DNA from: Solibacillus sp. FSL H8-0523
Lineage (GTDB): Bacteria; Bacillota; Bacilli; Bacillales_A; Planococcaceae
NCBI RefSeq assembly: GCF_038051985.1
Contig: NZ_CP150291.1
Location: forward strand, 2,976,001 to 3,040,000
Reading direction: 5' to 3'
Length of the DNA: 64,000 nt
The notes beneath the pieces were generated by a model that was not told where the DNA came from, searched no databases, and saw only the letters and a list, made by a program, of their open reading frames with translations. Below, one piece after another: positions 1 to 64,000 of the stretch (its first letter is position 1; every line of letters starts with the position of its first letter). The position numbers and the translations under genes were made by a program.

Positions 1-17
1 CCCCACAAAAAAACAAG

Positions 18-46
18 TTGACATATAACTATTACACATCTATCAT
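18..46 (+). promoter_or_regulatory. bioY promoter (sigma-A type)
   Basis: TTGACA at 18-23 and TATCAT at 41-46 are separated by exactly 17 bp, a near-consensus vegetative promoter. It lies just upstream of a BirA-like operator and the bioY ribosome binding site. Confidence 0.75.
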
Positions 47-50
47 TTAA

Positions 51-77
51 GTTAACTTAAATAAAAATCCAGTTAAC
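51..77 (+). promoter_or_regulatory. Probable BirA (biotin repressor) operator
   Basis: Two GTTAAC hexamers (51-56 and 72-77) are separated by 15 bp and sit directly downstream of the -10 box. Known BirA sites in Gram-positive biotin genes are paired GTTAAC half-sites with a 14-16 bp spacer. With biotin-loaded BirA bound, the start of transcription would be blocked. The ribosome binding site AAAGGAG (78-84) begins where the operator ends. Confidence 0.75.
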
Positions 78-90
78 AAAGGAGTTCATT

Positions 91-681
91 ATGCAATCCA
101 TTTCTTCAGCACGTAGTTTTAAAACAGTCGATTTCATTTATTGTGCGCTATTTGCAACGCTAATGATGATTGGCGCTAACATTACATCATTTGTTCCATT
201 TTTAGTAATTGGCGGTGTACCAATTACTTTACAAAGCTTTTTCGCGATTTTAGCTGGCCTTGTGCTAGGTAGTAAAAAGGGAGCGATTGCTTGTACAGTG
301 TATATGTGTATTGGGCTTGCCGGTGCTCCTGTGTTTTCTAAGTTTACTGGCGGATTTTCAGCTCTGTTATTTCCGACATTCGGCTTTATTATCACCTTTA
401 TTTTAAGTGCGTATGTTGCAGGTAAAATTGTCGAGCACTACAAAACGAAAAAATCTTACATCTTCGCCGCATTGATTGCGCTAGCAATTAATTATATACT
501 CGGCACTACTTGGCTTTACATAGCCTATACGTTATGGGCTGCCGCGCCAGAAGGATTTACTTACGCAATGGCATGGCTATGGATGCTACCACCTATGCCA
601 AAAGATCTTGCATTAGCAATTTTTGCTGGTATTTTTGGTTATCGTATACAAAAAATACTCAAAATATTACCATTAAAGTAG
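91..681 (+). CDS. bioY: Biotin transporter substrate-binding subunit BioY
   Basis: BioY is the membrane S component that captures biotin, either alone or with an ECF energising module. The 196-residue protein has about six hydrophobic helices and the family pattern near residues 38-60 (GGVPITLQSF, then LAGLVLGSKKG). Length is normal for the family. The start is set by AAAGGAG six bases upstream of ATG. It is a single-gene unit with its own promoter and BirA-like operator, so uptake should rise when biotin is scarce. No biotin synthesis genes or ECF ATPases are in the window; those would have to be elsewhere. No clear terminator hairpin follows. Confidence 0.93.
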   Translation: MQSISSARSFKTVDFIYCALFATLMMIGANITSFVPFLVIGGVPITLQSFFAILAGLVLGSKKGAIACTVYMCIGLAGAPVFSKFTGGFSALLFPTFGFIITFILSAYVAGKIVEHYKTKKSYIFAALIALAINYILGTTWLYIAYTLWAAAPEGFTYAMAWLWMLPPMPKDLALAIFAGIFGYRIQKILKILPLK

Positions 682-834
682 ATTTCTATCTAAATATTCA
701 TTAAATTAATCTATTATTTTTGTGATTTTTTTAATAAAAATCCATTTTAATTGAGATATTTTTCAATTTATTTACGCTATTATCCGTATTTTTTAAAATT
801 CATACTATTGTTATAATTTTATAAGGTGATTAAT

Positions 835-1413
835 TTGGACGAACGTCGTATTAGAAGAACTAAAAATGCCTTAAAAATACATTTTATTGCACTTGTTAAA
901 CAAAAGGGCTATCCAGCTGTAACCGTTACAGATATTGTCGAGCAAGCGGATTATAACCGTAGTACGTTTTATGCCTATTATTTAGACAAAGAGGATCTTG
1001 CCAATCAATTATTAGAAGAAATGATGCTGTTGCTTGAAGAGTCTTTCCGAAAACCTTTTGAGCAATCAAAAATCGTGCAATATGAACACATTGAAAATCG
1101 TGCGCAAAATACATTTTTCCAGCATATTTTCGAATACCGTCATTTTTACGAATTACTAATGGTCGCACAAACCATTCCTAATCTAAAGGATCGGTTTTTA
1201 GAACAATTTACAAATATGTTTTCTAATATCCATTACTTAGATGCATCAAAAAACATTATTACCATTAAGCGTTACAATACCTATAAAATGTACGGTTCTT
1301 ATGGCATAATATTAGACTGGATTAAAAATGGTTGCACCGAAAGCCCTGTGCAGCTTTCTGAAAATATGCTAACTATTTTTCAAACCAATTCCAATTCATT
1401 TCGATTTATTTAA
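835..1413 (+). CDS. TetR/AcrR-family transcriptional regulator
   Basis: About 192 residues. The N-terminal TetR helix-turn-helix covers roughly residues 10-55 (AVTVTDIVEQADYNRSTFYA is the typical recognition-helix region ending in FYxYY). The remaining two thirds are the variable ligand and dimer domain. A GTG at 826 is possible, but AAGGTGAT at 823-830 is a good ribosome site for the TTG at 835 and would overlap the GTG, so 835 is chosen. The target is unknown: the neighbours are bioY upstream on the same strand (150 bp away) and tatA convergent. A strong bidirectional terminator follows the stop at once. Confidence 0.85.
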   Translation: MDERRIRRTKNALKIHFIALVKQKGYPAVTVTDIVEQADYNRSTFYAYYLDKEDLANQLLEEMMLLLEESFRKPFEQSKIVQYEHIENRAQNTFFQHIFEYRHFYELLMVAQTIPNLKDRFLEQFTNMFSNIHYLDASKNIITIKRYNTYKMYGSYGIILDWIKNGCTESPVQLSENMLTIFQTNSNSFRFI

Positions 1414-1453
1414 AAAGGTAGGAATCAAAAGTGCATTTTGATTCCTACCTTTT
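1413..1453. terminator. Bidirectional rho-independent terminator
   Basis: A perfect 18-bp stem (1413-1430 with 1436-1453) and a 5-base loop GTGCA. The stem begins with AAAA and ends with TTTT, so it works on either strand. It separates the TetR gene from the convergent tatA end. Confidence 0.9.
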
Positions 1454-1475
1454 CTATATTATATATAAGAAACTA

Positions 1476-1655
1476 TTATTTTTCGTCTTTTTTTGTAGGC
1501 TCGATATCTTCAACTAGTTCTTTCGTAGATGTTTTAAATTCGCGTAACGTTTCACCAACCGCGCGTCCTAATTGAGGTAATTTTGCAGGGCCAAATAAAA
1601 TTAACGCTAAAATTAAAATAATAATTAAGCCTGATACACCTATACTTTGAAACAT
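1476..1655 (-). CDS. tatA: Sec-independent protein translocase TatA
   Basis: A 59-residue TatA/TatE protein: a short N-terminus, one hydrophobic helix ([20 protein letters not shown], with the conserved FGP hinge), the conserved amphipathic helix ([16 protein letters not shown]) and a charged tail. TatA monomers assemble into the pore that passes folded twin-arginine substrates. AAAAGGAG lies only 3 bases from an upstream ATG (1661) but 9 bases from the ATG at 1655, so 1655 is preferred. It is the last gene of an operon with the GMC oxidoreductase and its Tat-signal subunit; its ribosome site begins right after the oxidoreductase stop. That placement suggests a TatA dedicated to this enzyme. 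Confidence 0.93.
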
Positions 1656-1670
1656 GTGCATACACTCCTT

Positions 1671-3392
1671 TTATTTTGGTTCGACTAATAAGCCGCCCTC
1701 TTTTAAATATTGAATCATACCTTCTGCCGCACGATATGTTAGTGCAGCCATTGTCGGTGTTGGATTTGTTGGTCCAAAATGTGGGAATGCCGAGGCGCCG
1801 CATACGAATAGGTTTTCATAATCCCACATTTGCAAATAATTATTGACTGCAGACTCTGCTGGATTTGACCCCATAATTGCTCCACCTGCATCATGCTGGA
1901 ATGTAAAGCGACCACCGAAATGCTCAGCCATTGGGTGTGCAACGACTGAAGTAGCGCCCATTGTTTCTAATAATTCCACACATTTTCCCGATAAAAATTC
2001 TTGGCGTTTAAAGTCCATTTCGTCATAGTCAAATGTCACACGTAGTAAGGCATCGCCATTCTCATCTTTATACATTGGATCTAAACTTAAATAGTTTTCT
2101 TTGTATGGTAAAAAGGCACGCTGAGATACAACCGATAATGTACGGTGATAATAATGCAATGATTTTTCTTTAAACTCTTTACCCCAGCTTGGTGTTCCTG
2201 GTGGCACTGGATTGTTGGCAATTGGTTCATTCCCCATTAAATGCATTTCAATTTGTCCACCATGGATGAAGTCTAGTCCTGAATGGTCAAAATTGTCAGC
2301 ATTAAAGTCATTGTAGGCAGAACCCCATGCACCTGTTCCGATAAAGCTATTAAATTTCTTGTCATCAAAATAGCCTGTTGCTCCTAAAATTGTATGGTGA
2401 TCTGTATAGTTACGACCAATAATTCCTTTACCTGTAGCTGGATTATATGGTTCACCGATATTTGATAATAGTAATAAACGAACATTATTGAAAATATAGC
2501 TTGTCAGTGCAACAACATCTGCCGGCTGATCAAATTCCTCACCCGTACGTACATCACGGTAACGAACACCTGTCACTTTTTTACCGTCCGTTAAAATACG
2601 CGTTACGAGTGAATGCGTACGTAATTCAAACTTGCCTGTTTTTTGTGCTGTTGGAATAACCGTGACGATTGGGTCAGATTTTGCGCCGTATTCACAGCCA
2701 TAGTTCCCACAAAATGCACAATATTGACAAGCATTTAACTGCTCTCCATCTGGATTTATATAGTTTTCTGTAACATTCCCTGTAGGTACACGGTATGGAT
2801 GACAGCCTAATTTTTCAGCTGCTTCGTGGAATAGCTTCATTGCTGGTGCCATTTTTAAGGGTGGTGTTGGATAAGGTGCCGAACGCGGGCCCGCTAAAGG
2901 ATCCTCTTCCCCTGAAATACCGGCCATTTGCTCGAATTTCGTATAGTACGGTTCGATTTCGTCGTACGTTATACCCCAGTCTTGTAATAGCATATTTTTG
3001 GGGATTTTACCTTCTCCGTAACGTTCCACAGTTTTCGAACGGATTTCAAAATCATATGGGAAATAGCGATACGTTTGCGCACCCCAGTGAGCACCACCAC
3101 CGCCTGTACCAGTACCAAGTACAAGTGCACCTTCATCACGCACTGGTTTTGCGACTTGGTCGGCTGTATTTCGGAATGTTAACGTATCCTTTGTCAGTTT
3201 TTGCATTAACTCTTTACGAATATTATATTTTAACTCATCGTGTCCCATTAAATAATCTTCTACCGAGCGCTCTTCTCCGCGCTCTATGCCGACAACATGA
3301 TAACCCGCCTTTGATAATTCAGCAGCGACAATACCACCTGTCCAGCCCATACCTGTTGTAACAACATCTACTTTTGGTAAAACGGTAACCAT
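1671..3392 (-). CDS. GMC oxidoreductase, gluconate 2-dehydrogenase-type large subunit
   Basis: A 573-residue flavoprotein of the GMC (glucose-methanol-choline) superfamily. FAD-binding signature near residues 9-35 (GMGWTGG is the glycine-rich turn) and the C-terminal GMC_oxred_C region with an active-site-like HFG and NPTPT. A cysteine cluster C-x2-C-x2-C-x3-C near residues 222-232 (CQYCAFCGNYGC) resembles the Fe-S motif of the alpha subunit of bacterial FAD-dependent glucose dehydrogenases. It has no signal peptide, so it probably crosses the membrane with the Tat-signal subunit encoded 20 bp upstream. GGAGGGG precedes the ATG. The substrate (a polyol, sugar or sugar acid) is not deducible. 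No cytochrome c subunit is encoded next to it, unlike proteobacterial gluconate dehydrogenases. Confidence 0.85.
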   Translation of the reverse strand: MVTVLPKVDVVTTGMGWTGGIVAAELSKAGYHVVGIERGEERSVEDYLMGHDELKYNIRKELMQKLTKDTLTFRNTADQVAKPVRDEGALVLGTGTGGGGAHWGAQTYRYFPYDFEIRSKTVERYGEGKIPKNMLLQDWGITYDEIEPYYTKFEQMAGISGEEDPLAGPRSAPYPTPPLKMAPAMKLFHEAAEKLGCHPYRVPTGNVTENYINPDGEQLNACQYCAFCGNYGCEYGAKSDPIVTVIPTAQKTGKFELRTHSLVTRILTDGKKVTGVRYRDVRTGEEFDQPADVVALTSYIFNNVRLLLLSNIGEPYNPATGKGIIGRNYTDHHTILGATGYFDDKKFNSFIGTGAWGSAYNDFNADNFDHSGLDFIHGGQIEMHLMGNEPIANNPVPPGTPSWGKEFKEKSLHYYHRTLSVVSQRAFLPYKENYLSLDPMYKDENGDALLRVTFDYDEMDFKRQEFLSGKCVELLETMGATSVVAHPMAEHFGGRFTFQHDAGGAIMGSNPAESAVNNYLQMWDYENLFVCGASAFPHFGPTNPTPTMAALTYRAAEGMIQYLKEGGLLVEPK

Positions 3393-3412
3393 TGTTTCCC
3401 CTCCAACAATAC

Positions 3413-4153
3413 TTAGTGTTTATGTCCGCCTACTGAAATCGGCTCTATTTTTAAAAATTCTTCTTCTTCTGCATATGCTAAATACGACATTTGAGCACCA
3501 GGAAACTCTTTCATTCTCCAGCCTGCCATATTTTTATTGCCGCCATATAGTGGATCGCAGAAACAGCCCTGTAATGTAGTAGCACGTAGTAATGTGAAGA
3601 ACATTTGAGATGGTACTAAATTCATTTTTACTTCGCCAGCTTCGAATTTTTGTAAAATCGCAATGCGCTGTTCCTCGTTTAATGTATTAAAATTAGCACC
3701 ATGCTCGCTTTTAGCTACGTCGTTTAATGCTCGCGCTCCCGTTATAAAAATTTCACCATTATTTAACGCTACTTCTCCAGGTTGGAATGGTGCTTTACGA
3801 TAATCGTCCGCATTCATTCCCCAAGGTCCAGCAAGCTGTTTGTCTAAAAAATATGGCGCCCCAAGTGTAACGGCACCTGGGCCATGTTCGTCTTCTGGAT
3901 AAATAACATCCATAGCAGCTGAAATCGCTTCGAAATCCGTTTTGCGACGGAAAAATTGTAAGGCTTCAGTAAAATCTACGTGATGTCCACTATCCGTTGT
4001 TATTGTTGCAGGAGCTTCAACTTCATTGCGTTTTGTAAATAATGAACCGATTGAGCCACCTAATACAAGGCCGCCTACCGTTAAACCTGAATTTTTTAAA
4101 AAGCTACGTCGTGATGATTTTTTTTCTAATAAGTTCTCTTTGTTGTCACTCAT
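3413..4153 (-). CDS. Gluconate 2-dehydrogenase subunit 3 family protein with Tat signal
   Basis: About 246 residues. A twin-arginine signal is plain: SRRSFLK at residues 14-20 followed by a glycine-rich hydrophobic stretch. The rest matches the gluconate 2-dehydrogenase gamma-subunit family (VIYPEDEHGPGAVTLGAPYF is the characteristic segment). In characterised enzymes this small subunit is the Tat-targeted partner of the flavoprotein, which follows 20 bp downstream. GGAGG with 7-base spacing selects the ATG at 4153 rather than the ATG at 4168, which overlaps the ribosome site. Likely located on the outer face of the membrane. Confidence 0.85.
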   Translation of the reverse strand: MSDNKENLLEKKSSRRSFLKNSGLTVGGLVLGGSIGSLFTKRNEVEAPATITTDSGHHVDFTEALQFFRRKTDFEAISAAMDVIYPEDEHGPGAVTLGAPYFLDKQLAGPWGMNADDYRKAPFQPGEVALNNGEIFITGARALNDVAKSEHGANFNTLNEEQRIAILQKFEAGEVKMNLVPSQMFFTLLRATTLQGCFCDPLYGGNKNMAGWRMKEFPGAQMSYLAYAEEEEFLKIEPISVGGHKH

Positions 4154-4320
4154 ACTATATCCTCCCATTTACCGACTCTAAAATGAAATGATTCCCTTAT
4201 TACCGTAAACTTTCCAAAAAAAGTTCACAACCATTAAATTCTCTTCAAACGTATGAAGAGCCAACACTTTTTGATCATTTGTTGGATAATACAACAAATC
4301 AATAGAATATGTACGATTAT

Positions 4321-4353
4321 AAAAAATAAAGGGTAGCTATGAGCTACCCTTTA
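4321..4353 (-). terminator. Rho-independent terminator of tatC
   Basis: A 12-bp perfect stem (TAAAGGGTAGCT, 4327-4338, with 4342-4353) and a 3-base loop. On the minus strand it is followed by six T (A run 4321-4326). It lies 6 bases past the tatC stop, so tatC is probably transcribed apart from the oxidoreductase-tatA operon. Confidence 0.85.
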
Positions 4354-4358
4354 TCTGA

Positions 4359-5084
4359 TCATGCTATTTTTTTCTTATATTCCTTACGCTCGATATAAAC
4401 AGCTACCGTGATACTTAATTCAAACAATAGTAACATTGGTACAATAATTAAAAAATCTGATAGAAAGTCTGGCGGTGTGATCGATACACCAATAACTACT
4501 AATGCAATATAAGCAAGTTTTCTCGACTTTTTCAATAACGCTGAACTCAATAATCCGATTTTAGTTAAAAAACCAATCACCACAGGCATTTCAAAGATAA
4601 GTGCCACTGGAATTAAAATCCCGAATAAAAATGAAAAATATTGTTTCATACCATACGTTTCTGTTGCACCAATCGAATCATTAATCGTTTGCATAAAGCC
4701 CATCATTAAAGGAAAAATGATGGTATACGCAAAGGTAATACCGAATACGAACAGTAAAAAGGCAATAGGAATATAAATAAAGGTTCCTTTACGTTCATTA
4801 CGATTCAACCCTGGTTTCATAAACTGCCATGCCTCATACATAGCAACGGGCAATGTTAAACCTATCCCAACGATGAGTGCACATTGCAAATAAATAATAA
4901 TACCATCTGTGTAATTAAATAAATTCCATGAAACGCCAGTAGCCACTTCATGTGATTTTAATTCATTTAAAATTTGTGGTGAAAAATAAAAGCCAATGCC
5001 AAGTGTGATGACAAACACAGCGAGCGTGACAACCAAGCGTTTTCGTAATTCAGTTAAATGTTCAATAAGTGTATATTCTTCCAA
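4359..5084 (-). CDS. tatC: Sec-independent protein translocase TatC
   Basis: TatC is the polytopic receptor for twin-arginine signal peptides. The protein has six hydrophobic segments and the hallmark N-terminus EHLTELRKRL (about residues 8-17); the conserved FMKPGLNRNERK loop between helices 2 and 3 is also present. Length about 241 residues, normal. GAGGTGAG lies 4 bases upstream of the TTG at 5084, and this start gives MEEYTLIEHL, the usual TatC beginning; the ATG at 5111 has no ribosome site. It forms a complete TatAC pair with tatA on the far side of the oxidoreductase genes. Confidence 0.95.
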   Translation of the reverse strand: MEEYTLIEHLTELRKRLVVTLAVFVITLGIGFYFSPQILNELKSHEVATGVSWNLFNYTDGIIIYLQCALIVGIGLTLPVAMYEAWQFMKPGLNRNERKGTFIYIPIAFLLFVFGITFAYTIIFPLMMGFMQTINDSIGATETYGMKQYFSFLFGILIPVALIFEMPVVIGFLTKIGLLSSALLKKSRKLAYIALVVIGVSITPPDFLSDFLIIVPMLLLFELSITVAVYIERKEYKKKIA

Positions 5085-5221
5085 TTTTCTCACCTCTATC
5101 CAACAGTTCATAAAGCAATTATTGATTATAGACTAAAAAAAAAATTTTGTGAACCTGAAAAATATATGCTATTATTTGTAACCAGCATTGTAAATTCATT
5201 TCTAAAAAGGAGGAAATTCCT

Positions 5222-5473
5222 ATGACTCATCAAAATGAAGGTGAAATTAAATCGGTCTTTCAAATTTTATTAGCCATTTTTATTAGCTTTGTTTTGCTTC
5301 GATTTTTAGCTGTATTTGCTGTCAATTATTCATTTATCGCGGCACTTGGTGTCATCATTGGCGCAAGTATTATGTACTTTAGTTTCCGTAAATCCAATGA
5401 ATTTGATTTATTTGTTGCGATAACTTGTTTATTAGCCATTCCTTATTCAATTTTATTTAGTTTCGTGATTTAA
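5222..5473 (+). CDS. Small hypothetical membrane protein (83 aa)
   Basis: Not a family I recognise. It has a short polar N-terminus and three hydrophobic segments (about residues 12-32, 36-50 and 62-82). The strong ribosome site AAAAGGAGG lies before the ATG. It is divergent from tatC (137 bp) and followed by a hairpin at 5511-5542. It may be an envelope protein, but no function can be inferred. Confidence 0.7.
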   Translation: MTHQNEGEIKSVFQILLAIFISFVLLRFLAVFAVNYSFIAALGVIIGASIMYFSFRKSNEFDLFVAITCLLAIPYSILFSFVI

Positions 5474-5504
5474 CTATCAGATTCTAACGTTTAAAATGTA
5501 TATC

Positions 5505-5542
5505 AAAAAAGCATCATTTTTCATAAGCTCGAAAAATGATGC
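5505..5542. terminator. Hairpin, terminator-like (T tract on minus strand)
   Basis: A 12-bp perfect stem GCATCATTTTTC (5511-5522) with 5531-5542 and an 8-base loop. The uridine run lies only on the minus-strand side (A6 at 5505-5510), although both neighbouring genes are on the plus strand. It could still end the 83-aa gene transcript weakly. Confidence 0.5.
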
Positions 5543-5699
5543 ACTCCATTATTCTCTTCTAGCTCTTCCCTACCGCTCATACTAACTGCAGTTATTTTGC
5601 TGTATTTACTACAGGATTTTTTGAAATTTCAATAGCTTTAATTTTCCAATTCCCATTTCTTTGTTATAATTATGAAGAATACTAAAGGAGGAATTTCCT

Positions 5700-6149
5700 G
5701 TGTCGAATAATTATCAAAATATAGTCGTTGCCGTTGACGGCTCCACATTATCTGATTATGCCTTTAAAAAAGCGATTGACGTAGCCAAACGCAATGTGGG
5801 CTCTACGTTACATATTATCCATGTCATTGATACAAGCGTTGCCACATCATTTGATATGCTGTATGACAATATGGTTGAGCTCATTCGTCAACATGCCGAA
5901 GTGTTATTAAGTGGCTGTGAAACACAAGCAAAGGATGCAGGTCTTGACAACATCCAGACGATTCTAACAAAAGGTGTACCGAAGCAAGTGTTATCAAAAA
6001 AATTACATGAGCATGTACAAGCCGACTTAATCATTTGTGGTGCAACAGGGGTTAACGCTGTAGAACAAATTTTCATTGGCTCTAACACAGATGCGATTGT
6101 ACGCCATGCAAAGTGTGACGTATTAGTCGTTCGCACACCTGAACAATAA
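5700..6149 (+). CDS. Universal stress protein, UspA family
   Basis: A 149-residue single USP domain. The N-terminal strand IVVAVDGSTLSDYA and the C-terminal ATP-binding loop GATGVNAVEQIFIGSNTDAI (the G-x2-G-x9-G-[ST] pattern) are both present, so this is the nucleotide-binding subclass. Cytosolic; such proteins are induced in stress or stationary phase, with no enzyme activity defined. GTG start with AAAGGAGG at 5684-5691, 8 bases away. Monocistronic, ending at a strong terminator. Confidence 0.9.
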   Translation: MSNNYQNIVVAVDGSTLSDYAFKKAIDVAKRNVGSTLHIIHVIDTSVATSFDMLYDNMVELIRQHAEVLLSGCETQAKDAGLDNIQTILTKGVPKQVLSKKLHEHVQADLIICGATGVNAVEQIFIGSNTDAIVRHAKCDVLVVRTPEQ

Positions 6150-6170
6150 TTAATAAAAGTCTTAAATAGA

Positions 6171-6201
6171 GGGTATGAGGATTTTTCCTCATACCCTTTT
6201 T
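6171..6201. terminator. Rho-independent terminator
   Basis: An 11-bp stem GGGTATGAGGA (6171-6181) with TCCTCATACCC (6186-6196), a TTTT loop and a T5 run at 6197-6201. It serves the stress-protein gene and overlaps the stop of the convergent helicase gene. Confidence 0.85.
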
Positions 6202-9200
6202 AAATCATTAAGATTTCCCTGATATCCTGCTCTGTTAATGTGGCTGGCTGCTCGGTATCTAAAATATCCGCAATCAGCGTCTTTTTCCTATGCTGCAATT
6301 GATTCATTTTTTCTTCAATCGTCCCACGGGCAATGAGTTTAATCACTTGTACGACATGCTTTTGCCCCATTCGATGCGCGCGATCAGCCGCCTGCTCTTC
6401 TACTGCCGGGTTCCACCATAAGTCATATAAAATAACCGTATCCGCTCCGGTTAAATTCAGCCCTGTGCCACCTGCTTTTAACGAAATTAAAAACAGATCA
6501 CTTTCCCCTTCATTAAAGGCATTGCATAACTGAACTCGTTCCTCTGATGGCGTTTGACCGTCTAAGTAAAAGTAAAACTCCCCGCGCTTTGTGAGCTCCG
6601 TTCCAATGAGCTTTAGCATTTGTGTAAACTGTGAAAAAATGAGTACACGACGCCCTGAATTTTTCGCTTCCTGTAAAATACGAAGCAACTGCTCAAACTT
6701 CGCCGAGCTGCCCTTATAATCCTCCACAAATAATGCCGGATGACAGCAAATTTGGCGTAGTCTCGTAATCCCTGCTAAAATACGAATTTTATTTTGCTGG
6801 AAGGTCTCTTTATCTAAATGCTTCATCGTATCTTCACGCAGTTTCGCTAAAAACGCCGCGTACAAAGCCTTTTGCTCTGGTAGTAGCTCACTAAAATCAA
6901 GCGTTTCTTCCTTACCTGGTAGCTCTAGTAACACATCTTCCTTCATACGACGCAGTAAAAACGGACGCACGCGACGCGCTATATCCTTACGTTGCATATG
7001 TTTAAATTCCTCAAGCGCGCCAAATAGCTGCGGGAATATGACACGGTAAATCGACCACAGCTCAGCAAGGGAATTTTCAATCGGTGTACCGGTCAAGCCA
7101 AAGCGATTCGTTGCCCTGATTTTTTTCACCGTACGTGCCGTTTGGGTTAACGGATTTTTAAAGGCCTGTGCCTCATCAAAAAATACCGTATGGAAATGCT
7201 GACGCTCATAAAATGTACTATCGCGGCGCAATAATGGATACGTGGTAATGACAACATCATGCGTATCGAGTTGCGTGAGTAATTCACGGCGCTCTTTTGT
7301 AGAACCATCGACAATAATGGCTTCGATTTCCGGTGCAAACTTTATCATTTCATACAACCAATTATACGCTAATGAGGATGGACAAACGATTAACACCGGC
7401 TGTTTATTTGCTCGAATGATTTCGAGTTCTGACACGATATAGGCAATACTTTGAATGGTTTTTCCTAGTCCCATATCATCTGCAAGTACGCCACCAAAGC
7501 CGTAATTCGCTAGTAGCTTCAACCAAGAATAGCCGTGCTTTTGATAATCACGTAACACGGGCTCTAAACTTTCTGGTACATCAAATGCTAGTACTTCTGG
7601 CTGTAAGAGTTGCTGGGTAAATAATTGAAACGACTCTTCTGCTTCAAATATTTCGCTCTGCTCAAACTGCTCTAAAAATGGAAGCCCCTCTAAAATCGGC
7701 ATATTAAATGTGAGTTCGTATTCTTCATCCTGCGTGGGAATCGCTCGTAAAAAGCGTGCGATTTCTTCCATCTCATGTGTTTCAAGTGATAATAAGGCAC
7801 CATTTGCAAGACGATAAAATTTTTGCTTAATCGTTAAGCCGGTTAGAATTTCTTTAATTTGTTTATTCGTCACGCCGTCCATCTCAAATTTAAATTCTAA
7901 CCAATTCGTGCGCTCATGCTGCACGTTAACACGAATTTTCGGAAAGTTATTTTCTTTTGCAATGCGTAATTTTACCGAATTAGTCGTATAGATTTGCGCA
8001 AGTTTTTGTAGGTTTGGCAACGTATGATACAAAAATTGATACTCCAGCTCATCATTTTGCATATAATAGCCACCTTCTGTTTTCGTAAACCCACTCTCAT
8101 CCATCACCTGCAAAATCGCCGCTTCCTTTTCGAAATCACGCAGTATTAAGATGTCATCAGCAATCGACTTGTCTTCTAGCGGCTGGATAAAAAATTGACC
8201 GTAATGAAATTCAAGGCCAGCAAGTAAACGGTTATTTACTCGGTCTAAATACAGCTTGGCTTGCAGTGGAATCGTCATTTGTTCTTTTGTAATGTCTTTG
8301 GCAATTTCTACATGTCCTATTTTCTTTAACTTCGGTACGATGACATCTAAAAAGTGATGTAACTGCTTTTCTTCAATAACGAATTGTGGTTGTTTTGCAA
8401 AAAGTTGCTGTAAATCCTTCACCTGCTTCGTGCTTTGCGTTGACAAGGTGTACAGCTTATTTTCCATCAGTAATGCGTGATAACTTTCAAATAATAGGGC
8501 GTTTTCTAAGTTAGGAATGCGCATGACATACTGATGATCTAGCTTTTCTACATAAAATGCTAAGGGAGACGGCGCCTCCTTATAGTGAAAGCGATGAAAC
8601 AGCTCACGATTCGATTGCACAACGACCTCCTGCTCTTTAGCTAGCTGTGGCGCAAGCTTTTGCCAGGCAGATGGCGGTATAAACAGCATCTCCTCAAATA
8701 AATGAAAGGCATCCTCTTTAAGTGCGGCATCTACATAAAGTGCTTCGTCTTGAATAATTTCTGTCAGTTGCTGCAAAACTTTATTTTGGTTCGCTTCAAA
8801 ACAATGCGCACTCTGGTCATATGTAAATTGAGGTGCAATTTTGTATGCTTTAGCCTTTGACACCGCTTGTAAAAATGGTCGAATCGAACGAATTGGAATA
8901 TCTTCAACCTTTAGACGCATCGTAAATAATCGTTCGTTTTTCGTCAGTTCCATCGGTGTTAAGACAAATTGCAACGCTAATGTTTCGCGATGTTCAAAAT
9001 GACGCTGATAGCCACTTCCGTGCGTTTGCTGCTCGTCAAAAATCGAGAATAATTCATTATTAATTCCAACCTGCTCTTGATGTTGCCATTCCTTTTGCTG
9101 TTTTTGTTGCATCGCGATGAGCACTGCCGCTACGTGCTGACACTTTTTTGTAAACTGAATGAGACGTTCACAGCTACAGCTCGTTTGAATATCTTTTGTG

Positions 9201-9379
9201 CTAGTTGTATTTTGTATGCGTACCTGAAAGTCTTCTGTACTTTTTACAATGGCTGTAAGCTGATGCTCATCCATTTCTGTAATCATTACTTTTCCCGTTT
9301 GATAAAAGGTTTGCCCCTTTTTATAAGAGACAGTGCCGCATAGCTCTTTCATTTGTTTTTCTGTTATGTTGCTGTCCAT
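6200..9379 (-). CDS. SNF2-family DNA helicase with N-terminal SWIM zinc finger
   Basis: About 1059 residues. Order: a SWIM zinc finger near residues 68-83 (C-x-C-x10-C-x-H), a long SNF2-associated region, then a full Swi2/Snf2 motor. Motor motifs: DDMGLGKT (Walker A, about 632), DEAQ (motif II, about 735), LTGTPIENS (motif III), and a motif V-VI block with AGGTGLNLTGAD and ADRAHRMGQ near 1000. It resembles B. subtilis YwqA in layout but is longer. These proteins are ATP-driven dsDNA translocases that remodel protein-DNA complexes; the biological role in Bacilli is unclear. AGGAGG is spaced 8 bases from the ATG at 9379 but abuts the ATG at 9385. Monocistronic. Confidence 0.92.
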   Translation of the reverse strand: MDSNITEKQMKELCGTVSYKKGQTFYQTGKVMITEMDEHQLTAIVKSTEDFQVRIQNTTSTKDIQTSCSCERLIQFTKKCQHVAAVLIAMQQKQQKEWQHQEQVGINNELFSIFDEQQTHGSGYQRHFEHRETLALQFVLTPMELTKNERLFTMRLKVEDIPIRSIRPFLQAVSKAKAYKIAPQFTYDQSAHCFEANQNKVLQQLTEIIQDEALYVDAALKEDAFHLFEEMLFIPPSAWQKLAPQLAKEQEVVVQSNRELFHRFHYKEAPSPLAFYVEKLDHQYVMRIPNLENALLFESYHALLMENKLYTLSTQSTKQVKDLQQLFAKQPQFVIEEKQLHHFLDVIVPKLKKIGHVEIAKDITKEQMTIPLQAKLYLDRVNNRLLAGLEFHYGQFFIQPLEDKSIADDILILRDFEKEAAILQVMDESGFTKTEGGYYMQNDELEYQFLYHTLPNLQKLAQIYTTNSVKLRIAKENNFPKIRVNVQHERTNWLEFKFEMDGVTNKQIKEILTGLTIKQKFYRLANGALLSLETHEMEEIARFLRAIPTQDEEYELTFNMPILEGLPFLEQFEQSEIFEAEESFQLFTQQLLQPEVLAFDVPESLEPVLRDYQKHGYSWLKLLANYGFGGVLADDMGLGKTIQSIAYIVSELEIIRANKQPVLIVCPSSLAYNWLYEMIKFAPEIEAIIVDGSTKERRELLTQLDTHDVVITTYPLLRRDSTFYERQHFHTVFFDEAQAFKNPLTQTARTVKKIRATNRFGLTGTPIENSLAELWSIYRVIFPQLFGALEEFKHMQRKDIARRVRPFLLRRMKEDVLLELPGKEETLDFSELLPEQKALYAAFLAKLREDTMKHLDKETFQQNKIRILAGITRLRQICCHPALFVEDYKGSSAKFEQLLRILQEAKNSGRRVLIFSQFTQMLKLIGTELTKRGEFYFYLDGQTPSEERVQLCNAFNEGESDLFLISLKAGGTGLNLTGADTVILYDLWWNPAVEEQAADRAHRMGQKHVVQVIKLIARGTIEEKMNQLQHRKKTLIADILDTEQPATLTEQDIREILMI

Positions 9380-9493
9380 GCTCATCCCCTCCTACTCATT
9401 CCCTCTATTTTCGCACGATGTCCTTACGATTTCTATCCATCTCGCTCGAAACATTCACTAACAACAAATATAAAACGATAATCGATACTTTTT

Positions 9494-9524
9494 TATTGTA
9501 AAACGATAAATTTCATTTTATGAT
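9494..9524 (+). promoter_or_regulatory. Promoter and possible autorepressor site of the DUF2975/XRE operon
   Basis: TTGTAA (9496-9501) and TATGAT (9519-9524) are 17 bp apart. A near-perfect inverted repeat TATTGT-AAA-ACGATA (9494-9508, one mismatch) overlaps the -35 box, and an extra ACGATAA lies upstream at about 9475. This suggests control by the small XRE protein encoded in the operon; that link is inference. Confidence 0.5.
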
Positions 9525-9554
9525 ATGGCTATAAACAAACTGTGAGGTGTTTTT

Positions 9555-10025
9555 ATGAAACGCGAAACTATATTTTTACGATTAGCGGTCATTATTCTTG
9601 GCTTACCGATTGTCGGCTTTTTAGCATTTTTAACGTATGATTTAATAACTGTACCAAAAAAAGAGGGCTTCTCATTATTTATTCCAATGGTGCTCGTGCT
9701 CTACTTGTCAGCGATTCCGTATTTCTTTGCCCTGTTTCAAACAATGAAGCTACTCGGACAAATCGATCGCAATGAGGCTTTTTCTAATATTTCTGTAACC
9801 GCACTTAAAAATATAAAACGCTGTGCCATTATTATTAGCGGACTATTTATCGTGGATCTTCCATTTTTATACCGTATCGCTGAAATTGATGATGCGCCAG
9901 GTGTGTTACTATTTTCACTAATGATAATTTTTGCATCCATCGTCATTGCGGTTTTTGCGGCCGTCTTACAAAAGCTCTTAACAAGCGCATTAGAAATGAA
10001 ATCTGAAAATGATTTAACGATTTGA
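9555..10025 (+). CDS. DUF2975 membrane protein (YoaS-like)
   Basis: 156 residues with four predicted membrane helices (about residues 9-28, 43-62, 92-112, 120-142). DUF2975 proteins are small integral membrane proteins of unknown activity, typically encoded directly before a 60-75 aa XRE regulator, as in B. subtilis yoaS-yozG. The same pair occurs here with a 9-bp gap. GTGAGGTG lies before the ATG. A membrane partner that modulates the regulator is a fair guess but not shown. Confidence 0.85.
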   Translation: MKRETIFLRLAVIILGLPIVGFLAFLTYDLITVPKKEGFSLFIPMVLVLYLSAIPYFFALFQTMKLLGQIDRNEAFSNISVTALKNIKRCAIIISGLFIVDLPFLYRIAEIDDAPGVLLFSLMIIFASIVIAVFAAVLQKLLTSALEMKSENDLTI

Positions 10026-10034
10026 GGTGAACAT

Positions 10035-10241
10035 ATGCCCATTATAATTAATATTGATGTCATGCTTGCAAAACGAAAAATGAGTGTCACGCAATTATCC
10101 GAACGTGTTGGGATTACGATGGCCAATATGTCGATTTTAAAAAACGGCAAAGCAAAAGCGATCCGAATTTCTACATTAGAAGCGATTTGTGAGGCACTGG
10201 ATTGCCAGCCAGGGGATGTACTAGAGTATGTGAAGGAATGA
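10035..10241 (+). CDS. Small XRE/Cro-type HTH regulator (YozG-like)
   Basis: 68 residues, essentially one helix-turn-helix. MSVTQLSERVGITMANMSIL holds helices 2 and 3, and the C-terminal CEALDCQPGDVLEYV is the typical ending of this family. DNA-binding with no separate ligand domain. GAGGTGA stands 4 bases before ATG. Co-transcribed with the DUF2975 gene; it likely autoregulates through the inverted repeat at the operon promoter. Confidence 0.88.
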   Translation: MPIIINIDVMLAKRKMSVTQLSERVGITMANMSILKNGKAKAIRISTLEAICEALDCQPGDVLEYVKE

Positions 10242-10278
10242 AAAAAAGGTCTGTCCATGATTTTTGGACAGATCCTTT
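10241..10278. terminator. Bidirectional terminator
   Basis: TCTGTCCA (10250-10257) pairs with TGGACAGA (10265-10272), extended past a one-base bulge by AAAGG/CCTTT. It ends the XRE operon and the convergent peptidase operon. Confidence 0.8.
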
Positions 10279-10285
10279 ACTTATG

Positions 10286-11269
10286 CTATCGATTTTTCTC
10301 CCATTTCACTAAAGACGGGTATGGGTCATATGCCCATTCCGTCCGGCCATTGAATTTGTAAATGCCGTAATGCAAATGCGGAGGGAATTTGCCAGCCGTG
10401 CCTTCTTTTCCGTAGCCTGTACTGCCTACATAACCGATAACTTGACCTGTCTCCACAACATCCCCCTGCTTCAACCCTTCGTCAAATGAATGTAAATGTG
10501 CGTAATAATGATAGGAGTTTTGATGATCTCGAATACCAATACGCCACCCACCGAAATCATTCCAGCCGATGATTTCAACAACACCATAAGAGGAAGAAAC
10601 AATCGGCGTGCTATAATGCGCGAAAATATCCGTACCTTCATGGATACGCCTACCACCCCAACCACGATTTGCACCGAACGTACTTGTATAGCTATACGTA
10701 TAGTTTTTGGGAATCGGGAACGTATAGCGGTTTAAATCGATTGTCCCAAACTTAGCGAACAATTTCGCGATTACTGCGATTTGGTTGACGGCCTGCTCGT
10801 TTTTATAATACTCCCACAGCGCTAATTTAAATTCCTGTTCACTATGCCCATATTTCCGCAAATAATTTGCCAGTGTAAATAATACATCTTCATCATCCAT
10901 AGGCGAGGCAACACCATCTCCGTTGCCATCAAGACCAAGCCCACCAAATAGTTGAATTGAATTCGGAGACGTATCATTTTCCAACGGATTTAATGCACCA
11001 GCCCAATACTCGTTTGAAAATTGAATGGCAATGAGGCTGTCCTTTGTCGGAATATCTTGCCGTACCGCCTGAATATTGCGCTCGTACTGATCGATTGCCG
11101 CTAAGTAATACCACGGGATGACGAAATCTTGAAATTGCACGTAGTATTTCATGCGGTGCTGGATGCTTTCTTGCCTTTTGTCTTGATCACTTGCTTGATA
11201 ATCAGCTTGCTCCACGCTTGTAACAGCAATTGCAGCGACAACCATTGCTACTAATGTTCGGTGCACCAT
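10286..11269 (-). CDS. Secreted M23-family metallopeptidase (LytM-like)
   Basis: 327 residues: signal peptide (residues 1-20), a helical middle region, and a C-terminal M23 zinc endopeptidase domain from about residue 205. Zinc ligands are visible as HEGTDIF (H-x3-D) and HLHYG (H-x-H), with HYYAHL as the additional conserved histidine motif, so it should be active. These enzymes cut peptide cross-bridges in peptidoglycan. It follows the polysaccharide deacetylase gene by 6 bp, and its GAGGT ribosome site overlaps that gene's stop. A two-gene wall-remodelling operon. Confidence 0.88.
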   Translation of the reverse strand: MVHRTLVAMVVAAIAVTSVEQADYQASDQDKRQESIQHRMKYYVQFQDFVIPWYYLAAIDQYERNIQAVRQDIPTKDSLIAIQFSNEYWAGALNPLENDTSPNSIQLFGGLGLDGNGDGVASPMDDEDVLFTLANYLRKYGHSEQEFKLALWEYYKNEQAVNQIAVIAKLFAKFGTIDLNRYTFPIPKNYTYSYTSTFGANRGWGGRRIHEGTDIFAHYSTPIVSSSYGVVEIIGWNDFGGWRIGIRDHQNSYHYYAHLHSFDEGLKQGDVVETGQVIGYVGSTGYGKEGTAGKFPPHLHYGIYKFNGRTEWAYDPYPSLVKWEKNR

Positions 11270-11275
11270 TTTACC

Positions 11276-11995
11276 TCACTTTCTAGCCTGTTGTAGCTTC
11301 AGCATTTCTGAAATGGTAATGAATGTATAGCCTTGGTTTTTAAGCTCTGGTAATAATTTTTCTAATGCTTTAACCGTTTGCTCACGATTCCCTCCGCCAT
11401 CATGAAACAAAACGACATCTCCTTGTTCCACACCAGTTAACACTTTATTAACAATTTGATTTACACCTGGATTTTTCCAATCCTCTGTATCTAAATGCCA
11501 TGACCACATGACGAGTTTATAGCCTTCGTTTGCGACATCTTTCACTAGCTTTTCCGAATAATAACCTTCAACTGGCCGGAATAACCTGGGTGAATATCCT
11601 GTAATCCCATAAAGCGTGTCATCCGTTTGCTGTATTTCTGCCATCACCTTTGAAACATTTTTTGTATAAGGATGCGTGTACGTATGATTAGCAATTTCAT
11701 GGCCGGTATCATACATACGTCGAACAATTTGCGGATACTTTTCCGCCTGCTGCCCCACAATAAAAAAAGTGCCTTTCGCATCGTATTGATCCAGTAAATT
11801 TAATACTTGTTCGGTATGTGTTGCATGCGGGCCATCATCAAATGTGAGTGCCACAACCTTTTGCTCGGTTTGAATGTCCCAAATAATATACCCTGCATCT
11901 TCATAATATTTGCGTCCTTTTTCTGCAGCTGTTCGGTCTATCATATAAAATGCAGAAACCGCCGTAAAAACAAAAATTGTTAAAAAAAAATCCAT
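11276..11995 (-). CDS. Polysaccharide deacetylase (NodB domain)
   Basis: 239 residues: N-terminal membrane anchor or signal, then a NodB homology domain. Motif 1 TFDDGPH, motif 2 HTYTHP (zinc histidines), motif 3 FRPVEGYYS, motif 4 WHLDTEDW and motif 5 VLFHDGGG are all present. It likely removes acetyl groups from peptidoglycan or a related glycan outside the cell. The 5' end is odd: the ATG at 11995 has no properly spaced ribosome site. An ATG at 12006 preceded by GAAGGAAG would read MKRKWIFF, a much better signal start, but runs out of frame at a T9 tract (minus strand of 11982-11990). See findings. Confidence 0.85.
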   Translation of the reverse strand: MDFFLTIFVFTAVSAFYMIDRTAAEKGRKYYEDAGYIIWDIQTEQKVVALTFDDGPHATHTEQVLNLLDQYDAKGTFFIVGQQAEKYPQIVRRMYDTGHEIANHTYTHPYTKNVSKVMAEIQQTDDTLYGITGYSPRLFRPVEGYYSEKLVKDVANEGYKLVMWSWHLDTEDWKNPGVNQIVNKVLTGVEQGDVVLFHDGGGNREQTVKALEKLLPELKNQGYTFITISEMLKLQQARK

Positions 11996-12091
11996 TTCCT
12001 TTTCATACGTTCGCCACTTCCTTCAAAAAATTCATTAAGCTTAGTATTGGTCATTAACGTAAAATTATCGGAGGAAGATAAAGGTTTTTAC

Positions 12092-12132
12092 AAAAAAATC
12101 CCGATTAGATTGCCGTAGCAACATAATCAGGA
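12092..12132 (-). terminator. Probable terminator downstream of WYL pseudogene
   Basis: On the minus strand TCCTGATTA pairs with TAATCGGGA (one G-U) around a 16-base loop, followed by T7. It lies just past the broken regulator gene. Confidence 0.65.
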
Positions 12133-12139
12133 AATTTGG

Positions 12140-12577
12140 TTAGCAATATCGATTGAGCATTTGCTCCTTTGTTTCCACAATTTCAGCACGAAATGCTTGT
12201 GGTCCAAGTACTTCTATATTCGTACCTTGACTAAGTAGCCACATTTTGATGCCGGTTCCGAATACCTCTGCCTTTAAAATAAGTAGCTTCTTCGGTTACC
12301 TTTGTTATTTTTGCAGTTGGCAATTGGTCTATAACCGCTTGTGTTGACGTTTATTACTCGTAATAAAATAGGCACCTTTTGTTCGATTGTACTCTAAATA
12401 TTCGTTTTGTCGTTCAGTTTCGATATAGGTACGAATATTCTCTAAATCGCGTTGAATCGTTTTTTCGCTTACCCCAAAGCGCACAGCCTCTTGTTTTTTA
12501 ACAATCCCTTGTTCCTGTTGTAGACGATCATACATCGATAAAATACGACTTACTTGCTTTTGTCTTTCCTCATTCAT
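12140..12577 (-). pseudogene. Broken HTH-WYL transcriptional regulator
   Basis: The first 82 codons (12577 down to 12329) encode an intact DeoR-like N-terminal HTH (FGVSEKTIQRDLENIR), then hit a stop after the linker TKGAYFI. Downstream, in another frame, about 12290-12140 encodes the tail of a WYL/WCX domain (WLLSQGTNIEVLGPQAF, ending EQMLNRYC and stop). Normal members are about 300 residues with a WYL ligand-binding domain between these parts; here most of it is missing and the frame is shifted. The intact HTH fragment could still be translated and bind DNA, but as a gene this looks decayed. Confidence 0.8.
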
Positions 12578-12738
12578 CCAATCACCTCGGTAGTATGTAT
12601 ATTAACGCTTTAATTGGACCTATAATGACCAAATCATCTTGTATAATATAACTAGTTAAATTAAAATCTATTATACCACAATATGGATAATACTGGTTCG
12701 CATTTAATACTATTCACACAAAATAAAGAGAGATTCAT

Positions 12739-12918
12739 ATGCCAACCCCTCAATCTCAAATGATTTTTTGTGCAAATTGTGGGAAACTTATCAAAATCGA
12801 AATATATAGGGATGTACTAACCGCCGAAGAGCTTTTGAAAAAAATGCTACCGAAAAATAAATGCCTCTGCCGCATCTGCAAAAAGAAGAAAATACTTTTT
12901 GGTGCACGCCACAAGTAA
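12739..12918 (+). CDS. Small zinc-ribbon-like protein (59 aa)
   Basis: A 59-residue frame from ATG 12739. CANC at residues 11-14 and C-x-C-x2-C at 42-47 make a plausible four-cysteine zinc ribbon, between which lies a charged helix. Lysine-rich C-terminus. The ribosome site is weak (AAAGAGAG). It lies between the broken WYL regulator (divergent) and namA. The cysteine spacing argues that it is real; no specific family is recognised. Confidence 0.55.
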   Translation: MPTPQSQMIFCANCGKLIKIEIYRDVLTAEELLKKMLPKNKCLCRICKKKKILFGARHK

Positions 12919-13007
12919 TTTACTAGAAATCTAAAAGCAATTCCTAGTAAAATAATCTGATTTTTTGTTATACTACTTGCAGTTTAGTAGAAAGTGAGGG
13001 AATTTTT

Positions 13008-14018
13008 GTGACTTTATTATTTGAACCTTTTCAATTACGTAATCTAACATTAAAAAATAAACTGGTAATGGCTCCAATGTGTATGTACGAAGCCGATCAG
13101 GACGGACTCGTAAAACCATTTCATATCGTGCACTATACTTCGCGTGCTGTAGGTGGAACAGCGTTAATTTTATTGGAAGCAACAGCTGTTGTACCAGAAG
13201 GGCGCATTACCGATCAAGATCTTGGTATTTGGTCAGTTGAGCACATCGAGGGATTATCCCAACTCACAGCACAAATGAAGCAATACGGGGCTGTACCAGG
13301 CATTCAGCTTGCACACGCTGGTCGTAAAGCAACTGTTGAGGGAGATATTTTTGCACCTTCTGCAATTGCCTTTAGTGACCATTACAAAACACCACGTGAA
13401 CTAACAATTGAACAAATTCAAGAAGTTGTCGGGGCATTTAAAAAAGCGGCTGAGCGTGCCATTCAAGCAGGCTTTGACGTATTAGAAATTCATGCCGCAC
13501 ATGGTTATTTAATTAATGAATTTTTATCGCCACTTGCGAACAAACGTAGCGATAACTACGGTGGCAGTGCTGAAAATCGCTACCGTATTTTACGTGAAAT
13601 CATTGATGCAATTCGTTCGATTTGGGACGGTGCTTTACTCGTTCGTATTTCAGCAGAAGATTATGCAGAAGGTGGCTTAACGCCAGCAGATTATGTGGAA
13701 TTTAGCCAATGGATGAAAGCACAAGATGTTGACCTCATTGATGTATCAACTGGTTCAGTTGTTCCAGCACCAATCCACCCATTCCCACTTTATCAAGTGC
13801 CTCATGCGAAAAAGGTAAAGGAAAGTGGCTTACCGGTTGGGGCTGTTGGACTGATTACAACAGGTACAGAAGCAGAGTCCATTTTACAGAATGGGGATGC
13901 TGACCTCATTATTATAGGCCGCGAGCTACTGCGCGACCCTTACTTTGCCTACCGCGCTGCGAAGGAATTAGGCGTTGAACTTGAAGCGACTGTGAAAACG
14001 TATAAGCGTGGATGGTAA
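13008..14018 (+). CDS. namA: NADPH dehydrogenase NamA (old yellow enzyme family)
   Basis: 336 residues, close to B. subtilis YqjM (338). FMN-dependent TIM barrel that reduces activated C=C bonds of enones and some nitro compounds with NADPH. Class-marking features: APMCMY with Cys25 and Tyr27 (the redox-tuning cysteine of the YqjM class), QLAHAGRK, EIHAAHGYLI with the two substrate-binding histidines, and SDNYGGS. GTG start with GAGGG upstream. Single gene, ended by a strong terminator; probably part of a response to electrophiles. Confidence 0.95.
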   Translation: MTLLFEPFQLRNLTLKNKLVMAPMCMYEADQDGLVKPFHIVHYTSRAVGGTALILLEATAVVPEGRITDQDLGIWSVEHIEGLSQLTAQMKQYGAVPGIQLAHAGRKATVEGDIFAPSAIAFSDHYKTPRELTIEQIQEVVGAFKKAAERAIQAGFDVLEIHAAHGYLINEFLSPLANKRSDNYGGSAENRYRILREIIDAIRSIWDGALLVRISAEDYAEGGLTPADYVEFSQWMKAQDVDLIDVSTGSVVPAPIHPFPLYQVPHAKKVKESGLPVGAVGLITTGTEAESILQNGDADLIIIGRELLRDPYFAYRAAKELGVELEATVKTYKRGW

Positions 14019-14032
14019 GATTAAAAAAACAA

Positions 14033-14072
14033 CACCTGTAGACGCCGTGTCTACAGGTGCTGTTTTTTTTTA
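14033..14072. terminator. Rho-independent terminator
   Basis: An 11-bp perfect stem CACCTGTAGAC (14033-14043) with 14049-14059, 5-base loop, then a T run on the plus strand. It serves namA and the convergent nucleotidase gene. Confidence 0.9.
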
Positions 14073-14074
14073 TA

Positions 14075-16438
14075 TTAGTTTGCTTTTAAAGAATACTTAC
14101 CAAAGCCATCTGTACCTTCACCGATGTACTCGATCGTTGTATTCCCTTCTAAAACATTTACTGCTTTTTTAGATGATTCAAATACTACATTTACACCTGC
14201 TGGAATCGGTGCAAATTTCCAGTTACCGTCTGCTGATGGGTCGATTGTTTTTTCTTCTAAAATGTAATCGATAATCGCTTGACGGTTTTCATCTGGATAG
14301 ATTTCTGTTGCTGTTGCATTACGTACGCCTGGGAACGTACCATTTGCACGATAGTTATTTGTAGCTACGATAAACTCTTGTGCTACATCAATTGGCTTAC
14401 CATCGAATTGTAAGTTGACAATACGAGATGCGCCTTCGTTGATTAATTTACCGTTAGGGTCATATTTTGCTGGTTGTGTAACATCGATTTCGTATGTCAC
14501 ACCATCAATTACGTCATAGTTATATGAGCGATATTCTGTGTTAATTAACTGTTGCTCTTCTTTCGAAGTTACGTCAATTTGATTGAATTGACCTGCCGAC
14601 ATTTCTAACCATTCTTTCACGTCAGCGCCTGTTACTTTTAACATTGATAATGTATTGTCATAAAGGTAAAGGTCAGCTACGTTTTTAATCGCTAATTCAC
14701 CAGCTGGAATGTACGTGTAGTAATCTGCATCACTACGTGTACCTGCTTTAAATGGTGCACCTGCCGATAATACAGGAAGGTTTTCGTACGCTGTGCCTTT
14801 CATTTTGTTTTTCACATAAATCGTTTGTGCATTGGTTACGATTTGAATTGATGGATCGTCTTGAACTTGTGAGAAGTAGCTATGAATCGTTGCTGTTGTT
14901 GTTCCTACTGCTTGACGCACATAATCAATTGTTCCTTCATGTGCTGCTTTTACGCTGTCAACCACTTCTTTTTTCACATCGGCATTGTCTTTATTGATGG
15001 CACGTACAGCACCTGTACCTGTTGCCACATTCCATTCTTCGCCGTCTTGTTCAAGCTGTAAATCAATTACACCTAAATGGCTACCATATTTACCAGGCAT
15101 GACAAGTGGTACACCGTTCATTGTCCCTTGTGCTTCATCTACATTTGTTAAAGAAGGGTCCACTTTATCTCCAGGGAATACGCCGTGCGCATGACCTGTT
15201 ACGATCGCGTCAACATCTTCAATTTTTGATAGTAAGTATGAGATATCCTCTTCGCCTGCTTCATGTGTTGCATCCCCAATACCTGAGTGAGAAAGCACGA
15301 CAATGACATCTGCACCCTCTTTTTTCATTTGAGGTACAATTGCTTCCACGGCTTGTACTGCGTCATCTACCACAACTTTACCTTCAAGGTGTGATTTATC
15401 CCATTTTAAAATTTGAGGTGGTACGATTCCTGTTACCCCAACATTAATTGTTGATTTATTACCTTGTGAATCAACTACTTCTTTTTCAATTAATACATAC
15501 GGTGTGTATTTTAACGCTTTTGTTGCTGCGTCACGTACGTTTGCATTTAAATACGGGAACGTCGCATCATCAGCTACTTCATCAAAGAAATCTAAGCCAT
15601 AGTTAAATTCATGGTTACCTAAAGTCGCTGCGTCGTAACCTAATACGTTCATCGCCGCAACAGATGGATGTGCTTCCCCATCTTTTAATGTTTGAACAGC
15701 TTGTACGTAAGAACCTAGTGGCGTACCTTGAATGGCATCCCCATTATCAACTAATAATGTATTTGGATTTTCCTTGCGTGCCTCATCGATTAATAATGCT
15801 GTTTTCGCAAGACCTAAGCTGTTTGACACAGTATCTTTATAGTAATCATAGTTCATGATGTTTGTATGAATATCTGTTGTTGCTAAAATACGTAAAGCAA
15901 CGGTTGTGTTTGTTGCTACTGGGCTGTATTCTGCTAAGAAACGTTCTAAAATTTTCTCTGCCTGCGCTTTTGTTACAGCATCTTTTGGACGGATTGTACC
16001 GTCTTCAAAGCCCTTTAATAAACCTAGGCCAATTGCTTGTGCCATTTCCGCACGGTTGCCTTTTGCGATGTTGTTACTATCTTTAAACTGATTGAGTACG
16101 TCTTCTGAAAACGTTTTGTCACTGTCAAGACCACGTGCTGCTATTATAAATGCATGTGTACGTGTTAACTTTTCATTCGGCGCAAATTCTGTAGCCGTTT
16201 TTCCTTTAATTAACTTTAGCTCGACCGCTTTTTCAATATAAGGCTTTAATGATTCTGGCACGTCTTTAAATTTTACAGATTGACCTGTTCCTAAAGGTAC
16301 GCCAAGTGCATCGATTACCTCTTTAACAAATTCACCTCGTGTAATTTGCTCGTTTTTTGCTGCCTCTGTTGGCATTGCCATAGCACCACTAGCTAAAAGT
16401 GATAACGTAAGCGCTGAAGCTGAAAGTTTTTTCCACAT
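14075..16438 (-). CDS. SLH-anchored 2',3'-cyclic nucleotide phosphodiesterase/3'-nucleotidase (CpdB/5'-nucleotidase family)
   Basis: 787 residues: signal peptide (1-26, ending AEA-like at MPTEAA), SLH repeats over about 30-170 (ITRGEFVKEVIDALG, LTRTHAFIIAARGL, NRAEMAQAIGLGL), then a metallophosphoesterase domain (ATTDIHTNIMNYDYY, DNGDAIQGTP, LGNHEFNYGLDFF, HSGIGD, GHAHGVF) and a C-terminal 5'-nucleotidase substrate domain. The IHTNIMNYDYY form is typical of the CpdB branch. SLH domains hold it on the wall through secondary cell-wall polymer, where it would release phosphate and nucleosides from outside nucleotides. GGGGGA ribosome site. Single gene. The SLH count appears to be about three, one diverged. 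Confidence 0.9.
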   Translation of the reverse strand: MWKKLSASALTLSLLASGAMAMPTEAAKNEQITRGEFVKEVIDALGVPLGTGQSVKFKDVPESLKPYIEKAVELKLIKGKTATEFAPNEKLTRTHAFIIAARGLDSDKTFSEDVLNQFKDSNNIAKGNRAEMAQAIGLGLLKGFEDGTIRPKDAVTKAQAEKILERFLAEYSPVATNTTVALRILATTDIHTNIMNYDYYKDTVSNSLGLAKTALLIDEARKENPNTLLVDNGDAIQGTPLGSYVQAVQTLKDGEAHPSVAAMNVLGYDAATLGNHEFNYGLDFFDEVADDATFPYLNANVRDAATKALKYTPYVLIEKEVVDSQGNKSTINVGVTGIVPPQILKWDKSHLEGKVVVDDAVQAVEAIVPQMKKEGADVIVVLSHSGIGDATHEAGEEDISYLLSKIEDVDAIVTGHAHGVFPGDKVDPSLTNVDEAQGTMNGVPLVMPGKYGSHLGVIDLQLEQDGEEWNVATGTGAVRAINKDNADVKKEVVDSVKAAHEGTIDYVRQAVGTTTATIHSYFSQVQDDPSIQIVTNAQTIYVKNKMKGTAYENLPVLSAGAPFKAGTRSDADYYTYIPAGELAIKNVADLYLYDNTLSMLKVTGADVKEWLEMSAGQFNQIDVTSKEEQQLINTEYRSYNYDVIDGVTYEIDVTQPAKYDPNGKLINEGASRIVNLQFDGKPIDVAQEFIVATNNYRANGTFPGVRNATATEIYPDENRQAIIDYILEEKTIDPSADGNWKFAPIPAGVNVVFESSKKAVNVLEGNTTIEYIGEGTDGFGKYSLKAN

Positions 16439-16598
16439 ACATATTCCCCCAGTATTTTATTTTATTATCATATTCATAATATCAAATTTTTCGAACAATG
16501 CAGATTATTATTATAAAATTAACAAAATATTTACACTTTCTAAAAGGAATCTCGTTTTAAATCATTTAAAAAATGTAAAAATTGAGATTTTTAAATTC

Positions 16599-16637
16599 AA
16601 AAACCCACTGAACAATTAGAATATTCAGTGGGTTTTT
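16599..16637 (-). terminator. Rho-independent terminator
   Basis: A 14-bp perfect stem (16599-16612 with 16624-16637), core CCCACTGAA, with T5 at both ends. It lies just after the 161-aa gene on the minus strand. Confidence 0.88.
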
Positions 16638-16645
16638 CGTGGTAT

Positions 16646-17131
16646 TTATTTAGCAATTGTACATTTTTCAAAAGCCTTTTTAGTTTCGCTGTATAATATT
16701 AAATTCGGAACACGGTAGGTTTCCTTCGCAATAAATATTTCTTTAAAATGCTTTTGCAACGTTACTAAACGCTCTTCTTCTGTAGAACAAAGAAAGAACT
16801 GGTTTGTCATAATATCAAATGTCGTCGTTTGAATTAATGTATCACCATCATACGTATGCACAACAAGCTTCGGTACACCAAATGTAATCTCTAATTTATG
16901 CGTAATAAGTCCGTTACAATTCTTCATGAGTTGAATGAAATCATCCAAGTAAGGCAAAGTATAAATAATTTGTTGGAATGGTAAATCCGTTAACATTGTA
17001 TTTAAAATTAGTTTAAAAAATTTAATTGTATATATGCTTTCAAAGCTACTATTTTCATCGTTATTTAACTGTTCATACGTAAAAGGAACTTCAAAAACTT
17101 TACCACTATCTGCTTTAAATGATAGATTCAC
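16646..17131 (-). CDS. Hypothetical protein (161 aa)
   Basis: Not recognised. A soluble, mixed alpha/beta protein without signal or membrane segments; it begins MNLSFKADSGKVFEVPF, which reads like a beta-sheet start. The GTG at 17131 has a plausible TAGGTG site 6 bases away; a GTG at 17140 does not. Single gene between the nucleotidase and an HpaB-like gene with its own terminator. Confidence 0.65.
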   Translation of the reverse strand: MNLSFKADSGKVFEVPFTYEQLNNDENSSFESIYTIKFFKLILNTMLTDLPFQQIIYTLPYLDDFIQLMKNCNGLITHKLEITFGVPKLVVHTYDGDTLIQTTTFDIMTNQFFLCSTEEERLVTLQKHFKEIFIAKETYRVPNLILYSETKKAFEKCTIAK

Positions 17132-17354
17132 TTGAAACACCTACTTTTTTAAATTTCGCTAAGGTGTACTAGTTACTACTAATAATACAGTAAGTAATTT
17201 CCATAGCGTCAAAAGTATTATAACACAATTAGTACAAATGTCTCTATTTAATATTTTATTCATTACTTTTGATTCACTACTAATTTTTCCGAACTCAAAT
17301 TGCTAGTAGTTAACTGTTCATTTTACATACAAACGTTAGAAATTATCGAATCCT

Positions 17355-18764
17355 CTAATTTGTCAGTATTTCTTGATCTAAGTTATACAGCACCCCCGCC
17401 ATTCGCTCCGGATCCCCGAAGAAAAAGCGTTCATATAAAGTTTGACGTGTACCGAATGGGCTCATCGTTACATCCCAAGCAAGTCTAAATAGCCTCACGC
17501 GCTCCTCGCCTAGATGTGATTTCGATTGGAGAAAATGATTCAATTCTTCCTGCAACACCGACTGAAATGAATTTTTGGTCGGGATATTTACTAAACCACT
17601 TGCTCCTAGTAACTGAATAATTTCAATCATTCGCGGATACATTTTCGGATAAATAAGAATCGCTGCTTCTAACGGCGCTTGCTCTGGGCACATATAGCCA
17701 TATGCATGTAGCTTAGCATTATGCTCAGATTTTAATAACAAGGCCTCCATCGTTTCACGTAACACAATGATTTCCGTAATTTTTTGCTGTACATGAGTGT
17801 ACTCTCCTATTTGAATCGAATCCACGATTTTTTGTGCAATGTCTAATAAAAATTCCGTTTTCTTTACTTGCCGCGCGACAACCTGATGTAACGAAAGTGG
17901 GCGAAATAACGAATTTTGTGCAAATAGATTCGCGACCTGTACATTATTTACATAAAATACACGCTCCCACGGGATAAATACTTGATCAAAAATAACGAGC
18001 GCGTCGATTTCATCAAACTTTGAACTTAAAGGGTAATTATAGGCATCGTCTCCAAGTACAAATGATTCACGGCATACAAACTTCAAGCCGCGCGTATTAC
18101 TTGGAATAGCAAAAGCAAACGCACGATTCCGATCGCCGTCACCACTTGACGACATGACAAAAATTTCATCGGTGATGCCACCCTGTGTTGCCAGCAGCTT
18201 TGCCCCGTCAACAATAATTCCCTCATCATTTTGCTTGATAATTGTCGCAGCCACCGCTTTTTCATCAAATTCAATATACAATTTTGAACGATTCACCTGT
18301 GGATCAATGAATGTATGCGTGATTGATAAATCATTTTCGCGTGCATATTCATAGTAGGCCTGTAAATGCTGTGGGAAGCAATTTTCCTTGCCTTGGAAGT
18401 AATCGGTCGAACAAGCGAATGCCGTAATGACAGTATTCATATAATCTGGGCTTCGTCCCATTAACCCATGATGGTACTCGGCAAAATGCTGCACCATTTG
18501 CCGACGCTTGATTAAATCTGCCTTTGTTTTAGGCTGTAAAAATGAAGTCCCAACTAAATCATTTGTAGTAGGCGATTGAAATGTCATGACATCTTTCAGC
18601 TTTTCATCCTGCTGCATCGTATAAAGTGCAGCCTGGCTATGCATAATCCCTTTGAGCGCACGGTGCTCTGATAATTCCCCATGTATACGATGCCCATCAA
18701 TCCACACCTCTGTCCCTAGCTGATTGATTCGCTTTATATATTGTTCGCCCGTAATGGCAGGCAT
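17355..18764 (-). CDS. HpaB-like flavin-dependent monooxygenase (4-hydroxyphenylacetate 3-hydroxylase family)
   Basis: 469 residues, full length for the oxygenase component, with the acyl-CoA-dehydrogenase-like fold. Conserved parts: GRSPDYMNTVI near 103-113, the flavin-contacting region FAFAIPSNTRGLKFVCRES, and IFDQVFIPWERVFY. B. subtilis YoaI is a likely relative. Two-component enzymes of this family take reduced FAD from a separate reductase and hydroxylate phenols; no reductase gene lies nearby, so a general flavin reductase would be needed. AAAGGAG precedes the ATG by 7 bases. The exact substrate is not deducible. Confidence 0.88.
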   Translation of the reverse strand: MPAITGEQYIKRINQLGTEVWIDGHRIHGELSEHRALKGIMHSQAALYTMQQDEKLKDVMTFQSPTTNDLVGTSFLQPKTKADLIKRRQMVQHFAEYHHGLMGRSPDYMNTVITAFACSTDYFQGKENCFPQHLQAYYEYARENDLSITHTFIDPQVNRSKLYIEFDEKAVAATIIKQNDEGIIVDGAKLLATQGGITDEIFVMSSSGDGDRNRAFAFAIPSNTRGLKFVCRESFVLGDDAYNYPLSSKFDEIDALVIFDQVFIPWERVFYVNNVQVANLFAQNSLFRPLSLHQVVARQVKKTEFLLDIAQKIVDSIQIGEYTHVQQKITEIIVLRETMEALLLKSEHNAKLHAYGYMCPEQAPLEAAILIYPKMYPRMIEIIQLLGASGLVNIPTKNSFQSVLQEELNHFLQSKSHLGEERVRLFRLAWDVTMSPFGTRQTLYERFFFGDPERMAGVLYNLDQEILTN

Positions 18765-18830
18765 TCACTCACTCCTTTTGTCACTCTATTATATGCAAAG
18801 AGTAAATGGCACGTTTCAATAAAAAATTGA

Positions 18831-18856
18831 AAAAGCCGAGGCAAATACGCCCCGAC
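18831..18856 (-). terminator. Terminator of yteA
   Basis: On the minus strand GTCGGGGC pairs with GCCTCGGC (two G-U pairs) around a 6-base loop, followed by T5 and a further T6 tract. It lies 3 bases past the stop. Confidence 0.75.
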
Positions 18857-18858
18857 CA

Positions 18859-19542
18859 TTACTCCTCCAAATAATCATGCTTTCGTGCTTCATCCGCGTA
18901 GGCTTGTGAAATTTGACCTTCTATTTGGTCATCTTTCGAAAGATGTAAAACTTCTAACGCTGCATACCGGTCTTCTCCGGTTTCATCGTATAAACTATTG
19001 TACTTTTCAAAATCTCCTTCAAAATCGGACGGCGTATCTGAGTTGCCATACTGAGCAACCACTTGGAATGAATCTTCATCATCTTGCAATTCGTCGTCTG
19101 CTTCTCGATTCGAAAAGGAATTATCCACTGGTGGCAAAATTACGGATTCTTCAATCGGACGGTCTGAAGCAACTGCGTTTGTTTCGGTATGTTCAATGCA
19201 AAATGCCGTATAGGGAATTGCCCGTAAGCGGTCATATGGAATCATTTCCTGACATTTTGCACAAACTCCGTAAGTACCGGCTTCTATTTTGTCTAATGCT
19301 TCATTTACTTGCTTTAACAAGTCCTCACTATGAACAAGTAAGGCGAAATCTTTTTCACGGTCGTATAACTCCGTTCCTAAATCGGCTGGATGATTATCGA
19401 GCGTCGACAGCTCATCCGTGGCATCACGTAAGCTATCACGTGTTGTTACTTCATTTCCCCTTTCAACCGTTGTTAGGTTTAATTCTTGTTTTTGTTCAAT
19501 AAGCTGCTTTTTTAATTTTGCTAATTGTTTCGTGGTCAGCAT
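18859..19542 (-). CDS. yteA: TraR/DksA-type zinc finger protein (YteA-like)
   Basis: 227 residues. N-terminal coiled coil (TTKQLAKLKKQLIEQKQELN), then a DksA-type finger around residues 95-120: C-x2-C (CAKC), then FCIEH, so the last ligand appears to be histidine instead of the fourth cysteine of DksA. This is the usual state in the YteA branch. The acidic C-terminus is long and ends in a YteA-specific tail. Members may act at RNA polymerase or in sporulation; the role in Bacilli is not settled. Monocistronic. Confidence 0.8.
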   Translation of the reverse strand: MLTTKQLAKLKKQLIEQKQELNLTTVERGNEVTTRDSLRDATDELSTLDNHPADLGTELYDREKDFALLVHSEDLLKQVNEALDKIEAGTYGVCAKCQEMIPYDRLRAIPYTAFCIEHTETNAVASDRPIEESVILPPVDNSFSNREADDELQDDEDSFQVVAQYGNSDTPSDFEGDFEKYNSLYDETGEDRYAALEVLHLSKDDQIEGQISQAYADEARKHDYLEE

Positions 19543-19637
19543 CGCTCTTCACTTCCCTTCATTTGTAGTATGGGCGAAATGAAAGAAATCATTAAAGTGA
19601 ATTTTTTTGAATGGATTACGACCATTTCTATCTACCT

Positions 19638-20618
19638 TTAAGCATTTTCTAGCATCACTTTATAATGACTTGCCGTGCGGATTTCAATTGTAAGCGCACC
19701 TGATTCATAAAACGTTTTGATTAAGTAAGGGACACCACTCGTATTTTGAAATTTAAAATCTAACGTTCCATACGATACCGTTGCGTCTCTACCTGCAGGC
19801 ACATAGCCAATGCTTAATGAATGGTGGTGACGCTCTGTTATCCGCACCGCCATTTGGTCAACTGCATTAAATAAGGTGGACGACGTTTGACAAATCCCAC
19901 CGCCAATTCCTAGAACCAATTGTTTATTAACAATTTCATATGCCGATTGATAGCCTTTTTCTTCCGTTCTTTCTCCGACCATCGTGTTAAATGAAAAATA
20001 ATCGCCTACTCCTACGATAATGTTATTTAGCGCATGTGCGGAGAGCTCGATATTTTTACTTCTCCCTTGTTCTGACGCTTGAAAGTAGGTCGTATAGGAC
20101 GCAAGAGCGACCTCACTCAAAGTAGATATTTCTTCTTCTTGGTAATGACTGGCCATTTCATATAACGGCAAATGTACTTCACCACCATTTTCAGAAGCCT
20201 TCATGATGCTGTCTACTAATTCACTTTCTTTTAAGATGACACCGGGATTGCCCTTTATTATTTGACCATTTTCCGCTAGACGGTCTAACTCCATTGTTTG
20301 ATCGTATCCCGTTGAGGTTTCTGTTCCCCTTGCTAAATCCTTTGCCATTTTTTTTAACTCGGTTTCGTACAATGCCTCGTCCGCTTCATAGCCTAACTCT
20401 TTTGGCATAATAGTTTGAACCGTTTCTAGTGTTCGTGGATCAACTAACGTAATCACTGCTGGCTTAGCACTTTGTTGTGACTCATCTGTTGCAGTCGTTC
20501 GTATTAGATCTATTTCGACAGTATGAGTATCGTGTGGTTCTGTGTGTATGGATTGTTCTTGACAACCACTTATAAATAAAAGCAAACAAATAAGCAATAA
20601 TGCTCCCCAAGTTTTCAT
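19638..20618 (-). CDS. VanW-family lipoprotein (YoaR-like)
   Basis: About 326 residues. A lipoprotein signal peptide (LLLFISGC, lipid-modified cysteine about residue 19) is followed by a PG-binding-4-like region and a C-terminal VanW domain (about 200-310) with NNIIVGVGDYFSFN and GGGICQTSSTLFNA. VanW proteins occur in wall-related and vancomycin-resistance contexts, but their activity is unknown. TAGGAG 10 bases before ATG 20618 sets the start; an ATG 30 bases upstream lies ahead of this site. Located outside the membrane. No van resistance genes nearby. Confidence 0.87.
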   Translation of the reverse strand: MKTWGALLLICLLLFISGCQEQSIHTEPHDTHTVEIDLIRTTATDESQQSAKPAVITLVDPRTLETVQTIMPKELGYEADEALYETELKKMAKDLARGTETSTGYDQTMELDRLAENGQIIKGNPGVILKESELVDSIMKASENGGEVHLPLYEMASHYQEEEISTLSEVALASYTTYFQASEQGRSKNIELSAHALNNIIVGVGDYFSFNTMVGERTEEKGYQSAYEIVNKQLVLGIGGGICQTSSTLFNAVDQMAVRITERHHHSLSIGYVPAGRDATVSYGTLDFKFQNTSGVPYLIKTFYESGALTIEIRTASHYKVMLENA

Positions 20619-20691
20619 CGCACGAATACTCCTATCTATAAAAGCCAAGATACTTCTATTTTATTCAACACCTGCGAAAGATGTGCTATGT

Positions 20692-20733
20692 AAAAAAGCA
20701 TCGATTCCCCCTAAATAAATAGAGGAAATCGAT
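20692..20733 (-). terminator. Terminator after the RNase J gene
   Basis: On the minus strand ATCGATTTCCTC (20733-20722) pairs with the GGGGAATCGAT segment (20710-20700) with about one mismatch, followed by GC and T6. Confidence 0.8.
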
Positions 20734-20745
20734 ACTTAGCTCATT

Positions 20746-20865
20746 TTAGTTCTTCCCTGGCTTTCCATTATTATTTGGTTTTCCAGGTTTCGTTGGCTTA
20801 CTTGGCTTAACTTTAATAATACCCGACGTTTCCCCATCAGTTACTACACTAGATTTCAATGACAA
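20746..20865 (-). CDS. Possible Lys/Pro-rich short frame overlapping the rnj 3' end
   Basis: From TTG 20865 a 39-codon frame, +1 relative to the RNase J gene, runs past the RNase J stop. Its second half is a repetitive KPSKPTKPGKP-NNNGKPGKN tail, which looks like coding sequence rather than chance. No ribosome binding site is visible. It could be a coupled peptide, a frameshift extension of RNase J, or the 3' remnant of a lost gene. Confidence 0.3.
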   Translation of the reverse strand: MSLKSSVVTDGETSGIIKVKPSKPTKPGKPNNNGKPGKN

Positions 20866-22513
20866 TTGGTAAAATCATCGGACTCTTTTTCGTCAACGTA
20901 TAAATATATTGATCGACTACCTTTTTAATGGCCCTTTTCATTGCAAAAGGGTTTGCTTCGTTAAATTTCAGCACGGCCGTTTTCGCTAGTTCGTTAATAT
21001 CATGAATTAGCCCTTCCGAATCCCTCGCATAAACAAATCCTCTTGAAATGGTATCGGGATCTCTAATAACCGAGCCATCCACTTTACTAATCGTTACGAC
21101 AATCACGAGCATCCCATCTTCTGCCAAACGTTTCCGATCACGTAGCACGATGTCGCCTACTTCACCCGCACCAACGCCGTCTACATACGAGTCTCCAGCA
21201 GGTACCGTTCTTGTTTGCCTTGCTACCGTGCCGAATATATCGACCACATCCCCATTTTTTAAAATAAATGTGCGCCCTTTTTTCACACCAACAGCTTCTG
21301 CGAGTAAGCGATGGATATGTAGCATACGGTACTCACCGTGAACCGGTATAAAGTATTTCGGTTGCATCAACGTTAGCATTAATTTCAAATCCTCTTGGTA
21401 GCCATGACCGGATACATGTAAACCGGTAACACTCGAATTGCCGTATACAACCTCTGCGCCAAGCTGGAATAAGTTATCGACGATTTTTGAAACATCCTTT
21501 TCATTCCCTGGAATCGGTGACGCTGCAAAAATAACCGTATCGCCTTGCTCGACTTTAATATCTCGATTACTACCTGTCGATAAACGAGACAGCGCTGCTA
21601 ACGGCTCACCCTGACTACCGGTGCAAACAATGACCACACGCTCTGATGGCAATTTTTCTACATCTTCTACATCAATTAACATCCAAGTTGGAATCGTCAA
21701 ATAACCTAGCTTCTTTGCAACGGCCGTTACACTTTTCATACTCCGTCCTAAAAACAACAGCTTGCGGTTTGTTTTGTCAGCGGCATCGATAATCTGTTGA
21801 ATCCGATTGACATTCGAAGCAAACGTAGAAATAAAGATTTTACCCGTCGCCCTTAAAAATTGTTGCTCTAACTGATTGGCGACCAATTTTTCCGATGGTG
21901 TGGAACCTGGCCTTTCCGCATTCGTACTTTCTGAAATTAAACAAAGCACCCCTTTTTGCCCAATGTTCGCCATCTTATGAATCTCCGAAGTTTGACCATT
22001 GACAGGGGTTAAGTCGAATTTAAAATCACCCGTATGCACGACATTTCCTTCTGGAGTTTCGAAAACGAGCCCTAAACAATCCGGGATACTATGACTTGTT
22101 TTAAAAAACGTCACTGCCATTTTTTCAAATTGTAAATGTGAGTCTGCTGTAATTTCCGTCAATTGTGCGTCACGCAGTAGCTTATGTTCCTTTAATTTTA
22201 GCTCAATTAAACCGAGCGTAAAACGAGTGGCGAAAATCGGGATATTACATTTTTTCAAAAGATACGGAATCCCACCAATATGATCCTCATGACCATGCGT
22301 CACAAGACAACCTTTGATTTTTTCGCGATTGTCCTCAAGGTACGTTAAGTCAGGAATGATTAAATCTATCCCCAACAAGCTTTTGTCCGCAAATTTCACC
22401 CCGCAATCAACAAGTAAGATTTCATCTGCATATTGAATGACATACATATTTTTTCCGATTTCATTAATGCCACCTAAGGCAAATATTGCGAGTGTATTTT
22501 GTGCGCCCGTCAA
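20849..22513 (-). CDS. Ribonuclease J family protein
   Basis: 554 residues, the length of RNase J1 (555). Metallo-beta-lactamase/beta-CASP nuclease with HGHEDHIGG near residues 73-81, HSIPDCLG, HTGDFKFD, the beta-CASP part (STFASNVNRIQQII, CTGSQGEPLAALSRL) and the C-terminal GHGYQEDLKLML and PVHGEYRM. Such enzymes degrade and mature RNA as 5'-3' exonuclease and endonuclease. TTG start at 22513: AGGAGGG is 6 bases upstream, and the ATG at 22537 lies upstream of that site. The gene is isolated from the usual rnjA and rnjB neighbours, so it may be a third paralogue; its sequence mixes J1-like (HEDHIGG) and J2-like (TNAERPGSTPSE) features. Confidence 0.9.
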   Translation of the reverse strand: MTGAQNTLAIFALGGINEIGKNMYVIQYADEILLVDCGVKFADKSLLGIDLIIPDLTYLEDNREKIKGCLVTHGHEDHIGGIPYLLKKCNIPIFATRFTLGLIELKLKEHKLLRDAQLTEITADSHLQFEKMAVTFFKTSHSIPDCLGLVFETPEGNVVHTGDFKFDLTPVNGQTSEIHKMANIGQKGVLCLISESTNAERPGSTPSEKLVANQLEQQFLRATGKIFISTFASNVNRIQQIIDAADKTNRKLLFLGRSMKSVTAVAKKLGYLTIPTWMLIDVEDVEKLPSERVVIVCTGSQGEPLAALSRLSTGSNRDIKVEQGDTVIFAASPIPGNEKDVSKIVDNLFQLGAEVVYGNSSVTGLHVSGHGYQEDLKLMLTLMQPKYFIPVHGEYRMLHIHRLLAEAVGVKKGRTFILKNGDVVDIFGTVARQTRTVPAGDSYVDGVGAGEVGDIVLRDRKRLAEDGMLVIVVTISKVDGSVIRDPDTISRGFVYARDSEGLIHDINELAKTAVLKFNEANPFAMKRAIKKVVDQYIYTLTKKSPMILPIVIEI

Positions 22514-22645
22514 ACAATTCCCTCCTAAAGTTACCATTCTGCTCTTGATAGTATTGCTTATAAAGGGTCATAATATACCGCAAAATCCTGTACAAATCGG
22601 ACATCATTTTTTCATTTTTTCATACTATAAGCATGAGGTGAAAAC

Positions 22646-23086
22646 ATGCCAAGAGTAAAATATCGCGAGGCAGATGTCGATTTAATGGCACGTATGATGC
22701 GTGCTGAAGCAGAAGGTGAAGGCAAACAAGGCATGCTCTATGTCGGAAATGTCATCGTTAACCGCGCTATTGCGGATTGTAGTGATTTTCGTGATGTGCG
22801 TTCAATTGAAGATGTGATTTTTCAAGTACAAGGCAATAACTACTCTTTTGAAGCCGTACAAAAAGGCAATATGTTTTACCAGCGAGCGCGTGATACTGAA
22901 CGCAGACTTGCGCGCCAAACATTAGATTTTTGGCGCCAACATCCCGCTAAATACGCCCTATGGTACTTTAATCCATCCGGTGCGTGCCCACCAACGTGGT
23001 ACGGCCAACCATTTACTGGACAATTTAAAGAGCACTGTTTTTACGAACCTGCACCAGGAACTTGCGAAAGCGTGTATATCGGGTAA
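22646..23086 (+). CDS. cwlJ: Spore cortex-lytic cell wall hydrolase CwlJ
   Basis: 146 residues, a single hydrolase_2 (SleB/CwlJ) domain and no signal peptide, as in CwlJ (142 in B. subtilis) rather than SleB. Key segments: the catalytic-glutamate region LMARMMRAEAEGEG (about 13-26), VGNVIVNRA, and the C-terminal ALWYFNPSGACPPTW. CwlJ is deposited in the spore coat by the mother cell and breaks down cortex during germination, needing GerQ as partner. GAGGTGA ribosome site. gerQ, its usual neighbour in some species, is not next to it here. Confidence 0.93.
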   Translation: MPRVKYREADVDLMARMMRAEAEGEGKQGMLYVGNVIVNRAIADCSDFRDVRSIEDVIFQVQGNNYSFEAVQKGNMFYQRARDTERRLARQTLDFWRQHPAKYALWYFNPSGACPPTWYGQPFTGQFKEHCFYEPAPGTCESVYIG

Positions 23087-23108
23087 GGGCACCCAATTTC
23101 CTTGCTAA

Positions 23109-23142
23109 TTCCTTGGCTTTATTTTACAATCAAGCCAAGGAA
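23109..23142. other. Hairpin between cwlJ and ferritin gene
   Basis: TTCCTTGGCTT (23109-23119) pairs perfectly with AAGCCAAGGAA (23132-23142) around a 12-base loop. There is no following T tract on the plus strand, so it may act as a weak terminator for cwlJ or as a structured ferritin leader. Confidence 0.5.
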
Positions 23143-23177
23143 ATCGTTAACCGACGATTGCTCAAGGAGGAATTTTC

Positions 23178-23684
23178 ATGCTTTCAGACAAACTACACGC
23201 TGCACTCAATGATCAGTTAAATTACGAATTTTATTCAGCACATGCTTACTTAGCGATGGCTGCCTATTGTTCTGATAAATCATACGATGGTTTTGCGAAT
23301 TTCTTTTTAATTCAAGCCGAAGAAGAGCGCTTCCATGCGATGAAATTTTATCATTTTTTAAGCGACATGGGCTACCGCGCAACAATTGATGGCTTCGACA
23401 ACCCTGGCAATGAATTCAAATCAATTTTAGATGCATTTGAACAGGCACTAAGCCACGAAAAAGAAGTAACACGTCGTATCTATAACTTAGTTGATATCGC
23501 ATTAGATGAACGCGAGCACGCAACGAACGCCTTCTTAAAATGGTTTATTGATGAACAGGTAGAAGAGGAATCAACATTCAACACACTCATCGCCAAAATT
23601 AGCCGCATTCAAAATGACTCAAACGCTTTGTTCATGCTTGATGCCGAACTAGCTACCCGCACATTTAACCCAGTGGCCGAATAA
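23178..23684 (+). CDS. ftnA: Non-heme ferritin
   Basis: 168 residues, a four-helix bundle. Ferroxidase-centre residues are in place: Glu17, Glu50, His53 (EEERFHAMKFYHF), with further ligands near HEKEVTRRI and the final-helix EEESTFNTL. It oxidises and stores iron in a 24-subunit shell in the cytosol. Strong AAGGAGGAA ribosome site. Stands alone; a perfect terminator follows. No obvious Fur or PerR box was recognised upstream. Confidence 0.93.
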   Translation: MLSDKLHAALNDQLNYEFYSAHAYLAMAAYCSDKSYDGFANFFLIQAEEERFHAMKFYHFLSDMGYRATIDGFDNPGNEFKSILDAFEQALSHEKEVTRRIYNLVDIALDEREHATNAFLKWFIDEQVEEESTFNTLIAKISRIQNDSNALFMLDAELATRTFNPVAE

Positions 23685-23694
23685 ATACGTTAAA

Positions 23695-23735
23695 AAGGGA
23701 CTGCGCGAAAAGTGAATACTTTTCGTGCAGTCCTT
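23695..23735 (+). terminator. Terminator of the ferritin gene
   Basis: AAGGGACTGC plus GCGAAAAGT pairs across a GAAT loop with ACTTTTCGT plus GCAGTCCTT, an 18-bp stem with one mismatch (23695-23735). T content after it is low. Confidence 0.75.
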
Positions 23736-23745
23736 CGTTCATGTG

Positions 23746-23808
23746 TTAATTAACCGCTTTAGCCGCTAAGCCTCCTAACCCAGCCCCAATAACGCCAATA
23801 TGTTTCAA
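23746..23808 (-). pseudogene. Remnant of a carotenoid desaturase-like (CrtN/CrtI) N-terminus
   Basis: On the minus strand a TTG-initiated 20-codon stretch reads LKHIGVIGAGLGGLAAKAVN then stop. The GxGxxG FAD-binding turn followed by GLAA is the hallmark start of phytoene/dehydrosqualene desaturases. Everything after the first turn is gone. Its neighbour is also a broken carotenoid locus, which supports the reading. Confidence 0.6.
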
Positions 23809-23857
23809 GAATACTCACGCCCCTCATTACGCTTAGTACGTATGGCAACGTTTAAAG

Positions 23858-24497
23858 TCATTGCCCGCTAAGGACACCATAAATAACGAGGACAAGCGGC
23901 AAGATAAAACAAACGGCATAAAAACAGCTAAATACAACCGCATTCACAATGGAATAGCCTAATTTGGCGCTTCACCGCACGTGTAATTTCTACATCTTCT
24001 AATAAAGAATGTTGCAAGCTCGTATGGCCTTCGATTTTTTCGTATGTTTCCTTGTCAAACAGTAAAAACGCACCGTTCGCGGCAGTAGCAGCTGGCCAGG
24101 TTGTCTGACTCGCCAAATAAATAGGTAAATGAAAATTCACAAAAAAATGCATCATTGGAATGACTAAAGGATCGAGCCAATTCGTATAATAAAAACGCGG
24201 AAATCCGGTAATGAGACCCACCTGTCTACGCTGTAGCGGATTCTGTATCGCTAGTTTTGAAAGAATGGCATGTCCTGTAGCAATAACCATCACCCATGCA
24301 AAGCCAATTGCAATCGGTACACCAAAAACTTTCGGCGCAAATTGATTCATATATGTATAGGCACCGAATAAAATTTCGTATGCTGAGCCAAAATATTCAA
24401 TAATAAAGGTTGTTAGAAAAACCAATACCGAAAACATGAATCCTAATCCGTTCGAGTAGCGAATCATAAAGTACACGACACCTAAAACCCCTCCCAC
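23858..24497 (-). pseudogene. Fused remnants of a CruF-like carotenoid protein and a CrtQ-like glycosyltransferase
   Basis: One frame from 24497 to 23928 (GTG start) joins two unrelated parts. Residues 10-80 look like the carotenoid biosynthesis protein family (CruF, DUF422; EYFGSAYEILFGAYTYMNQF). From about residue 85 the sequence is the membrane end of a carotenoid glycosyltransferase (LDPLVIPMMHFFVNFHLP, AANGAFLLFDKETYEKIEGH, LLEDVEITRAVK). After a frameshift near 23965 a hydrophobic tail (LGYSIVNAVVFSCFYAVCF) continues in another frame to a stop at 23858. Complete genes would be about 250 and 370 codons. This is deletion plus frameshift, not a working enzyme. Confidence 0.7.
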
Positions 24498-24610
24498 TCT
24501 GAAATTTGCTCCTCTTACCTATTCACTTTATACCTAATTTGTAAACTTTTACGTTATGAAAATATCATGTGTTGGGGGGGAACTCAAAAAGTAAGAAGAA
24601 GCGTTAAAAC

Positions 24611-24682
24611 ATGTTTTTAGTTGTTATTCTTGCGGGAAATACTATCATACCCATTTTACTCGCTCGAAAGGAGAATGCTTGA
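24611..24682 (+). CDS. Possible 23-aa hydrophobic peptide, coupled to the next gene
   Basis: The frame reads a short hydrophobic helix (VVILAGNTIIPILLARK) and its TGA overlaps the TTG of the next frame. No good ribosome site is seen, and an in-frame stop lies just upstream. The AGNTIIP segment recalls the inside of TrkH-type transporters, so it may be debris. Confidence 0.25.
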   Translation: MFLVVILAGNTIIPILLARKENA

Positions 24683-24870
24683 ATATGAGTATCGTGAAAT
24701 TTGTCGTCATCATTTCTTGGATTTATTGTGTCGCTTATCTGTTATTTGGTTTCCCTCAGGATACACTCCTTATGCGTACAGCAACTGGGGTGATGGTGAT
24801 TATTTTTACTTGTAGTATGTTCTATGGGTTATTAAAGGTTGTCGAGCGTGGGAGGTTGGGGAGAAATTAA
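24679..24870 (+). CDS. Small hypothetical membrane protein (about 61-63 aa)
   Basis: Two hydrophobic helices (about residues 5-24 and 32-52) and a basic end RGRLGRN. AAAGGAG at 24667-24673 could serve TTG 24679 or ATG 24685; the latter spacing is 11. No family recognised. It is followed by a strong terminator. Confidence 0.5.
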   Translation: MNMSIVKFVVIISWIYCVAYLLFGFPQDTLLMRTATGVMVIIFTCSMFYGLLKVVERGRLGRN

Positions 24871-24908
24871 AGGTGCTGGTTCAGAATGAAATCCATCAAT
24901 CACAACAA

Positions 24909-24946
24909 AAGTGCTTGTCCCGAAAGTATTTTTGGAACAAGCACTT
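24909..24946. terminator. Bidirectional terminator
   Basis: AAGTGCTTGT (24909-24918) pairs with ACAAGCACTT (24937-24946), with CC/GG closing further in. It lies between the small membrane gene and the convergent ykvI-like gene. Confidence 0.8.
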
Positions 24947-24978
24947 GTTGATTATTTTTCGTTCGTATAGTGGAACCA

Positions 24979-26037
24979 TCAAGCTTTTGTACTTCCCCCA
25001 GGATTACGCAACCACGACCAGAGAATCGCTAGTACCAATAAGATTCCTAAATAACCCATGACCGCGTACACTTTACTAATTAGCGTCGTAAAACCTATAA
25101 GGCTAATTGCAAATCCTACTAGACAGAGCAGCATGACAATAATTTTAAATGAAAAACGCTCTGGAGTCACAATACGCACAGCTAGTATATAAAGTGTTCC
25201 AATAGCCGTACTATAAATCATTGCAAGTAAAATAATAGACATGATGATGCCCATCACCGGATGAATCTGTTGCGCTAACATAAGCGTGGGCATTTCTACG
25301 CCCCTTACAACGTCCATTTTCGCAAAGAGCGCCAGGTTGATTAGAAGAATTAATAAACCTAGTAGGAGACCTCCTAATGCACCACCGCGCTTCGCAACGT
25401 TTCTGTCCACTACAGTACCACCAACTACAATTAACATCGCTGCCGCCGCGGAAAAATTAAACGACACATACAATACCGTACTAAGTAGCCAGTGAGGGGT
25501 TGCAGAAGGCTGACTTTTCGAAAGTTCATTTAGTTCACTGATCGAGTAATCCATTGTAAATAAAGAATAAATTAATAAAATAAAAATAAAACCTAGTAAA
25601 TATGGCGTTAAGGTCGCTAGAATTCCGATAATATTTTCCGCATTCCACAAAAGCGTAAACATGACGGCCAACACCATCAACATGCTACCAACTGATGGCT
25701 CAATCATGTACATTTGATTAAAAGCTGAGCCTGCGCCAGCTAACATGACAATAGCAATGCCAAATAAAACGAAACAAATTAACAAATCTAGCACTGGTCC
25801 GAAAAAACGACCCCCAATATAATATAACCCTTCCTTATGCGAAGTCGTTTGTAAATCAGAGCCCATTTGCGCAAGTGTCATTCCTAAAAAGGAAAAAATA
25901 ATCGCGGCTACAATACAACCAAAGATGCTAGTAACACCATAACTCGTAAAATATTGCATGATTTCTTGACCTGAAGCAAAGCCTGCACCGACCACTAAAC
26001 TAACAAACGCAGTTGCAATTTGTAGACTCTTTTTCAA
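24979..26037 (-). CDS. YkvI-family membrane transporter
   Basis: 352 residues with about ten membrane helices. The N-terminus KKSLQIATAFVSLVVGAGFASGQEIMQYF is the signature of YkvI-type proteins, distant relatives of the APC amino-acid/cation symporters (the GAGFASGQE segment sits in the unwound helix 1). The substrate is unknown. Monocistronic, facing a shared terminator; a 366-bp gap with a tRNA gene lies upstream. Confidence 0.85.
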   Translation of the reverse strand: MKKSLQIATAFVSLVVGAGFASGQEIMQYFTSYGVTSIFGCIVAAIIFSFLGMTLAQMGSDLQTTSHKEGLYYIGGRFFGPVLDLLICFVLFGIAIVMLAGAGSAFNQMYMIEPSVGSMLMVLAVMFTLLWNAENIIGILATLTPYLLGFIFILLIYSLFTMDYSISELNELSKSQPSATPHWLLSTVLYVSFNFSAAAAMLIVVGGTVVDRNVAKRGGALGGLLLGLLILLINLALFAKMDVVRGVEMPTLMLAQQIHPVMGIIMSIILLAMIYSTAIGTLYILAVRIVTPERFSFKIIVMLLCLVGFAISLIGFTTLISKVYAVMGYLGILLVLAILWSWLRNPGGSTKA

Positions 26038-26040
26038 TAT

Positions 26041-26320
26041 GCACCTTCTTTACCGACTTAATTAAATCAACATTAGCGAATGTTATTAAATCCTGCATGA
26101 TAGTAGCATAATATGTAGAGGGACTAGAGGTTATTACGATATGGAAATCTAATGAGGGGGAGTTCGGGTTTGTTAAAAGAATTTCTAAACTCTTGCGAAG
26201 TTTATTAATGAATTACAGAATACCTACTAACAATTTTTATTTATGTCCTCCATAAACCACTCAGTTCAATGTTTCATAATTTAATTATCTCAATATCCAC
26301 TTGATACCTTAATTTCAAAT
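26041..26320. other. Intergenic stretch without recognised gene
   Basis: AT-rich. It must hold the ykvI-like promoter near 26040-26110. No open frame with a ribosome site, no repeat and no strong hairpin was found before the tRNA terminator. Confidence 0.5.
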
Positions 26321-26367
26321 AAAAAAACGCTCAAACCCTTATAAAAATAAGGATTTGAAGCGTTTTT
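26321..26367 (-). terminator. Terminator of the tRNA-Arg transcript
   Basis: AAAAAACGCT (left arm, with CCTTAT inside) pairs with the right arm ATAAGG and AGCGTTTTT, with small internal mismatches. On the minus strand it lies about 40 bases downstream of the tRNA. Confidence 0.8.
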
Positions 26368-26403
26368 ACTTCGATTCAAAATCATCAATTATGAACCTAT
26401 TTA

Positions 26404-26477
<74 letters not shown>

Positions 26478-26615
26478 ATGTTTTTCAACCAATTGGTATC
26501 AAAGACAATTTTTATTATAGGATAGAACGAAAGAGAAGTCAACACTATTTTTAATAAAAAATATTATTTAAATAAAGTAATATTTCCAAAAACTTCCCTT
26601 GTTCCAAAACAAGCA

Positions 26616-26645
26616 GGGAGCCCCGTTCTAGAAAACAGGGTTCCC
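26616..26645 (-). terminator. Probable terminator after ysnB
   Basis: On the minus strand GGGAACCCTGTT pairs with AACGGGGCTCCC (one mismatch, one G-U). The T tract is poor; a second small hairpin CTTGTTCC/AACAAG lies just beyond. Confidence 0.6.
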
Positions 26646-26656
26646 CTATTTATTCA

Positions 26657-27157
26657 TTAACGCTCAATAAACATTTGCTCAATCAAATTATTATTGTCGT
26701 CATAACAATCTAATGTAAAATGGGTTGGCGAGATTGTACATGTTACAAACGATTTCTCTTCAATCTGACGCGGCTTTTTCAAGCTACCTGGATTAATAAA
26801 AAACGTGTCATCAATATATTCCGCGCCTAAAATATGCGAATGCCCAAAGCAGACGATATTTGCGCCGAGTTCCTTTGCACGATATACAAGCTTCATCGGA
26901 GAAGATTTTACATCATATAAATGGCCATGTGTCACGTACACACGCTCACCATTTACCTGAAACAAAATTTCCTCTAAATAGTTTGGATCATGGTCACAGT
27001 TACCCTTTACGCGCTCCATGTTTTGCATCACTGGGTGGGCATACGGCAGTTCACTATCACCACAGTGGATAATCTTGTGCGCGTCAGGATGGTAGCCCTT
27101 TACACGTTCAATGATTTCCTCATCACCATGGGTATCACTTAGTATCAATAGTTTCAT
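26657..27157 (-). CDS. ysnB: YfcE/YsnB-type metallophosphoesterase
   Basis: About 166 residues. Calcineurin-like fold: SDTHGD (about 7-12), HCGDSE, GNCDHD, THGHLYD and GHSHILGAE, the full set of metal ligands. Small phosphodiesterases of this group have broad activity in vitro and an uncertain natural substrate. The start at 27157 (MKLLILSDTHG) is that of relatives; an ATG four codons upstream lacks a spaced ribosome site. It lies last in rph-rdgB-ysnB, as in B. subtilis. Confidence 0.9.
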   Translation of the reverse strand: MKLLILSDTHGDEEIIERVKGYHPDAHKIIHCGDSELPYAHPVMQNMERVKGNCDHDPNYLEEILFQVNGERVYVTHGHLYDVKSSPMKLVYRAKELGANIVCFGHSHILGAEYIDDTFFINPGSLKKPRQIEEKSFVTCTISPTHFTLDCYDDNNNLIEQMFIER

Positions 27158-27248
27158 TTTTCCCCACATCCTTTTCCAGTAATCTACGCTTAGTTTGCCA
27201 GTAACTTATATAAAATTCAATTATTATGCATAATTGTCCAGAATCCGT

Positions 27249-27842
27249 CTATTTCAGTAATTCTGCTAATTGCAGAGCAAGCTTGCGAATCGCATTACCG
27301 CGGTGTGAGATTGCCCCTTTTTCCTCAGCAGTAAGCTCAGCCATATGTTTTTGCAATGCAGGCACGTAGAAAATTGGATCATAGCCAAAGCCGTTTCTTC
27401 CTTTTTTCTCATGGGCAATGACACCTTCACACGTACCGAAAACTGTTTTTGTGTCCATATTTGGTCCAGCAATCGCTAGTGCACAGCAAAAACGCGCTGT
27501 ACGCGCTTCTTCTGGTACATCCTTCATGTTTGCTAACACTTTGACCATGTTTGCTTCATCGTCGTGGTCGCCTGCGTAACGTGCAGAATACACACCTGGC
27601 TCACCATTTAACGCATCAATTGCTAGGCCACTATCGTCTGCAATCACAATTTTGCCAAGTAAATTCGCTAACGTTTGCGCTTTTAAAATCGCGTTTTCTT
27701 CAAACGTTGTACCTGTTTCTTCAATTTCTAAGTCAGGCGCTACTTCAAACATTGTTACCACTTCATAGCCAAATGGATTAAATAATGCTTCGAAGTCCTT
27801 TGCTTTCCCTTTGTTTTTCGTGGCAATGACGACTTGCTTCAT
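27249..27842 (-). CDS. rdgB: XTP/dITP pyrophosphatase (RdgB/YsnA)
   Basis: 197 residues, Ham1/RdgB family. It hydrolyses ITP, dITP and XTP to monophosphates, keeping deaminated purines out of nucleic acids. Motifs: TKNKGKAKDF near the N-terminus, ADDSGLAIDALNG (catalytic aspartates, about 68-80), FGYDPIF and SHRGNA. Its ATG overlaps the rph stop (TAATG), so the two are translationally coupled. Confidence 0.95.
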   Translation of the reverse strand: MKQVVIATKNKGKAKDFEALFNPFGYEVVTMFEVAPDLEIEETGTTFEENAILKAQTLANLLGKIVIADDSGLAIDALNGEPGVYSARYAGDHDDEANMVKVLANMKDVPEEARTARFCCALAIAGPNMDTKTVFGTCEGVIAHEKKGRNGFGYDPIFYVPALQKHMAELTAEEKGAISHRGNAIRKLALQLAELLK

Positions 27843-28594
27843 TACGCTTCCACCTTTCCAATCAGTGCAGCTAGCTCGCCTAGTGCCTCTTTTTGAATGT
27901 TGATTAGTTCGGCAATTCCTACTTCACCTAAGTCTAACAGGTCATTTAATTCCGCTCTTGAGAAAGTTGCTTCTTCGCCTGTCCCTTGTAATTCAACAAA
28001 TTGACCTGCACCGGTCATAATAACGTTCATATCAACCTCTGCTGATGAATCTTCAATGTAGTTTAAGTCAAGTACTGCACCAATTTCAGCTAGTTTACCT
28101 ACGCTTGTTGCAGCTAAGTAATCTGTTACAGGAAACTTCGCGAATGGCTTTTCTACGCCTAATTTAGCGATTGCTTGTGTCATAGCAACGAATGCTCCTG
28201 TAATTGACGCTGTACGTGTGCCTCCGTCTGCTTGAATCACATCACAGTCTATCCATAACGTTTTCTCACCCAGCGCTTCTAGATTAACGACAGCACGTAA
28301 TGCACGGCCGATTAAGCGTTGGATTTCCATTGTGCGGCCTGTCACCTTACCTGCAGATGATTCGCGGCGTGTACGTTGTTCTGTGGCACGTGGTAGCATT
28401 GAATATTCTGCTGTAATCCAGCCTTTGCCTTGTCCACGTAAAAAGCCTGGTACTCTATCTTCAATTGTCGCTGTACAAATTACTTTTGTGTTTCCCACCG
28501 TAATCAGTACTGACCCTTCTGGATGCATTAAATAATTATTTTCAATTTGAACTGGACGTAATTCATTCACAGCTCGTAAGTCATGTCTAGTCAT
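27842..28594 (-). CDS. rph: Ribonuclease PH
   Basis: 250 residues. Phosphate-dependent 3' exoribonuclease that trims tRNA precursors. Signature parts: [20 protein letters not shown], the arginine-rich [15 protein letters not shown], and [27 protein letters not shown] is 5 bases from ATG 28594, giving the family start [14 protein letters not shown]; a TTG at 28609 lies upstream of the ribosome site. First gene of rph-rdgB-ysnB. Confidence 0.95.
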
Positions 28595-28675
28595 TAGAGA
28601 CCTCCTCAATTTGTTCGCGCACTAATCTTATCATACTTTACTAGTAGCCTAAAGCGGAAATGCCCCCATACATAG

Positions 28676-28713
28676 AAAAAAACCCAAATTAGAGGGTACC
28701 CTAACTTGAGTTT
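28676..28713 (-). terminator. Terminator of murI
   Basis: On the minus strand AACTCAAGTTAG pairs with CTAATTTGGGTT (some G-U) around a short GGGTACCC core, followed by T6. Confidence 0.8.
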
Positions 28714-28718
28714 GATTG

Positions 28719-29519
28719 TTATTTTTCAAACGAGATTTTATGAAGATCGAGCGCACCTTGCTCCAACCAACGCTCCGCAATCGAACGAAAGATCGGTACA
28801 GAGCCGGAAGCATGAAATACATGCTGTGGTGGCTCTTTTTCCGTACGCAATTCACCTTTGTAGCTTAAAATCGCTTCCACGTCTTTTGCTGTTTCCTGTG
28901 CACTTGATAACACGTGTACATCAGGTCCGACAGCTGCTTCAATTTGCTTTTGTAAAATCGGGTAATGCGTACAGCCTAAAATCACGGTATCAAAGCGTTC
29001 GTTTTCAATCGGTTTTAATCCTTTTTCAACAAGATTGTACGAGAATTGCCCTTCATATTCACCACTTTCAACAAGTGGCACAAATGTTGGACACGCAAGT
29101 GGAATGACCTTTGCTTTTGTCGAAAGCGATTTAACCGCTTCCTCATAAGCACCACTTTTAATTGTACCTTCCGTTGCTAACACGACGATTTCGTTACGCT
29201 TTGTTTCTTTAATTGCTGCTCGCGCCCCAGCATTAATTACACCTAAAACAGGGAATGGCATATGCTTTTGTAAGCTTTCTAGCGCCACTGCTGTAGCTGT
29301 ATTGCATGCAATAACGAGCATTTTGACATTCATTTTCTCCAGTGCCTTTGCCATTTGCCATGTAAAGTTACGCACTTCTTGTTTTGAGCGAGGCCCGTAT
29401 GGACAACGCGCCGTATCACCGATATAATAAATTGTTTCATTCGGTAATAACTCCATAATTGCTTTCGCGACAGTTAATCCGCCGACTCCTGAATCGATTA
29501 CACCAATTGGGGCATTCAC
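28719..29519 (-). CDS. murI: Glutamate racemase
   Basis: 266 residues (RacE in B. subtilis). It supplies D-glutamate for peptidoglycan. Both catalytic cysteines are visible: VIACNTATA (about residue 72) and GCTHYPIL (about 184); the N-terminal IDSGVGGLTV and GDTARCPYG complete the family pattern. GTG start with AGAGGCGG upstream. The order gerE-ysmB-racE is conserved with B. subtilis. Confidence 0.96.
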   Translation of the reverse strand: MNAPIGVIDSGVGGLTVAKAIMELLPNETIYYIGDTARCPYGPRSKQEVRNFTWQMAKALEKMNVKMLVIACNTATAVALESLQKHMPFPVLGVINAGARAAIKETKRNEIVVLATEGTIKSGAYEEAVKSLSTKAKVIPLACPTFVPLVESGEYEGQFSYNLVEKGLKPIENERFDTVILGCTHYPILQKQIEAAVGPDVHVLSSAQETAKDVEAILSYKGELRTEKEPPQHVFHASGSVPIFRSIAERWLEQGALDLHKISFEK

Positions 29520-29535
29520 TAGTACCGCCTCTATC

Positions 29536-29979
29536 CTATTTCATTAATAAATGTAGCTTCTGCAAATGTTTTAATAATTGCTCAAATTCTTCTCCGTCAA
29601 ATTCGCCGGTAATATCGCGTAAATATTGTTGACGCTTCATAATGACTTCCTGAATAATACGCTCCCCCTCTGGTAAGAGGTGAATACGTACAACACGACG
29701 ATCGTTTTCGTCACGAACTCGTTGTACAAGCTCATTTTTCTCCATACGATCGACTAAATCTGTTGTTGTTGAAAACGCTAAATACATCTTTGTTGATAAA
29801 TCGCCAATTGTCATATCACCTGACTCTTGCAACCATTGCAGAGCAATAAATTGCGGAGGTGTAATAATATAATTGCTTAATATTTCGCGACCTTTTTGCT
29901 TAATTAAGTGAGAAATGTATCGTAATTCTTTTTCTAAGATTGCTATAGATTCAGAGCTATGTGTGCTTTGATCTTTCAT
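29536..29979 (-). CDS. MarR-family regulator (YsmB)
   Basis: 147 residues, winged helix. Segments: PPQFIALQWLQESGDMTIGDL, AFSTTTDLVDRMEKNELVQRV (recognition helix and wing), then RVVRIHLLPEGERI. It sits 16 bp ahead of murI and after gerE, the position of ysmB in B. subtilis. Ligand and targets are not known. Confidence 0.87.
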   Translation of the reverse strand: MKDQSTHSSESIAILEKELRYISHLIKQKGREILSNYIITPPQFIALQWLQESGDMTIGDLSTKMYLAFSTTTDLVDRMEKNELVQRVRDENDRRVVRIHLLPEGERIIQEVIMKRQQYLRDITGEFDGEEFEQLLKHLQKLHLLMK

Positions 29980-30051
29980 CTACTTCATTCACTCCCCGAA
30001 CGTTTCATATCTCTATTTTGATGTTTTTTTCATAAAATAGCAAGTATCCAT

Positions 30052-30273
30052 TCAGTTTATTGACAATTCTTGCAACCGCAATAATTCGATGAGTGCCTGC
30101 GTTCGACTGGAAACACCTAATTTTTGTATTGTATTAGAAATGTGATTACGTACTGTTTTTTCACTAATGCCAAGTTTCGCTGCAATTTCTCGTGTCGAAT
30201 AATCTTCAATCAGTAGTTCGAATATTTCTCGTTCTCTTTTCGTTAACAGCGAACGATGCTGCGGACGAGTCAT
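30052..30273 (-). CDS. gerE: Sporulation transcription factor GerE
   Basis: 73 residues, a single LuxR/FixJ-type helix-turn-helix (LLTKREREIFELL, then EIAAKLGISEKTVRNHISN), almost exactly the size of B. subtilis GerE (74). GerE is the last mother-cell regulator, acting with sigma-K on coat genes. GGAGGG 9 bases before ATG 30273 sets the start; a longer frame upstream is not supported. Position between ysmA and ysmB matches B. subtilis. Confidence 0.95.
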   Translation of the reverse strand: MTRPQHRSLLTKREREIFELLIEDYSTREIAAKLGISEKTVRNHISNTIQKLGVSSRTQALIELLRLQELSIN

Positions 30274-30342
30274 TGTGCAACACCCTCCTATCCTCTTCTT
30301 TGTACAGTATGTCATGTACGAATGGGAGGTGAGGGCGTTTAA

Positions 30343-30786
30343 CTATTTCCCAAGCAATATTTTTTTCTGTTCCTCGAGTAAAGGAACGCCTTTACCTGTT
30401 TCATAATTCAATTGAACAAGCGTACCCCGGCCTGTATAGCACACCTCATCCTTTTCATTTTTCACTAAATAATGTAGATCCATGGATGAATTACCGATTG
30501 AAGCGGCTTTGACATAAATCGTCAATGTCTCATCAAAAAACACTTGGTTCAAGTAGTCACATTGAATATCTGCTACAACCAGCATATTTTTCCCTGTAGG
30601 GCTATTGGTAAAATCAAAGCCAAGCGCTTTAAAGTACTCAATACGTGCATATTCAAAGTATGCAAATACCTTCGTGTTGTTTACATGTCCATACATGTCG
30701 GTTTCTGAAAAACGTACCTTTACTGTTGTCGAAAATGAAAAGCCGGCCATCCATTCTTGTGGATCTTGAATATAAGTTGCTCGCAT
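30343..30786 (-). CDS. ysmA: Acyl-CoA thioesterase, 4HBT family (YsmA)
   Basis: 147 residues, one hot-dog fold. VRFSETDMYGHVNNTKVFAYF contains the catalytic-type aspartate and the HVNN motif of the 4-hydroxybenzoyl-CoA thioesterase family; RIEYFKALG follows. Substrate unknown. GGGGGA ribosome site. Between gerE and sdhB, as in B. subtilis. Confidence 0.88.
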   Translation of the reverse strand: MRATYIQDPQEWMAGFSFSTTVKVRFSETDMYGHVNNTKVFAYFEYARIEYFKALGFDFTNSPTGKNMLVVADIQCDYLNQVFFDETLTIYVKAASIGNSSMDLHYLVKNEKDEVCYTGRGTLVQLNYETGKGVPLLEEQKKILLGK

Positions 30787-30902
30787 ACTATTTCCCCCTC
30801 AGAACTTCAAATTTCATCATCCCCCGACAATGAATACGCGTTCATTATAGCATAATTTGTCATTTTCGAGCCATAAGAGAATTATATAAAAAAGCTTTCA
30901 CT

Positions 30903-30936
30903 AAAAAAGACCTCCACAAATTGTGGAGGTCTTTTG
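30903..30936 (-). terminator. Terminator of the sdhCAB operon
   Basis: AAAAGACCTCCAC pairs with GTGGAGGTCTTTT across a small AAATT loop; T-rich on both strands. It begins 11 bases past the sdhB stop. Confidence 0.9.
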
Positions 30937-30946
30937 AGTTTGTTGA

Positions 30947-31723
30947 TTAGTCAACCATGTGGTCAGAACCGAAGAAGTTCTTGAACATTTGAACTGATGC
31001 TGCACGGTTAAGAGCAGCGATAGATGTTGTTAAAGGAATCCCTTTAGGACAAGCAGCTACACAGTTTTGAGAGTTACCGCAGTTAGCAAGACCGCCGTCT
31101 CCCATGATTGCTTCTAAACGCTCGTCTTTATTCATCGCACCAGTTGGGTGAGTGTTGAATAAACGAACTTGTGATAATGGCGCTGGTCCGATGAATGAAG
31201 CTTTTTCAGACACGTTTGGACATGCTTCCATACAAACACCACAAGTCATACATTTAGATAATTCGTAAGCCCATTGACGTTTGCGCTCTGGCATACGTGG
31301 ACCTTCGCCTAAGTCGTAAGTACCATCGATTGGAACCCATGCTTTAACTTTCTTAAGTGCGTTGAACATACGCTCGCGGTCAACTTGTAAGTCACGGATG
31401 ACTGGGAAGGTTTTCATTGGCTCTAAACGAATTGGTTGCGTTAACTTGTCTACTAATGCAGAACAAGATTGTTGTGGACGTCCGTTGATTACCATTGAAC
31501 ATGCACCACAAACTTCTTCTAAACAGTTCATATCCCAAGATACTGGAGTCGTTTTTTGACCGTCAGCAGTTACTGGATATTTTTGAATATGCATTAAAGC
31601 AGAAATTACGTTCATACCTGGACGGTAAGGAACTTCGAACTTCTCAACGCGTGTAGCACCATTCTCAGAATCTTGACGAACGATTTCTAACTTAACTGTT
31701 CTACCAGTATTTACTGTTTCCAT
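30947..31723 (-). CDS. sdhB: Succinate dehydrogenase iron-sulfur subunit
   Basis: 258 residues. The [2Fe-2S] ligands Cys67, Cys72, Cys75 and Cys87 (CLEEVCGACS) and the C-x2-C-x2-C-x3-C cluster at 158-168 (CMTCGVCMEACP) with later CGNSQNC and CVAACPKG give the usual three centres. It passes electrons from SdhA to the membrane cytochrome. GAGGGGGAA-type ribosome site; last gene of sdhCAB. Confidence 0.97.
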   Translation of the reverse strand: METVNTGRTVKLEIVRQDSENGATRVEKFEVPYRPGMNVISALMHIQKYPVTADGQKTTPVSWDMNCLEEVCGACSMVINGRPQQSCSALVDKLTQPIRLEPMKTFPVIRDLQVDRERMFNALKKVKAWVPIDGTYDLGEGPRMPERKRQWAYELSKCMTCGVCMEACPNVSEKASFIGPAPLSQVRLFNTHPTGAMNKDERLEAIMGDGGLANCGNSQNCVAACPKGIPLTTSIAALNRAASVQMFKNFFGSDHMVD

Positions 31724-31740
31724 TTTCTAGTTCCCCCTTC

Positions 31741-33486
31741 TTACGCAGAATAGTCGCGTTTACGTGGTGGAATTAACGAAACGTCTACTTCTGCATAAGT
31801 AATAATTGGCTCGCCCGTAGCAGGATCGAACTTCGCCATTGTTGTTTTTAAGAATCTTTCATCATCACGCTCTGGGAAATCTGGTTTGTAGTGAGCACCA
31901 CGAGATTCATCACGCATTAAAGCACCTTTTGTCATAACTTTTGCAAGGTATAACATGTTCTTTAATTGGCGAGTGAAGTGAGCACCTTGGTTCGACCATT
32001 TTTGCGTATCGTTGATGTTGATTTTTTCCCAACGCTCTTGTAACTCAGTTAATTTCGCATATGTTTCCTCTAATTTAGAGTTTACACGTACTACTGTCAT
32101 GTTGTCAGTCATCCACTCACCAAGTTCTTTGTGAAGTAAGTAAGCGTTTTCTGTACCATCCATTTTCAGGATAGCTTCCCATTTTTCTTGCTCTTCTTTT
32201 TCGCGACGTGTGAAGATTTCTTCTGGTAAATCTTCCGCATGCTTTTTAAGACCTTTAATGTACTTAACAGCATTTGGACCAGCAACAGAACCACCGTAAA
32301 TTGCAGATAGTAATGAGTTCGCTCCTAAACGGTTCGCTCCGTGTTGAGAGTAATCACATTCACCCGCTGCGAATAAACCAGGGATTTCAGTCATTTGATC
32401 GTAATCTACCCATAAACCACCCATAGAGTAGTGAACTGCTGGGAAGATTTTCATTGGTAATTTACGTGGGTCATCCCCTACGAATTTTTCGTAGATTTCG
32501 ATGATACCACCTAATTTGATGTCTAATTCATGTGGATCTTTGTGAGATAAGTCAAGGTATACCATGTTCTCACCGTTGATACCTAATTTTTGGTTTACAC
32601 ATACGTCGAAGATTTCACGAGTCGCGATATCACGAGGTACTAAGTTACCGTAAGCTGGGTATTTTTCTTCTAAGAAGTACCAAGGCTTACCGTCTTTGTA
32701 AGTCCAAATACGACCACCTTCACCACGAGCAGATTCTGACATTAGACGGTTTTTGTCGTCACCAGGAATTGCTGTTGGGTGAATTTGGATCATTTCACCA
32801 TTTGAATAAGTAGCACCTTGTTGGTAAACGATTGAAGCTGCTGAACCAGTGTTGATTACAGAGTTTGTTGTTTTACCGAAGATGATACCAGGACCACCTG
32901 TTGCCATGATTACAGCATCAGAACGGAATGATTTAATTTCTTCAGAACGTAAATCTTGTGCTACGATACCGCGGCATACGCCTTCGTCATCCATAACAGC
33001 ACCAAGGAATTCCCAGTGCTCATATTTCGTTACTAAACCAGCTACTTCGTGAGCACGAACTTGCTCATCTAGTGCGTATAGTAATTGTTGACCAGTTGTT
33101 GCACCAGAGAATGCTGTACGGTGCATTAACGTACCGCCGAAACGACGGAAGTCAAGTAAACCTTCTGGCGTACGGTTGAACATTACACCCATACGGTCCA
33201 TTAAGTGGATAATACCAGGTGCTGCATCACACATACCTTTAACTGGTGGTTGGTTCGCTAAGAAGTCGCCACCGTATACTGTATCGTCAAAGTGGATCCA
33301 TGGAGAATCCCCTTCACCTTTTGTATTTACTGCTCCATTAATTCCGCCTTGCGCACAAACAGAGTGTGAACGTTTTACTGGAACTAACGAGAATAATTCA
33401 ACTGCAGTACCAACTTCAGCTGCTTTAATCGTAGCCATTAAGCCTGCAAGACCGCCACCAACGACGATAACTTTACTCTTTGCCAT
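31741..33486 (-). CDS. sdhA: Succinate dehydrogenase flavoprotein subunit
   Basis: 581 residues. FAD turn VGGGLAGLMA (9-18), HSVCAQGGINGA with His41 as the covalent FAD site, HPTAIPG near the active centre, and HYSMGGLWVD and GANRLGANSL later. It oxidises succinate to fumarate. 17-bp gap to sdhB; ribosome site GAGGAGTGAG. Confidence 0.97.
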   Translation of the reverse strand: MAKSKVIVVGGGLAGLMATIKAAEVGTAVELFSLVPVKRSHSVCAQGGINGAVNTKGEGDSPWIHFDDTVYGGDFLANQPPVKGMCDAAPGIIHLMDRMGVMFNRTPEGLLDFRRFGGTLMHRTAFSGATTGQQLLYALDEQVRAHEVAGLVTKYEHWEFLGAVMDDEGVCRGIVAQDLRSEEIKSFRSDAVIMATGGPGIIFGKTTNSVINTGSAASIVYQQGATYSNGEMIQIHPTAIPGDDKNRLMSESARGEGGRIWTYKDGKPWYFLEEKYPAYGNLVPRDIATREIFDVCVNQKLGINGENMVYLDLSHKDPHELDIKLGGIIEIYEKFVGDDPRKLPMKIFPAVHYSMGGLWVDYDQMTEIPGLFAAGECDYSQHGANRLGANSLLSAIYGGSVAGPNAVKYIKGLKKHAEDLPEEIFTRREKEEQEKWEAILKMDGTENAYLLHKELGEWMTDNMTVVRVNSKLEETYAKLTELQERWEKININDTQKWSNQGAHFTRQLKNMLYLAKVMTKGALMRDESRGAHYKPDFPERDDERFLKTTMAKFDPATGEPIITYAEVDVSLIPPRKRDYSA

Positions 33487-33576
33487 GATTATTTCTCACT
33501 CCTCATTAAATTGCTAATTACTTTTACTCACATTTCATTTTGCTTCTTAACTATGTATAAGTTCTCAAGTTAAGAA

Positions 33577-34191
33577 TTAAACGAATGATACGATAGCCGC
33601 AACACCAACGATCGTTAAGATTACAAATACTAACATTGTAATGTAAGTAACGATTTGTTGAGATCTTTTAGATTGTGTAATACCCCAGCTCACGCAGAAC
33701 GACCATAAACCGTTTGCTAAGTGGAATGTTGCTGATACGATACCTACGATGTAGAATGCTAACATTAATGGATTATCAACGATTTGAACCATCATATCAA
33801 AGTTAACTTCTTCACCAAACGCTTTTTGCACACGTGTTTGGAAGATGTGCCAAGCGATAAAGATTACTAGGAAAATACCTGTGAAACGTTGTAAAACGAA
33901 CATCCAGTTACGGAATGTGCTGAAACGTTTCGGGTTGTTCGTTGCAGTAAATGCAATGTACACTCCGTAGAATCCGTGGAACATTAATGGAATATAGATA
34001 ATAATCCATTCCATTGCTAACAATAACGAGTGTGGAAGTAATTCCATCACGCTAGTAGCGTTATTGTAAGTTTCTTCACCGCCAACTGCAGTAAAGTTCA
34101 AAGATAAGTGGAACACCAAGAATAACCCGACTGGAACTACGCCAAGTAACGAGTGTAAGCGGCGCCATAAAAATTCACGATCTTTCGACAA
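33577..34191 (-). CDS. sdhC: Succinate dehydrogenase cytochrome b558 subunit
   Basis: About 204 residues with five membrane helices, the Bacillus-type single-anchor cytochrome b that binds two haems and menaquinone. The family start REFLWRRLHSLLGVVPVG is seen and several membrane histidines are conserved. AAGGGGGG 7 bases upstream of TTG 34191 defines the start, giving MSKDREF as in relatives; the ATG at 34266 has no ribosome site. First gene of sdhCAB. Confidence 0.95.
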   Translation of the reverse strand: MSKDREFLWRRLHSLLGVVPVGLFLVFHLSLNFTAVGGEETYNNATSVMELLPHSLLLAMEWIIIYIPLMFHGFYGVYIAFTATNNPKRFSTFRNWMFVLQRFTGIFLVIFIAWHIFQTRVQKAFGEEVNFDMMVQIVDNPLMLAFYIVGIVSATFHLANGLWSFCVSWGITQSKRSQQIVTYITMLVFVILTIVGVAAIVSFV

Positions 34192-34298
34192 AACTGTTAC
34201 CCCCCTTAGTACTTGAAATACACATAAACACCGCCACGAAATTGTTGACGCTGTTGTTGACTGCATATTTCATCATGGTACAATATTATGACATGTCC

Positions 34299-34327
34299 AT
34301 TGTACTCTCAACAGGTACTAGCGTCAA
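34299..34327 (-). promoter_or_regulatory. sdhCAB promoter
   Basis: On the minus strand TTGACG (34327-34322) and TACAAT (34304-34299) are 17 bp apart, about 108 bp before the sdhC start codon, leaving an untranslated leader of about 100 bases. Confidence 0.7.
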
Positions 34328-34460
34328 GGCAACTGAGTATATTTAATAATCATTTTAAAGACGTTTTTACGCTGTTTAGAGTTAAAATTTTTCTACTTAT
34401 AACATTATTTCTTCTCCTAGAATTAAAATTATAAGAAAATTTATGAAAGAGGTTTTTACT

Positions 34461-34883
34461 ATGGAAGAGCATAAAATGAAAACGATTCCAGCTTTTGGCT
34501 ATGAAATCATTCGTGATCATCTACTTCATTCAATTCTAGGGAAACACGAAGAGGATGTATTGTATTGGGCAGGGAAAGAATTAGCAAGGAAATTCCCGTT
34601 ATTTTCATTAGACGAGCTTCCATCATTCTTTACTGAGGCCGGCTGGGGCGTTTTAACACTCGAGAAGGAAACGAAAGATGAAGCCCATTACATACTGATG
34701 ACAACAGATGAGCAATCATTAAATATCGAAGCACGTTGCTTCCGTTTGGAGGCGGGCTTTTTAGCCGAACAAAAACAAAAACAACTAGGTTTTTTAACGG
34801 AATGCTATGATGAAAAATACGAAAAGAAAAACTGTGTGAAATTTACTTTGAAGTGGGATTTGAAGGAAAAAATAACGTGGTAA
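34461..34883 (+). CDS. yslB: YslB-like DUF2507 protein
   Basis: About 140 residues. It matches the B. subtilis yslB product in size, in the segment PAFGYEIIRDHLLHSILGKH and in position divergent from sdhC. A 4VR/V4R-like small-molecule binding fold has been proposed for this group; the function is unknown. AAAGAGG, 7 bases before ATG 34461, favours this start over ATG 34443. Confidence 0.85.
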   Translation: MEEHKMKTIPAFGYEIIRDHLLHSILGKHEEDVLYWAGKELARKFPLFSLDELPSFFTEAGWGVLTLEKETKDEAHYILMTTDEQSLNIEARCFRLEAGFLAEQKQKQLGFLTECYDEKYEKKNCVKFTLKWDLKEKITW

Positions 34884-34926
34884 AAATAGCAGTACATGGA
34901 TTAGTCAACCCATGTACTGCTATTTT
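34882..34926. terminator. Bidirectional terminator
   Basis: An 18-bp perfect stem AAAAATAGCAGTACATGG (34882-34899) with 34909-34926. It ends yslB and the convergent ACT-domain gene. Confidence 0.93.
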
Positions 34927-35424
34927 TTATGACGCTGAAGTTTTATGAACAGCTAAATTAAATTCATCATGCAACGCATTTGCCGCGCGTACCATTTCTT
35001 CCTGCGGCACAACGACGGACACTTTAATTTCTGAAGTACTGACCATTTTCACTGGAATATGCTCACGGCCTAATCGTGCAAACAGGCGCGCTGCAACACC
35101 TGGATTAGACACCATGCCTGAGCCAATGAGCGATACTTTCGCTAAGCCCACTTCAAAATCCGCAAAGCTAAAGCCTAATGATAATTTGCTTGATTCTAAC
35201 ACACGTAAACTTTCCGCAAACTCATCTTTGGTAATCGTAAAGGAAATCGTCGGCTTCACACCATCAATAACCACCTGCACAATAAGATCCACATTGATTT
35301 GATTTTCAGCTAATACACTAAAAACTTCTGCAAGCGATGCCGTTTCATACGAATCATAACCAATTGTTAAACGAATAATATCTGATTCATACGCCACACC
35401 GCGTACGATTATTTTTTTTTCCAT
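34927..35424 (-). CDS. Stand-alone aspartokinase regulatory subunit (LysC beta-like, two ACT domains)
   Basis: 165 residues that match the C-terminal, regulatory part of LysC-type aspartokinase (163-residue beta subunit in B. subtilis): VRGVAYESDIIRLTI, AENQINVDLIVQ, then LIGSGMVSNPGVAARLF and VKMVSTSEIKVSVVV, which form the two lysine-binding ACT domains. The roughly 240-residue kinase domain that precedes them in lysC is absent here; the region upstream to the riboswitch holds no kinase sequence. AAAGGAG 8 bases before ATG makes it a properly translated gene. The lysine riboswitch and the place between yslB and uvrC show it derives from lysC. It may pair with a kinase subunit encoded elsewhere, or be a leftover. 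Confidence 0.85.
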   Translation of the reverse strand: MEKKIIVRGVAYESDIIRLTIGYDSYETASLAEVFSVLAENQINVDLIVQVVIDGVKPTISFTITKDEFAESLRVLESSKLSLGFSFADFEVGLAKVSLIGSGMVSNPGVAARLFARLGREHIPVKMVSTSEIKVSVVVPQEEMVRAANALHDEFNLAVHKTSAS

Positions 35425-35577
35425 TTCTACAACTCCTTTAATTAACGTTCTTCCACATCACGCTCATGCAAAAGAAAGCACAACAACTAAGTGTATGCTT
35501 CTTGCTTGCTCGTTTAGTACATCTAGTGTGATATTTCTAGATTTTTTCTGGCATGCTTGTTACTCTTGCAAAACCGC

Positions 35578-35735
35578 AAAAAAAAACGACCTCCCATATT
35601 CATGGAAAGTCGCCGTCAAGATCTATTAAACGTAATTACTTCGGCAGGATCCCCTTTCGATTGCTGTCTTCGGAATTGTTCTCCCTCGAGCAATGTACTC
35701 TTGAATCCTGCACCTCTATCATTCGAAACGATTGA
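35578..35735 (-). ncRNA. Lysine riboswitch (L box) with terminator
   Basis: On the minus strand the conserved L-box elements appear in order: GATAGAGGTGC (from 35720), TTCAAGAGTA, then GAAAGGGGA, GCCGAAG, and TTGACGG before the expression platform. The platform is a hairpin CGACTTTCCAT/ATGGGAGGTCG (35612-35602 with 35597-35587, some G-U) followed by T9 (35586-35578). In lysine excess the terminator should form and stop transcription of the ACT-domain gene. Confidence 0.9.
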
Positions 35736-35744
35736 ATTGTCAAT

Positions 35745-35773
35745 ATATTAACGGATTACTGGTCTTTTTTCAA
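35745..35773 (-). promoter_or_regulatory. Promoter of the lysine riboswitch transcript
   Basis: On the minus strand TTGAAA (35773-35768) and TAATAT (35750-35745) are separated by 17 bp, placing the start a few bases before the aptamer. The -35 box lies within the last codons of uvrC. Confidence 0.65.
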
Positions 35774-37549
35774 TGAAATTTCCTGAAAATGTTTGAAAAT
35801 CGATTCCGCCAGTTTCGGTGGCAAACCTGCTTCTTGTAACTGTAATTCACTGGCCTCACGAATTTTTTTCACTGACCCAAAATGCTTCATCAGCTGCTGT
35901 TTGCGCTTTGGTCCTACACCTTCAATGTCATCTAGTACAGACTGAATCGCATTCGTTTGCTGTTGCTGACGTAAGAAAGTAATCGCAAAACGGTGGACCT
36001 CGTCTTGAATACGCTGCAATAAATAAAAACCATCGCTCGTACGTTTAAGTGGCACGACTTCAGGTGGGCTCCCAAATAATAACTGCGACGTATTATGCTT
36101 GTCATCCTTTGCAAGTCCGGCAATCGGTATGCTTAATCCAAGCTCATCCTCTATCACTTCGCGCGCGACTTCCATTTGCCCCTTACCACCATCAATCACA
36201 ATTAAATCAGGCAATGCTAAATTTTCACGCAACACACGTGTATAGCGACGACGAATGACTTCGGCCATCGCTCCGTAATCATCATGCTTCGCGGCCTCTC
36301 GTGTTTTATATTTACGGTACTCCTTTTTCGCTGGCTTGCCGTCTATAAACACGACCATCGCCGAAACAGGGTCAGTACCGTGCATATGGCTGTTGTCAAA
36401 CGCTTCAATACGAAGTGGGATGGGAATATCCATCGCTTGCGCTAACGCCTCACACGCACCCACTGTACGCTCCTCTTGACGTTCAATCAGTTGGAACTTC
36501 TCATGCACCGCGATATTTGCATTTTTCATCGCTAAATCAACGAGTTCTTTTTTCGTACCTCTTTTTGGAATAATGACTTTCGTGTTTAAAAGACTTTGTA
36601 AAATTGTTTCATCAATCGTATTCGGTACAAATATTTCCTTTGGTAGTAGGTGATTCGCTTGCTCATAAAAGTGACCGACAAACGTTAAAAATTCCTCTTC
36701 TGGCTCGTTATAAATCGGAAAAATTGTGACATCACGTTCGATTAACTTCCCTTGGCGTACGAAAAACACTTGCACACACATCCAGCCTTTTTCCACTGCA
36801 TAACCAAATACATCGCGATTTGTTAAATCATCCGAAACCATTTTTTGCTTTTCCATAATACTATCAATATGCGTGATTAAATCACGGAATTCTTTCGCAC
36901 GTTCAAACTCTAAATTTTCAGCTGCATCGAGCATTTTTTGTTGAAGTTCGTCCTTAATTTCGTCGACGCCACCGTTTAAAAACTTCGAAATTTGATTGAT
37001 CATATCGTCGTATACTTTTTTCTCAATATCCTTCACACACGGCGCTAAGCACTGCCCTAAATGATAGTACAAGCACACTTGGCTTGGCATCTGCGTACAT
37101 TTACGTAACGGATACAAGCGGTCTAGTAATTTTTTCGTTTCATTGGCTGCATAGGAATTCGGATAAGGTCCGAAATATTTTGCTTTATCCCTTTTAATTT
37201 TACGTGTAGTTATTAGCCTTGGATGACGTTCATTCGTTATTTTAATATATGGATACGTCTTATCATCTGTTAGTTTAATATTGTATTTCGGATCATGGAG
37301 CTTGATTAAATTTAACTCTAAAATCAGTGCTTCTAAGTCACTCGATGTCACGATATATTCAAAGTCCTCAATCTCACTCACGAGGCGTGCTGTCTTCCCA
37401 TCATGACTGCCTGTAAAATACGAACGGACACGGTTTTTCAACACCTTTGCCTTGCCGACATAAATGATGGTGCCTTGGCGGTCCTTCATCAAATAACAAC
37501 CCGGTTCATCCGGTAAAATTTCTAATTTTGCTTTAATGATTGCATTCAT
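35756..37549 (-). CDS. uvrC: Excinuclease ABC subunit C
   Basis: 597 residues. N-terminal GIY-YIG nuclease ([19 protein letters not shown], 3' incision), a Cys-rich stretch ([17 protein letters not shown]), UVR domain near 200-235 ([15 protein letters not shown]), C-terminal RNase H-like nuclease ([16 protein letters not shown], 5' incision) and helix-hairpin-helix ([18 protein letters not shown]). It works with UvrAB in nucleotide excision repair. AGGTGA 5 bases before ATG 37549; a GTG at 37558 lies inside this site. Confidence 0.97.
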
Positions 37550-37604
37550 GCTCTTCACCTATTTACTGTGTCGTTACTAGTAGTGTACCCGATTCAACGA
37601 CAAG

Positions 37605-37637
37605 AAAAAAGCCGTACACCTTGGTAGGCATACGGCT
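37605..37637 (-). terminator. Terminator of trxA
   Basis: AGCCGTA (37610-37616) pairs with TACGGCT (37631-37637), and T6 follows on the minus strand. Confidence 0.8.
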
Positions 37638-37649
37638 CGTTCATGGATC

Positions 37650-37964
37650 TTATTTGTTGTCGTTAATGAAGTCGATTAACGCTTCTTTAGGCATGAAGCC
37701 AGCTGTTTTTGCTTTTACTTCGCCATCTACGAATAATAGTAATGATGGGATAGACATGATTTGGTATTCAGCAGCAGTAACTTGGTTGTTATCCACATCA
37801 ACTTTAACGATTTTAACGTCGTTACCGATTTCTGCGTCTAATTCTTCAAGAACTGGAGCGATCATTTTACATGGACCACACCATGCAGCCCAAAAGTCTA
37901 CTAAAACTACACCATTTGAAATTTCTTGTCCGAAAGTTTGATCTGTACCGTGTACAATTGCCAT
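37650..37964 (-). CDS. trxA: Thioredoxin
   Basis: 104 residues, one thioredoxin fold. Active site WCGPCK with Cys29 and Cys32, the cis-proline segment SIPSLLLF, and the Asp of VLVDFWA. It reduces disulfides in the cytosol with thioredoxin reductase. AAGGAGG ribosome site. Separate from uvrC through a terminator. Confidence 0.97.
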   Translation of the reverse strand: MAIVHGTDQTFGQEISNGVVLVDFWAAWCGPCKMIAPVLEELDAEIGNDVKIVKVDVDNNQVTAAEYQIMSIPSLLLFVDGEVKAKTAGFMPKEALIDFINDNK

Positions 37965-38219
37965 ATTAAAATAGCCTCCTTAATTACAATATGCATGTAG
38001 TATAGCATGATTTGGCAATTATAAAATAATAAAATGCTCGCGGAAATTGGATATACGGTGAAATGTTGGAAACCGGAAGATTAAAATGCTATTTCTTCTA
38101 TCATTTTAGTCAAGATAATGGTCTTTTATACAATTGATTGGGGTAAACAAAACGTAGCTTTTCTTCTTTAAAAAAGTAGAGTAAGCTAGAGTACAGAGTA
38201 GATAAAGGAGGTATTTCCA

Positions 38220-39257
38220 TTGATTACAATCAATAAAGAACGCGTGCTTCAAATCGCAAAGGACTTACTACAGCAACATAGCCCTACTGGTTATTGCCAT
38301 GAAATTATGGATACAATTGAACAGTACGTTTTGAAAACAGGCTATGCGTTTGAACGCACATTAAAAGGTGGCGGCATCATTTCCATCCCTGGTGCAAACG
38401 AAGGCAAGGTAATTGGTCTTTCTGCGCATGTGGATACATTAGGGGCTATGGTTCGCTCGATTACTAGTCACGGTACATTAAAATTCACGCTGTTAGGTGG
38501 ACCACTTGTGCCAACTTGGGACGGTGAATATGTATTTGTTCGTACACGAGACGGCAGAACGTATAGCGGTACGATTTTAAGCACAAGCCCTTCAGTACAC
38601 GTATTCGAAGACAGCAAATCTAAAAAACGAGAACCGCAATTTATGGAAGTGCGTCTTGATGAAAAAGTAAAAACAAAAGACGATGTATTAAAGCTTGGCA
38701 TTGGTGTTGGTGATTTTATTTTTATCGACCCGAAAACAACGGTCACAGAAAGCGGCTTTTTAAAGTCTCGTTTCATTGATGATAAAGGAAGTGTTGCGGT
38801 ATTATTAGCGCTACTTGAAATCATGAAAGCGGAAAATATCGTACCTGCTTATCCCGTGAAAATTGTCATTTCAAATTATGAAGAGGTTGGGCATGGTTCA
38901 TCGCATATCCCTACTGATATTACGGAATACATTTCTGTGGATATGGGCTGTATCGGGGACGATTTAAGCTGTACGGAATATGATGTTTCGATTTGCGCGA
39001 AGGATTCAAGTGGTCCATATGATTACGAAATGACATCAACGTTTATTGAACTCGCGAAAGAAAACAATCTGCAATACGCGGTCGATATTTATCCGATGTA
39101 CAGCTCGGATACAAGTGCTGCCTTGCGTGGGGGTAATAATATCAAGGGTGCGTTAATCGGACCTGGTGTACACGCCTCACACGGCATGGAACGTACACAT
39201 TATGAAGCGTTAGAAAATACGATGAAATTGATTTATCTTTACATTACGAAAAAATAA
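38220..39257 (+). CDS. M42-family aminopeptidase/glucanase-like metallopeptidase
   Basis: 345 residues. Binuclear zinc or cobalt enzyme: SAHVDTLGAMV (first metal His-x-Asp), DDKGSVAVLLALLE (bridging Asp), NYEEVGHGSS (catalytic Glu pair), SVDMGC and GPGVHASHGMERTH (last His) are all there. Cytosolic tetrahedral aminopeptidase of the PepA/FrvX/YsdC type that trims short peptides. TTG start 7 bases after AAAGGAGGT. Single gene. Confidence 0.92.
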   Translation: MITINKERVLQIAKDLLQQHSPTGYCHEIMDTIEQYVLKTGYAFERTLKGGGIISIPGANEGKVIGLSAHVDTLGAMVRSITSHGTLKFTLLGGPLVPTWDGEYVFVRTRDGRTYSGTILSTSPSVHVFEDSKSKKREPQFMEVRLDEKVKTKDDVLKLGIGVGDFIFIDPKTTVTESGFLKSRFIDDKGSVAVLLALLEIMKAENIVPAYPVKIVISNYEEVGHGSSHIPTDITEYISVDMGCIGDDLSCTEYDVSICAKDSSGPYDYEMTSTFIELAKENNLQYAVDIYPMYSSDTSAALRGGNNIKGALIGPGVHASHGMERTHYEALENTMKLIYLYITKK

Positions 39258-39267
39258 ACGCAAAAAC

Positions 39268-39304
39268 AGCACTGTCCGAGAAGTGTTACTTTTCAGACAG
39301 TGCT
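39268..39304 (+). terminator. Terminator-like hairpin after the M42 gene
   Basis: AGCACTGTC (39268-39276) pairs perfectly with GACAGTGCT (39296-39304), with an inner AAGT/ACTT. Few T follow. Confidence 0.7.
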
Positions 39305-39317
39305 TTACTCATGTATT

Positions 39318-39418
39318 CATGATCCGCGGTGACACGTGGTCGAAAGTAAGACGAATGCTAAGATCGTCAAATCCTGTGACAACGCATTCATGACCAGCAT
39401 CGTGTTGGCCTCCATCGC
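39318..39418. repeat. Candidate structured intergenic element
   Basis: A non-coding stretch between two terminators with nested pairing: GGTC (39338-39341) with GACC (39392-39395), GAATGC (39353-39358) with GCATTC (39384-39389), and GTCA (39366-39369) with TGAC (39377-39380). No frame or ribosome site. Either a structured RNA or a dispersed repeat; one copy only in this window. Confidence 0.4.
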
Positions 39419-39420
39419 GC

Positions 39421-39467
39421 AAAACGGGATTGACCAGAAGGCTTTCTGGTCAATCCCGTTTTTTTTA
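39421..39467. terminator. Strong terminator between M42 gene and etfA
   Basis: AAAACGGGATTGACCAGAA (39421-39439) pairs fully with 39444-39462, followed by T4 more on the plus strand; it overlaps the etfA stop codon. Confidence 0.92.
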
Positions 39468-40442
39468 TGCGTTTACTTTTAACGCTTTGAATTCTTCGAT
39501 TAGAAGTGGTACTACTTCAAATAAATCGCCTACAATACCGTAGTCTGCTACTTTGAAGATGTTTGCTTCTGGATCTTTGTTGATCGCGACGATTACTTTT
39601 GAATTCGACATCCCTGCTAAATGCTGGATTGCGCCAGAAATACCAGCAGCGATGTATAGGTCAGGTGTAACAACCTTACCTGTTTGACCAATTTGTAATG
39701 AGTAATCGCAATATTCCGCGTCACATGCACCACGAGATGCACCAACTGCACCGCCTAGTAAATTCGCAAGCTCTTTTAATGGCTCGAAACCTTCTTCTGA
39801 TTTCACACCACGACCACCTGCTACTACAACTTTCGCTTCAGAAAGGTCTACACCTTCTGTAGATTTACGAACAACCTCTTTAATGATTGTACGTAAGTTT
39901 GTGATGTCTACAGTAACAGCTGATACATCACCAGAACGAGATGCATTTTTTTCTAACGGTGCGATGTTGTTCGGACGGATTGTTGCGAAAACTACGCCGT
40001 CTTTCACTTTTACTTTTTCAAACGCTTTACCAGAGTAGATTGGGCGAATGAATACCGTAGCATCACCAGCGCCTTCGATTTCTGTTACGTCTGAAATTAA
40101 ACCAGATTTTAAGCGAGACGCGATTTTTGGCGATAAGTCTTTACCTAAAGACGTATGACCAAACACGATTGCTTCTGGATTTTCTTGTTCAACGACAGCT
40201 AAAATTGCTTGGCTGAAACCGTCAGATGTATAATTTTTTAAGTGTGGGTGCTCCACAGTCACAACGCGGCTTGCACCGTATGCGATTAGCTCCTGCGCTA
40301 AACCTGCCACAGCATCCCCTACTAATAATCCTACTACTTCACCGCCATCAGCGATTTGTGTACCTGCTGCAATTGCTTCGAATGAAACGTTACGTAAGCT
40401 TCCTTCACGAACCTCACCTAACACTAAAACTTTCTTTGACAT
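39465..40442 (-). CDS. etfA: Electron transfer flavoprotein alpha subunit
   Basis: 325 residues. N-terminal domain I, then C-terminal FAD domain with [34 protein letters not shown] and [16 protein letters not shown]. With EtfB it takes electrons from acyl-CoA dehydrogenases in fatty-acid oxidation and passes them to the quinone pool. GGAGGG ribosome site; last gene of fadR-fadB-etfB-etfA, in B. subtilis order. Confidence 0.96.
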
Positions 40443-40498
40443 GAATATCCCTCCATTACCATCTTCGTAAAACTTCGATTTATTTTCGTTTTCAATGA

Positions 40499-41272
40499 TT
40501 AAACAACTTTTGCTTCGTTGTGTAATAAGCTAACTAATTCTTTTACCTGATCCGTTAGGTCACCTGATAACACACGACCAGCTGCTTTTTGCGGTGGTAA
40601 ATAAATTTCAACCGTTTCTAGTTTTACTTCAACATCATCTTCATCGATATCTAAATCATCTAGCTCAAGTTCTTCAAGCGGCTTTTTCTTTGCCTTCATG
40701 ATACCCGGTAAAGATGGGTATCGTGGCTCGTTTAACCCTTGTTGAGCAGTTACTAATAATGGTAAAGATGTTTCTAACACCTCAGAGTCACCTTCGATAT
40801 CACGAACAATTTTCACATTAGTTCCATCAATTTCAAGTGAAGTAATTGTTGTTACGTAGTTAATGCCTAAAAGGTCTGCTAAGCGAGGACCTACTTGGCC
40901 TGAACCACCATCGATTGCCACGTTACCTGCTAAAATTAAATCTGCTTCTTTGTCTTTTAAATATTCTGCTAGAATGTAAGCTGCAGTATATTGATCTAAC
41001 TCATCTAAATCATCTTCTGTATTAATTAAAACTGCTTCATCAGCGCCCATTGCTAGAGCTGTACGTAGTTGCTTTTCAGCATCTTCGCCACCGATTGTTA
41101 CAACTGTTACTTTACCGCCTAATGCGTCACGCTTTTGGATTGCTTCTTCAATCGCATACTCATCGTATGGGTTGATGATGAATTCAGCACCATCTTCTTG
41201 AATTTTACCGCCTGAAACGACGATTTTTTCTTCTGTGTCAAAAGTACGCTTTACTAATACATAAATATTCAT
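40499..41272 (-). CDS. etfB: Electron transfer flavoprotein beta subunit
   Basis: 257 residues. Signature AALAMGADEAVLI-like segment (LRTALAMGADEAVLI), the AMP-binding DLILAGNVAIDGGSGQVGPRLA, and the LPLLVTAQQGLNEPRYPSLPGI recognition loop. Partner of EtfA. GGAGGT ribosome site. Confidence 0.96.
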   Translation of the reverse strand: MNIYVLVKRTFDTEEKIVVSGGKIQEDGAEFIINPYDEYAIEEAIQKRDALGGKVTVVTIGGEDAEKQLRTALAMGADEAVLINTEDDLDELDQYTAAYILAEYLKDKEADLILAGNVAIDGGSGQVGPRLADLLGINYVTTITSLEIDGTNVKIVRDIEGDSEVLETSLPLLVTAQQGLNEPRYPSLPGIMKAKKKPLEELELDDLDIDEDDVEVKLETVEIYLPPQKAAGRVLSGDLTDQVKELVSLLHNEAKVV

Positions 41273-41319
41273 AATCTAGACCTCCTAAAAGCTTTTAATT
41301 TAATCCCGTTTACACGGTT

Positions 41320-42093
41320 TTATTTACCTGTAAATACTGGTTCACGTTTTTCGATAAATGCTTGAATGCCTTCTTTTGCGTCACGAGATACGAATACTTC
41401 ACCAAAGCTATTTGCTTCAGCAGCAACCCCGTTATAGAATGACGGTGATTTTCCATATTGTAGCATTTGAATGGCAGCTTTTAAAGCGATTGGAGACTTT
41501 TTCGCGATTTTTTTCGCGATGTTTAGCGTCTCAGGTAATAGGTCTTCATCAGAGAATGCACGGTTTGCTAATCCCCATTGAACCGCTTCTGCACCTGAAA
41601 TTGGATCGCTTGTAAACATCATCTCCGCTGCTTTTGCTACCCCTACATAGCGTGGTAAACGCTGTGTACCAGCAAAGCCTGGAATAATGCCTAGTGAAAG
41701 CTCCGGTAAGCCTAGTTTCGCTTTTTCTGTTACGAAACGCATATGGCATCCCATCGCAAGCTCTAATCCGCCACCTAATGCTGCACCATGAATCGCTGCG
41801 ATGACTGGCTTTGAAAAGCTTTCAAGTCGTTCGAATACGTCTTGACCGTTTTTCGCTAAGCCGGCAAACTCTTCGCCTGACTGTACGCTTGTAAATTCTT
41901 TAATGTCCGCACCGGCAGAGAAAAATCGTCCCTCTCCGTGAATGACAATCACGCGTACCGCATCATCATGTTCTACAGCGTCTAATAATGCATTGACGTC
42001 TTGGATTAAACCTTGTGATAGCGCATTTGCTGGTGGTCTTGAAATTGTAGCGATTGCTACATTTTCTTCTACTGTCCAACTTAGAAACTCCAT
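41320..42093 (-). CDS. fadB: Enoyl-CoA hydratase (FadB)
   Basis: 257 residues, crotonase fold. [14 protein letters not shown] and [16 protein letters not shown] build the oxyanion hole and catalytic region; [20 protein letters not shown] follows. It hydrates trans-2-enoyl-CoA in beta-oxidation. Ribosome site near GGGGAA. Same operon place as B. subtilis fadB (ysiB), between fadR and etfB. Confidence 0.94.
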
Positions 42094-42109
42094 TTCCCCA
42101 CATCCCCTT

Positions 42110-42691
42110 TTATGCTTTTAGAGCATTTAACAATAATGCTTGTATTTTTGGAGCCTGTTCCATTAAGTCATAGCGATATTCATTGATTACCCATGTTGTC
42201 GTAATTTCGTCAATTGTTCCAAAGACCATTTGACGGGCAATACGCACATCCATCGTTGGATTGAATTCCCCATTTAGCATACCTTCGATGATAATTTGAT
42301 CCAACAAAATTAAATATTCTTTTAGAATAGCGTTAATTTTCGATCTAATTTCTTTATTCGACTGCCTTAATTCCAATTGAGTAACCGTTGCTAGATGGCG
42401 ATCACTCGATAAAACATGAAAATGGTTTTCAATCATTTTGCTTAACTTATCGGAAGAAGAATCTCCACTTTTTATTATAGCCTGTAAATTCTCTACGAAA
42501 ATACCCATTTTTTCCTGAAACACAGAAATTAAAATATCTTCTTTGTTTTTAAAATATAAATAGATTGTTCCATCAGCTACGCCAGCCTGTTTTGCAATTT
42601 TGGATACTTGAGCTTGATGATAGCCATTTTCCGAGATTGCAATGACTGCAGCATCTACTATTTGCATATACTTGGGTTTATTTCGTTTCAA
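42110..42691 (-). CDS. fadR: TetR-family fatty-acid regulator FadR
   Basis: About 193 residues, closely like B. subtilis FadR (YsiA): [40 protein letters not shown] with the complete HTH, and [17 protein letters not shown]. It represses beta-oxidation genes and is released by long-chain acyl-CoA. GGTGGTGAG lies 4 bases before TTG 42691, giving MKRNKPKYM as in relatives; the upstream ATG at 42736 falls in the operator. A FadR box covers its own promoter, so it autoregulates. Confidence 0.94.
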
Positions 42692-42714
42692 GTTGCTCAC
42701 CACCAAAAAAAAAT

Positions 42715-42775
42715 GAAAACATGAATGACCATTCATTCATGTTTTCATAATATAGTTTCTAGAACTTTCTGTCAA
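42715..42775 (-). promoter_or_regulatory. fadR promoter with FadR operator
   Basis: On the minus strand TTGACA (42775-42770) and TATTAT (42752-42747) are 17 bp apart. Immediately downstream lies a perfect 14-bp inverted repeat with 4-base centre (42715-42746), containing TGAATGA..TCATTCA, which is the FadR box. The operator covers the transcription start, giving an internal, FadR-repressed promoter for fadR-fadB-etfBA inside the lcfA cluster. Confidence 0.85.
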
Positions 42776-42789
42776 TAGTTCGCGCTGGT

Positions 42790-44481
42790 TTATTTTGCTT
42801 CTTGCGCCACCATTTTTTGTTTTTCTTCATCCACTAATGTACGACGTAAAATTTTACCTACCGCTGTTTTTGGTAGTTCTTTACGGAAGTCATAGAAGCG
42901 CGGTACTTTGTAGGCAGCTAAGTTTTGACGGCAGAATTCATTTAATTCTTTTTCCGTAACGGTTTTTCCTTCTTTTAAAACGATATACGCCTTCACCGTT
43001 TCGCCGCGGTATGGGTCAGGAATCCCCGCTACAACACATTCTTGAATGGCTTCATGCTCATATAAAATTTCTTCCACTTCACGTGGATAAATATTAAAGC
43101 CACCTGCAATAATCATATCTTTTTTACGGTCAACTACGTAGAAGTAACCGTTTTCATCCATGTACCCTAAGTCACCTGTTAAGAACCAGCCGTCATTGAA
43201 TGTCATCGCTGTATCTTCTGGGCGATTCCAGTAGCCCTTCATGACTTGTGGCCCTTTGATTGCGATTTCGCCTACTTCACCAGGTGGTAAAATTTCAGAT
43301 TCGCCTGAACGTAAGATGACTGAATCTGTATTCGGCCATGGTAAACCGATTGAACCGTTAATACGATTATCCCAAATAGGGTTTGCGTGCGTTACCGGTG
43401 ATGTCTCTGTTAAGCCATAACCTTCTACGACGCGACCACCCGAAATCTCTTCGAACTTTTCTTGTACTTCAAGCGGTAATGGCGCAGAACCACTTAAACA
43501 CGCTTTGATTGTTGAAAGATCATATTTTTTTAGATCTGGGTGATTTAACAGCCCGATATACATCGTTGGCGCACCCGGGAATAGTGTTGGCTTTTGCTTA
43601 TCGATTGTTTTTAATGCTTGCTCTGCATCAAATTTCGGTAATAATACCATCTTCCCTTGTTGCATTACTGACAGGATCAATACCGTTGTCATGCCGTATA
43701 CATGGAAGAACGGTAAAATACCTAAAATCGTTTCTTCCCCTTTATTACATTTATACATCCAAGCGTCACACATCATTGTGTTTGCGATTAAGTTTTTATG
43801 TGTTAACATAACACCTTTCGGGAAGCCTGTTGTACCGCCCGTATACTGTAGTAGCGCTAAATCATTTTCAAAATCAAAATCTAGCGGAATATCCGAAGCT
43901 GTTGTGGATTTCATAATTTCTGTGAATAAATGGTTAGTCCCACTATGCTCGACTTTTACACTAAAGCCATATTGTTTCTTTTGAATAAATGGATACACTA
44001 AGTTTTTCGGGAACGGTAAATAGTCTTTAATGCCCGTTACAATCACGTTTTCAAGATTCGTCTCTTTAATAATTTTCATAGCACGTGGATATAAAATATC
44101 CATTACTAAAATTACTTTCGCACCGGAATCAGCCATTTGGTATTGCAATTCACGCTCTGTATAAAGTGGATTCGTTTGAACAACAATCCCACCCGCATAC
44201 ATCGTACCATAGTAAGCGATTACTGCTTGTGGACAGTTTGGTAACATGACTGCTACACGATCGCCCTTCTCCACCCCTAGAGAACGCAAATAATTCGCAA
44301 ATTTTAGTGCCGATTGATGTAGCTCTTTGTACGTCATTTCTTTCCCCATGAAATGTAGCCCGACTTTGTCCGGTACGTCTTGTGCAGCCTCCGTCAAAAA
44401 TTGTTGCACCGGAATTTGCGGAAAATCCAACGTATGCGGAATTCCCTCCGGATAACTAGAAAGCCAAACTTTTTCTGTCAT
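42790..44481 (-). CDS. lcfA: Long-chain fatty-acid-CoA ligase
   Basis: 563 residues, ANL-superfamily adenylating enzyme. P-loop-like YTGGTTGFPKGVMLTH (about 213-228), GYGLTETSP, and the C-terminal hinge VDRKKDMIIAGGFNIYPREVE, with the catalytic lysine in AVGKILRR. It activates fatty acids to acyl-CoA at the start of beta-oxidation. AAGGGGAG ribosome site. First gene of the lcfA-fadR-fadB-etfB-etfA block. Confidence 0.95.
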   Translation of the reverse strand: MTEKVWLSSYPEGIPHTLDFPQIPVQQFLTEAAQDVPDKVGLHFMGKEMTYKELHQSALKFANYLRSLGVEKGDRVAVMLPNCPQAVIAYYGTMYAGGIVVQTNPLYTERELQYQMADSGAKVILVMDILYPRAMKIIKETNLENVIVTGIKDYLPFPKNLVYPFIQKKQYGFSVKVEHSGTNHLFTEIMKSTTASDIPLDFDFENDLALLQYTGGTTGFPKGVMLTHKNLIANTMMCDAWMYKCNKGEETILGILPFFHVYGMTTVLILSVMQQGKMVLLPKFDAEQALKTIDKQKPTLFPGAPTMYIGLLNHPDLKKYDLSTIKACLSGSAPLPLEVQEKFEEISGGRVVEGYGLTETSPVTHANPIWDNRINGSIGLPWPNTDSVILRSGESEILPPGEVGEIAIKGPQVMKGYWNRPEDTAMTFNDGWFLTGDLGYMDENGYFYVVDRKKDMIIAGGFNIYPREVEEILYEHEAIQECVVAGIPDPYRGETVKAYIVLKEGKTVTEKELNEFCRQNLAAYKVPRFYDFRKELPKTAVGKILRRTLVDEEKQKMVAQEAK

Positions 44482-44523
44482 AAACCTTCTCCCCTTTGCT
44501 AAAAAGCCTTATTCGTTTCCATT

Positions 44524-44552
44524 AGTATAATTAAAAAAGGAAATTCTTTCAA
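44524..44552 (-). promoter_or_regulatory. lcfA promoter
   Basis: On the minus strand TTGAAA (44552-44547) and TATACT (44529-44524) with a 17-bp spacer, about 43 bp before the lcfA ATG. No FadR box was seen overlapping it. The rest of 44553-44733 shows no gene. Confidence 0.7.
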
Positions 44553-44733
44553 ACTATTTAGTTCGAATTTTCTTTTATTTTCTCGTTAATTCACGATTTC
44601 TCTTAGTTAATGTTATGATTTTTATAACAATCTCATACATGATAATCGAAAAATCTTATATTAACTTTCAATATATGTTTTTGTAGGAAAGTAAAAAATA
44701 TTTTTTAAAATGTTACTTTTTACGTATAAAAAA

Positions 44734-44763
44734 AGCAGACAAACCATTCCTCGTTTGTCTGCT
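44734..44763 (-). terminator. Terminator of the yshE transcript
   Basis: AGCAGACAAAC (44734-44744) pairs perfectly with GTTTGTCTGCT (44753-44763), followed on the minus strand by T-rich sequence. Confidence 0.88.
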
Positions 44764-44770
44764 GCTGCAT

Positions 44771-44851
44771 TTAAATTGTTGCCATATAATAAATTCCTAC
44801 TGCAAGGAACACTACACATACGACTAATAAAATTTTCGATAAAGTTTCCAT
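44771..44851 (-). CDS. Small membrane peptide (26 aa) downstream of yshE
   Basis: METLSKILLVVCVVFLAVGI then YYMATI: one hydrophobic helix with a short charged N-terminus. AGGGAG stands 7 bases before ATG and overlaps the end of yshE (11-bp gap), and a terminator follows the stop. These features together support a translated small protein. Function unknown. Confidence 0.6.
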   Translation of the reverse strand: METLSKILLVVCVVFLAVGIYYMATI

Positions 44852-44862
44852 CACTTGTCTCC

Positions 44863-45276
44863 CTAAGATATACTTGCCCCAATTACAAATGATAATCCTA
44901 ATGAAATCGTAAATGAAATAAATCCGACAGAACGATTGTCTGCTGCAATTTCCTCATCAACATTGAATTTCGGAGTTAAAAATTCAAACAATAAATAGGC
45001 AAAAATTAATAAGATAAAGCCGTACAGTCCCCAACCGAGCATTTCTACAAAGGATGTATGCTGTTGGATGGAATATCTGAAAATGTTGCACACTCCGAGG
45101 ATTTTACCGCCTGTCGCTAATGCAACGGCCAAATTCCCTTTTTTAATTTCTTCCCAGTTTTTATATTTCGTCACGATTTCAAATAAAATCATCGAGACAA
45201 ATAAACAAAGAACTACTACGCTAAAATAGCCTGCCGTTTCAACGAGAGGATGGTGCCAAAAGTTTGAACCTAGCAA
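44863..45276 (-). CDS. yshE: DUF350 membrane protein (YshE)
   Basis: 137 residues, four membrane helices arranged as two DUF350-type helix pairs (KGNLAVALATGGKILGVCN is the family's conserved stretch). Placed between mutS2 and lcfA as yshE in B. subtilis. TTG start with AAGGGGG 8 bases away. The role is unknown. Confidence 0.85.
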   Translation of the reverse strand: MLGSNFWHHPLVETAGYFSVVVLCLFVSMILFEIVTKYKNWEEIKKGNLAVALATGGKILGVCNIFRYSIQQHTSFVEMLGWGLYGFILLIFAYLLFEFLTPKFNVDEEIAADNRSVGFISFTISLGLSFVIGASIS

Positions 45277-45345
45277 TCCATGTACCCCCTTAACAAATTT
45301 TCTTCTTATACCTAATATTAGCTAATTTTGCAAAAGGAGCAACCA

Positions 45346-47709
45346 TTATTTTAGCTCAACAACGGTCACACCGAACCCACCCTCGCCTGCTTCACCATAG
45401 CGGTAGGATTTGACGCGCTTATTTTTTTTCAAGAAACTTTGAATGCCTTGGCGCAGTGCCCCGGTACCCTTACCATGAATGATTGATACACGTGGATAAT
45501 TAGCCAGTAGTGCATCATCTAAATATTTTTCTGTAAGGATAAGTGCATCCTCATAGCGTTCTCCGCGTAAATCTAACTCAAGTTTCACATGTGAATTACG
45601 GTTTTTGACGTTCATTGAGGCACGCGTTACTTTTTCTTTTTCCGGCTTGATGTATTCTAAATCGCTATCTGGTAGCTTCATTTTTAAAATCCCGATTTGC
45701 ACAACCCACTCGTCGCCTGATTGATCGAGAATTGTTCCTTTTTGACCGTAGCTTAACACTCTAACTTCATCGCCGACTTGTAAGTTTTGCTTACGTTCAC
45801 GTACAGCGACTGCTTTTTGTAGCACTTTATTTTCTTGTGGTGCGGCTTCATCTAAACGTTTTTTTGCATCGATTAACTCGTGCTCTTTTACGTTGGCAGC
45901 AGCATCGGCTTTCATTTTACGTAATTCTTCGATGATGCTTTCTGCCTCACGCTTCGCTTCATCAACAATTTTACGCGCTTTATCTTTCGCCTTTTTCTCT
46001 AAGCTTTCTTTCTTTTCGTCATATGTGCGTAAGCGCGTTTCAAGCTCCGCGCGAATTTGTGCAGCATCTTCAAGTAAGATGTGCGCTTCATCCGCTTCAC
46101 GCTCTGAACGAAGACGGCTTTCTTCTAATGACGCAATCATCGACTCAACTTCGTGACGATCAGTGCCTGTAAACGACTTCGCACGGTCAATCACGGTGTT
46201 TGTTAGCCCTAAACGCTTTGAGATTTCAAAAGCATTCGAACGTCCCGGTACACCGATCAGTAGACGATAGGTTGGACTCAGTGTTTCGATATCAAACTCG
46301 ACACTGGCGTTCACTACTAGCGGACGGTTATAGCCATACGCTTTTAACTCCGGATAATGCGTCGTTGCCATGACACGGGCACCACGGTCTACCACTTCAT
46401 CTAAAATAGAAATCGCTAGGGCCGCCCCTTCTTGAGGATCCGTACCCGCACCTAATTCATCGAATAGTACGAGTGATTTTTCATCAAATTTACTTAAAAT
46501 ATCAACAATGTTCACCATATGAGAGGAGAACGTTGACAGTGACTGTTCAATCGATTGCTCATCACCGATATCCGCAAAAATTTGATCGAACACCGAAAGC
46601 TCCGAACCATCAAGTGCAGGCACTGGTAAGCCAGACTGCGCCATTAACGTACAAAGACCAACTGTTTTCAACGTAACCGTTTTACCACCTGTATTTGGAC
46701 CCGTGATAACGATTGCCGTTACATCACGCCCAAATTCGATTGTGTTTGCGACCGCCTCTTCAATTGCTAAAAGTGGGTGGCGTGCACGTACTAAACGTGT
46801 ATAGCCGTCTTGATTCATTTTCGGCATCGTACATTTATTTGCTTGACCATACTTGCCTTTTGCCAAAATGACATCCACTTCACCTAGTAGCTGCACTAAA
46901 ACAAACAGGTCATGGGCAACTTCCGCTACCTTTGCTGTTAGCTCTAATAAAATACGCTCAATCTCAGCTTTTTCTTTCACTTTTAGACGTTGCACTTCAT
47001 TATTGGCCTGAATTACTGACTCCGGCTCAATGAATAATGTTTGCCCAGATGCAGATTGGTCATGCACAATCCCACCGTAATGCGAACGGTATTCTTGTTT
47101 TACTGGAATAACAAAGCGGTCATTACGAATGGTAACAATCGCGTCTGATAGCATTTTTGTGGCATTCGAACCGCGCGTTAAGCTCTCTAATCTTTGACGT
47201 ACCTTTGACTCCTCAGAACGCAGTGACTGACGAATCGAGCGCAGTGTAGCACTCGCAGAATCCAGTACTGTTCCGTTATCATCAATACAGTCATTAATTT
47301 CATGCTGCAATGCTGTGAGTACCGGCATTTGTTCTTTACGCTCACTAAAATGAGGAATCTCAATGGCCTTTTCTGATTCAATATCTTCAATGAAATTACG
47401 CAAAATACGACTTGCACGAATGGTGCTTGCGATTTCCATTAATTCCATTGGGCTCAGCATGCCGCCGATTTGTGAGCGACGTGCATGTGGACGCACATCA
47501 AAAATACCGCCTAATGGTACATTGCCTTTCACGCGTAAAATCGCTAGGCCTTCATCCATTTCGGCTAATAATTCAACGACAGTTTCAAAATTCGTTTCAG
47601 GTACTAACTCTTCAATCGCTTGCTTCCCAATTGAGTTCGTACAAAATGCCGCAACTTGTTCGCGGACTTTATCAAATTCTAGTGTTTTCAATGCTCGCTG
47701 TTCGATCAT
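45346..47709 (-). CDS. mutS2: Endonuclease/ribosome-associated ATPase MutS2
   Basis: 787 residues. MutS-type core and ATPase: ITGPNTGGKTVTLKT (Walker A, about 330), LFDELGAGTDPQEGAALA (Walker B), ATTHYPELKAY. Then a long coiled coil (about 500-640), a KOW-like region (VGDEVRVLSYGQKGTILD), and the C-terminal Smr domain (LDLRGERYEDAL, IIHGKGTGALRQGI). MutS2 limits recombination and also rescues collided ribosomes. AGGAGGT 7 bases before ATG 47709; a GTG at 47718 is disfavoured. Confidence 0.96.
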   Translation of the reverse strand: MIEQRALKTLEFDKVREQVAAFCTNSIGKQAIEELVPETNFETVVELLAEMDEGLAILRVKGNVPLGGIFDVRPHARRSQIGGMLSPMELMEIASTIRASRILRNFIEDIESEKAIEIPHFSERKEQMPVLTALQHEINDCIDDNGTVLDSASATLRSIRQSLRSEESKVRQRLESLTRGSNATKMLSDAIVTIRNDRFVIPVKQEYRSHYGGIVHDQSASGQTLFIEPESVIQANNEVQRLKVKEKAEIERILLELTAKVAEVAHDLFVLVQLLGEVDVILAKGKYGQANKCTMPKMNQDGYTRLVRARHPLLAIEEAVANTIEFGRDVTAIVITGPNTGGKTVTLKTVGLCTLMAQSGLPVPALDGSELSVFDQIFADIGDEQSIEQSLSTFSSHMVNIVDILSKFDEKSLVLFDELGAGTDPQEGAALAISILDEVVDRGARVMATTHYPELKAYGYNRPLVVNASVEFDIETLSPTYRLLIGVPGRSNAFEISKRLGLTNTVIDRAKSFTGTDRHEVESMIASLEESRLRSEREADEAHILLEDAAQIRAELETRLRTYDEKKESLEKKAKDKARKIVDEAKREAESIIEELRKMKADAAANVKEHELIDAKKRLDEAAPQENKVLQKAVAVRERKQNLQVGDEVRVLSYGQKGTILDQSGDEWVVQIGILKMKLPDSDLEYIKPEKEKVTRASMNVKNRNSHVKLELDLRGERYEDALILTEKYLDDALLANYPRVSIIHGKGTGALRQGIQSFLKKNKRVKSYRYGEAGEGGFGVTVVELK

Positions 47710-47752
47710 GAAAAACACCTCCTAGTACTATTATTTATTTTTCATTAAGAAA

Positions 47753-47874
47753 AGTGCATTCGCGCCCGTTTAGCCCCGACAGACATTGGAGGACCCGTCG
47801 CAAAAGTAAACGTTCCACCACTTTTGCAGGAGGGTTCGAAATGGCCAAGGGGCTGGCGCGAAGGCCTAGACACT
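47753..47874. repeat. Structured dispersed element, copy A
   Basis: Between mutS2 and polX. Four nested helices: TTCGCGCC (47759-47766) with GGCGCGAA (47855-47862); AGCCCC (47772-47777) with GGGGCT (47849-47854); GGACCC (47791-47796) with GGGTTC (47832-47837); GCAAAAGT (47800-47807) with ACTTTTGC (47820-47827), capped by a 12-base loop AAACGTTCCACC. AGTG/CACT may close the base. A second copy with compensatory changes lies at 60221-60350. Confidence 0.75.
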
Positions 47875-47901
47875 GCTATAAAGGTGAAATTTTATATTTA
47901 C

Positions 47902-49605
47902 TTATCTTTTAATAAAGGCTTCAAATTGCTCTTTTGACCATGTATTGACGATTAACTCTTTATTTAACCATGCTTTTTGTGCATATTTCACGCCGATTTC
48001 CATAAAGCGCAACTGATCAATCGCATGCGCATCGGTATTAATCGCGACTTTCACATTTTTCTCCATCGCTAGCTGTAAATGCTCGATGCATAAATCTAAA
48101 CGGTATGGATTGGCGTTCAGCTCTACTATTTTACCATGCTCCGCTGCCCAATCAATTAAAAGTGGCACATCAGGGTCATAGCCACCACGTTCACCAACGA
48201 TTCGACCTGTTGGATGTGCAATCATATGCACGTACGGATTTTCTACAGCCGTTTTTAAACGTGCCATAATTTTATCCTGAGATTGTGTGAAGCTTGAGTG
48301 AATCGACGCAATGACAAAGTCTAGCTCTTTTAGTACATCATCATCAAAATCTAAGGTACCATCTGGTAAAATGTCCATTTCTGTCCCGTGGTATAAGCGG
48401 AACTTTGGATTTTTTTCATTAAATGCATAAATATCGAGTTTTTGCTGCGCTAAACGCTCTGGCGTTAAACCGTTTGCCACTTTTAAATATTGTGAGTGGT
48501 CGGTAATGACTGCGTGTGTATAGCCCTTAGCTATGAGCGCTTGGCCCATTTCCTCTACGTTATGCGCACCGTCTGACCATGTTGTATGCATGTGTAAATC
48601 GGAGACGATATCTTGTAATTGCACTAACCCATCCAACTCGTCTAAACGGTCTAGCTCTTTTCCACTTTCACGCACAGTCGGCGGAATGAACGGTAAATCA
48701 AAGTGTGCGAAAAACTGCTCTTCGGTTTCAAATGTTACAACCGAGCCATCTTCTTGCTCAACACCGTATTCACTAATCTTTTTTCCCATTGATTTCGCCA
48801 GCTGACGCATACGGACGTTATGATCCTTGGAACCGGTAAAGTGATGTAAAGCCGTCGCATATTCTTCACGCTTTACTAAACGGAAATCGACACTAATCGG
48901 CTCTTCGCGGTCTAAAACAACAGATACCTTCGTATCCCCCGCTGCAATTGTTTCTAAAATGGCTAAGCGTGTTAAAATTGCCTCTCGTACGACTTCATAT
49001 GCACTTGTAGCAACGATAAAGTCAATATCCTTACTCGTTTCTGCTACACGTCGGAAGCTGCCGGCTACCGAGAACTTCTCCACTTCCGGTATACTTTCCA
49101 GTAACGCATTAATTTCAAGTACTGCCGGCTCAAGCTGCCAAATCGGTAAACGTTCTTTGCGTGTGCCAAAGTTTTCAAGCTCTTTTAAAATTTTCTCTTC
49201 CGTCTTTGCCGCAAAGCCTGCTAATTCACGGACTTTCCCTGCCTCACATGCCGCTTTTAACGATTCTGCATCTGTGATAGTTAACTCTTGATAGAGCTTC
49301 GCCAGTTTTTTCCCGCCTAAGCCAGGTAGCTTCATTAAGGGTACAAGCCCTTTTGGTACAATGGCTTCCAATTCTTTTAGTGTGGAAGATTTCCCTGTTT
49401 CCACTAATTCTAAAATCACCGCAGCTGTCCCTTTACCAATGCCTTTAATAGCCGTAATATCCTCAATTTCACTTAGACTTCGCTCGTCTGCTTCAAGTGC
49501 GGCAGCCGCTTTACGAAATGCCGATACCTTAAACGGATTTTCAGCTTGTAATTCCATATATAACGCAATTTTTTCTAATGTGCGAATAATGATCTTTTTA
49601 TTCAT
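47902..49605 (-). CDS. polX: DNA polymerase/3'-5' exonuclease PolX
   Basis: 567 residues (570 in B. subtilis YshC). N-terminal helix-hairpin-helix and DNA polymerase X core (GSFRRVAETSKDIDFIVA with the catalytic aspartates), then a C-terminal PHP exonuclease domain (SDLHMHTTWSDGAH, ITDHSQYLKVANGL, GTEMDILPDG, SIHSSF, HPTGR, NTDAHA). It acts in base excision and gap repair. Ribosome site GAGAGGGG. In the zapA-cvpA-polX-mutS2 cluster. Confidence 0.96.
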   Translation of the reverse strand: MNKKIIIRTLEKIALYMELQAENPFKVSAFRKAAAALEADERSLSEIEDITAIKGIGKGTAAVILELVETGKSSTLKELEAIVPKGLVPLMKLPGLGGKKLAKLYQELTITDAESLKAACEAGKVRELAGFAAKTEEKILKELENFGTRKERLPIWQLEPAVLEINALLESIPEVEKFSVAGSFRRVAETSKDIDFIVATSAYEVVREAILTRLAILETIAAGDTKVSVVLDREEPISVDFRLVKREEYATALHHFTGSKDHNVRMRQLAKSMGKKISEYGVEQEDGSVVTFETEEQFFAHFDLPFIPPTVRESGKELDRLDELDGLVQLQDIVSDLHMHTTWSDGAHNVEEMGQALIAKGYTHAVITDHSQYLKVANGLTPERLAQQKLDIYAFNEKNPKFRLYHGTEMDILPDGTLDFDDDVLKELDFVIASIHSSFTQSQDKIMARLKTAVENPYVHMIAHPTGRIVGERGGYDPDVPLLIDWAAEHGKIVELNANPYRLDLCIEHLQLAMEKNVKVAINTDAHAIDQLRFMEIGVKYAQKAWLNKELIVNTWSKEQFEAFIKR

Positions 49606-49727
49606 AATAATACCCCTCTCTTTAAAAAAGCCTCCCCCGAAAATCGAGAGAAGCTTTCACATGATTTTTAGATTCGGCTTTCACTTCATTTTAGTAGGTA
49701 GTAAGCACCTGGTGAATTAAGGTAACT

Positions 49728-50267
49728 CTAATTTTTATAAATATACCACCAGTTTTGGAAGATGCTCGTGATCACTGGTGTATGTTCGAGTATTAGCCCT
49801 GTTAAGAACGAGCTGTCGACAATCGATTGAATCGATTCAATCGGTAGTAATGCAATGACATATAACCCGATAAATAAAATAATGTAGGCCTCAATAAAGC
49901 ATAGCACCGCACCTAATACGTAGTTTACCGAACTTAGTACAGGTAAATACGTTAAAAAATCAAACATCGAACCTAAAATTTGTAAAGCAATTTTCACCGC
50001 AAAGAAAATCAGTGCAAAGGCAAATACACGGTAAAACGTACGATCGACATCCAGTGAATCTAGCACTAGAGTCATCGTGGAACCTTCCGTAAAGCCTGGA
50101 TACGGAATCCATAGCACAAATTTATCAGCAAGTGGCTTATAGTAAATAATCGCGACTACTAGCGCAATTAAAAAGCTTGCGATATTGATTAATTGCACAA
50201 TTAATCCACGCTTGGCACCAATAATTAAACTAATAATAAAGACTGCAAGAATAAATAAATCTAACAT
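49728..50267 (-). CDS. cvpA: CvpA-family membrane protein (YshB)
   Basis: About 179 residues, four to five membrane helices; N-terminal DLFILAVFIISLIIGAKRGLI is the CvpA family start. In enteric bacteria CvpA is needed for colicin V production; in Bacilli the role is unknown. AAGGG 9 bases before ATG 50267; a TTG at 50276 would overlap the zapA stop. Between zapA and polX as in B. subtilis. Confidence 0.87.
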   Translation of the reverse strand: MLDLFILAVFIISLIIGAKRGLIVQLINIASFLIALVVAIIYYKPLADKFVLWIPYPGFTEGSTMTLVLDSLDVDRTFYRVFAFALIFFAVKIALQILGSMFDFLTYLPVLSSVNYVLGAVLCFIEAYIILFIGLYVIALLPIESIQSIVDSSFLTGLILEHTPVITSIFQNWWYIYKN

Positions 50268-50272
50268 GTATG

Positions 50273-50533
50273 TCAACCCTTCAACTGTTTCAATTGTTCT
50301 TCTAATTGTTCATATTGCTCTTTTAATAATAAATAATCGTGAACGGAATTCACTGCTGTTAAGACAGCAAGCTTGGCACTATCTAATGACGGATTCAGTC
50401 CGCTAATTTCACGCATCTTGTCGTCAACAATCGACGCGACTAATCGCATATGACCTGTTGATTCTGTTCCTACCATTTTATATGTATGCCCATAGATTTC
50501 TACGGATATGCGATTCTTTTCTTGCTCAGCCAA
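50273..50533 (-). CDS. zapA: Cell division protein ZapA
   Basis: About 86 residues. N-terminal [15 protein letters not shown] strand region and C-terminal coiled coil ([19 protein letters not shown]). It bundles FtsZ filaments at mid-cell. TTG 50533 follows GGAGGG by 6 bases; the ATG at 50575 is upstream of that site. Divergent from rnhC, coupled to cvpA. Confidence 0.92.
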
Positions 50534-50789
50534 AGTAACCCCTCCAAAAAAGAAGATATAAACAGTCATCAACACCGCGATTTTGAATTATTTGCATGTT
50601 GTGCACGTCTGATTTCTGTTGTTATTAAAACGATGCCATTTTTATATTGTACATCATATCATTTCCAATTTCATTATCGCAACCGTATGCCTGTATTGTC
50701 TATCGGAATTAGCAAAACAATATGTCATTTTCACTTTTTTACAATTCACGCTATACTTGTGTTAACTTACGTTAATGAAAGGAATTCCT

Positions 50790-51725
50790 ATGACAAATAT
50801 TGTTTTACAAGTTTCTTCTGCGATTCAACAAAAAATTAAAATGCATTATCAAACTTCGTTAATCGAACGCAAGGCACCGGGTGTCATTTTCGCAGCTAAG
50901 CTTGCTGATACCGCCATTACCGCTTATAAATCCGGCAAGGTGATGTTTCAAGGTGCTGGTGCGCAGCGTGAAGCCGCACGTTGGTCTACGGGCGCTACCA
51001 CAACGACATCAAAAATAACGAACACAAAAGGCGACAAACTACCTGAAAACTTTGCAACATTTTCTGTGATTGGCTCAGACGAAACCGGCACCGGCGATTA
51101 TTTCGGACCTGTCACCGTTGCAGCGGTTTACGTGCCGGCTGATAAAATTGCACTTGTACAGGAGCTTGGTGTTAAAGATTCGAAGCAATTAACGGACGAG
51201 TATATGCGTAAGGTTGCACCAGACTTAATGAAAGTTTGTCCTCACAGCATTTTAACGCTACGTAATGATAAGTATAATGCCATCCAAGCACGTGGCTATT
51301 CACAAGGGAAAATCAAAGCGCTGTTACACAATCAAGCGTTAAAGCATGTATTAACAAAAATCGCACCCGATAAACCCGATTATATTTTAATCGACCAATT
51401 TGCTGAGCGCGGCATCTACTATAATCATATTAAAAACGAAAAACAAATTATTCGTGAAAATGTACTTTTTTCTACAAAAGCGGAAAATTTACATGTTGCA
51501 GTTGCTACAGCTTCGATTTTAGCGCGCTATGCATTTTTAAAAGAAATGGATCATCTAGCTGAAATTGTTGGCTTTCCCATACAAAAAGGCGCAAGCGGCA
51601 AAGTAGATGAAATGGCTGCAAAAATTTGGTTAAAGCACGGCGAAGAAACGCTGAAATCCATGACAAAGTGGCACTTCGCCAACACAGAAAAAGCACGAAA
51701 ATTACTCCAAAAAAAGAAGGGATGA
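50790..51725 (+). CDS. rnhC: Ribonuclease HIII
   Basis: 311 residues. N-terminal DUF3378/TBP-like domain and C-terminal RNase H type 2 domain: IGSDETGTGDYFGPV holds the DEDE-type acidic residues, and VKDSKQLTDE and ATASILARYAFLKEM follow. It removes RNA from RNA/DNA hybrids. AAAGGAA 5 bases before ATG 50790. Divergent from zapA, as in B. subtilis. Confidence 0.95.
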   Translation: MTNIVLQVSSAIQQKIKMHYQTSLIERKAPGVIFAAKLADTAITAYKSGKVMFQGAGAQREAARWSTGATTTTSKITNTKGDKLPENFATFSVIGSDETGTGDYFGPVTVAAVYVPADKIALVQELGVKDSKQLTDEYMRKVAPDLMKVCPHSILTLRNDKYNAIQARGYSQGKIKALLHNQALKHVLTKIAPDKPDYILIDQFAERGIYYNHIKNEKQIIRENVLFSTKAENLHVAVATASILARYAFLKEMDHLAEIVGFPIQKGASGKVDEMAAKIWLKHGEETLKSMTKWHFANTEKARKLLQKKKG

Positions 51726-51745
51726 AACGTATTTTTCATCCCTTT
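51717..51745. terminator. Terminator between rnhC and the VOC gene
   Basis: AAGGGATGAAA (51717-51727) pairs with TTTCATCCCTT (51734-51744). It overlaps the end of rnhC and lies 5 bases past the VOC gene stop on the minus strand. Confidence 0.82.
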
Positions 51746-51749
51746 CGTG

Positions 51750-52121
51750 TTATTTTTCTGTAATCGCGAAATAATTACCTTCATCATCGGCAAAGTTAAA
51801 TACTTTGCCAAACTCCATACTCACCAGTTCTCCAACCGTAATCCCTTTTGCTTGGTATTCTTCATACAGCACCTCTAAATTTTCGCCGTAAAACATTAAT
51901 GACGGTGCACCTAAATTTAACTCTGGTGACATTTCTTGAATTTTCTTTTTGTCATGTAATACAAGGCTCGTATGTGCGTCATCTGTTGGCGCAAGTGTAA
52001 TGATGCGCAGCCCATTATCGACGTCTGAAATAAGCTCAAAGCCTAATTTCTCTATCCAAAATTGTTTAGCCTGTTCTTGGTCATTGACATAGAGCATGAC
52101 TTGGCCTAATTGTTGAATCAT
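51750..52121 (-). CDS. VOC-family (glyoxalase/bleomycin-resistance-like) protein
   Basis: 123 residues, one vicinal-oxygen-chelate fold of two beta-alpha-beta3 modules: QVMLYVNDQEQAKQFWIEKLGF start and FADDEGNYFAI end. The metal-binding and substrate residues do not tell the activity. AAGGAG 7 bases before ATG. Single gene. Confidence 0.82.
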   Translation of the reverse strand: MIQQLGQVMLYVNDQEQAKQFWIEKLGFELISDVDNGLRIITLAPTDDAHTSLVLHDKKKIQEMSPELNLGAPSLMFYGENLEVLYEEYQAKGITVGELVSMEFGKVFNFADDEGNYFAITEK

Positions 52122-52225
52122 AGCGTCACTCCTTTTTTTACTCTTTCACTATACCCGAATATGGAAAAAGAAAAAACGGTAGAGCTACGAATGCTCTACC
52201 GATTTAATATTTATTTTTGTTCTGG

Positions 52226-53737
52226 CTACTTGCCTGTATAGTCTTCACGTTTTGTAATATCTACACGTTTCATGAATGCCGCTAAAATAAACGCTAGAAC
52301 CGTAATACCGGCTGCCACGAAGAATGAATAGGTAATCCCATCTAACATGGCCTGTTGTGTAATTTGTTGTTGTAGCTGCGCTAATTGTTCTGCGCTTGGC
52401 TGTGCTGCACCAGGAACGGCATTTGCTTGCATATCCGCAACGATTTCAGCTGCGCGAGTTTTTGTATGCGCGTTAAAGATCGTTATTAATACAGCCGTAC
52501 CAATTGCGCCTGCAACTTGCTGCGCCGTATTGTTCATCGCTGTACCGTGTGCATTTAAACGGTTTGGTAATGCATTTAAACCGTTTGTCATAATTGGCAT
52601 CATGACCATTGAAATACCCAACATACGAACTGTGTACATCGTAATGATGAATGTATACGTAGAATCAACCTCTAAATAACCAAGTCCAATCGTAGCACCT
52701 GTTGCAATCGCTAAACCTGTCATTGCTAAAATACGAGGGCCAAATTTATCGAATAATTTACCCGTAATTGGCGACATAATCCCCATGACAATTGCGCCCG
52801 GTAGCATCATCAAGCCTGCTTCAAACGGCTCAATACCACGGATATTTTGTACATAAGCGGGTGTTAAAATCATCCCTGAGAACATCGCTACAGATAATAC
52901 CATTGAAACTACTGAAGCTAATGCATACGCAGGAAATGTGTAAATACGTAAATCAAGTAATGGTTCCTCTAATTGGAACTGACGGATAACGAACCAAATA
53001 ATCCCAACCGCACCTACTGCGATTGTGCCCCAAACTTCGATTGCATCCCAGCCAGCAGCACTTGCTGTAGAAAAACCGTATAATAAACCACCAAAGCCGA
53101 TTGTTGACAATACAAGTGAGAAAATATCAATTTTCGCTGGACGGTTTGGTAAAACATTGTCTAACTTCCAAACTGCTAGTAATAAGGCAATTACAGCAAT
53201 CGGTAAAATCATTTTGAACAGAACGCTCCAGTCATAATGTTCAACAATCCAACCAGATAATGTTGGTCCAATTGCAGGTGCTAACACCATAACTAAACCA
53301 AAAATCCCCATCGCTGTCCCACGTTTTTCAACGGGGAAGCTAATTAACATGACGTTCATTAACAGCGGAGACATTGTCGCTGCCCCTGCCGCTTGAATCA
53401 TACGGCCTGCTAATAAAAAGCCAAATGATGGTGCAAACGCAGCCATCGCTGTACCCACAACGAAAATCACCATCGATAAAAGGAATAATGAACGCGTTTT
53501 AAATTTCGTAATTAAATAAGCGGACGCCGGCACTAAAATACCACTTACCAGCATATATCCTGTTGCCAACCATTGTACGGTTGAAAAGTCCTCAATATCA
53601 AATGCCACCATTATTGAAGGTAGTGCTACGTTAAGTAACGTGTTATTTAAAAACGCTACGAATGCCCCAACAAATAATACAGCAATCATTAAATAAGGAG
53701 GTTTTTTAAACGTTTTCACGTCTTGAGTTTTTTCCAT
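52226..53737 (-). CDS. MFS drug transporter, DHA2 (EmrB/QacA) family
   Basis: 503 residues, 14 predicted membrane helices. Motif A-like segments, LPSIMVAFDIEDFSTVQWLATGYML in helix 1-2 and the antiporter motif C (GLVMVLAPAIGPTLSGWIV) mark the DHA2 family of proton-driven multidrug exporters. AAGGGG ribosome site. Divergent from a TetR gene with paired repeats between them, so drug-inducible derepression is likely. The substrate is not deducible. Confidence 0.9.
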   Translation of the reverse strand: MEKTQDVKTFKKPPYLMIAVLFVGAFVAFLNNTLLNVALPSIMVAFDIEDFSTVQWLATGYMLVSGILVPASAYLITKFKTRSLFLLSMVIFVVGTAMAAFAPSFGFLLAGRMIQAAGAATMSPLLMNVMLISFPVEKRGTAMGIFGLVMVLAPAIGPTLSGWIVEHYDWSVLFKMILPIAVIALLLAVWKLDNVLPNRPAKIDIFSLVLSTIGFGGLLYGFSTASAAGWDAIEVWGTIAVGAVGIIWFVIRQFQLEEPLLDLRIYTFPAYALASVVSMVLSVAMFSGMILTPAYVQNIRGIEPFEAGLMMLPGAIVMGIMSPITGKLFDKFGPRILAMTGLAIATGATIGLGYLEVDSTYTFIITMYTVRMLGISMVMMPIMTNGLNALPNRLNAHGTAMNNTAQQVAGAIGTAVLITIFNAHTKTRAAEIVADMQANAVPGAAQPSAEQLAQLQQQITQQAMLDGITYSFFVAAGITVLAFILAAFMKRVDITKREDYTGK

Positions 53738-53792
53738 AAATGAAACCCCTTTTTTCTTGTCAAATGAATAAATATTTTTACACTCGAATCAT

Positions 53793-53841
53793 TTTATACT
53801 CATAGTCCAATAAATTCAACTTTTTTATACCGATAGTCCAA
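53793..53841. promoter_or_regulatory. Two direct repeats, probable TetR operator of the MFS gene
   Basis: TTTATACTCATAGTCCAA (53793-53810) and TTTATACCGATAGTCCAA (53824-53841), 16 of 18 identical, start 31 bp apart, about three helical turns. On the minus strand a promoter for the MFS gene, TTGAAT and TAAAAT with 17-bp spacing, includes the first repeat. Placement suits repression by the divergent TetR protein. Confidence 0.6.
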
Positions 53842-53903
53842 AAACGTTGTAGTTTCCATTGTTAAACAGTAAACTATAAGTACAAATTACACGGGGGCAT
53901 ATA

Positions 53904-54800
53904 ATGAATTTACGAAAAAGACAGGTACTCGATGCGGCACTTCAATTATTTACTGAAAAGGGCTTTCATAATACGTCCATTCAAGATATTTTAGGAAAAG
54001 CTATGATTTCAAAAGGTACCTTTTATAACTACTTCTCATCAAAAACCGAATGCTTTATGGCTATCCTAGAACAGGTACGCTACGAAGCGAGCTTACGCCG
54101 TCACGAATTACTCGATGGCAATGATCCAGCAGATGAAAACGTTTTGATTGAACAAATTATTGTTTTAAGGCAATTGAATAAAGAACAAAATCTTGTGTCC
54201 GTTTTTGAAGGGATTTTTCAATCAAATGATATTGAATTGCGGGATGCACTGATGCGTAATCGCTTATTAGAAGTAGAATGGCTGTCCAATCGCTTTATAG
54301 ATGTATTTGGTGAAGAGGCGTGTCCGTATACACTTGAGTTATCGATTGTATTTTTTGGCATTGTACAGCACTTATCATTAGCACACCGCGCTTTTTATAG
54401 TAAATCTGCGGATGTGAAAACAATGGTTTCACTTGCGTTTCGTAATATTAAAGTTATTTTACCCGAAATGCAAAAATCCAATGATGTTTTAATAACAGCA
54501 GGTTCTCTACAGCTCATTGATGAAAATACGTACTATCAAACCGTTACAAAAGAAATGATTATCGAAAAACTCGAGGGCTTCTTATCTGAATTACAATATA
54601 ACGAAACACATGTTATTGGGCTTCAATTTACAAAAACTTTACTGGAAGAGCTCTTACGTAACCCTTTACGTGGGGCAGTCATCGAAGCCTTATTAAAACC
54701 ATTCCGCGCTGCTTTTTCTAGTTCATCACACGAAGCAGAAGCCATTGAACTTGCCAACATGATCTGGTTTTACATCAAAAATACATTTAACCCAAAATAA
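53904..54800 (+). CDS. TetR-family regulator of the divergent efflux pump
   Basis: 298 residues, longer than usual (190-220) because of an extended C-terminal domain. HTH at about residues 5-50: VLDAALQLFTEKGFHNTSIQ, MISKGTFYNYFSSK. Ribosome site GGGGG before ATG. The divergent arrangement with an MFS exporter and the operator-like repeats suggest it controls that pump. Ended by a clear terminator. Confidence 0.88.
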   Translation: MNLRKRQVLDAALQLFTEKGFHNTSIQDILGKAMISKGTFYNYFSSKTECFMAILEQVRYEASLRRHELLDGNDPADENVLIEQIIVLRQLNKEQNLVSVFEGIFQSNDIELRDALMRNRLLEVEWLSNRFIDVFGEEACPYTLELSIVFFGIVQHLSLAHRAFYSKSADVKTMVSLAFRNIKVILPEMQKSNDVLITAGSLQLIDENTYYQTVTKEMIIEKLEGFLSELQYNETHVIGLQFTKTLLEELLRNPLRGAVIEALLKPFRAAFSSSSHEAEAIELANMIWFYIKNTFNPK

Positions 54801-54846
54801 AAGCATTCACTTCTAAATTATTAATTCAGAGGTGAATGCTTTTTTT
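54799..54846 (+). terminator. Terminator of the TetR gene
   Basis: AAAGCATTCACTTCT (54800-54814) pairs with 54828-54842 (one G-U), followed by T-rich sequence to 54846. Confidence 0.9.
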
Positions 54847-54878
54847 AAAATAAGCAAGTATAAAATTTTACCGTTCTA

Positions 54879-54895
54879 TCCGTGTCTAGGCTAAA
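54879..54895 (-). repeat. Fragment of the structured dispersed element (right end)
   Basis: On the minus strand TTTTAGCCTAGACACGG matches the right end of copy B (CTTTAGCCTAGAC) and the CCTAGACAC of copy A. Only the terminal bases remain. Confidence 0.4.
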
Positions 54896-54915
54896 AAGGT
54901 ACTTTGGCACTTTTC

Positions 54916-56361
54916 TCAGTTTGTACTATTCGAAATATGAACCTTTAATAGCTTACCTTTAACTGGCGTTGTTTTCATTGCTTTTAATACGGCATGGCCT
55001 TTACCGTTTAAAATTTCGATAAACGTTGAGGCATCTAAAATTGTAATAATCCCAATATCTGCTGCTGTGATACCTGGAATTTTACAGAGTGTGCCGACAA
55101 AATCAACCGCGCGTAATTTTTTCTTTTTCCCACCATTGAAATAAAGCTTCGTAATGTTTGCATCTACTTTTTCATTCTTTTGCTTTTTCTTTTGTGGACG
55201 GGCTTGCATTTTTTTCTCAAATGCCTCTGCTTTTGCTGCAACTTCCTGATGCGTAGGTAGTGGAGCCGGTGCAATTTTATAGCCGATATATTCTTCAATG
55301 CTTGCTAAAAAGTTATATTCATGTGGCGTTACAAATGTAACAGCCTTCCCTTCTTTTCCGGCACGGCCTGTACGACCTGTACGGTGCACGTATGCCTCTT
55401 TTTCAAGTGGAAGGTCAAAGTTGATAACTAGTGAAATATTATCAATATCGATCCCGCGTGCTGCCACGTCTGTTGCAACTAAATAACGGAAATCCCCTCG
55501 CTTATAATCATTCATCACCATTAAACGTGTTGATTGCTCCATCCCGCCGTGCAATTGATCGACGCTATACTCACGGTCATATAAATAATCATATACTTCA
55601 TCAACACGCGCCTTTGTACGACAGAAAATGATACATGTATCTGGATTTTCAACAACGGCTACTTTTTCAAGTGCTGCGAGTTTCGCTTCTTCTGGCACTT
55701 CAATCATCGCATGCTCGATTTTTGGTGCTTGCTGCTCTGAATGGACTTCGATATCTAGTGCATTATTTAAATGACGACCTGCAAGGGATTTAATTTCCTC
55801 TGGTACCGTCGCAGAAAATAACATCGTCACATGCGGCTCTGTAATATGTGATAAAATCGCCTCAACTTGCTCAACAAAGCCCATATTTAACATTTCATCC
55901 GCTTCATCTAAAATCACATAGCGAATTTTATCTAACTTTAATGTCCCTTTTTCAATATGGTCGAGTACGCGGCCTGGTGTTCCTACTGCAACATGTGTTT
56001 TTTGCTTTAACTCATCTTGCTGATAACGGAATGGTTGCTTACCATATAATGCGGCTGCTTTTACGCGTTTGTAGCGCCCGATATTTGTAAATTCTTCCTT
56101 CACTTGCACGGCTAGCTCACGTGTTGGCGTTAATACTAACGCTTGTGGCTTGTTTTCTAACCAGTCGATATTTTCACAAACCGGAATCGCAAACGCTGCT
56201 GTTTTCCCGCTACCTGTTTGAGCTTTGACGATTAAATCTTTGTTCACTAATGCATGTGGTAATACCTTATGTTGCACCTCTGATGGTGTATGGTAATCTA
56301 AATCGCTCAGCGCTCGTGTAATTTCTTCTGATAAATTGTATTGTTTAAAGTCGTTTGACAT
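54916..56361 (-). CDS. dbpA: DEAD-box RNA helicase DbpA/YxiN type
   Basis: 481 residues (YxiN in B. subtilis is 479). Motifs: Q motif near the start, AQTGSGKT (47-54), [35 protein letters not shown]; the last ~75 residues are the DbpA RNA-recognition domain ([19 protein letters not shown]). This domain targets hairpin 92 of 23S rRNA, so the role is in large-subunit assembly. Downstream of the LysR gene by 19 bp on the same strand. Confidence 0.93.
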
Positions 56362-56380
56362 ATCGTTTCCTCATTTTCTG

Positions 56381-57274
56381 TTAATGTATAATCCCTGGTT
56401 CGACAATGGCGATAAATTTTTTGGTTGCTTGTGAAATCGGCACGGTTTTTAAATGCACGATGCCAATGTTACGTTTTGGGATTTTTTGTTGTAACTCAAT
56501 CTCATATAAAAGACCACGCTCAATATAATCCATCGAAAATTCCTTTGTGACACTTGCAATACCCAAATTAATTTTCGCAAATTCTAATACCAAATCATGC
56601 GAACCCAGCTCAAACTCTGGTGAAATCGCATACCCTTGTTCCTTTAAATAGCTTTCCACATAGTTGCGTGAATTCGCCTTTTTCTCTAAAAAAATGAGTG
56701 GCAACTTCATTAGCATATCGAAACTAATTGGTTTTTTTGTTAAGTTTTTATATTTTTGCCCGCATACAAATATATCATGAATCTCCTTACAAGGTACAAC
56801 TTGAAGGTGGTCATCCGTTACTGGCAAGTTGCAAATCCCTAAATCTGCTTCCCCTGCTTTGATAAACGTTAAAATTTCACTCGTAGTCCCGTTTAATACT
56901 TTTAATTTTATCCCAGGATATCTAATATGAAACGTTTCTAAATATGGTAAGAGGAAATGGCGTGAAATCGTATCACCTACCCCAAGACGTAATTGTCCCG
57001 TTTGTAGGTTTTTAAATTCAGCTATTTTTTCTTCCCCTGCATCGAGAATACCTAACGCAGAATTTACATATTCATGTAAAAGTTCGCCTTCATTCGTGAG
57101 TGTAACCCCTTTAGGTGTACGATTAAATAGTAAGGTTTCGAGTTCCCTTTCGAGCTTTGAGATTGACTGACTCACTGCTGGCTGTGTCATGTACAGCTCT
57201 TTTGCCGCATTTGAAAAGCTTTTATTCCGACTCACTGCATTAAAAATTCGATACAGTTCTAATTTCGCTATCAT
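56381..57274 (-). CDS. LysR-family transcriptional regulator
   Basis: 297 residues. Winged HTH at about 5-65 (RNKSFSNAAKELYMTQPAVSQSI), then a periplasmic-binding-type effector domain. Divergent from the F420-ligase-like gene with 123 bp between them, the usual LysR-target layout; an effector cannot be guessed. Followed by dbpA on the same strand. Confidence 0.9.
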   Translation of the reverse strand: MIAKLELYRIFNAVSRNKSFSNAAKELYMTQPAVSQSISKLERELETLLFNRTPKGVTLTNEGELLHEYVNSALGILDAGEEKIAEFKNLQTGQLRLGVGDTISRHFLLPYLETFHIRYPGIKLKVLNGTTSEILTFIKAGEADLGICNLPVTDDHLQVVPCKEIHDIFVCGQKYKNLTKKPISFDMLMKLPLIFLEKKANSRNYVESYLKEQGYAISPEFELGSHDLVLEFAKINLGIASVTKEFSMDYIERGLLYEIELQQKIPKRNIGIVHLKTVPISQATKKFIAIVEPGIIH

Positions 57275-57397
57275 ATAACCACCACTTATATCTGTTATTA
57301 GAAATATTAATTTTACTTATATCACATGACTACGTTATAGTAAACCTTGTGAGTTAAAAACAAAACAATAGATGTTTACATATAAGGAGAGATTATT

Positions 57398-58588
57398 TTG
57401 GAACGTGTAGTAGGAACAGTTGTACGAGGTCTTCGTGGCCCAATCATTAACGAAGGTGACGACATTGTACAAATCGTCGTTGATACAGCATTAAATGCAT
57501 CGAAAGTTGAAGGTTATACAATTGAAAATCGTGACATCGTAACCGTTACAGAATCAGTAGTAGCACGTGCACAAGGGAACTACGCTAAAATTGCAGATAT
57601 CGCTACGGACGTACAAGCAAAATTCGGTGATGACACTGTTGGGGTCATTTTCCCAATCCTTTCACGTAACCGTTTCTCAAATATTTTAAAAGGGATCGCA
57701 AAAGGCACGAAAAAAATCGTTCTTATGTTAAGCTACCCTTCAGATGAAGTAGGAAATCACTTAGTAACATTAGACGAATTAGACGAAAAGGGCATTAACC
57801 CTTGGACAGACGTTCTAACAGAAGCTGAATTCCGTGGTCACTTCGGCTATAACAAACATACATTCACTGGTGTTGATTACATTGAATACTACAAAGAATT
57901 AATCGAAGAACAAGGCGCTGAAGTAGAAGTGATCTTCTCGAACAACGCAAAAACAATTTTAGATTATACGAAGAGCGTACTAACATGTGATATTCACTCT
58001 CGCTTCCGTACAAAACGCTTACTAACGGCTGCTGGTGCAGAAAAAATTTACGGTTTAGATAACATCTTATCTGAATCAGTAAATGGTTCAGGCTTCAACT
58101 CAAACTACGGTTTACTAGGCTCTAACAAATCAACAGAAGAAGGCATCAAGTTATTCCCAGACAACTGCCAACCAATCGTTGATGACATCCAAGCGAAAAT
58201 CTTAGCTGCTACTGGCAAATTAGTAGAAGTGATGATTTACGGTGACGGTGCGTTCAAAGATCCAGTAGGACAAATTTGGGAACTAGCTGACCCAGTTGTA
58301 TCACCTGCATACACACCAGGTCTTGACGGTACACCGAACGAAATTAAATTAAAATATTTAGCAGATAACGATTTCGCAGCATTATCAGGCGAAGAGTTAA
58401 AAGCGGCGATTAAAAATTACATTAACAACAAAGAAGATGATTTAACTGGTCAAATGGCTGCACAAGGTACGACACCTCGTAAGCTGACTGACTTAATCGG
58501 TTCTTTATCTGACTTAACTTCTGGTTCTGGTGACAAAGGTACACCAATGATTTACATCCAAGGTTACTTTGATAACTACACAAAATAA
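57398..58588 (+). CDS. Coenzyme F420-0:L-glutamate ligase-like protein (CofE family)
   Basis: 396 residues, whole length assigned to the F420_ligase family: VRGLRGPIINEGDDIVQIVV at the start, DIVTVTESVVARAQGNYAKI near 46-65, LSRNRFSNILKGIA, and FKDPVGQIWELADPVVSPAYT. CofE adds glutamates to F420-0 with GTP in archaea and actinobacteria. Bacilli do not make F420, so here it is probably an amide-bond ligase on another acid. TTG start, strong AAGGAGAG site. Many codons of the highly-expressed type. Divergent LysR regulator, own terminator. Confidence 0.82.
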   Translation: MERVVGTVVRGLRGPIINEGDDIVQIVVDTALNASKVEGYTIENRDIVTVTESVVARAQGNYAKIADIATDVQAKFGDDTVGVIFPILSRNRFSNILKGIAKGTKKIVLMLSYPSDEVGNHLVTLDELDEKGINPWTDVLTEAEFRGHFGYNKHTFTGVDYIEYYKELIEEQGAEVEVIFSNNAKTILDYTKSVLTCDIHSRFRTKRLLTAAGAEKIYGLDNILSESVNGSGFNSNYGLLGSNKSTEEGIKLFPDNCQPIVDDIQAKILAATGKLVEVMIYGDGAFKDPVGQIWELADPVVSPAYTPGLDGTPNEIKLKYLADNDFAALSGEELKAAIKNYINNKEDDLTGQMAAQGTTPRKLTDLIGSLSDLTSGSGDKGTPMIYIQGYFDNYTK

Positions 58589-58595
58589 TACCTTC

Positions 58596-58627
58596 AACTA
58601 GGTGCTTAAATACGCACCTAGTTTTTT
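58596..58627 (+). terminator. Terminator of the F420-ligase-like gene
   Basis: AACTAGGTGC (58596-58605) pairs with GCACCTAGTT (58614-58623), followed by T. Confidence 0.9.
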
Positions 58628-58774
58628 ATGTCTAATTCCCCTTTTTCATCGTATTTTATTGCTTAAAATCGCAAACTCTTTCTCACTTCAACGCTTCAAC
58701 CCAATAAAGCGCTTTTATATTCTGAAAATTTATGATATTATTTTGATTATTGATTCAAAGGAATAGGTGTAATT

Positions 58775-60160
58775 ATGAAAAATTTATTAAGAAAAAAGCC
58801 AATCGGTGACCTTTTACACAAAAAAGGTACGATGGAGCTTCAAAAAACTATGGGGCCATTTGATTTAATGCTTTTGGGCGTTGGTGCAATCGTCGGAACG
58901 GGGATATTCATTCTTCCTGGTACGGTTTCAGCGCAGCATGCGGGACCCGGTATTGTATTCTCATTCATTATCGCAGCCATTGTTTGTGCATTAGCTGCAC
59001 TCTGTTATTCAGAATTTGCTTCTACGGTTCCTGTAACAGGCAGCGCTTACTCATATAGCTATATTGTATTTGGTGAAATTGTCGCTTGGTTTGTCGGGTG
59101 GGCGTTACTACTTGAATACGGCTTAGCAACAGCAGCCGTAGCAACAGGCTGGTCAGGTTATTTTGTTACGTTAATAGAAGGCTTCGGTATTCACTTACCT
59201 CAAGCGTTAACAAGTTCATTTAGTATAGAAAACGGCACGTATATTAACTTACCTGCTGTGATTATCATTTTTGTTATCGGCTCTCTTCTATCATTAGGGA
59301 TGAAGGAATCAACACGCTTCAATGCAATCCTTGTCGCACTAAAAATCAGTGCCGTTTTATTATTCATTATTGTTGGTGTATTTTACGTGAAACCAGAAAA
59401 CTGGTCACCATTTTTACCATACGGTATGAGTGGCGTATTTACGGGTGCAGCGCTCGTATTCTTTGCTTACTTAGGCTTTGACGCGGTGTCATCAGCTGCC
59501 GAGGAAGTAAAAAACCCACAGCGTAATATGCCAATCGGAATTATCGGGTCCTTAGTTATTTGTACGATTCTTTATGTGGCAGTTTCACTTGTCTTAACAG
59601 GTATCGTTCCTTATCAGCAACTAAATGTTGCAGATCCAGTAGCCTTTGCGATGAAATTCGTCGAACAAGACTGGGTAGCCGGCTTTATTTCGCTAAGTGC
59701 GGTTATTGGGATGTTAACTGTAATGTTAGTTATGATGTATGGTGGCACACGTTTATTACTAGCCTTTTCTCGTGATGGCTTAATGCCAAAAATGTTGAAA
59801 GAATTACATCCAAAACGTAAAACCCCGATGAAAAATACATTTATTTTTACAATCGTGATTTCAGTCATTGCCGGTTTAGTTCCACTTGGTACATTAGCTG
59901 AAATGGTAAACATGGGGACTTTAATTGCGTTTATCTTCGTGTCAGCAGGCATTCTTTATTTACGTAAAAATAAAGACTTACCAACTGGTGGCTTTAAAGT
60001 GCCGTTCTATCCAGTATTACCAATCGTCTCGTTATTATTATGTATTTTCTTAATTAGCCAGCTATCTGTACACACATGGATTGCATGTGGCGTGTGGTTT
60101 GTACTCGGCATCATCCTGTACTTCGTGTACGGCAAGAAACATTCCGCTTTAAACGAATAA
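58775..60160 (+). CDS. APC-family amino acid permease (YfnA-like)
   Basis: 461 residues with 12 predicted membrane helices. The helix-1 motif GVGAIVGTGIFILPG and the FFAYLGFDAVSSAAEEVKNPQRNMP segment are those of cationic/branched amino-acid transporters of the CAT branch (YfnA/GkApcT). Proton-driven uptake is likely. Single gene with its own terminator. Confidence 0.9.
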   Translation: MKNLLRKKPIGDLLHKKGTMELQKTMGPFDLMLLGVGAIVGTGIFILPGTVSAQHAGPGIVFSFIIAAIVCALAALCYSEFASTVPVTGSAYSYSYIVFGEIVAWFVGWALLLEYGLATAAVATGWSGYFVTLIEGFGIHLPQALTSSFSIENGTYINLPAVIIIFVIGSLLSLGMKESTRFNAILVALKISAVLLFIIVGVFYVKPENWSPFLPYGMSGVFTGAALVFFAYLGFDAVSSAAEEVKNPQRNMPIGIIGSLVICTILYVAVSLVLTGIVPYQQLNVADPVAFAMKFVEQDWVAGFISLSAVIGMLTVMLVMMYGGTRLLLAFSRDGLMPKMLKELHPKRKTPMKNTFIFTIVISVIAGLVPLGTLAEMVNMGTLIAFIFVSAGILYLRKNKDLPTGGFKVPFYPVLPIVSLLLCIFLISQLSVHTWIACGVWFVLGIILYFVYGKKHSALNE

Positions 60161-60174
60161 CTTATCTAACGAAT

Positions 60175-60215
60175 CCAGCATTTTTTCTATCTTGAAAAAA
60201 TGTTGGATTTTTTTA
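60175..60215 (+). terminator. Terminator of the permease gene
   Basis: CCAGCATTTTTTC (60175-60187) pairs with GAAAAAATGTTGG (60194-60206) with one G-U, followed by T8. Confidence 0.92.
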
Positions 60216-60220
60216 TTTGA

Positions 60221-60350
60221 CTAGGAACAAAAGCGCTAAAGGGCCCTTTCAGCCCCGACAAGCTTTGGAGGGTCCGACTAGAAAGTAAACGTTCTACCAC
60301 TTTCGACGGCGGGACCGAAAAGCTCGAGGGGCTGGCGCTTTAGCCTAGAC
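60221..60350. repeat. Structured dispersed element, copy B
   Basis: Same architecture as copy A with different bases: base helix CTAGG (60221-60225)/CCTAG (60344-60348); AAAGCGC (60230-60236)/GCGCTTT (60335-60341); AGCCCC (60251-60256)/GGGGCT (60328-60333); GGTCC (60271-60275)/GGACC (60312-60316); GAAAGT (60281-60286)/ACTTTC (60299-60304), with loop AAACGTTCTACC of the same 12 bases. Changes in three helices are compensatory. No open frame. Confidence 0.75.
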
Positions 60351-60499
60351 GTAGATAAAACTTTATGCAAAGTTATCTGCAATGCGATAATCAATAATTT
60401 CCTTAACAAGAAGCCAATTCATTACGTGTTATCGCCTACATATGGACATCATTTCTGAATAACTTACACTATCTGTACGAAAGAAAGGAATATGTGACG

Positions 60500-60922
60500 A
60501 TGTATCCGTTTAATAATCAACAAGATGATTTCGAGCCCTTCAATTGGCAACAACAACCTGGCTTCTTTCCACCTGGCCCTCCTGGATTCCCTGGATCTTC
60601 TAGACCCCCTGGACCTCCTGGCTTTCCGGGACCTTCTGCGCCACCCCCTGGACCTCCTGGGGGTAACATGCAATCCCCTTCACCAATGGGGCCCCCTCCT
60701 GAATTCACGCCCGCTATGACAAACTGGCATCCCGGTTCAGGAAATATGCGAAGCTGTTTATACCGCAACACGTATGTTTGGTTAAATAACCGCACTGATT
60801 TTTGGTACTTCCCGACATTTGTATCGCGAAATATCATTTTCGGCTTCAGATGGCGCCACCGACTTGGCTGGGTCTATCAGCCATTGAACCCAAACAGCAT
60901 TCGTTCATTCCAGTGTTTTTAA
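60500..60922 (+). CDS. Collagen-like (GPP-rich) hypothetical protein, possible spore surface protein
   Basis: 140 residues. Region 20-75 is a proline/glycine run of GPP and GFP triplets (PPGPPGFPG), followed by a conserved-looking C-terminal domain of aromatic-rich sequence (CLYRNTYVWLNN, DFWYFPTFVSR, GFRWRH). No signal peptide. AAAGGAA 10 bases before ATG 60500; a GTG at 60494 is too close. Proteins with short GPP tracts and this type of ending are found in spore-forming Bacilli. Location and function are inferred only. Confidence 0.7.
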   Translation: MYPFNNQQDDFEPFNWQQQPGFFPPGPPGFPGSSRPPGPPGFPGPSAPPPGPPGGNMQSPSPMGPPPEFTPAMTNWHPGSGNMRSCLYRNTYVWLNNRTDFWYFPTFVSRNIIFGFRWRHRLGWVYQPLNPNSIRSFQCF

Positions 60923-60924
60923 AA

Positions 60925-60955
60925 AGAAAAGCGTATTCGCGCCCGTTTAGCTCCT
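60925..60955 (+). repeat. Fragment of the structured dispersed element (left end)
   Basis: AAGAAAAGCGTATTCGCGCC followed by CGTTTAGCTCC matches the left end of copy A (47748-47777) with three changes, then identity stops. The partner arm is absent. It directly follows the collagen-like gene stop. Confidence 0.55.
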
Positions 60956-60972
60956 TAATTATAGGGAACGAT

Positions 60973-61016
60973 AAGATGAAAACAAAGTGAGCTTGAACTT
61001 TGTTTTCATCTTTTTT
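60973..61016 (+). terminator. Rho-independent terminator
   Basis: AAGATGAAAACAAAG (60973-60987) pairs perfectly with 60998-61012, followed by T. It ends the collagen-like gene. The 200 bp from here to the next gene hold no recognisable feature beyond a short TCCAA/TTGGA hairpin near 61133. Confidence 0.92.
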
Positions 61017-61220
61017 GTTTAAATTTTTATCCATGTACCTGCATAATATCCAAATCGCGGTAGTTGAAACATTTGTCATTGAATTGTAATTTACGCTTTT
61101 AAACCCACTAGTCACAAGGCATTGGCAGATTCCAAAAATCCATTGGAAACATTTACCTCCAAGAATTATGTATTTTCCATGCTAAAGTCGTAGGTGAAAT
61201 CAATTTGGAGGTATTCTATT

Positions 61221-62147
61221 ATGAAAAAACGTTTCTTAACAACGGTTGCATTAGCAATTGGCTTTAGTTCGTTATCTGCGCTCCCTGCAACTATCGAACC
61301 CACAACTGTACATGCAGCAACTGTTCAAAATAATAATCAGGCTGTCGCTTTGAAGGCCAATCAACTAATCAATACCGCAAAAGGTTTAATTGGAAAAGCC
61401 ACATACAGTAGTACTATTTATAAATCGACTGCGCCTTATAAATTTTCATGTGCCACATTCTTAATGTATATATTTGAGAAAAATGGTGTTGATTTAGCAA
61501 CTTATAATGAAGACTATATGATCAAGCAAGGTACATATGTGCCACGTAGCCAGCTCCAAAAAGGGGATTTAGTTTTCTTTAAAAGCAAAAAAACAGGGAC
61601 AGACCCCGATCATGTTGGGATGTACATCGGCAATAACAAAATCATTCATATGGCCGATTCTAAACAAAATATCGTGATTTCTGATTTAAATAGTAAGCCG
61701 TATTACAAAGAAAATTATGTAACCGCGCGTCGTGTACTTCCTTCGCTAATGAGTGCAAATCCTGCAACAAAAGGTGATAAAATCGTTGAAAAAGCATACG
61801 CTACGAAAAATAGTGCGAAAATTGGTTCTATCAATAACGATGCTTCATTACGATTTACTACAGGTGGTTTTATTGAATATACGTACCGTAAAAACGGTGT
61901 ATCATTGAATACAAAAACGATTAGTGCACAAATGAAGCTTGGTACTGCTGTTTCAAAGGCCAACCTAAAAAAAGGTGATTTAGTATTCTTCAACAGTAAG
62001 AAGGGCTCTAAAATTCCAACGCAAGTAGCCATTTATGCAGGCGACCACCGTTTAATCATTCCAACAACTAGTGGTGTGATTACGCGTGTACTATTAGTAG
62101 ACTATTATAAAGATCATTACATTACCGCTAGACGTGTCATGAAGTAA
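61221..62147 (+). CDS. Secreted protein with two NlpC/P60-like domains (second inactive)
   Basis: 308 residues: signal peptide (1-33, ending VHAAT), then two related domains (about 45-175 and 185-305). Domain 1 keeps the cysteine peptidase residues Cys77 (KFSCATFLMY), His131 (DHVGMYIG) and His143. Domain 2 aligns over the same segments (RFTTGGFIEY, TQVAIYAG) but has Thr214, Gln268 and Ile280 there. Both end with ITARRV/VTARRV. Outside the cell; probably a peptidoglycan peptidase with a binding pseudodomain. GGAGGT 8 bases before ATG 61221; an ATG at 61194 lacks support. Confidence 0.85.
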   Translation: MKKRFLTTVALAIGFSSLSALPATIEPTTVHAATVQNNNQAVALKANQLINTAKGLIGKATYSSTIYKSTAPYKFSCATFLMYIFEKNGVDLATYNEDYMIKQGTYVPRSQLQKGDLVFFKSKKTGTDPDHVGMYIGNNKIIHMADSKQNIVISDLNSKPYYKENYVTARRVLPSLMSANPATKGDKIVEKAYATKNSAKIGSINNDASLRFTTGGFIEYTYRKNGVSLNTKTISAQMKLGTAVSKANLKKGDLVFFNSKKGSKIPTQVAIYAGDHRLIIPTTSGVITRVLLVDYYKDHYITARRVMK

Positions 62148-62173
62148 CCTTGGCACATCGTTTATCCAAAGAC

Positions 62174-62222
62174 AAAAGCTCTATCACTCGGACAAGATGT
62201 CGTGTGTGATAGAGCTTTTTTG
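62174..62222. terminator. Bidirectional terminator
   Basis: AAAAGCTCTATCAC (62174-62187) pairs with GTGATAGAGCTTTT (62206-62219), then more T. It separates the NlpC/P60 gene from the convergent MurF-like gene. Confidence 0.9.
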
Positions 62223-62246
62223 TATGAATCAGTTTTACCATTTACC

Positions 62247-63635
62247 TTACTCGCTACTTTTCAATTGTTTGGCAAAATGTATCATGGCTCGACTCGACAT
62301 GGGTCCTTTTATCAATAGTATGGACTGTGCATCTAATTGCGGCTTCAACAGTTCATATACCCCTTGAACATCCTTAAACATATACACTTGTGCTGTTGTC
62401 CCATCTGCAAGTGCTTGTTTGGCAATATGGGCTGCTTTTGATCCAACCGTAATTAAGGTGTGAATAGGATAAGTAGCGACTAAACTGCCTAACTCGCTGT
62501 GATATTTTTTTTCGAATTGTCCAAGTCTTTTAATATCCCCTAATACTAAATAGCGCTTCTTCCCTTTACCGATTGCATCGATTACCTTTAATGCGGCTTC
62601 TACAGATGTTGGGTTATTGGTCCATGTATCATCGATGATTGTGCTTCCTCCTAACCCTGTAGAAAACTGCAAATGTCGCTCCATTTGTTTGAATGTCCTT
62701 AAGTGCATAATCGCCCTTTGTATAGAGAATCCTAGCTCCTGAATGACCGCCAAAACGGCAAGTACATTATACACTTGGTGTTCCCCGTAACCTGGAATAT
62801 AGGCATTGTACGTTTGATTGTTTACATGCACCTGAAATTTCATGCCCTTCGCTGCAAATTCAATATTTGTTGCGGTAATATGTGCCTCATTGTGAAGACC
62901 AAATGTAATCACTTTGTTTTTGTACGTGTCTATCGGGAGTTTTTTTGTATTTTCATCATCCGCATTGATTATTAACGTGCCACCAGCGCGAATGCCCTGT
63001 AAAATTTCTCCCTTCGCTTGAATGTAGCCATTTAAATCTTTACAGCCATCTAAATGATGCACACCGATGTTTGTAATGACACCAATTGTTGGCTGGTATA
63101 CACGACATTGATGGCTAATGTTGCCCGAATTGCCTAAACCTAATTCGAATACTGCTGCTTTCGTCTCGTCTTCAATGCCAAGTAAATACCCTAGCGACTG
63201 ACGTGGCTCGTTAATACTGCTGATCGATGTTTGAACCAACATGTCTTTGCTTAAAATGTGTTTCAGCATTTCTTTTGTCGTTGTCTTACCGCAAGTTCCT
63301 GTAATCGCAACAACCGGGATTTCAAACAAGTTCCGGTAGTACGTACAAAAATCCCAGTATGCCTGTAACGTATTGCGCACGTGAATAACAGTTATGTGAG
63401 CTGGCGCATCCTTTAGCTGTTCTATTCCTTTATCTGAAACAAGCACAGTCGATATCTTAGCTTTTAATGCGCCCCAGTTCACTTCGTCACTTTTGCGAAC
63501 AAAAACAAGCGTATTCGGTGCGATTAATGCTTGCGAATCATAGTACATTACCTGCTTCACATCCCCTGTTTCTGTTCCGCTAATTAATTGCCCTCCTAGC
63601 AATTGGCGAATGGTTTTTACATGTAAAGCTCGGAT
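62247..63635 (-). CDS. MurF-like ligase (UDP-MurNAc-tripeptide:D-Ala-D-Ala ligase family)
   Basis: About 462 residues. Mur ligase architecture: N-terminal domain, ATP-binding TGTCGKTTTKEM (P-loop with CG instead of the usual NG), NIGVHHLDGCKDLNGYIQAKGEI (cf. the carbamylated-lysine region), C-terminal IDDTWTNNPTSVEAAL and VLGDIKRLGQ. Acts as an ATP-dependent amide-bond ligase; peptidoglycan or another peptide could be the product. Start: family-like residues IRALHVKTIRQLLGGQL run upstream of the TTG at 63602 to an ATC at 63635 placed 7 bases after AAGGGGG, with no usual start codon between. See findings. Next to an ATP-grasp gene, transcribed from the right. Confidence 0.85.
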   Translation of the reverse strand: MRALHVKTIRQLLGGQLISGTETGDVKQVMYYDSQALIAPNTLVFVRKSDEVNWGALKAKISTVLVSDKGIEQLKDAPAHITVIHVRNTLQAYWDFCTYYRNLFEIPVVAITGTCGKTTTKEMLKHILSKDMLVQTSISSINEPRQSLGYLLGIEDETKAAVFELGLGNSGNISHQCRVYQPTIGVITNIGVHHLDGCKDLNGYIQAKGEILQGIRAGGTLIINADDENTKKLPIDTYKNKVITFGLHNEAHITATNIEFAAKGMKFQVHVNNQTYNAYIPGYGEHQVYNVLAVLAVIQELGFSIQRAIMHLRTFKQMERHLQFSTGLGGSTIIDDTWTNNPTSVEAALKVIDAIGKGKKRYLVLGDIKRLGQFEKKYHSELGSLVATYPIHTLITVGSKAAHIAKQALADGTTAQVYMFKDVQGVYELLKPQLDAQSILLIKGPMSSRAMIHFAKQLKSSE

Positions 63636-63685
63636 AAAATCGCCCCCTTATCATAGAATATGAAAGTTCATTCAAATTTCTTAGG

Positions 63686-64000
63686 TCATCGATTCATACG
63701 TATATACTCCAGTACTGTATTGTACATCGCGGGCTCTTCTAAATTTTTAAAAAGCGACAAATCCGGTACATAATTCCCTTCAAGTATCCAAATCTGACCA
63801 AAGTTCGTTACGGCAACGTCAAAGCCAATGATTTTTCGTTCTGTAGGTTCATCAAGCAATTTAGATGCCGCTATACACATGCGATCCATACGCTTATCAA
63901 GTCTTCGATGGAATAATGAAAGTACCGTAGACTGTTTTAATGCTATGGGCAATGGCAAAACGGCCTCTACTGCATTCGTTACAAAAAAGTGAGGCCCAGC
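63686..64000 (-). CDS. ATP-grasp YheC/YheD-type protein, C-terminal part (cut by window edge)
   Basis: The last 104 codons of a minus-strand gene whose start lies beyond 64000. TERKIIGFDVAVTNFGQIWI and LEGNYVPDLSLFKNLEEPAM are the metal-binding end of an ATP-grasp fold, and the pattern is that of the YheC/YheD endospore-coat-associated family. The gap to the MurF-like gene is about 50 bp, so they may form an operon. Confidence 0.7.
   Translation of the reverse strand, partial: AGPHFFVTNAVEAVLPLPIALKQSTVLSLFHRRLDKRMDRMCIAASKLLDEPTERKIIGFDVAVTNFGQIWILEGNYVPDLSLFKNLEEPAMYNTVLEYIRMNR

Follow-up and report, generated by a model that had tools for sequence, protein, structure and literature searches.

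The described systems closest to the element analysed here are REP and REPIN repeats, MITEs, group IIC introns and the Bacillaceae-1 RNA. REPs are described as 20-40 bp long and ending in GTAG (or CGTC), and MITEs as carrying terminal inverted repeats of 15-30 bp (PMC3733652). Group IIC introns are described as landing at intrinsic terminators (PMC4424553), and one intron copy of the present genome (L048) does the same. Bacillaceae-1 (RF01690) is presented as certainly RNA and probably not cis-regulatory (PMC2864571).

The element resembles each of these systems in part. It shares with REPs and REPINs the character of a short, folded, non-coding intergenic repeat in a genome with a single-copy Y1 transposase. 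However, its fold exceeds 100 nt in most copies and no tag is common to its two tail types: GTAG/CTAC and CGTC are seen at the base of the hairpin only where the tail is type I, never with type II. Y1 homologues are found in 4 of 16 genomes against elements in 15. MITEs, including Bcr1 of Bacillus cereus, are likewise non-coding, intergenic, foldable and 70-300 bp long (bcr repeats being a possible analogue), but inverted repeats of 15-30 bp were not found in the element, which has only short, imperfect inverted termini. Group IIC introns share its landing at terminators; in contrast to them, the element has neither intron RNA domains (Rfam scans match the introns only) nor a protein. Group II introns of this genome lie at 1276482, 2127292, 3229817 and 3305528 (L048-L051); their reverse transcriptase search regions score identically, and they are read as class C. 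A two-hairpin module in some longer copies resembles Bacillaceae-1, and both are dispersed in the genus, whereas copies A and B and the short form have no RF01690 match, and the ends, P1, P2 and tails differ. The element is a familiar broad kind of mobile element; its landing habit is unusual. No description of the repeat was found in the open-licence literature searched.

The window, meaning the whole 64,000-nt stretch of DNA that was analysed, contains copies A, B and C. The features of copy A are as follows; the helices P1 to P5 are placed from the sequence and the covariation test, with pair counts in addition for P3.

47744-47909, minus strand: whole insert of copy A, compared with 15 empty orthologous junctions
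47759-47766 and 47855-47862, no strand assigned: arms of the outer helix P1, TTCGCGCC/GGCGCGAA
47772-47777 and 47849-47854, no strand assigned: P2, AGCCCC/GGGGCT
47782-47787 and 47840-47845, no strand assigned: P3, GACATT/AATGGC, imperfectly paired in copy A
47791-47796 and 47832-47837, no strand assigned: P4, GGACCC/GGGTTC
47800-47827, no strand assigned: apical helix P5, arms GCAAAAGT/ACTTTTGC, with a 12-base loop at 47808-47819
47902-47904, minus strand: stop codon of the upstream gene (567 aa), inside the first bases of copy A, GATAAG

Copy A, read on the strand not drawn, runs from a 5' tail (47872-47909) through the long hairpin to its 3' end at 47744. The preliminary description had placed the first copy of a two-copy element of four nested helices at 47753-47874 and the second at 60221-60350. 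The fold at the first place is real and covarying, and the claimed helices, the GACA junction and the apical loop of copies A and B all lie in the sequence where they had been put. The count and the extent needed revision: a fifth helix, P3, had been missed, and the empty-site comparison extends the insert to 47744-47909. The supposed pair of copies proved to be a dispersed family, with 64 covariance-model matches in the genome.

The genes flanking copy A are presumably mutS2 and polX (names read from translated reading frames). The same gene junction lacks copy A in all 15 other genomes compared across the genus; between the chosen anchors in the flanking genes it measures 30-40 nt in 12 of these and 193 nt here. 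Other inserts occupy it in G009 (80 nt), G006 (123 nt) and G007 (281 nt), those of G006 and G007 resembling Bacillaceae-1 flanks by eye. Relative to the empty site, one base was changed or lost at the junction. The TAA of GATAAG is the present stop codon of the upstream minus-strand gene, whose 567-aa product, which we take to be DNA polymerase X, ends in FIKR here, where G001 reads FITKNK. By these alignments, copy A is a clean insertion.

The other two copies in the window are:

60224-60407, minus strand: copy B, which has a type I tail; its ends are estimated from the consensus of the family rather than from an empty site
60916-60954, minus strand: copy C, truncated so that a single end is left; over 39 nt it is 85% identical to copy A

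Over 125 nt, copies A and B share 74% identity. P2, the GACA junction and the apical loop AAACGTTCYACC are the same in both, whereas copy B has AAAGCGC/GCGCTTT in P1, GGTCC/GGACC in P4 and GAAAGT/ACTTTC in P5. The 12-base apical loop, earlier regarded as conserved, is common to A and B but varies in the 31-copy alignment of the family. Copy B had no match in plasmid and phage searches. Copy C comes directly after the stop codon of a reading frame for a GPPG-rich, collagen-like product (60494-60922), and this frame is thus flanked by copies B and C.

Covariation was assessed over 39 named pairs in P1-P5 (the tool counting P4 and P5 as one helix) in 31 of the 37 copies excised from the genome, the shortened or aberrant copies L020, L029, L039, L040, L041 and L042 being left out. 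Standard pairs occupy 92.6% of the 1204 pair cells against 84.0% in 500 column shuffles, and cells changed on both sides number 96 against 35.9; 0 of 500 shuffles reach either value. The compensatory change claimed for the helices is thereby borne out. Pairs with a double change number 14 against 10.3 (3 of 500 shuffles reach this), and further pair types show no excess among the 31 copies (36 against 34.1; 89 of 500). Controls in which the pairing was slid are 25-53% paired. Because many changes are common by descent, the change counts overstate the number of events. Within subtypes, departures from the consensus affect 160 of 2413 cells in paired columns and 152 of 1356 in unpaired ones, and 20 of 22 double changes are Watson-Crick.

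Inner modules differ between copies and their paired arms stay matched. P3 is GACATT/AATGTC in many copies and AGCTTT/AAAGCT in a B-like subtype, and other copies have AGCTGC/GCAGCT as P2 or ATATAGCGCC/GGGCGCTATAT as P1. In 26 of 31 copies the outer arms match as TAAA/TTTA or as ATTC/GAAT, and no copy crosses the two types. The outer arms are matched even though the 5' arm lies closer to the apex than to its own partner, and outer and apical types combine independently (12, 6, 7 and 4 copies; Fisher p = 1.0).

The preliminary description had also offered a structured RNA as a candidate, a claim that the strand comparisons leave unsupported. Mismatch-type cells in the helices are about equally G.U (29) and A.C (22), so that the counts favour neither strand as a folding RNA. 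Both copies fold better than dinucleotide shuffles on either strand; the z scores (drawn strand, then opposite strand) are -4.2 and -2.6 for copy A and -3.0 and -2.7 for copy B as DNA, and -4.0 and -2.5 for A and -2.9 and -3.4 for B as RNA. Among 53 copies of at least 100 nt, the opposite strand folds slightly better when G.U is allowed (mean -51.7 against -50.0, p = 0.026) and the drawn strand better when it is forbidden (p = 5e-7). These mean energies do not settle which strand would be an RNA.

With copy A as query, 43 matches were found in the genome (a single contig of 4,144,207 bases). A covariance-model search had been recommended at the outset, and the model R1, built from the 31 aligned copies, gave 69 matches at E <= 1. 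The 64 of these at E <= 0.0011 are the copies counted throughout; among the five weaker ones, two repeat strong copies on the reverse strand, and one (1412335) proved to be a short copy. With up to 150 candidates per genome scored, R1 matches at E <= 0.01 occur in 15 of 16 genomes of the genus, numbering 64, 30, 22, 1, 2, 8, 6 and 3 in G000-G007 and 0, 23, 7, 13, 2, 1, 8 and 3 in G008-G015. The proposal of a mobile repeat accordingly holds, with 64 model matches, empty orthologous sites and 0-64 copies among 16 genomes. An exact pattern scan of GTDB contigs matched six stretches, all in Solibacillus palustris MA9; since such a pattern needs most of one arm, the scan says little on distant relatives.

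Between anchors, R1 matches measure 53-182 nt, to which a tail of up to about 57 nt is added. Read on the strand not drawn, copies are usually bounded by GTCTAGGC ... GGGCGCTTTAGCGCTTTT, with CTTAT or GTTCAT following. A type I tail (GTTAAGG..., about 57 nt) or a type II tail (GATAAG..., about 35 nt) precedes GTCTAGGC, and some copies have neither. Type I tails often contain TTGTGGATAA, the complement of TTATCCACAA, which resembles a DnaA box. In the long form, about 58 nt are inserted. The constant end, with one mismatch allowed, has 29 matches in the genome against 0 for a reversed-pattern control; six fall outside the 64, all of them small copies with still shorter interiors, and all six of these one-end copies lie behind a hairpin, one with a weak T-run. 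No gene was seen between the ends in the constant-end search of this genome, a search that a parent with diverged ends would escape, and coding capacity is absent from every copy seen. The copies have no consistent gene neighbour or position relative to genes. Cuts occur on either side: L043 and L253 have lost sequence at the 5' side but retain the 3' end, and L044 is cut on the other side. A 62-nt copy at L136 (~3304942) starts right after the apparent 3' end of one of the group II introns L048-L051.

The element prefers to lie immediately behind an intrinsic terminator that was already there, in the strand with the terminator hairpin. With copies read on the strand not drawn and a terminator defined as a hairpin with a T-rich tail no more than 130 nt ahead of the anchor, one stands upstream of 42 of the 64 copies; on the far side of the same strand the figure is 10 of 64. 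Terminator-like hairpins of the other, drawn strand are found upstream of 27 of 64 copies and on the far side of 7, and mononucleotide shuffling of the upstream regions leaves 2-6 of 64 in five trials. By this definition 22 of 64 copies lack a terminator, although some visible ones are missed by it (e.g., 263860). Distances from stem to anchor form three groups with none between, 9-17 (11 copies), 30-49 (17) and 60-67 (14), which broadly fit tail-less, type II and type I copies starting similarly behind the stem; a single type II copy and a few type I copies whose tails are shortened fall in another group. Copies A and B break the rule, A because it lies within the end of a coding sequence, B because its terminator is on the other side.

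The joined flanks of 12 further copies were searched in the genus and aligned with the orthologous places (1-5 per locus, 40 in total). At nine of the 12 loci (2089368, 887363, 3253981, 3595934, 263860, 3923764, 2923656, 3044345 and 653765), at least one relative has, by eye, the terminator hairpin without the element. At the other three (742529, 1727541 and 2190137), relatives hold other sequence. Group IIC introns and the element thus share a kind of landing site (42 of 64 copies; a pre-existing terminator at 9 of 12 loci), with copies A and B as exceptions. G001 carries an element at the same place at 3044345, which means either that some copies are old or that two insertions struck this site; at 263860, G001 and G002 have Bacillaceae-1-like sequence. 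A constant target duplication was not recognised by eye at copy A and the nine resolved loci, where divergence could hide one of 2-4 bp.

Most copies also run with replication. Across 20 sampled stretches, the sign of the GC skew switches at the ends of the contig and again near 2.2 Mb; around 1600001-1612000 both skew and gene direction run the other way, as if part of a replichore had been inverted. Placing the terminus at 2.15-2.2 Mb makes 57 of 64 copies, read on the strand not drawn, codirectional with replication (54-57 for settings from 2.0 to 2.45 Mb). About 80% of long-ORF length in the sampled stretches is codirectional, and p for the excess over an assumed 78% of codirectional genes is 0.018-0.14. 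The bias arises mostly because the element lands behind the terminators of ordinary genes, and an orientation excess beyond gene bias is not established.

A match to a known Rfam family or to a plain IS or MITE remnant had been named as grounds for abandoning the first reading, and such grounds exist only in part. Copies A and B have no Rfam match, the window's three Rfam matches lying elsewhere, while the module of some longer copies falls just under the RF01690 cut-off. Among 13 module-bearing loci scanned, four match RF01690 at E <= 1, the best at 34.9 bits (E 0.005, L140) against a curated cut-off of 35 bits. RF01690 is the only known RNA family that comes close, and it does so below cut-off and in module-bearing copies only; other weak matches (rliE, MIR1886 and others) are far under cut-off and taken as chance. 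RF01690 itself matches in all 16 genomes of the genus at E <= 0.01 (6-111 per genome). A terminator-like hairpin lies downstream in 8 of 12 RF01690 copies read, and in 6 of those 8 a gene converges on it. In the window, an RF01690 match of 57 bits (39343-39408, plus strand) lies between two terminator hairpins of converging genes. Ordinary riboswitches were also seen, for lysine at window positions 35524-35726 (minus strand) and for preQ1 at L024 317-361 (minus strand), near another copy.

We consider it probable that the family is a mobile element, dispersed and non-autonomous, that has conserved ends and interchangeable hairpin modules, prefers terminators and is recognised as a folded strand. 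The fold would be kept because the moving enzyme reads a folded single strand, perhaps at the replication fork. The absence of very recent copies (the best identity to copy A in the genome is 90%) counts against this account, as do the exceptional copies A and B, the 22 copies lacking a terminator by the definition used and the site that is also occupied in G001. An unlikely alternative is a MITE of a DDE transposase, whose ends would be terminal inverted repeats cut as double-stranded DNA and whose fold would be a by-product. Small size, the lack of coding capacity and, for type II copies, a weak inverted repeat between their two ends, GATAAG and CTTAT, fit it. However, that repeat is short and imperfect, and weaker still in type I; target duplications are unrecognised at the resolved empty sites, several tail-less copies, missing one end, still lie behind terminators, and compensated inner helices would not be expected.

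Covariation, and the lower divergence of paired than of unpaired columns within subtypes, would also be produced by a functional RNA (a UTR structure, a stabiliser of transcripts or a backup of termination) selected at each site and spread by old duplication. Inconsistent gene neighbours and positions, G.U cells about as frequent as A.C, sites empty in relatives and numerous shortened copies make this very unlikely. We hold it equally improbable that RNA was copied into DNA at the same kind of site by a reverse transcriptase, such as that of the resident group II introns. Intron copy L048 does lie directly behind a terminator, group IIC introns are described as inserting at terminators with fork primers (PMC4424553), and a few copies (L043, L253) are cut 5' with the 3' end kept; but L044 is cut on the other side, Rfam finds no ribozyme domain in the elements, and relatives of the reverse transcriptase (E <= 1e-40) occur in only 7 of 16 genomes. 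As a present-day mover, the group II intron enzyme was set aside because G001 and G002, which are among the four genomes richest in the element, lack it. A retron was also rejected: the sequence preceding the retron-type reverse transcriptase gene at 1488657 (L052 1357-2406, plus strand) bears no likeness to the element by eye. The best PADLOC match of this enzyme is RT-Protease_XI, and a possible structured region lies before its gene.

To return to the folded-strand mobile element, no copy seen has coding capacity, so its mover must act in trans. The best single, though weak, candidate, and a doubtful one, is the one Y1 (HUH) transposase found in this genome (gene at 530195-530770; PF01797, 50 bits, 192 residues), which had no PADLOC match; we take it to be RAYT-like and its neighbour gene to be comM-like. 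HUH transposases have a lagging-strand preference. Homologues occur in 4 of 16 genomes, intact here, 37% identical in G005 and as fragments in G002 and G009. In G005 the relative (L112) follows an apparently broken comM-like gene, as if the pair had moved together. R1 copies are more numerous in these four genomes (Mann-Whitney p = 0.021; n = 4, with shared ancestry and no correction), and Bacillaceae-1 matches are not (Mann-Whitney p = 1.0); the association of Y1 with R1 copy number is only a hint. Against a role as mover, the homologue is absent from 12 of 16 genomes, including G001 with its 30 copies. No REP-like repeat was noticed by eye beside the Y1 gene.

Covariation in a dispersed repeat need not imply a functional RNA. 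The family offers a tractable case for finding machinery that lands at terminators. A tiny element with neither ribozyme nor protein at such sites would mean that this safe harbour is open to other machinery too. Possibly, though we lean against so far-reaching a reading, it represents a new small class of transposable element, combining recognition of a folded single strand, landing at terminators and exchange of modules, with the Bacillaceae-1 'RNA' as one module. If so, Bacillaceae-1 in the genus would for the most part be a module of mobile DNA rather than a gene for a dedicated small RNA. The element family puts the status of RF01690 as a plain sRNA in this genus into question.
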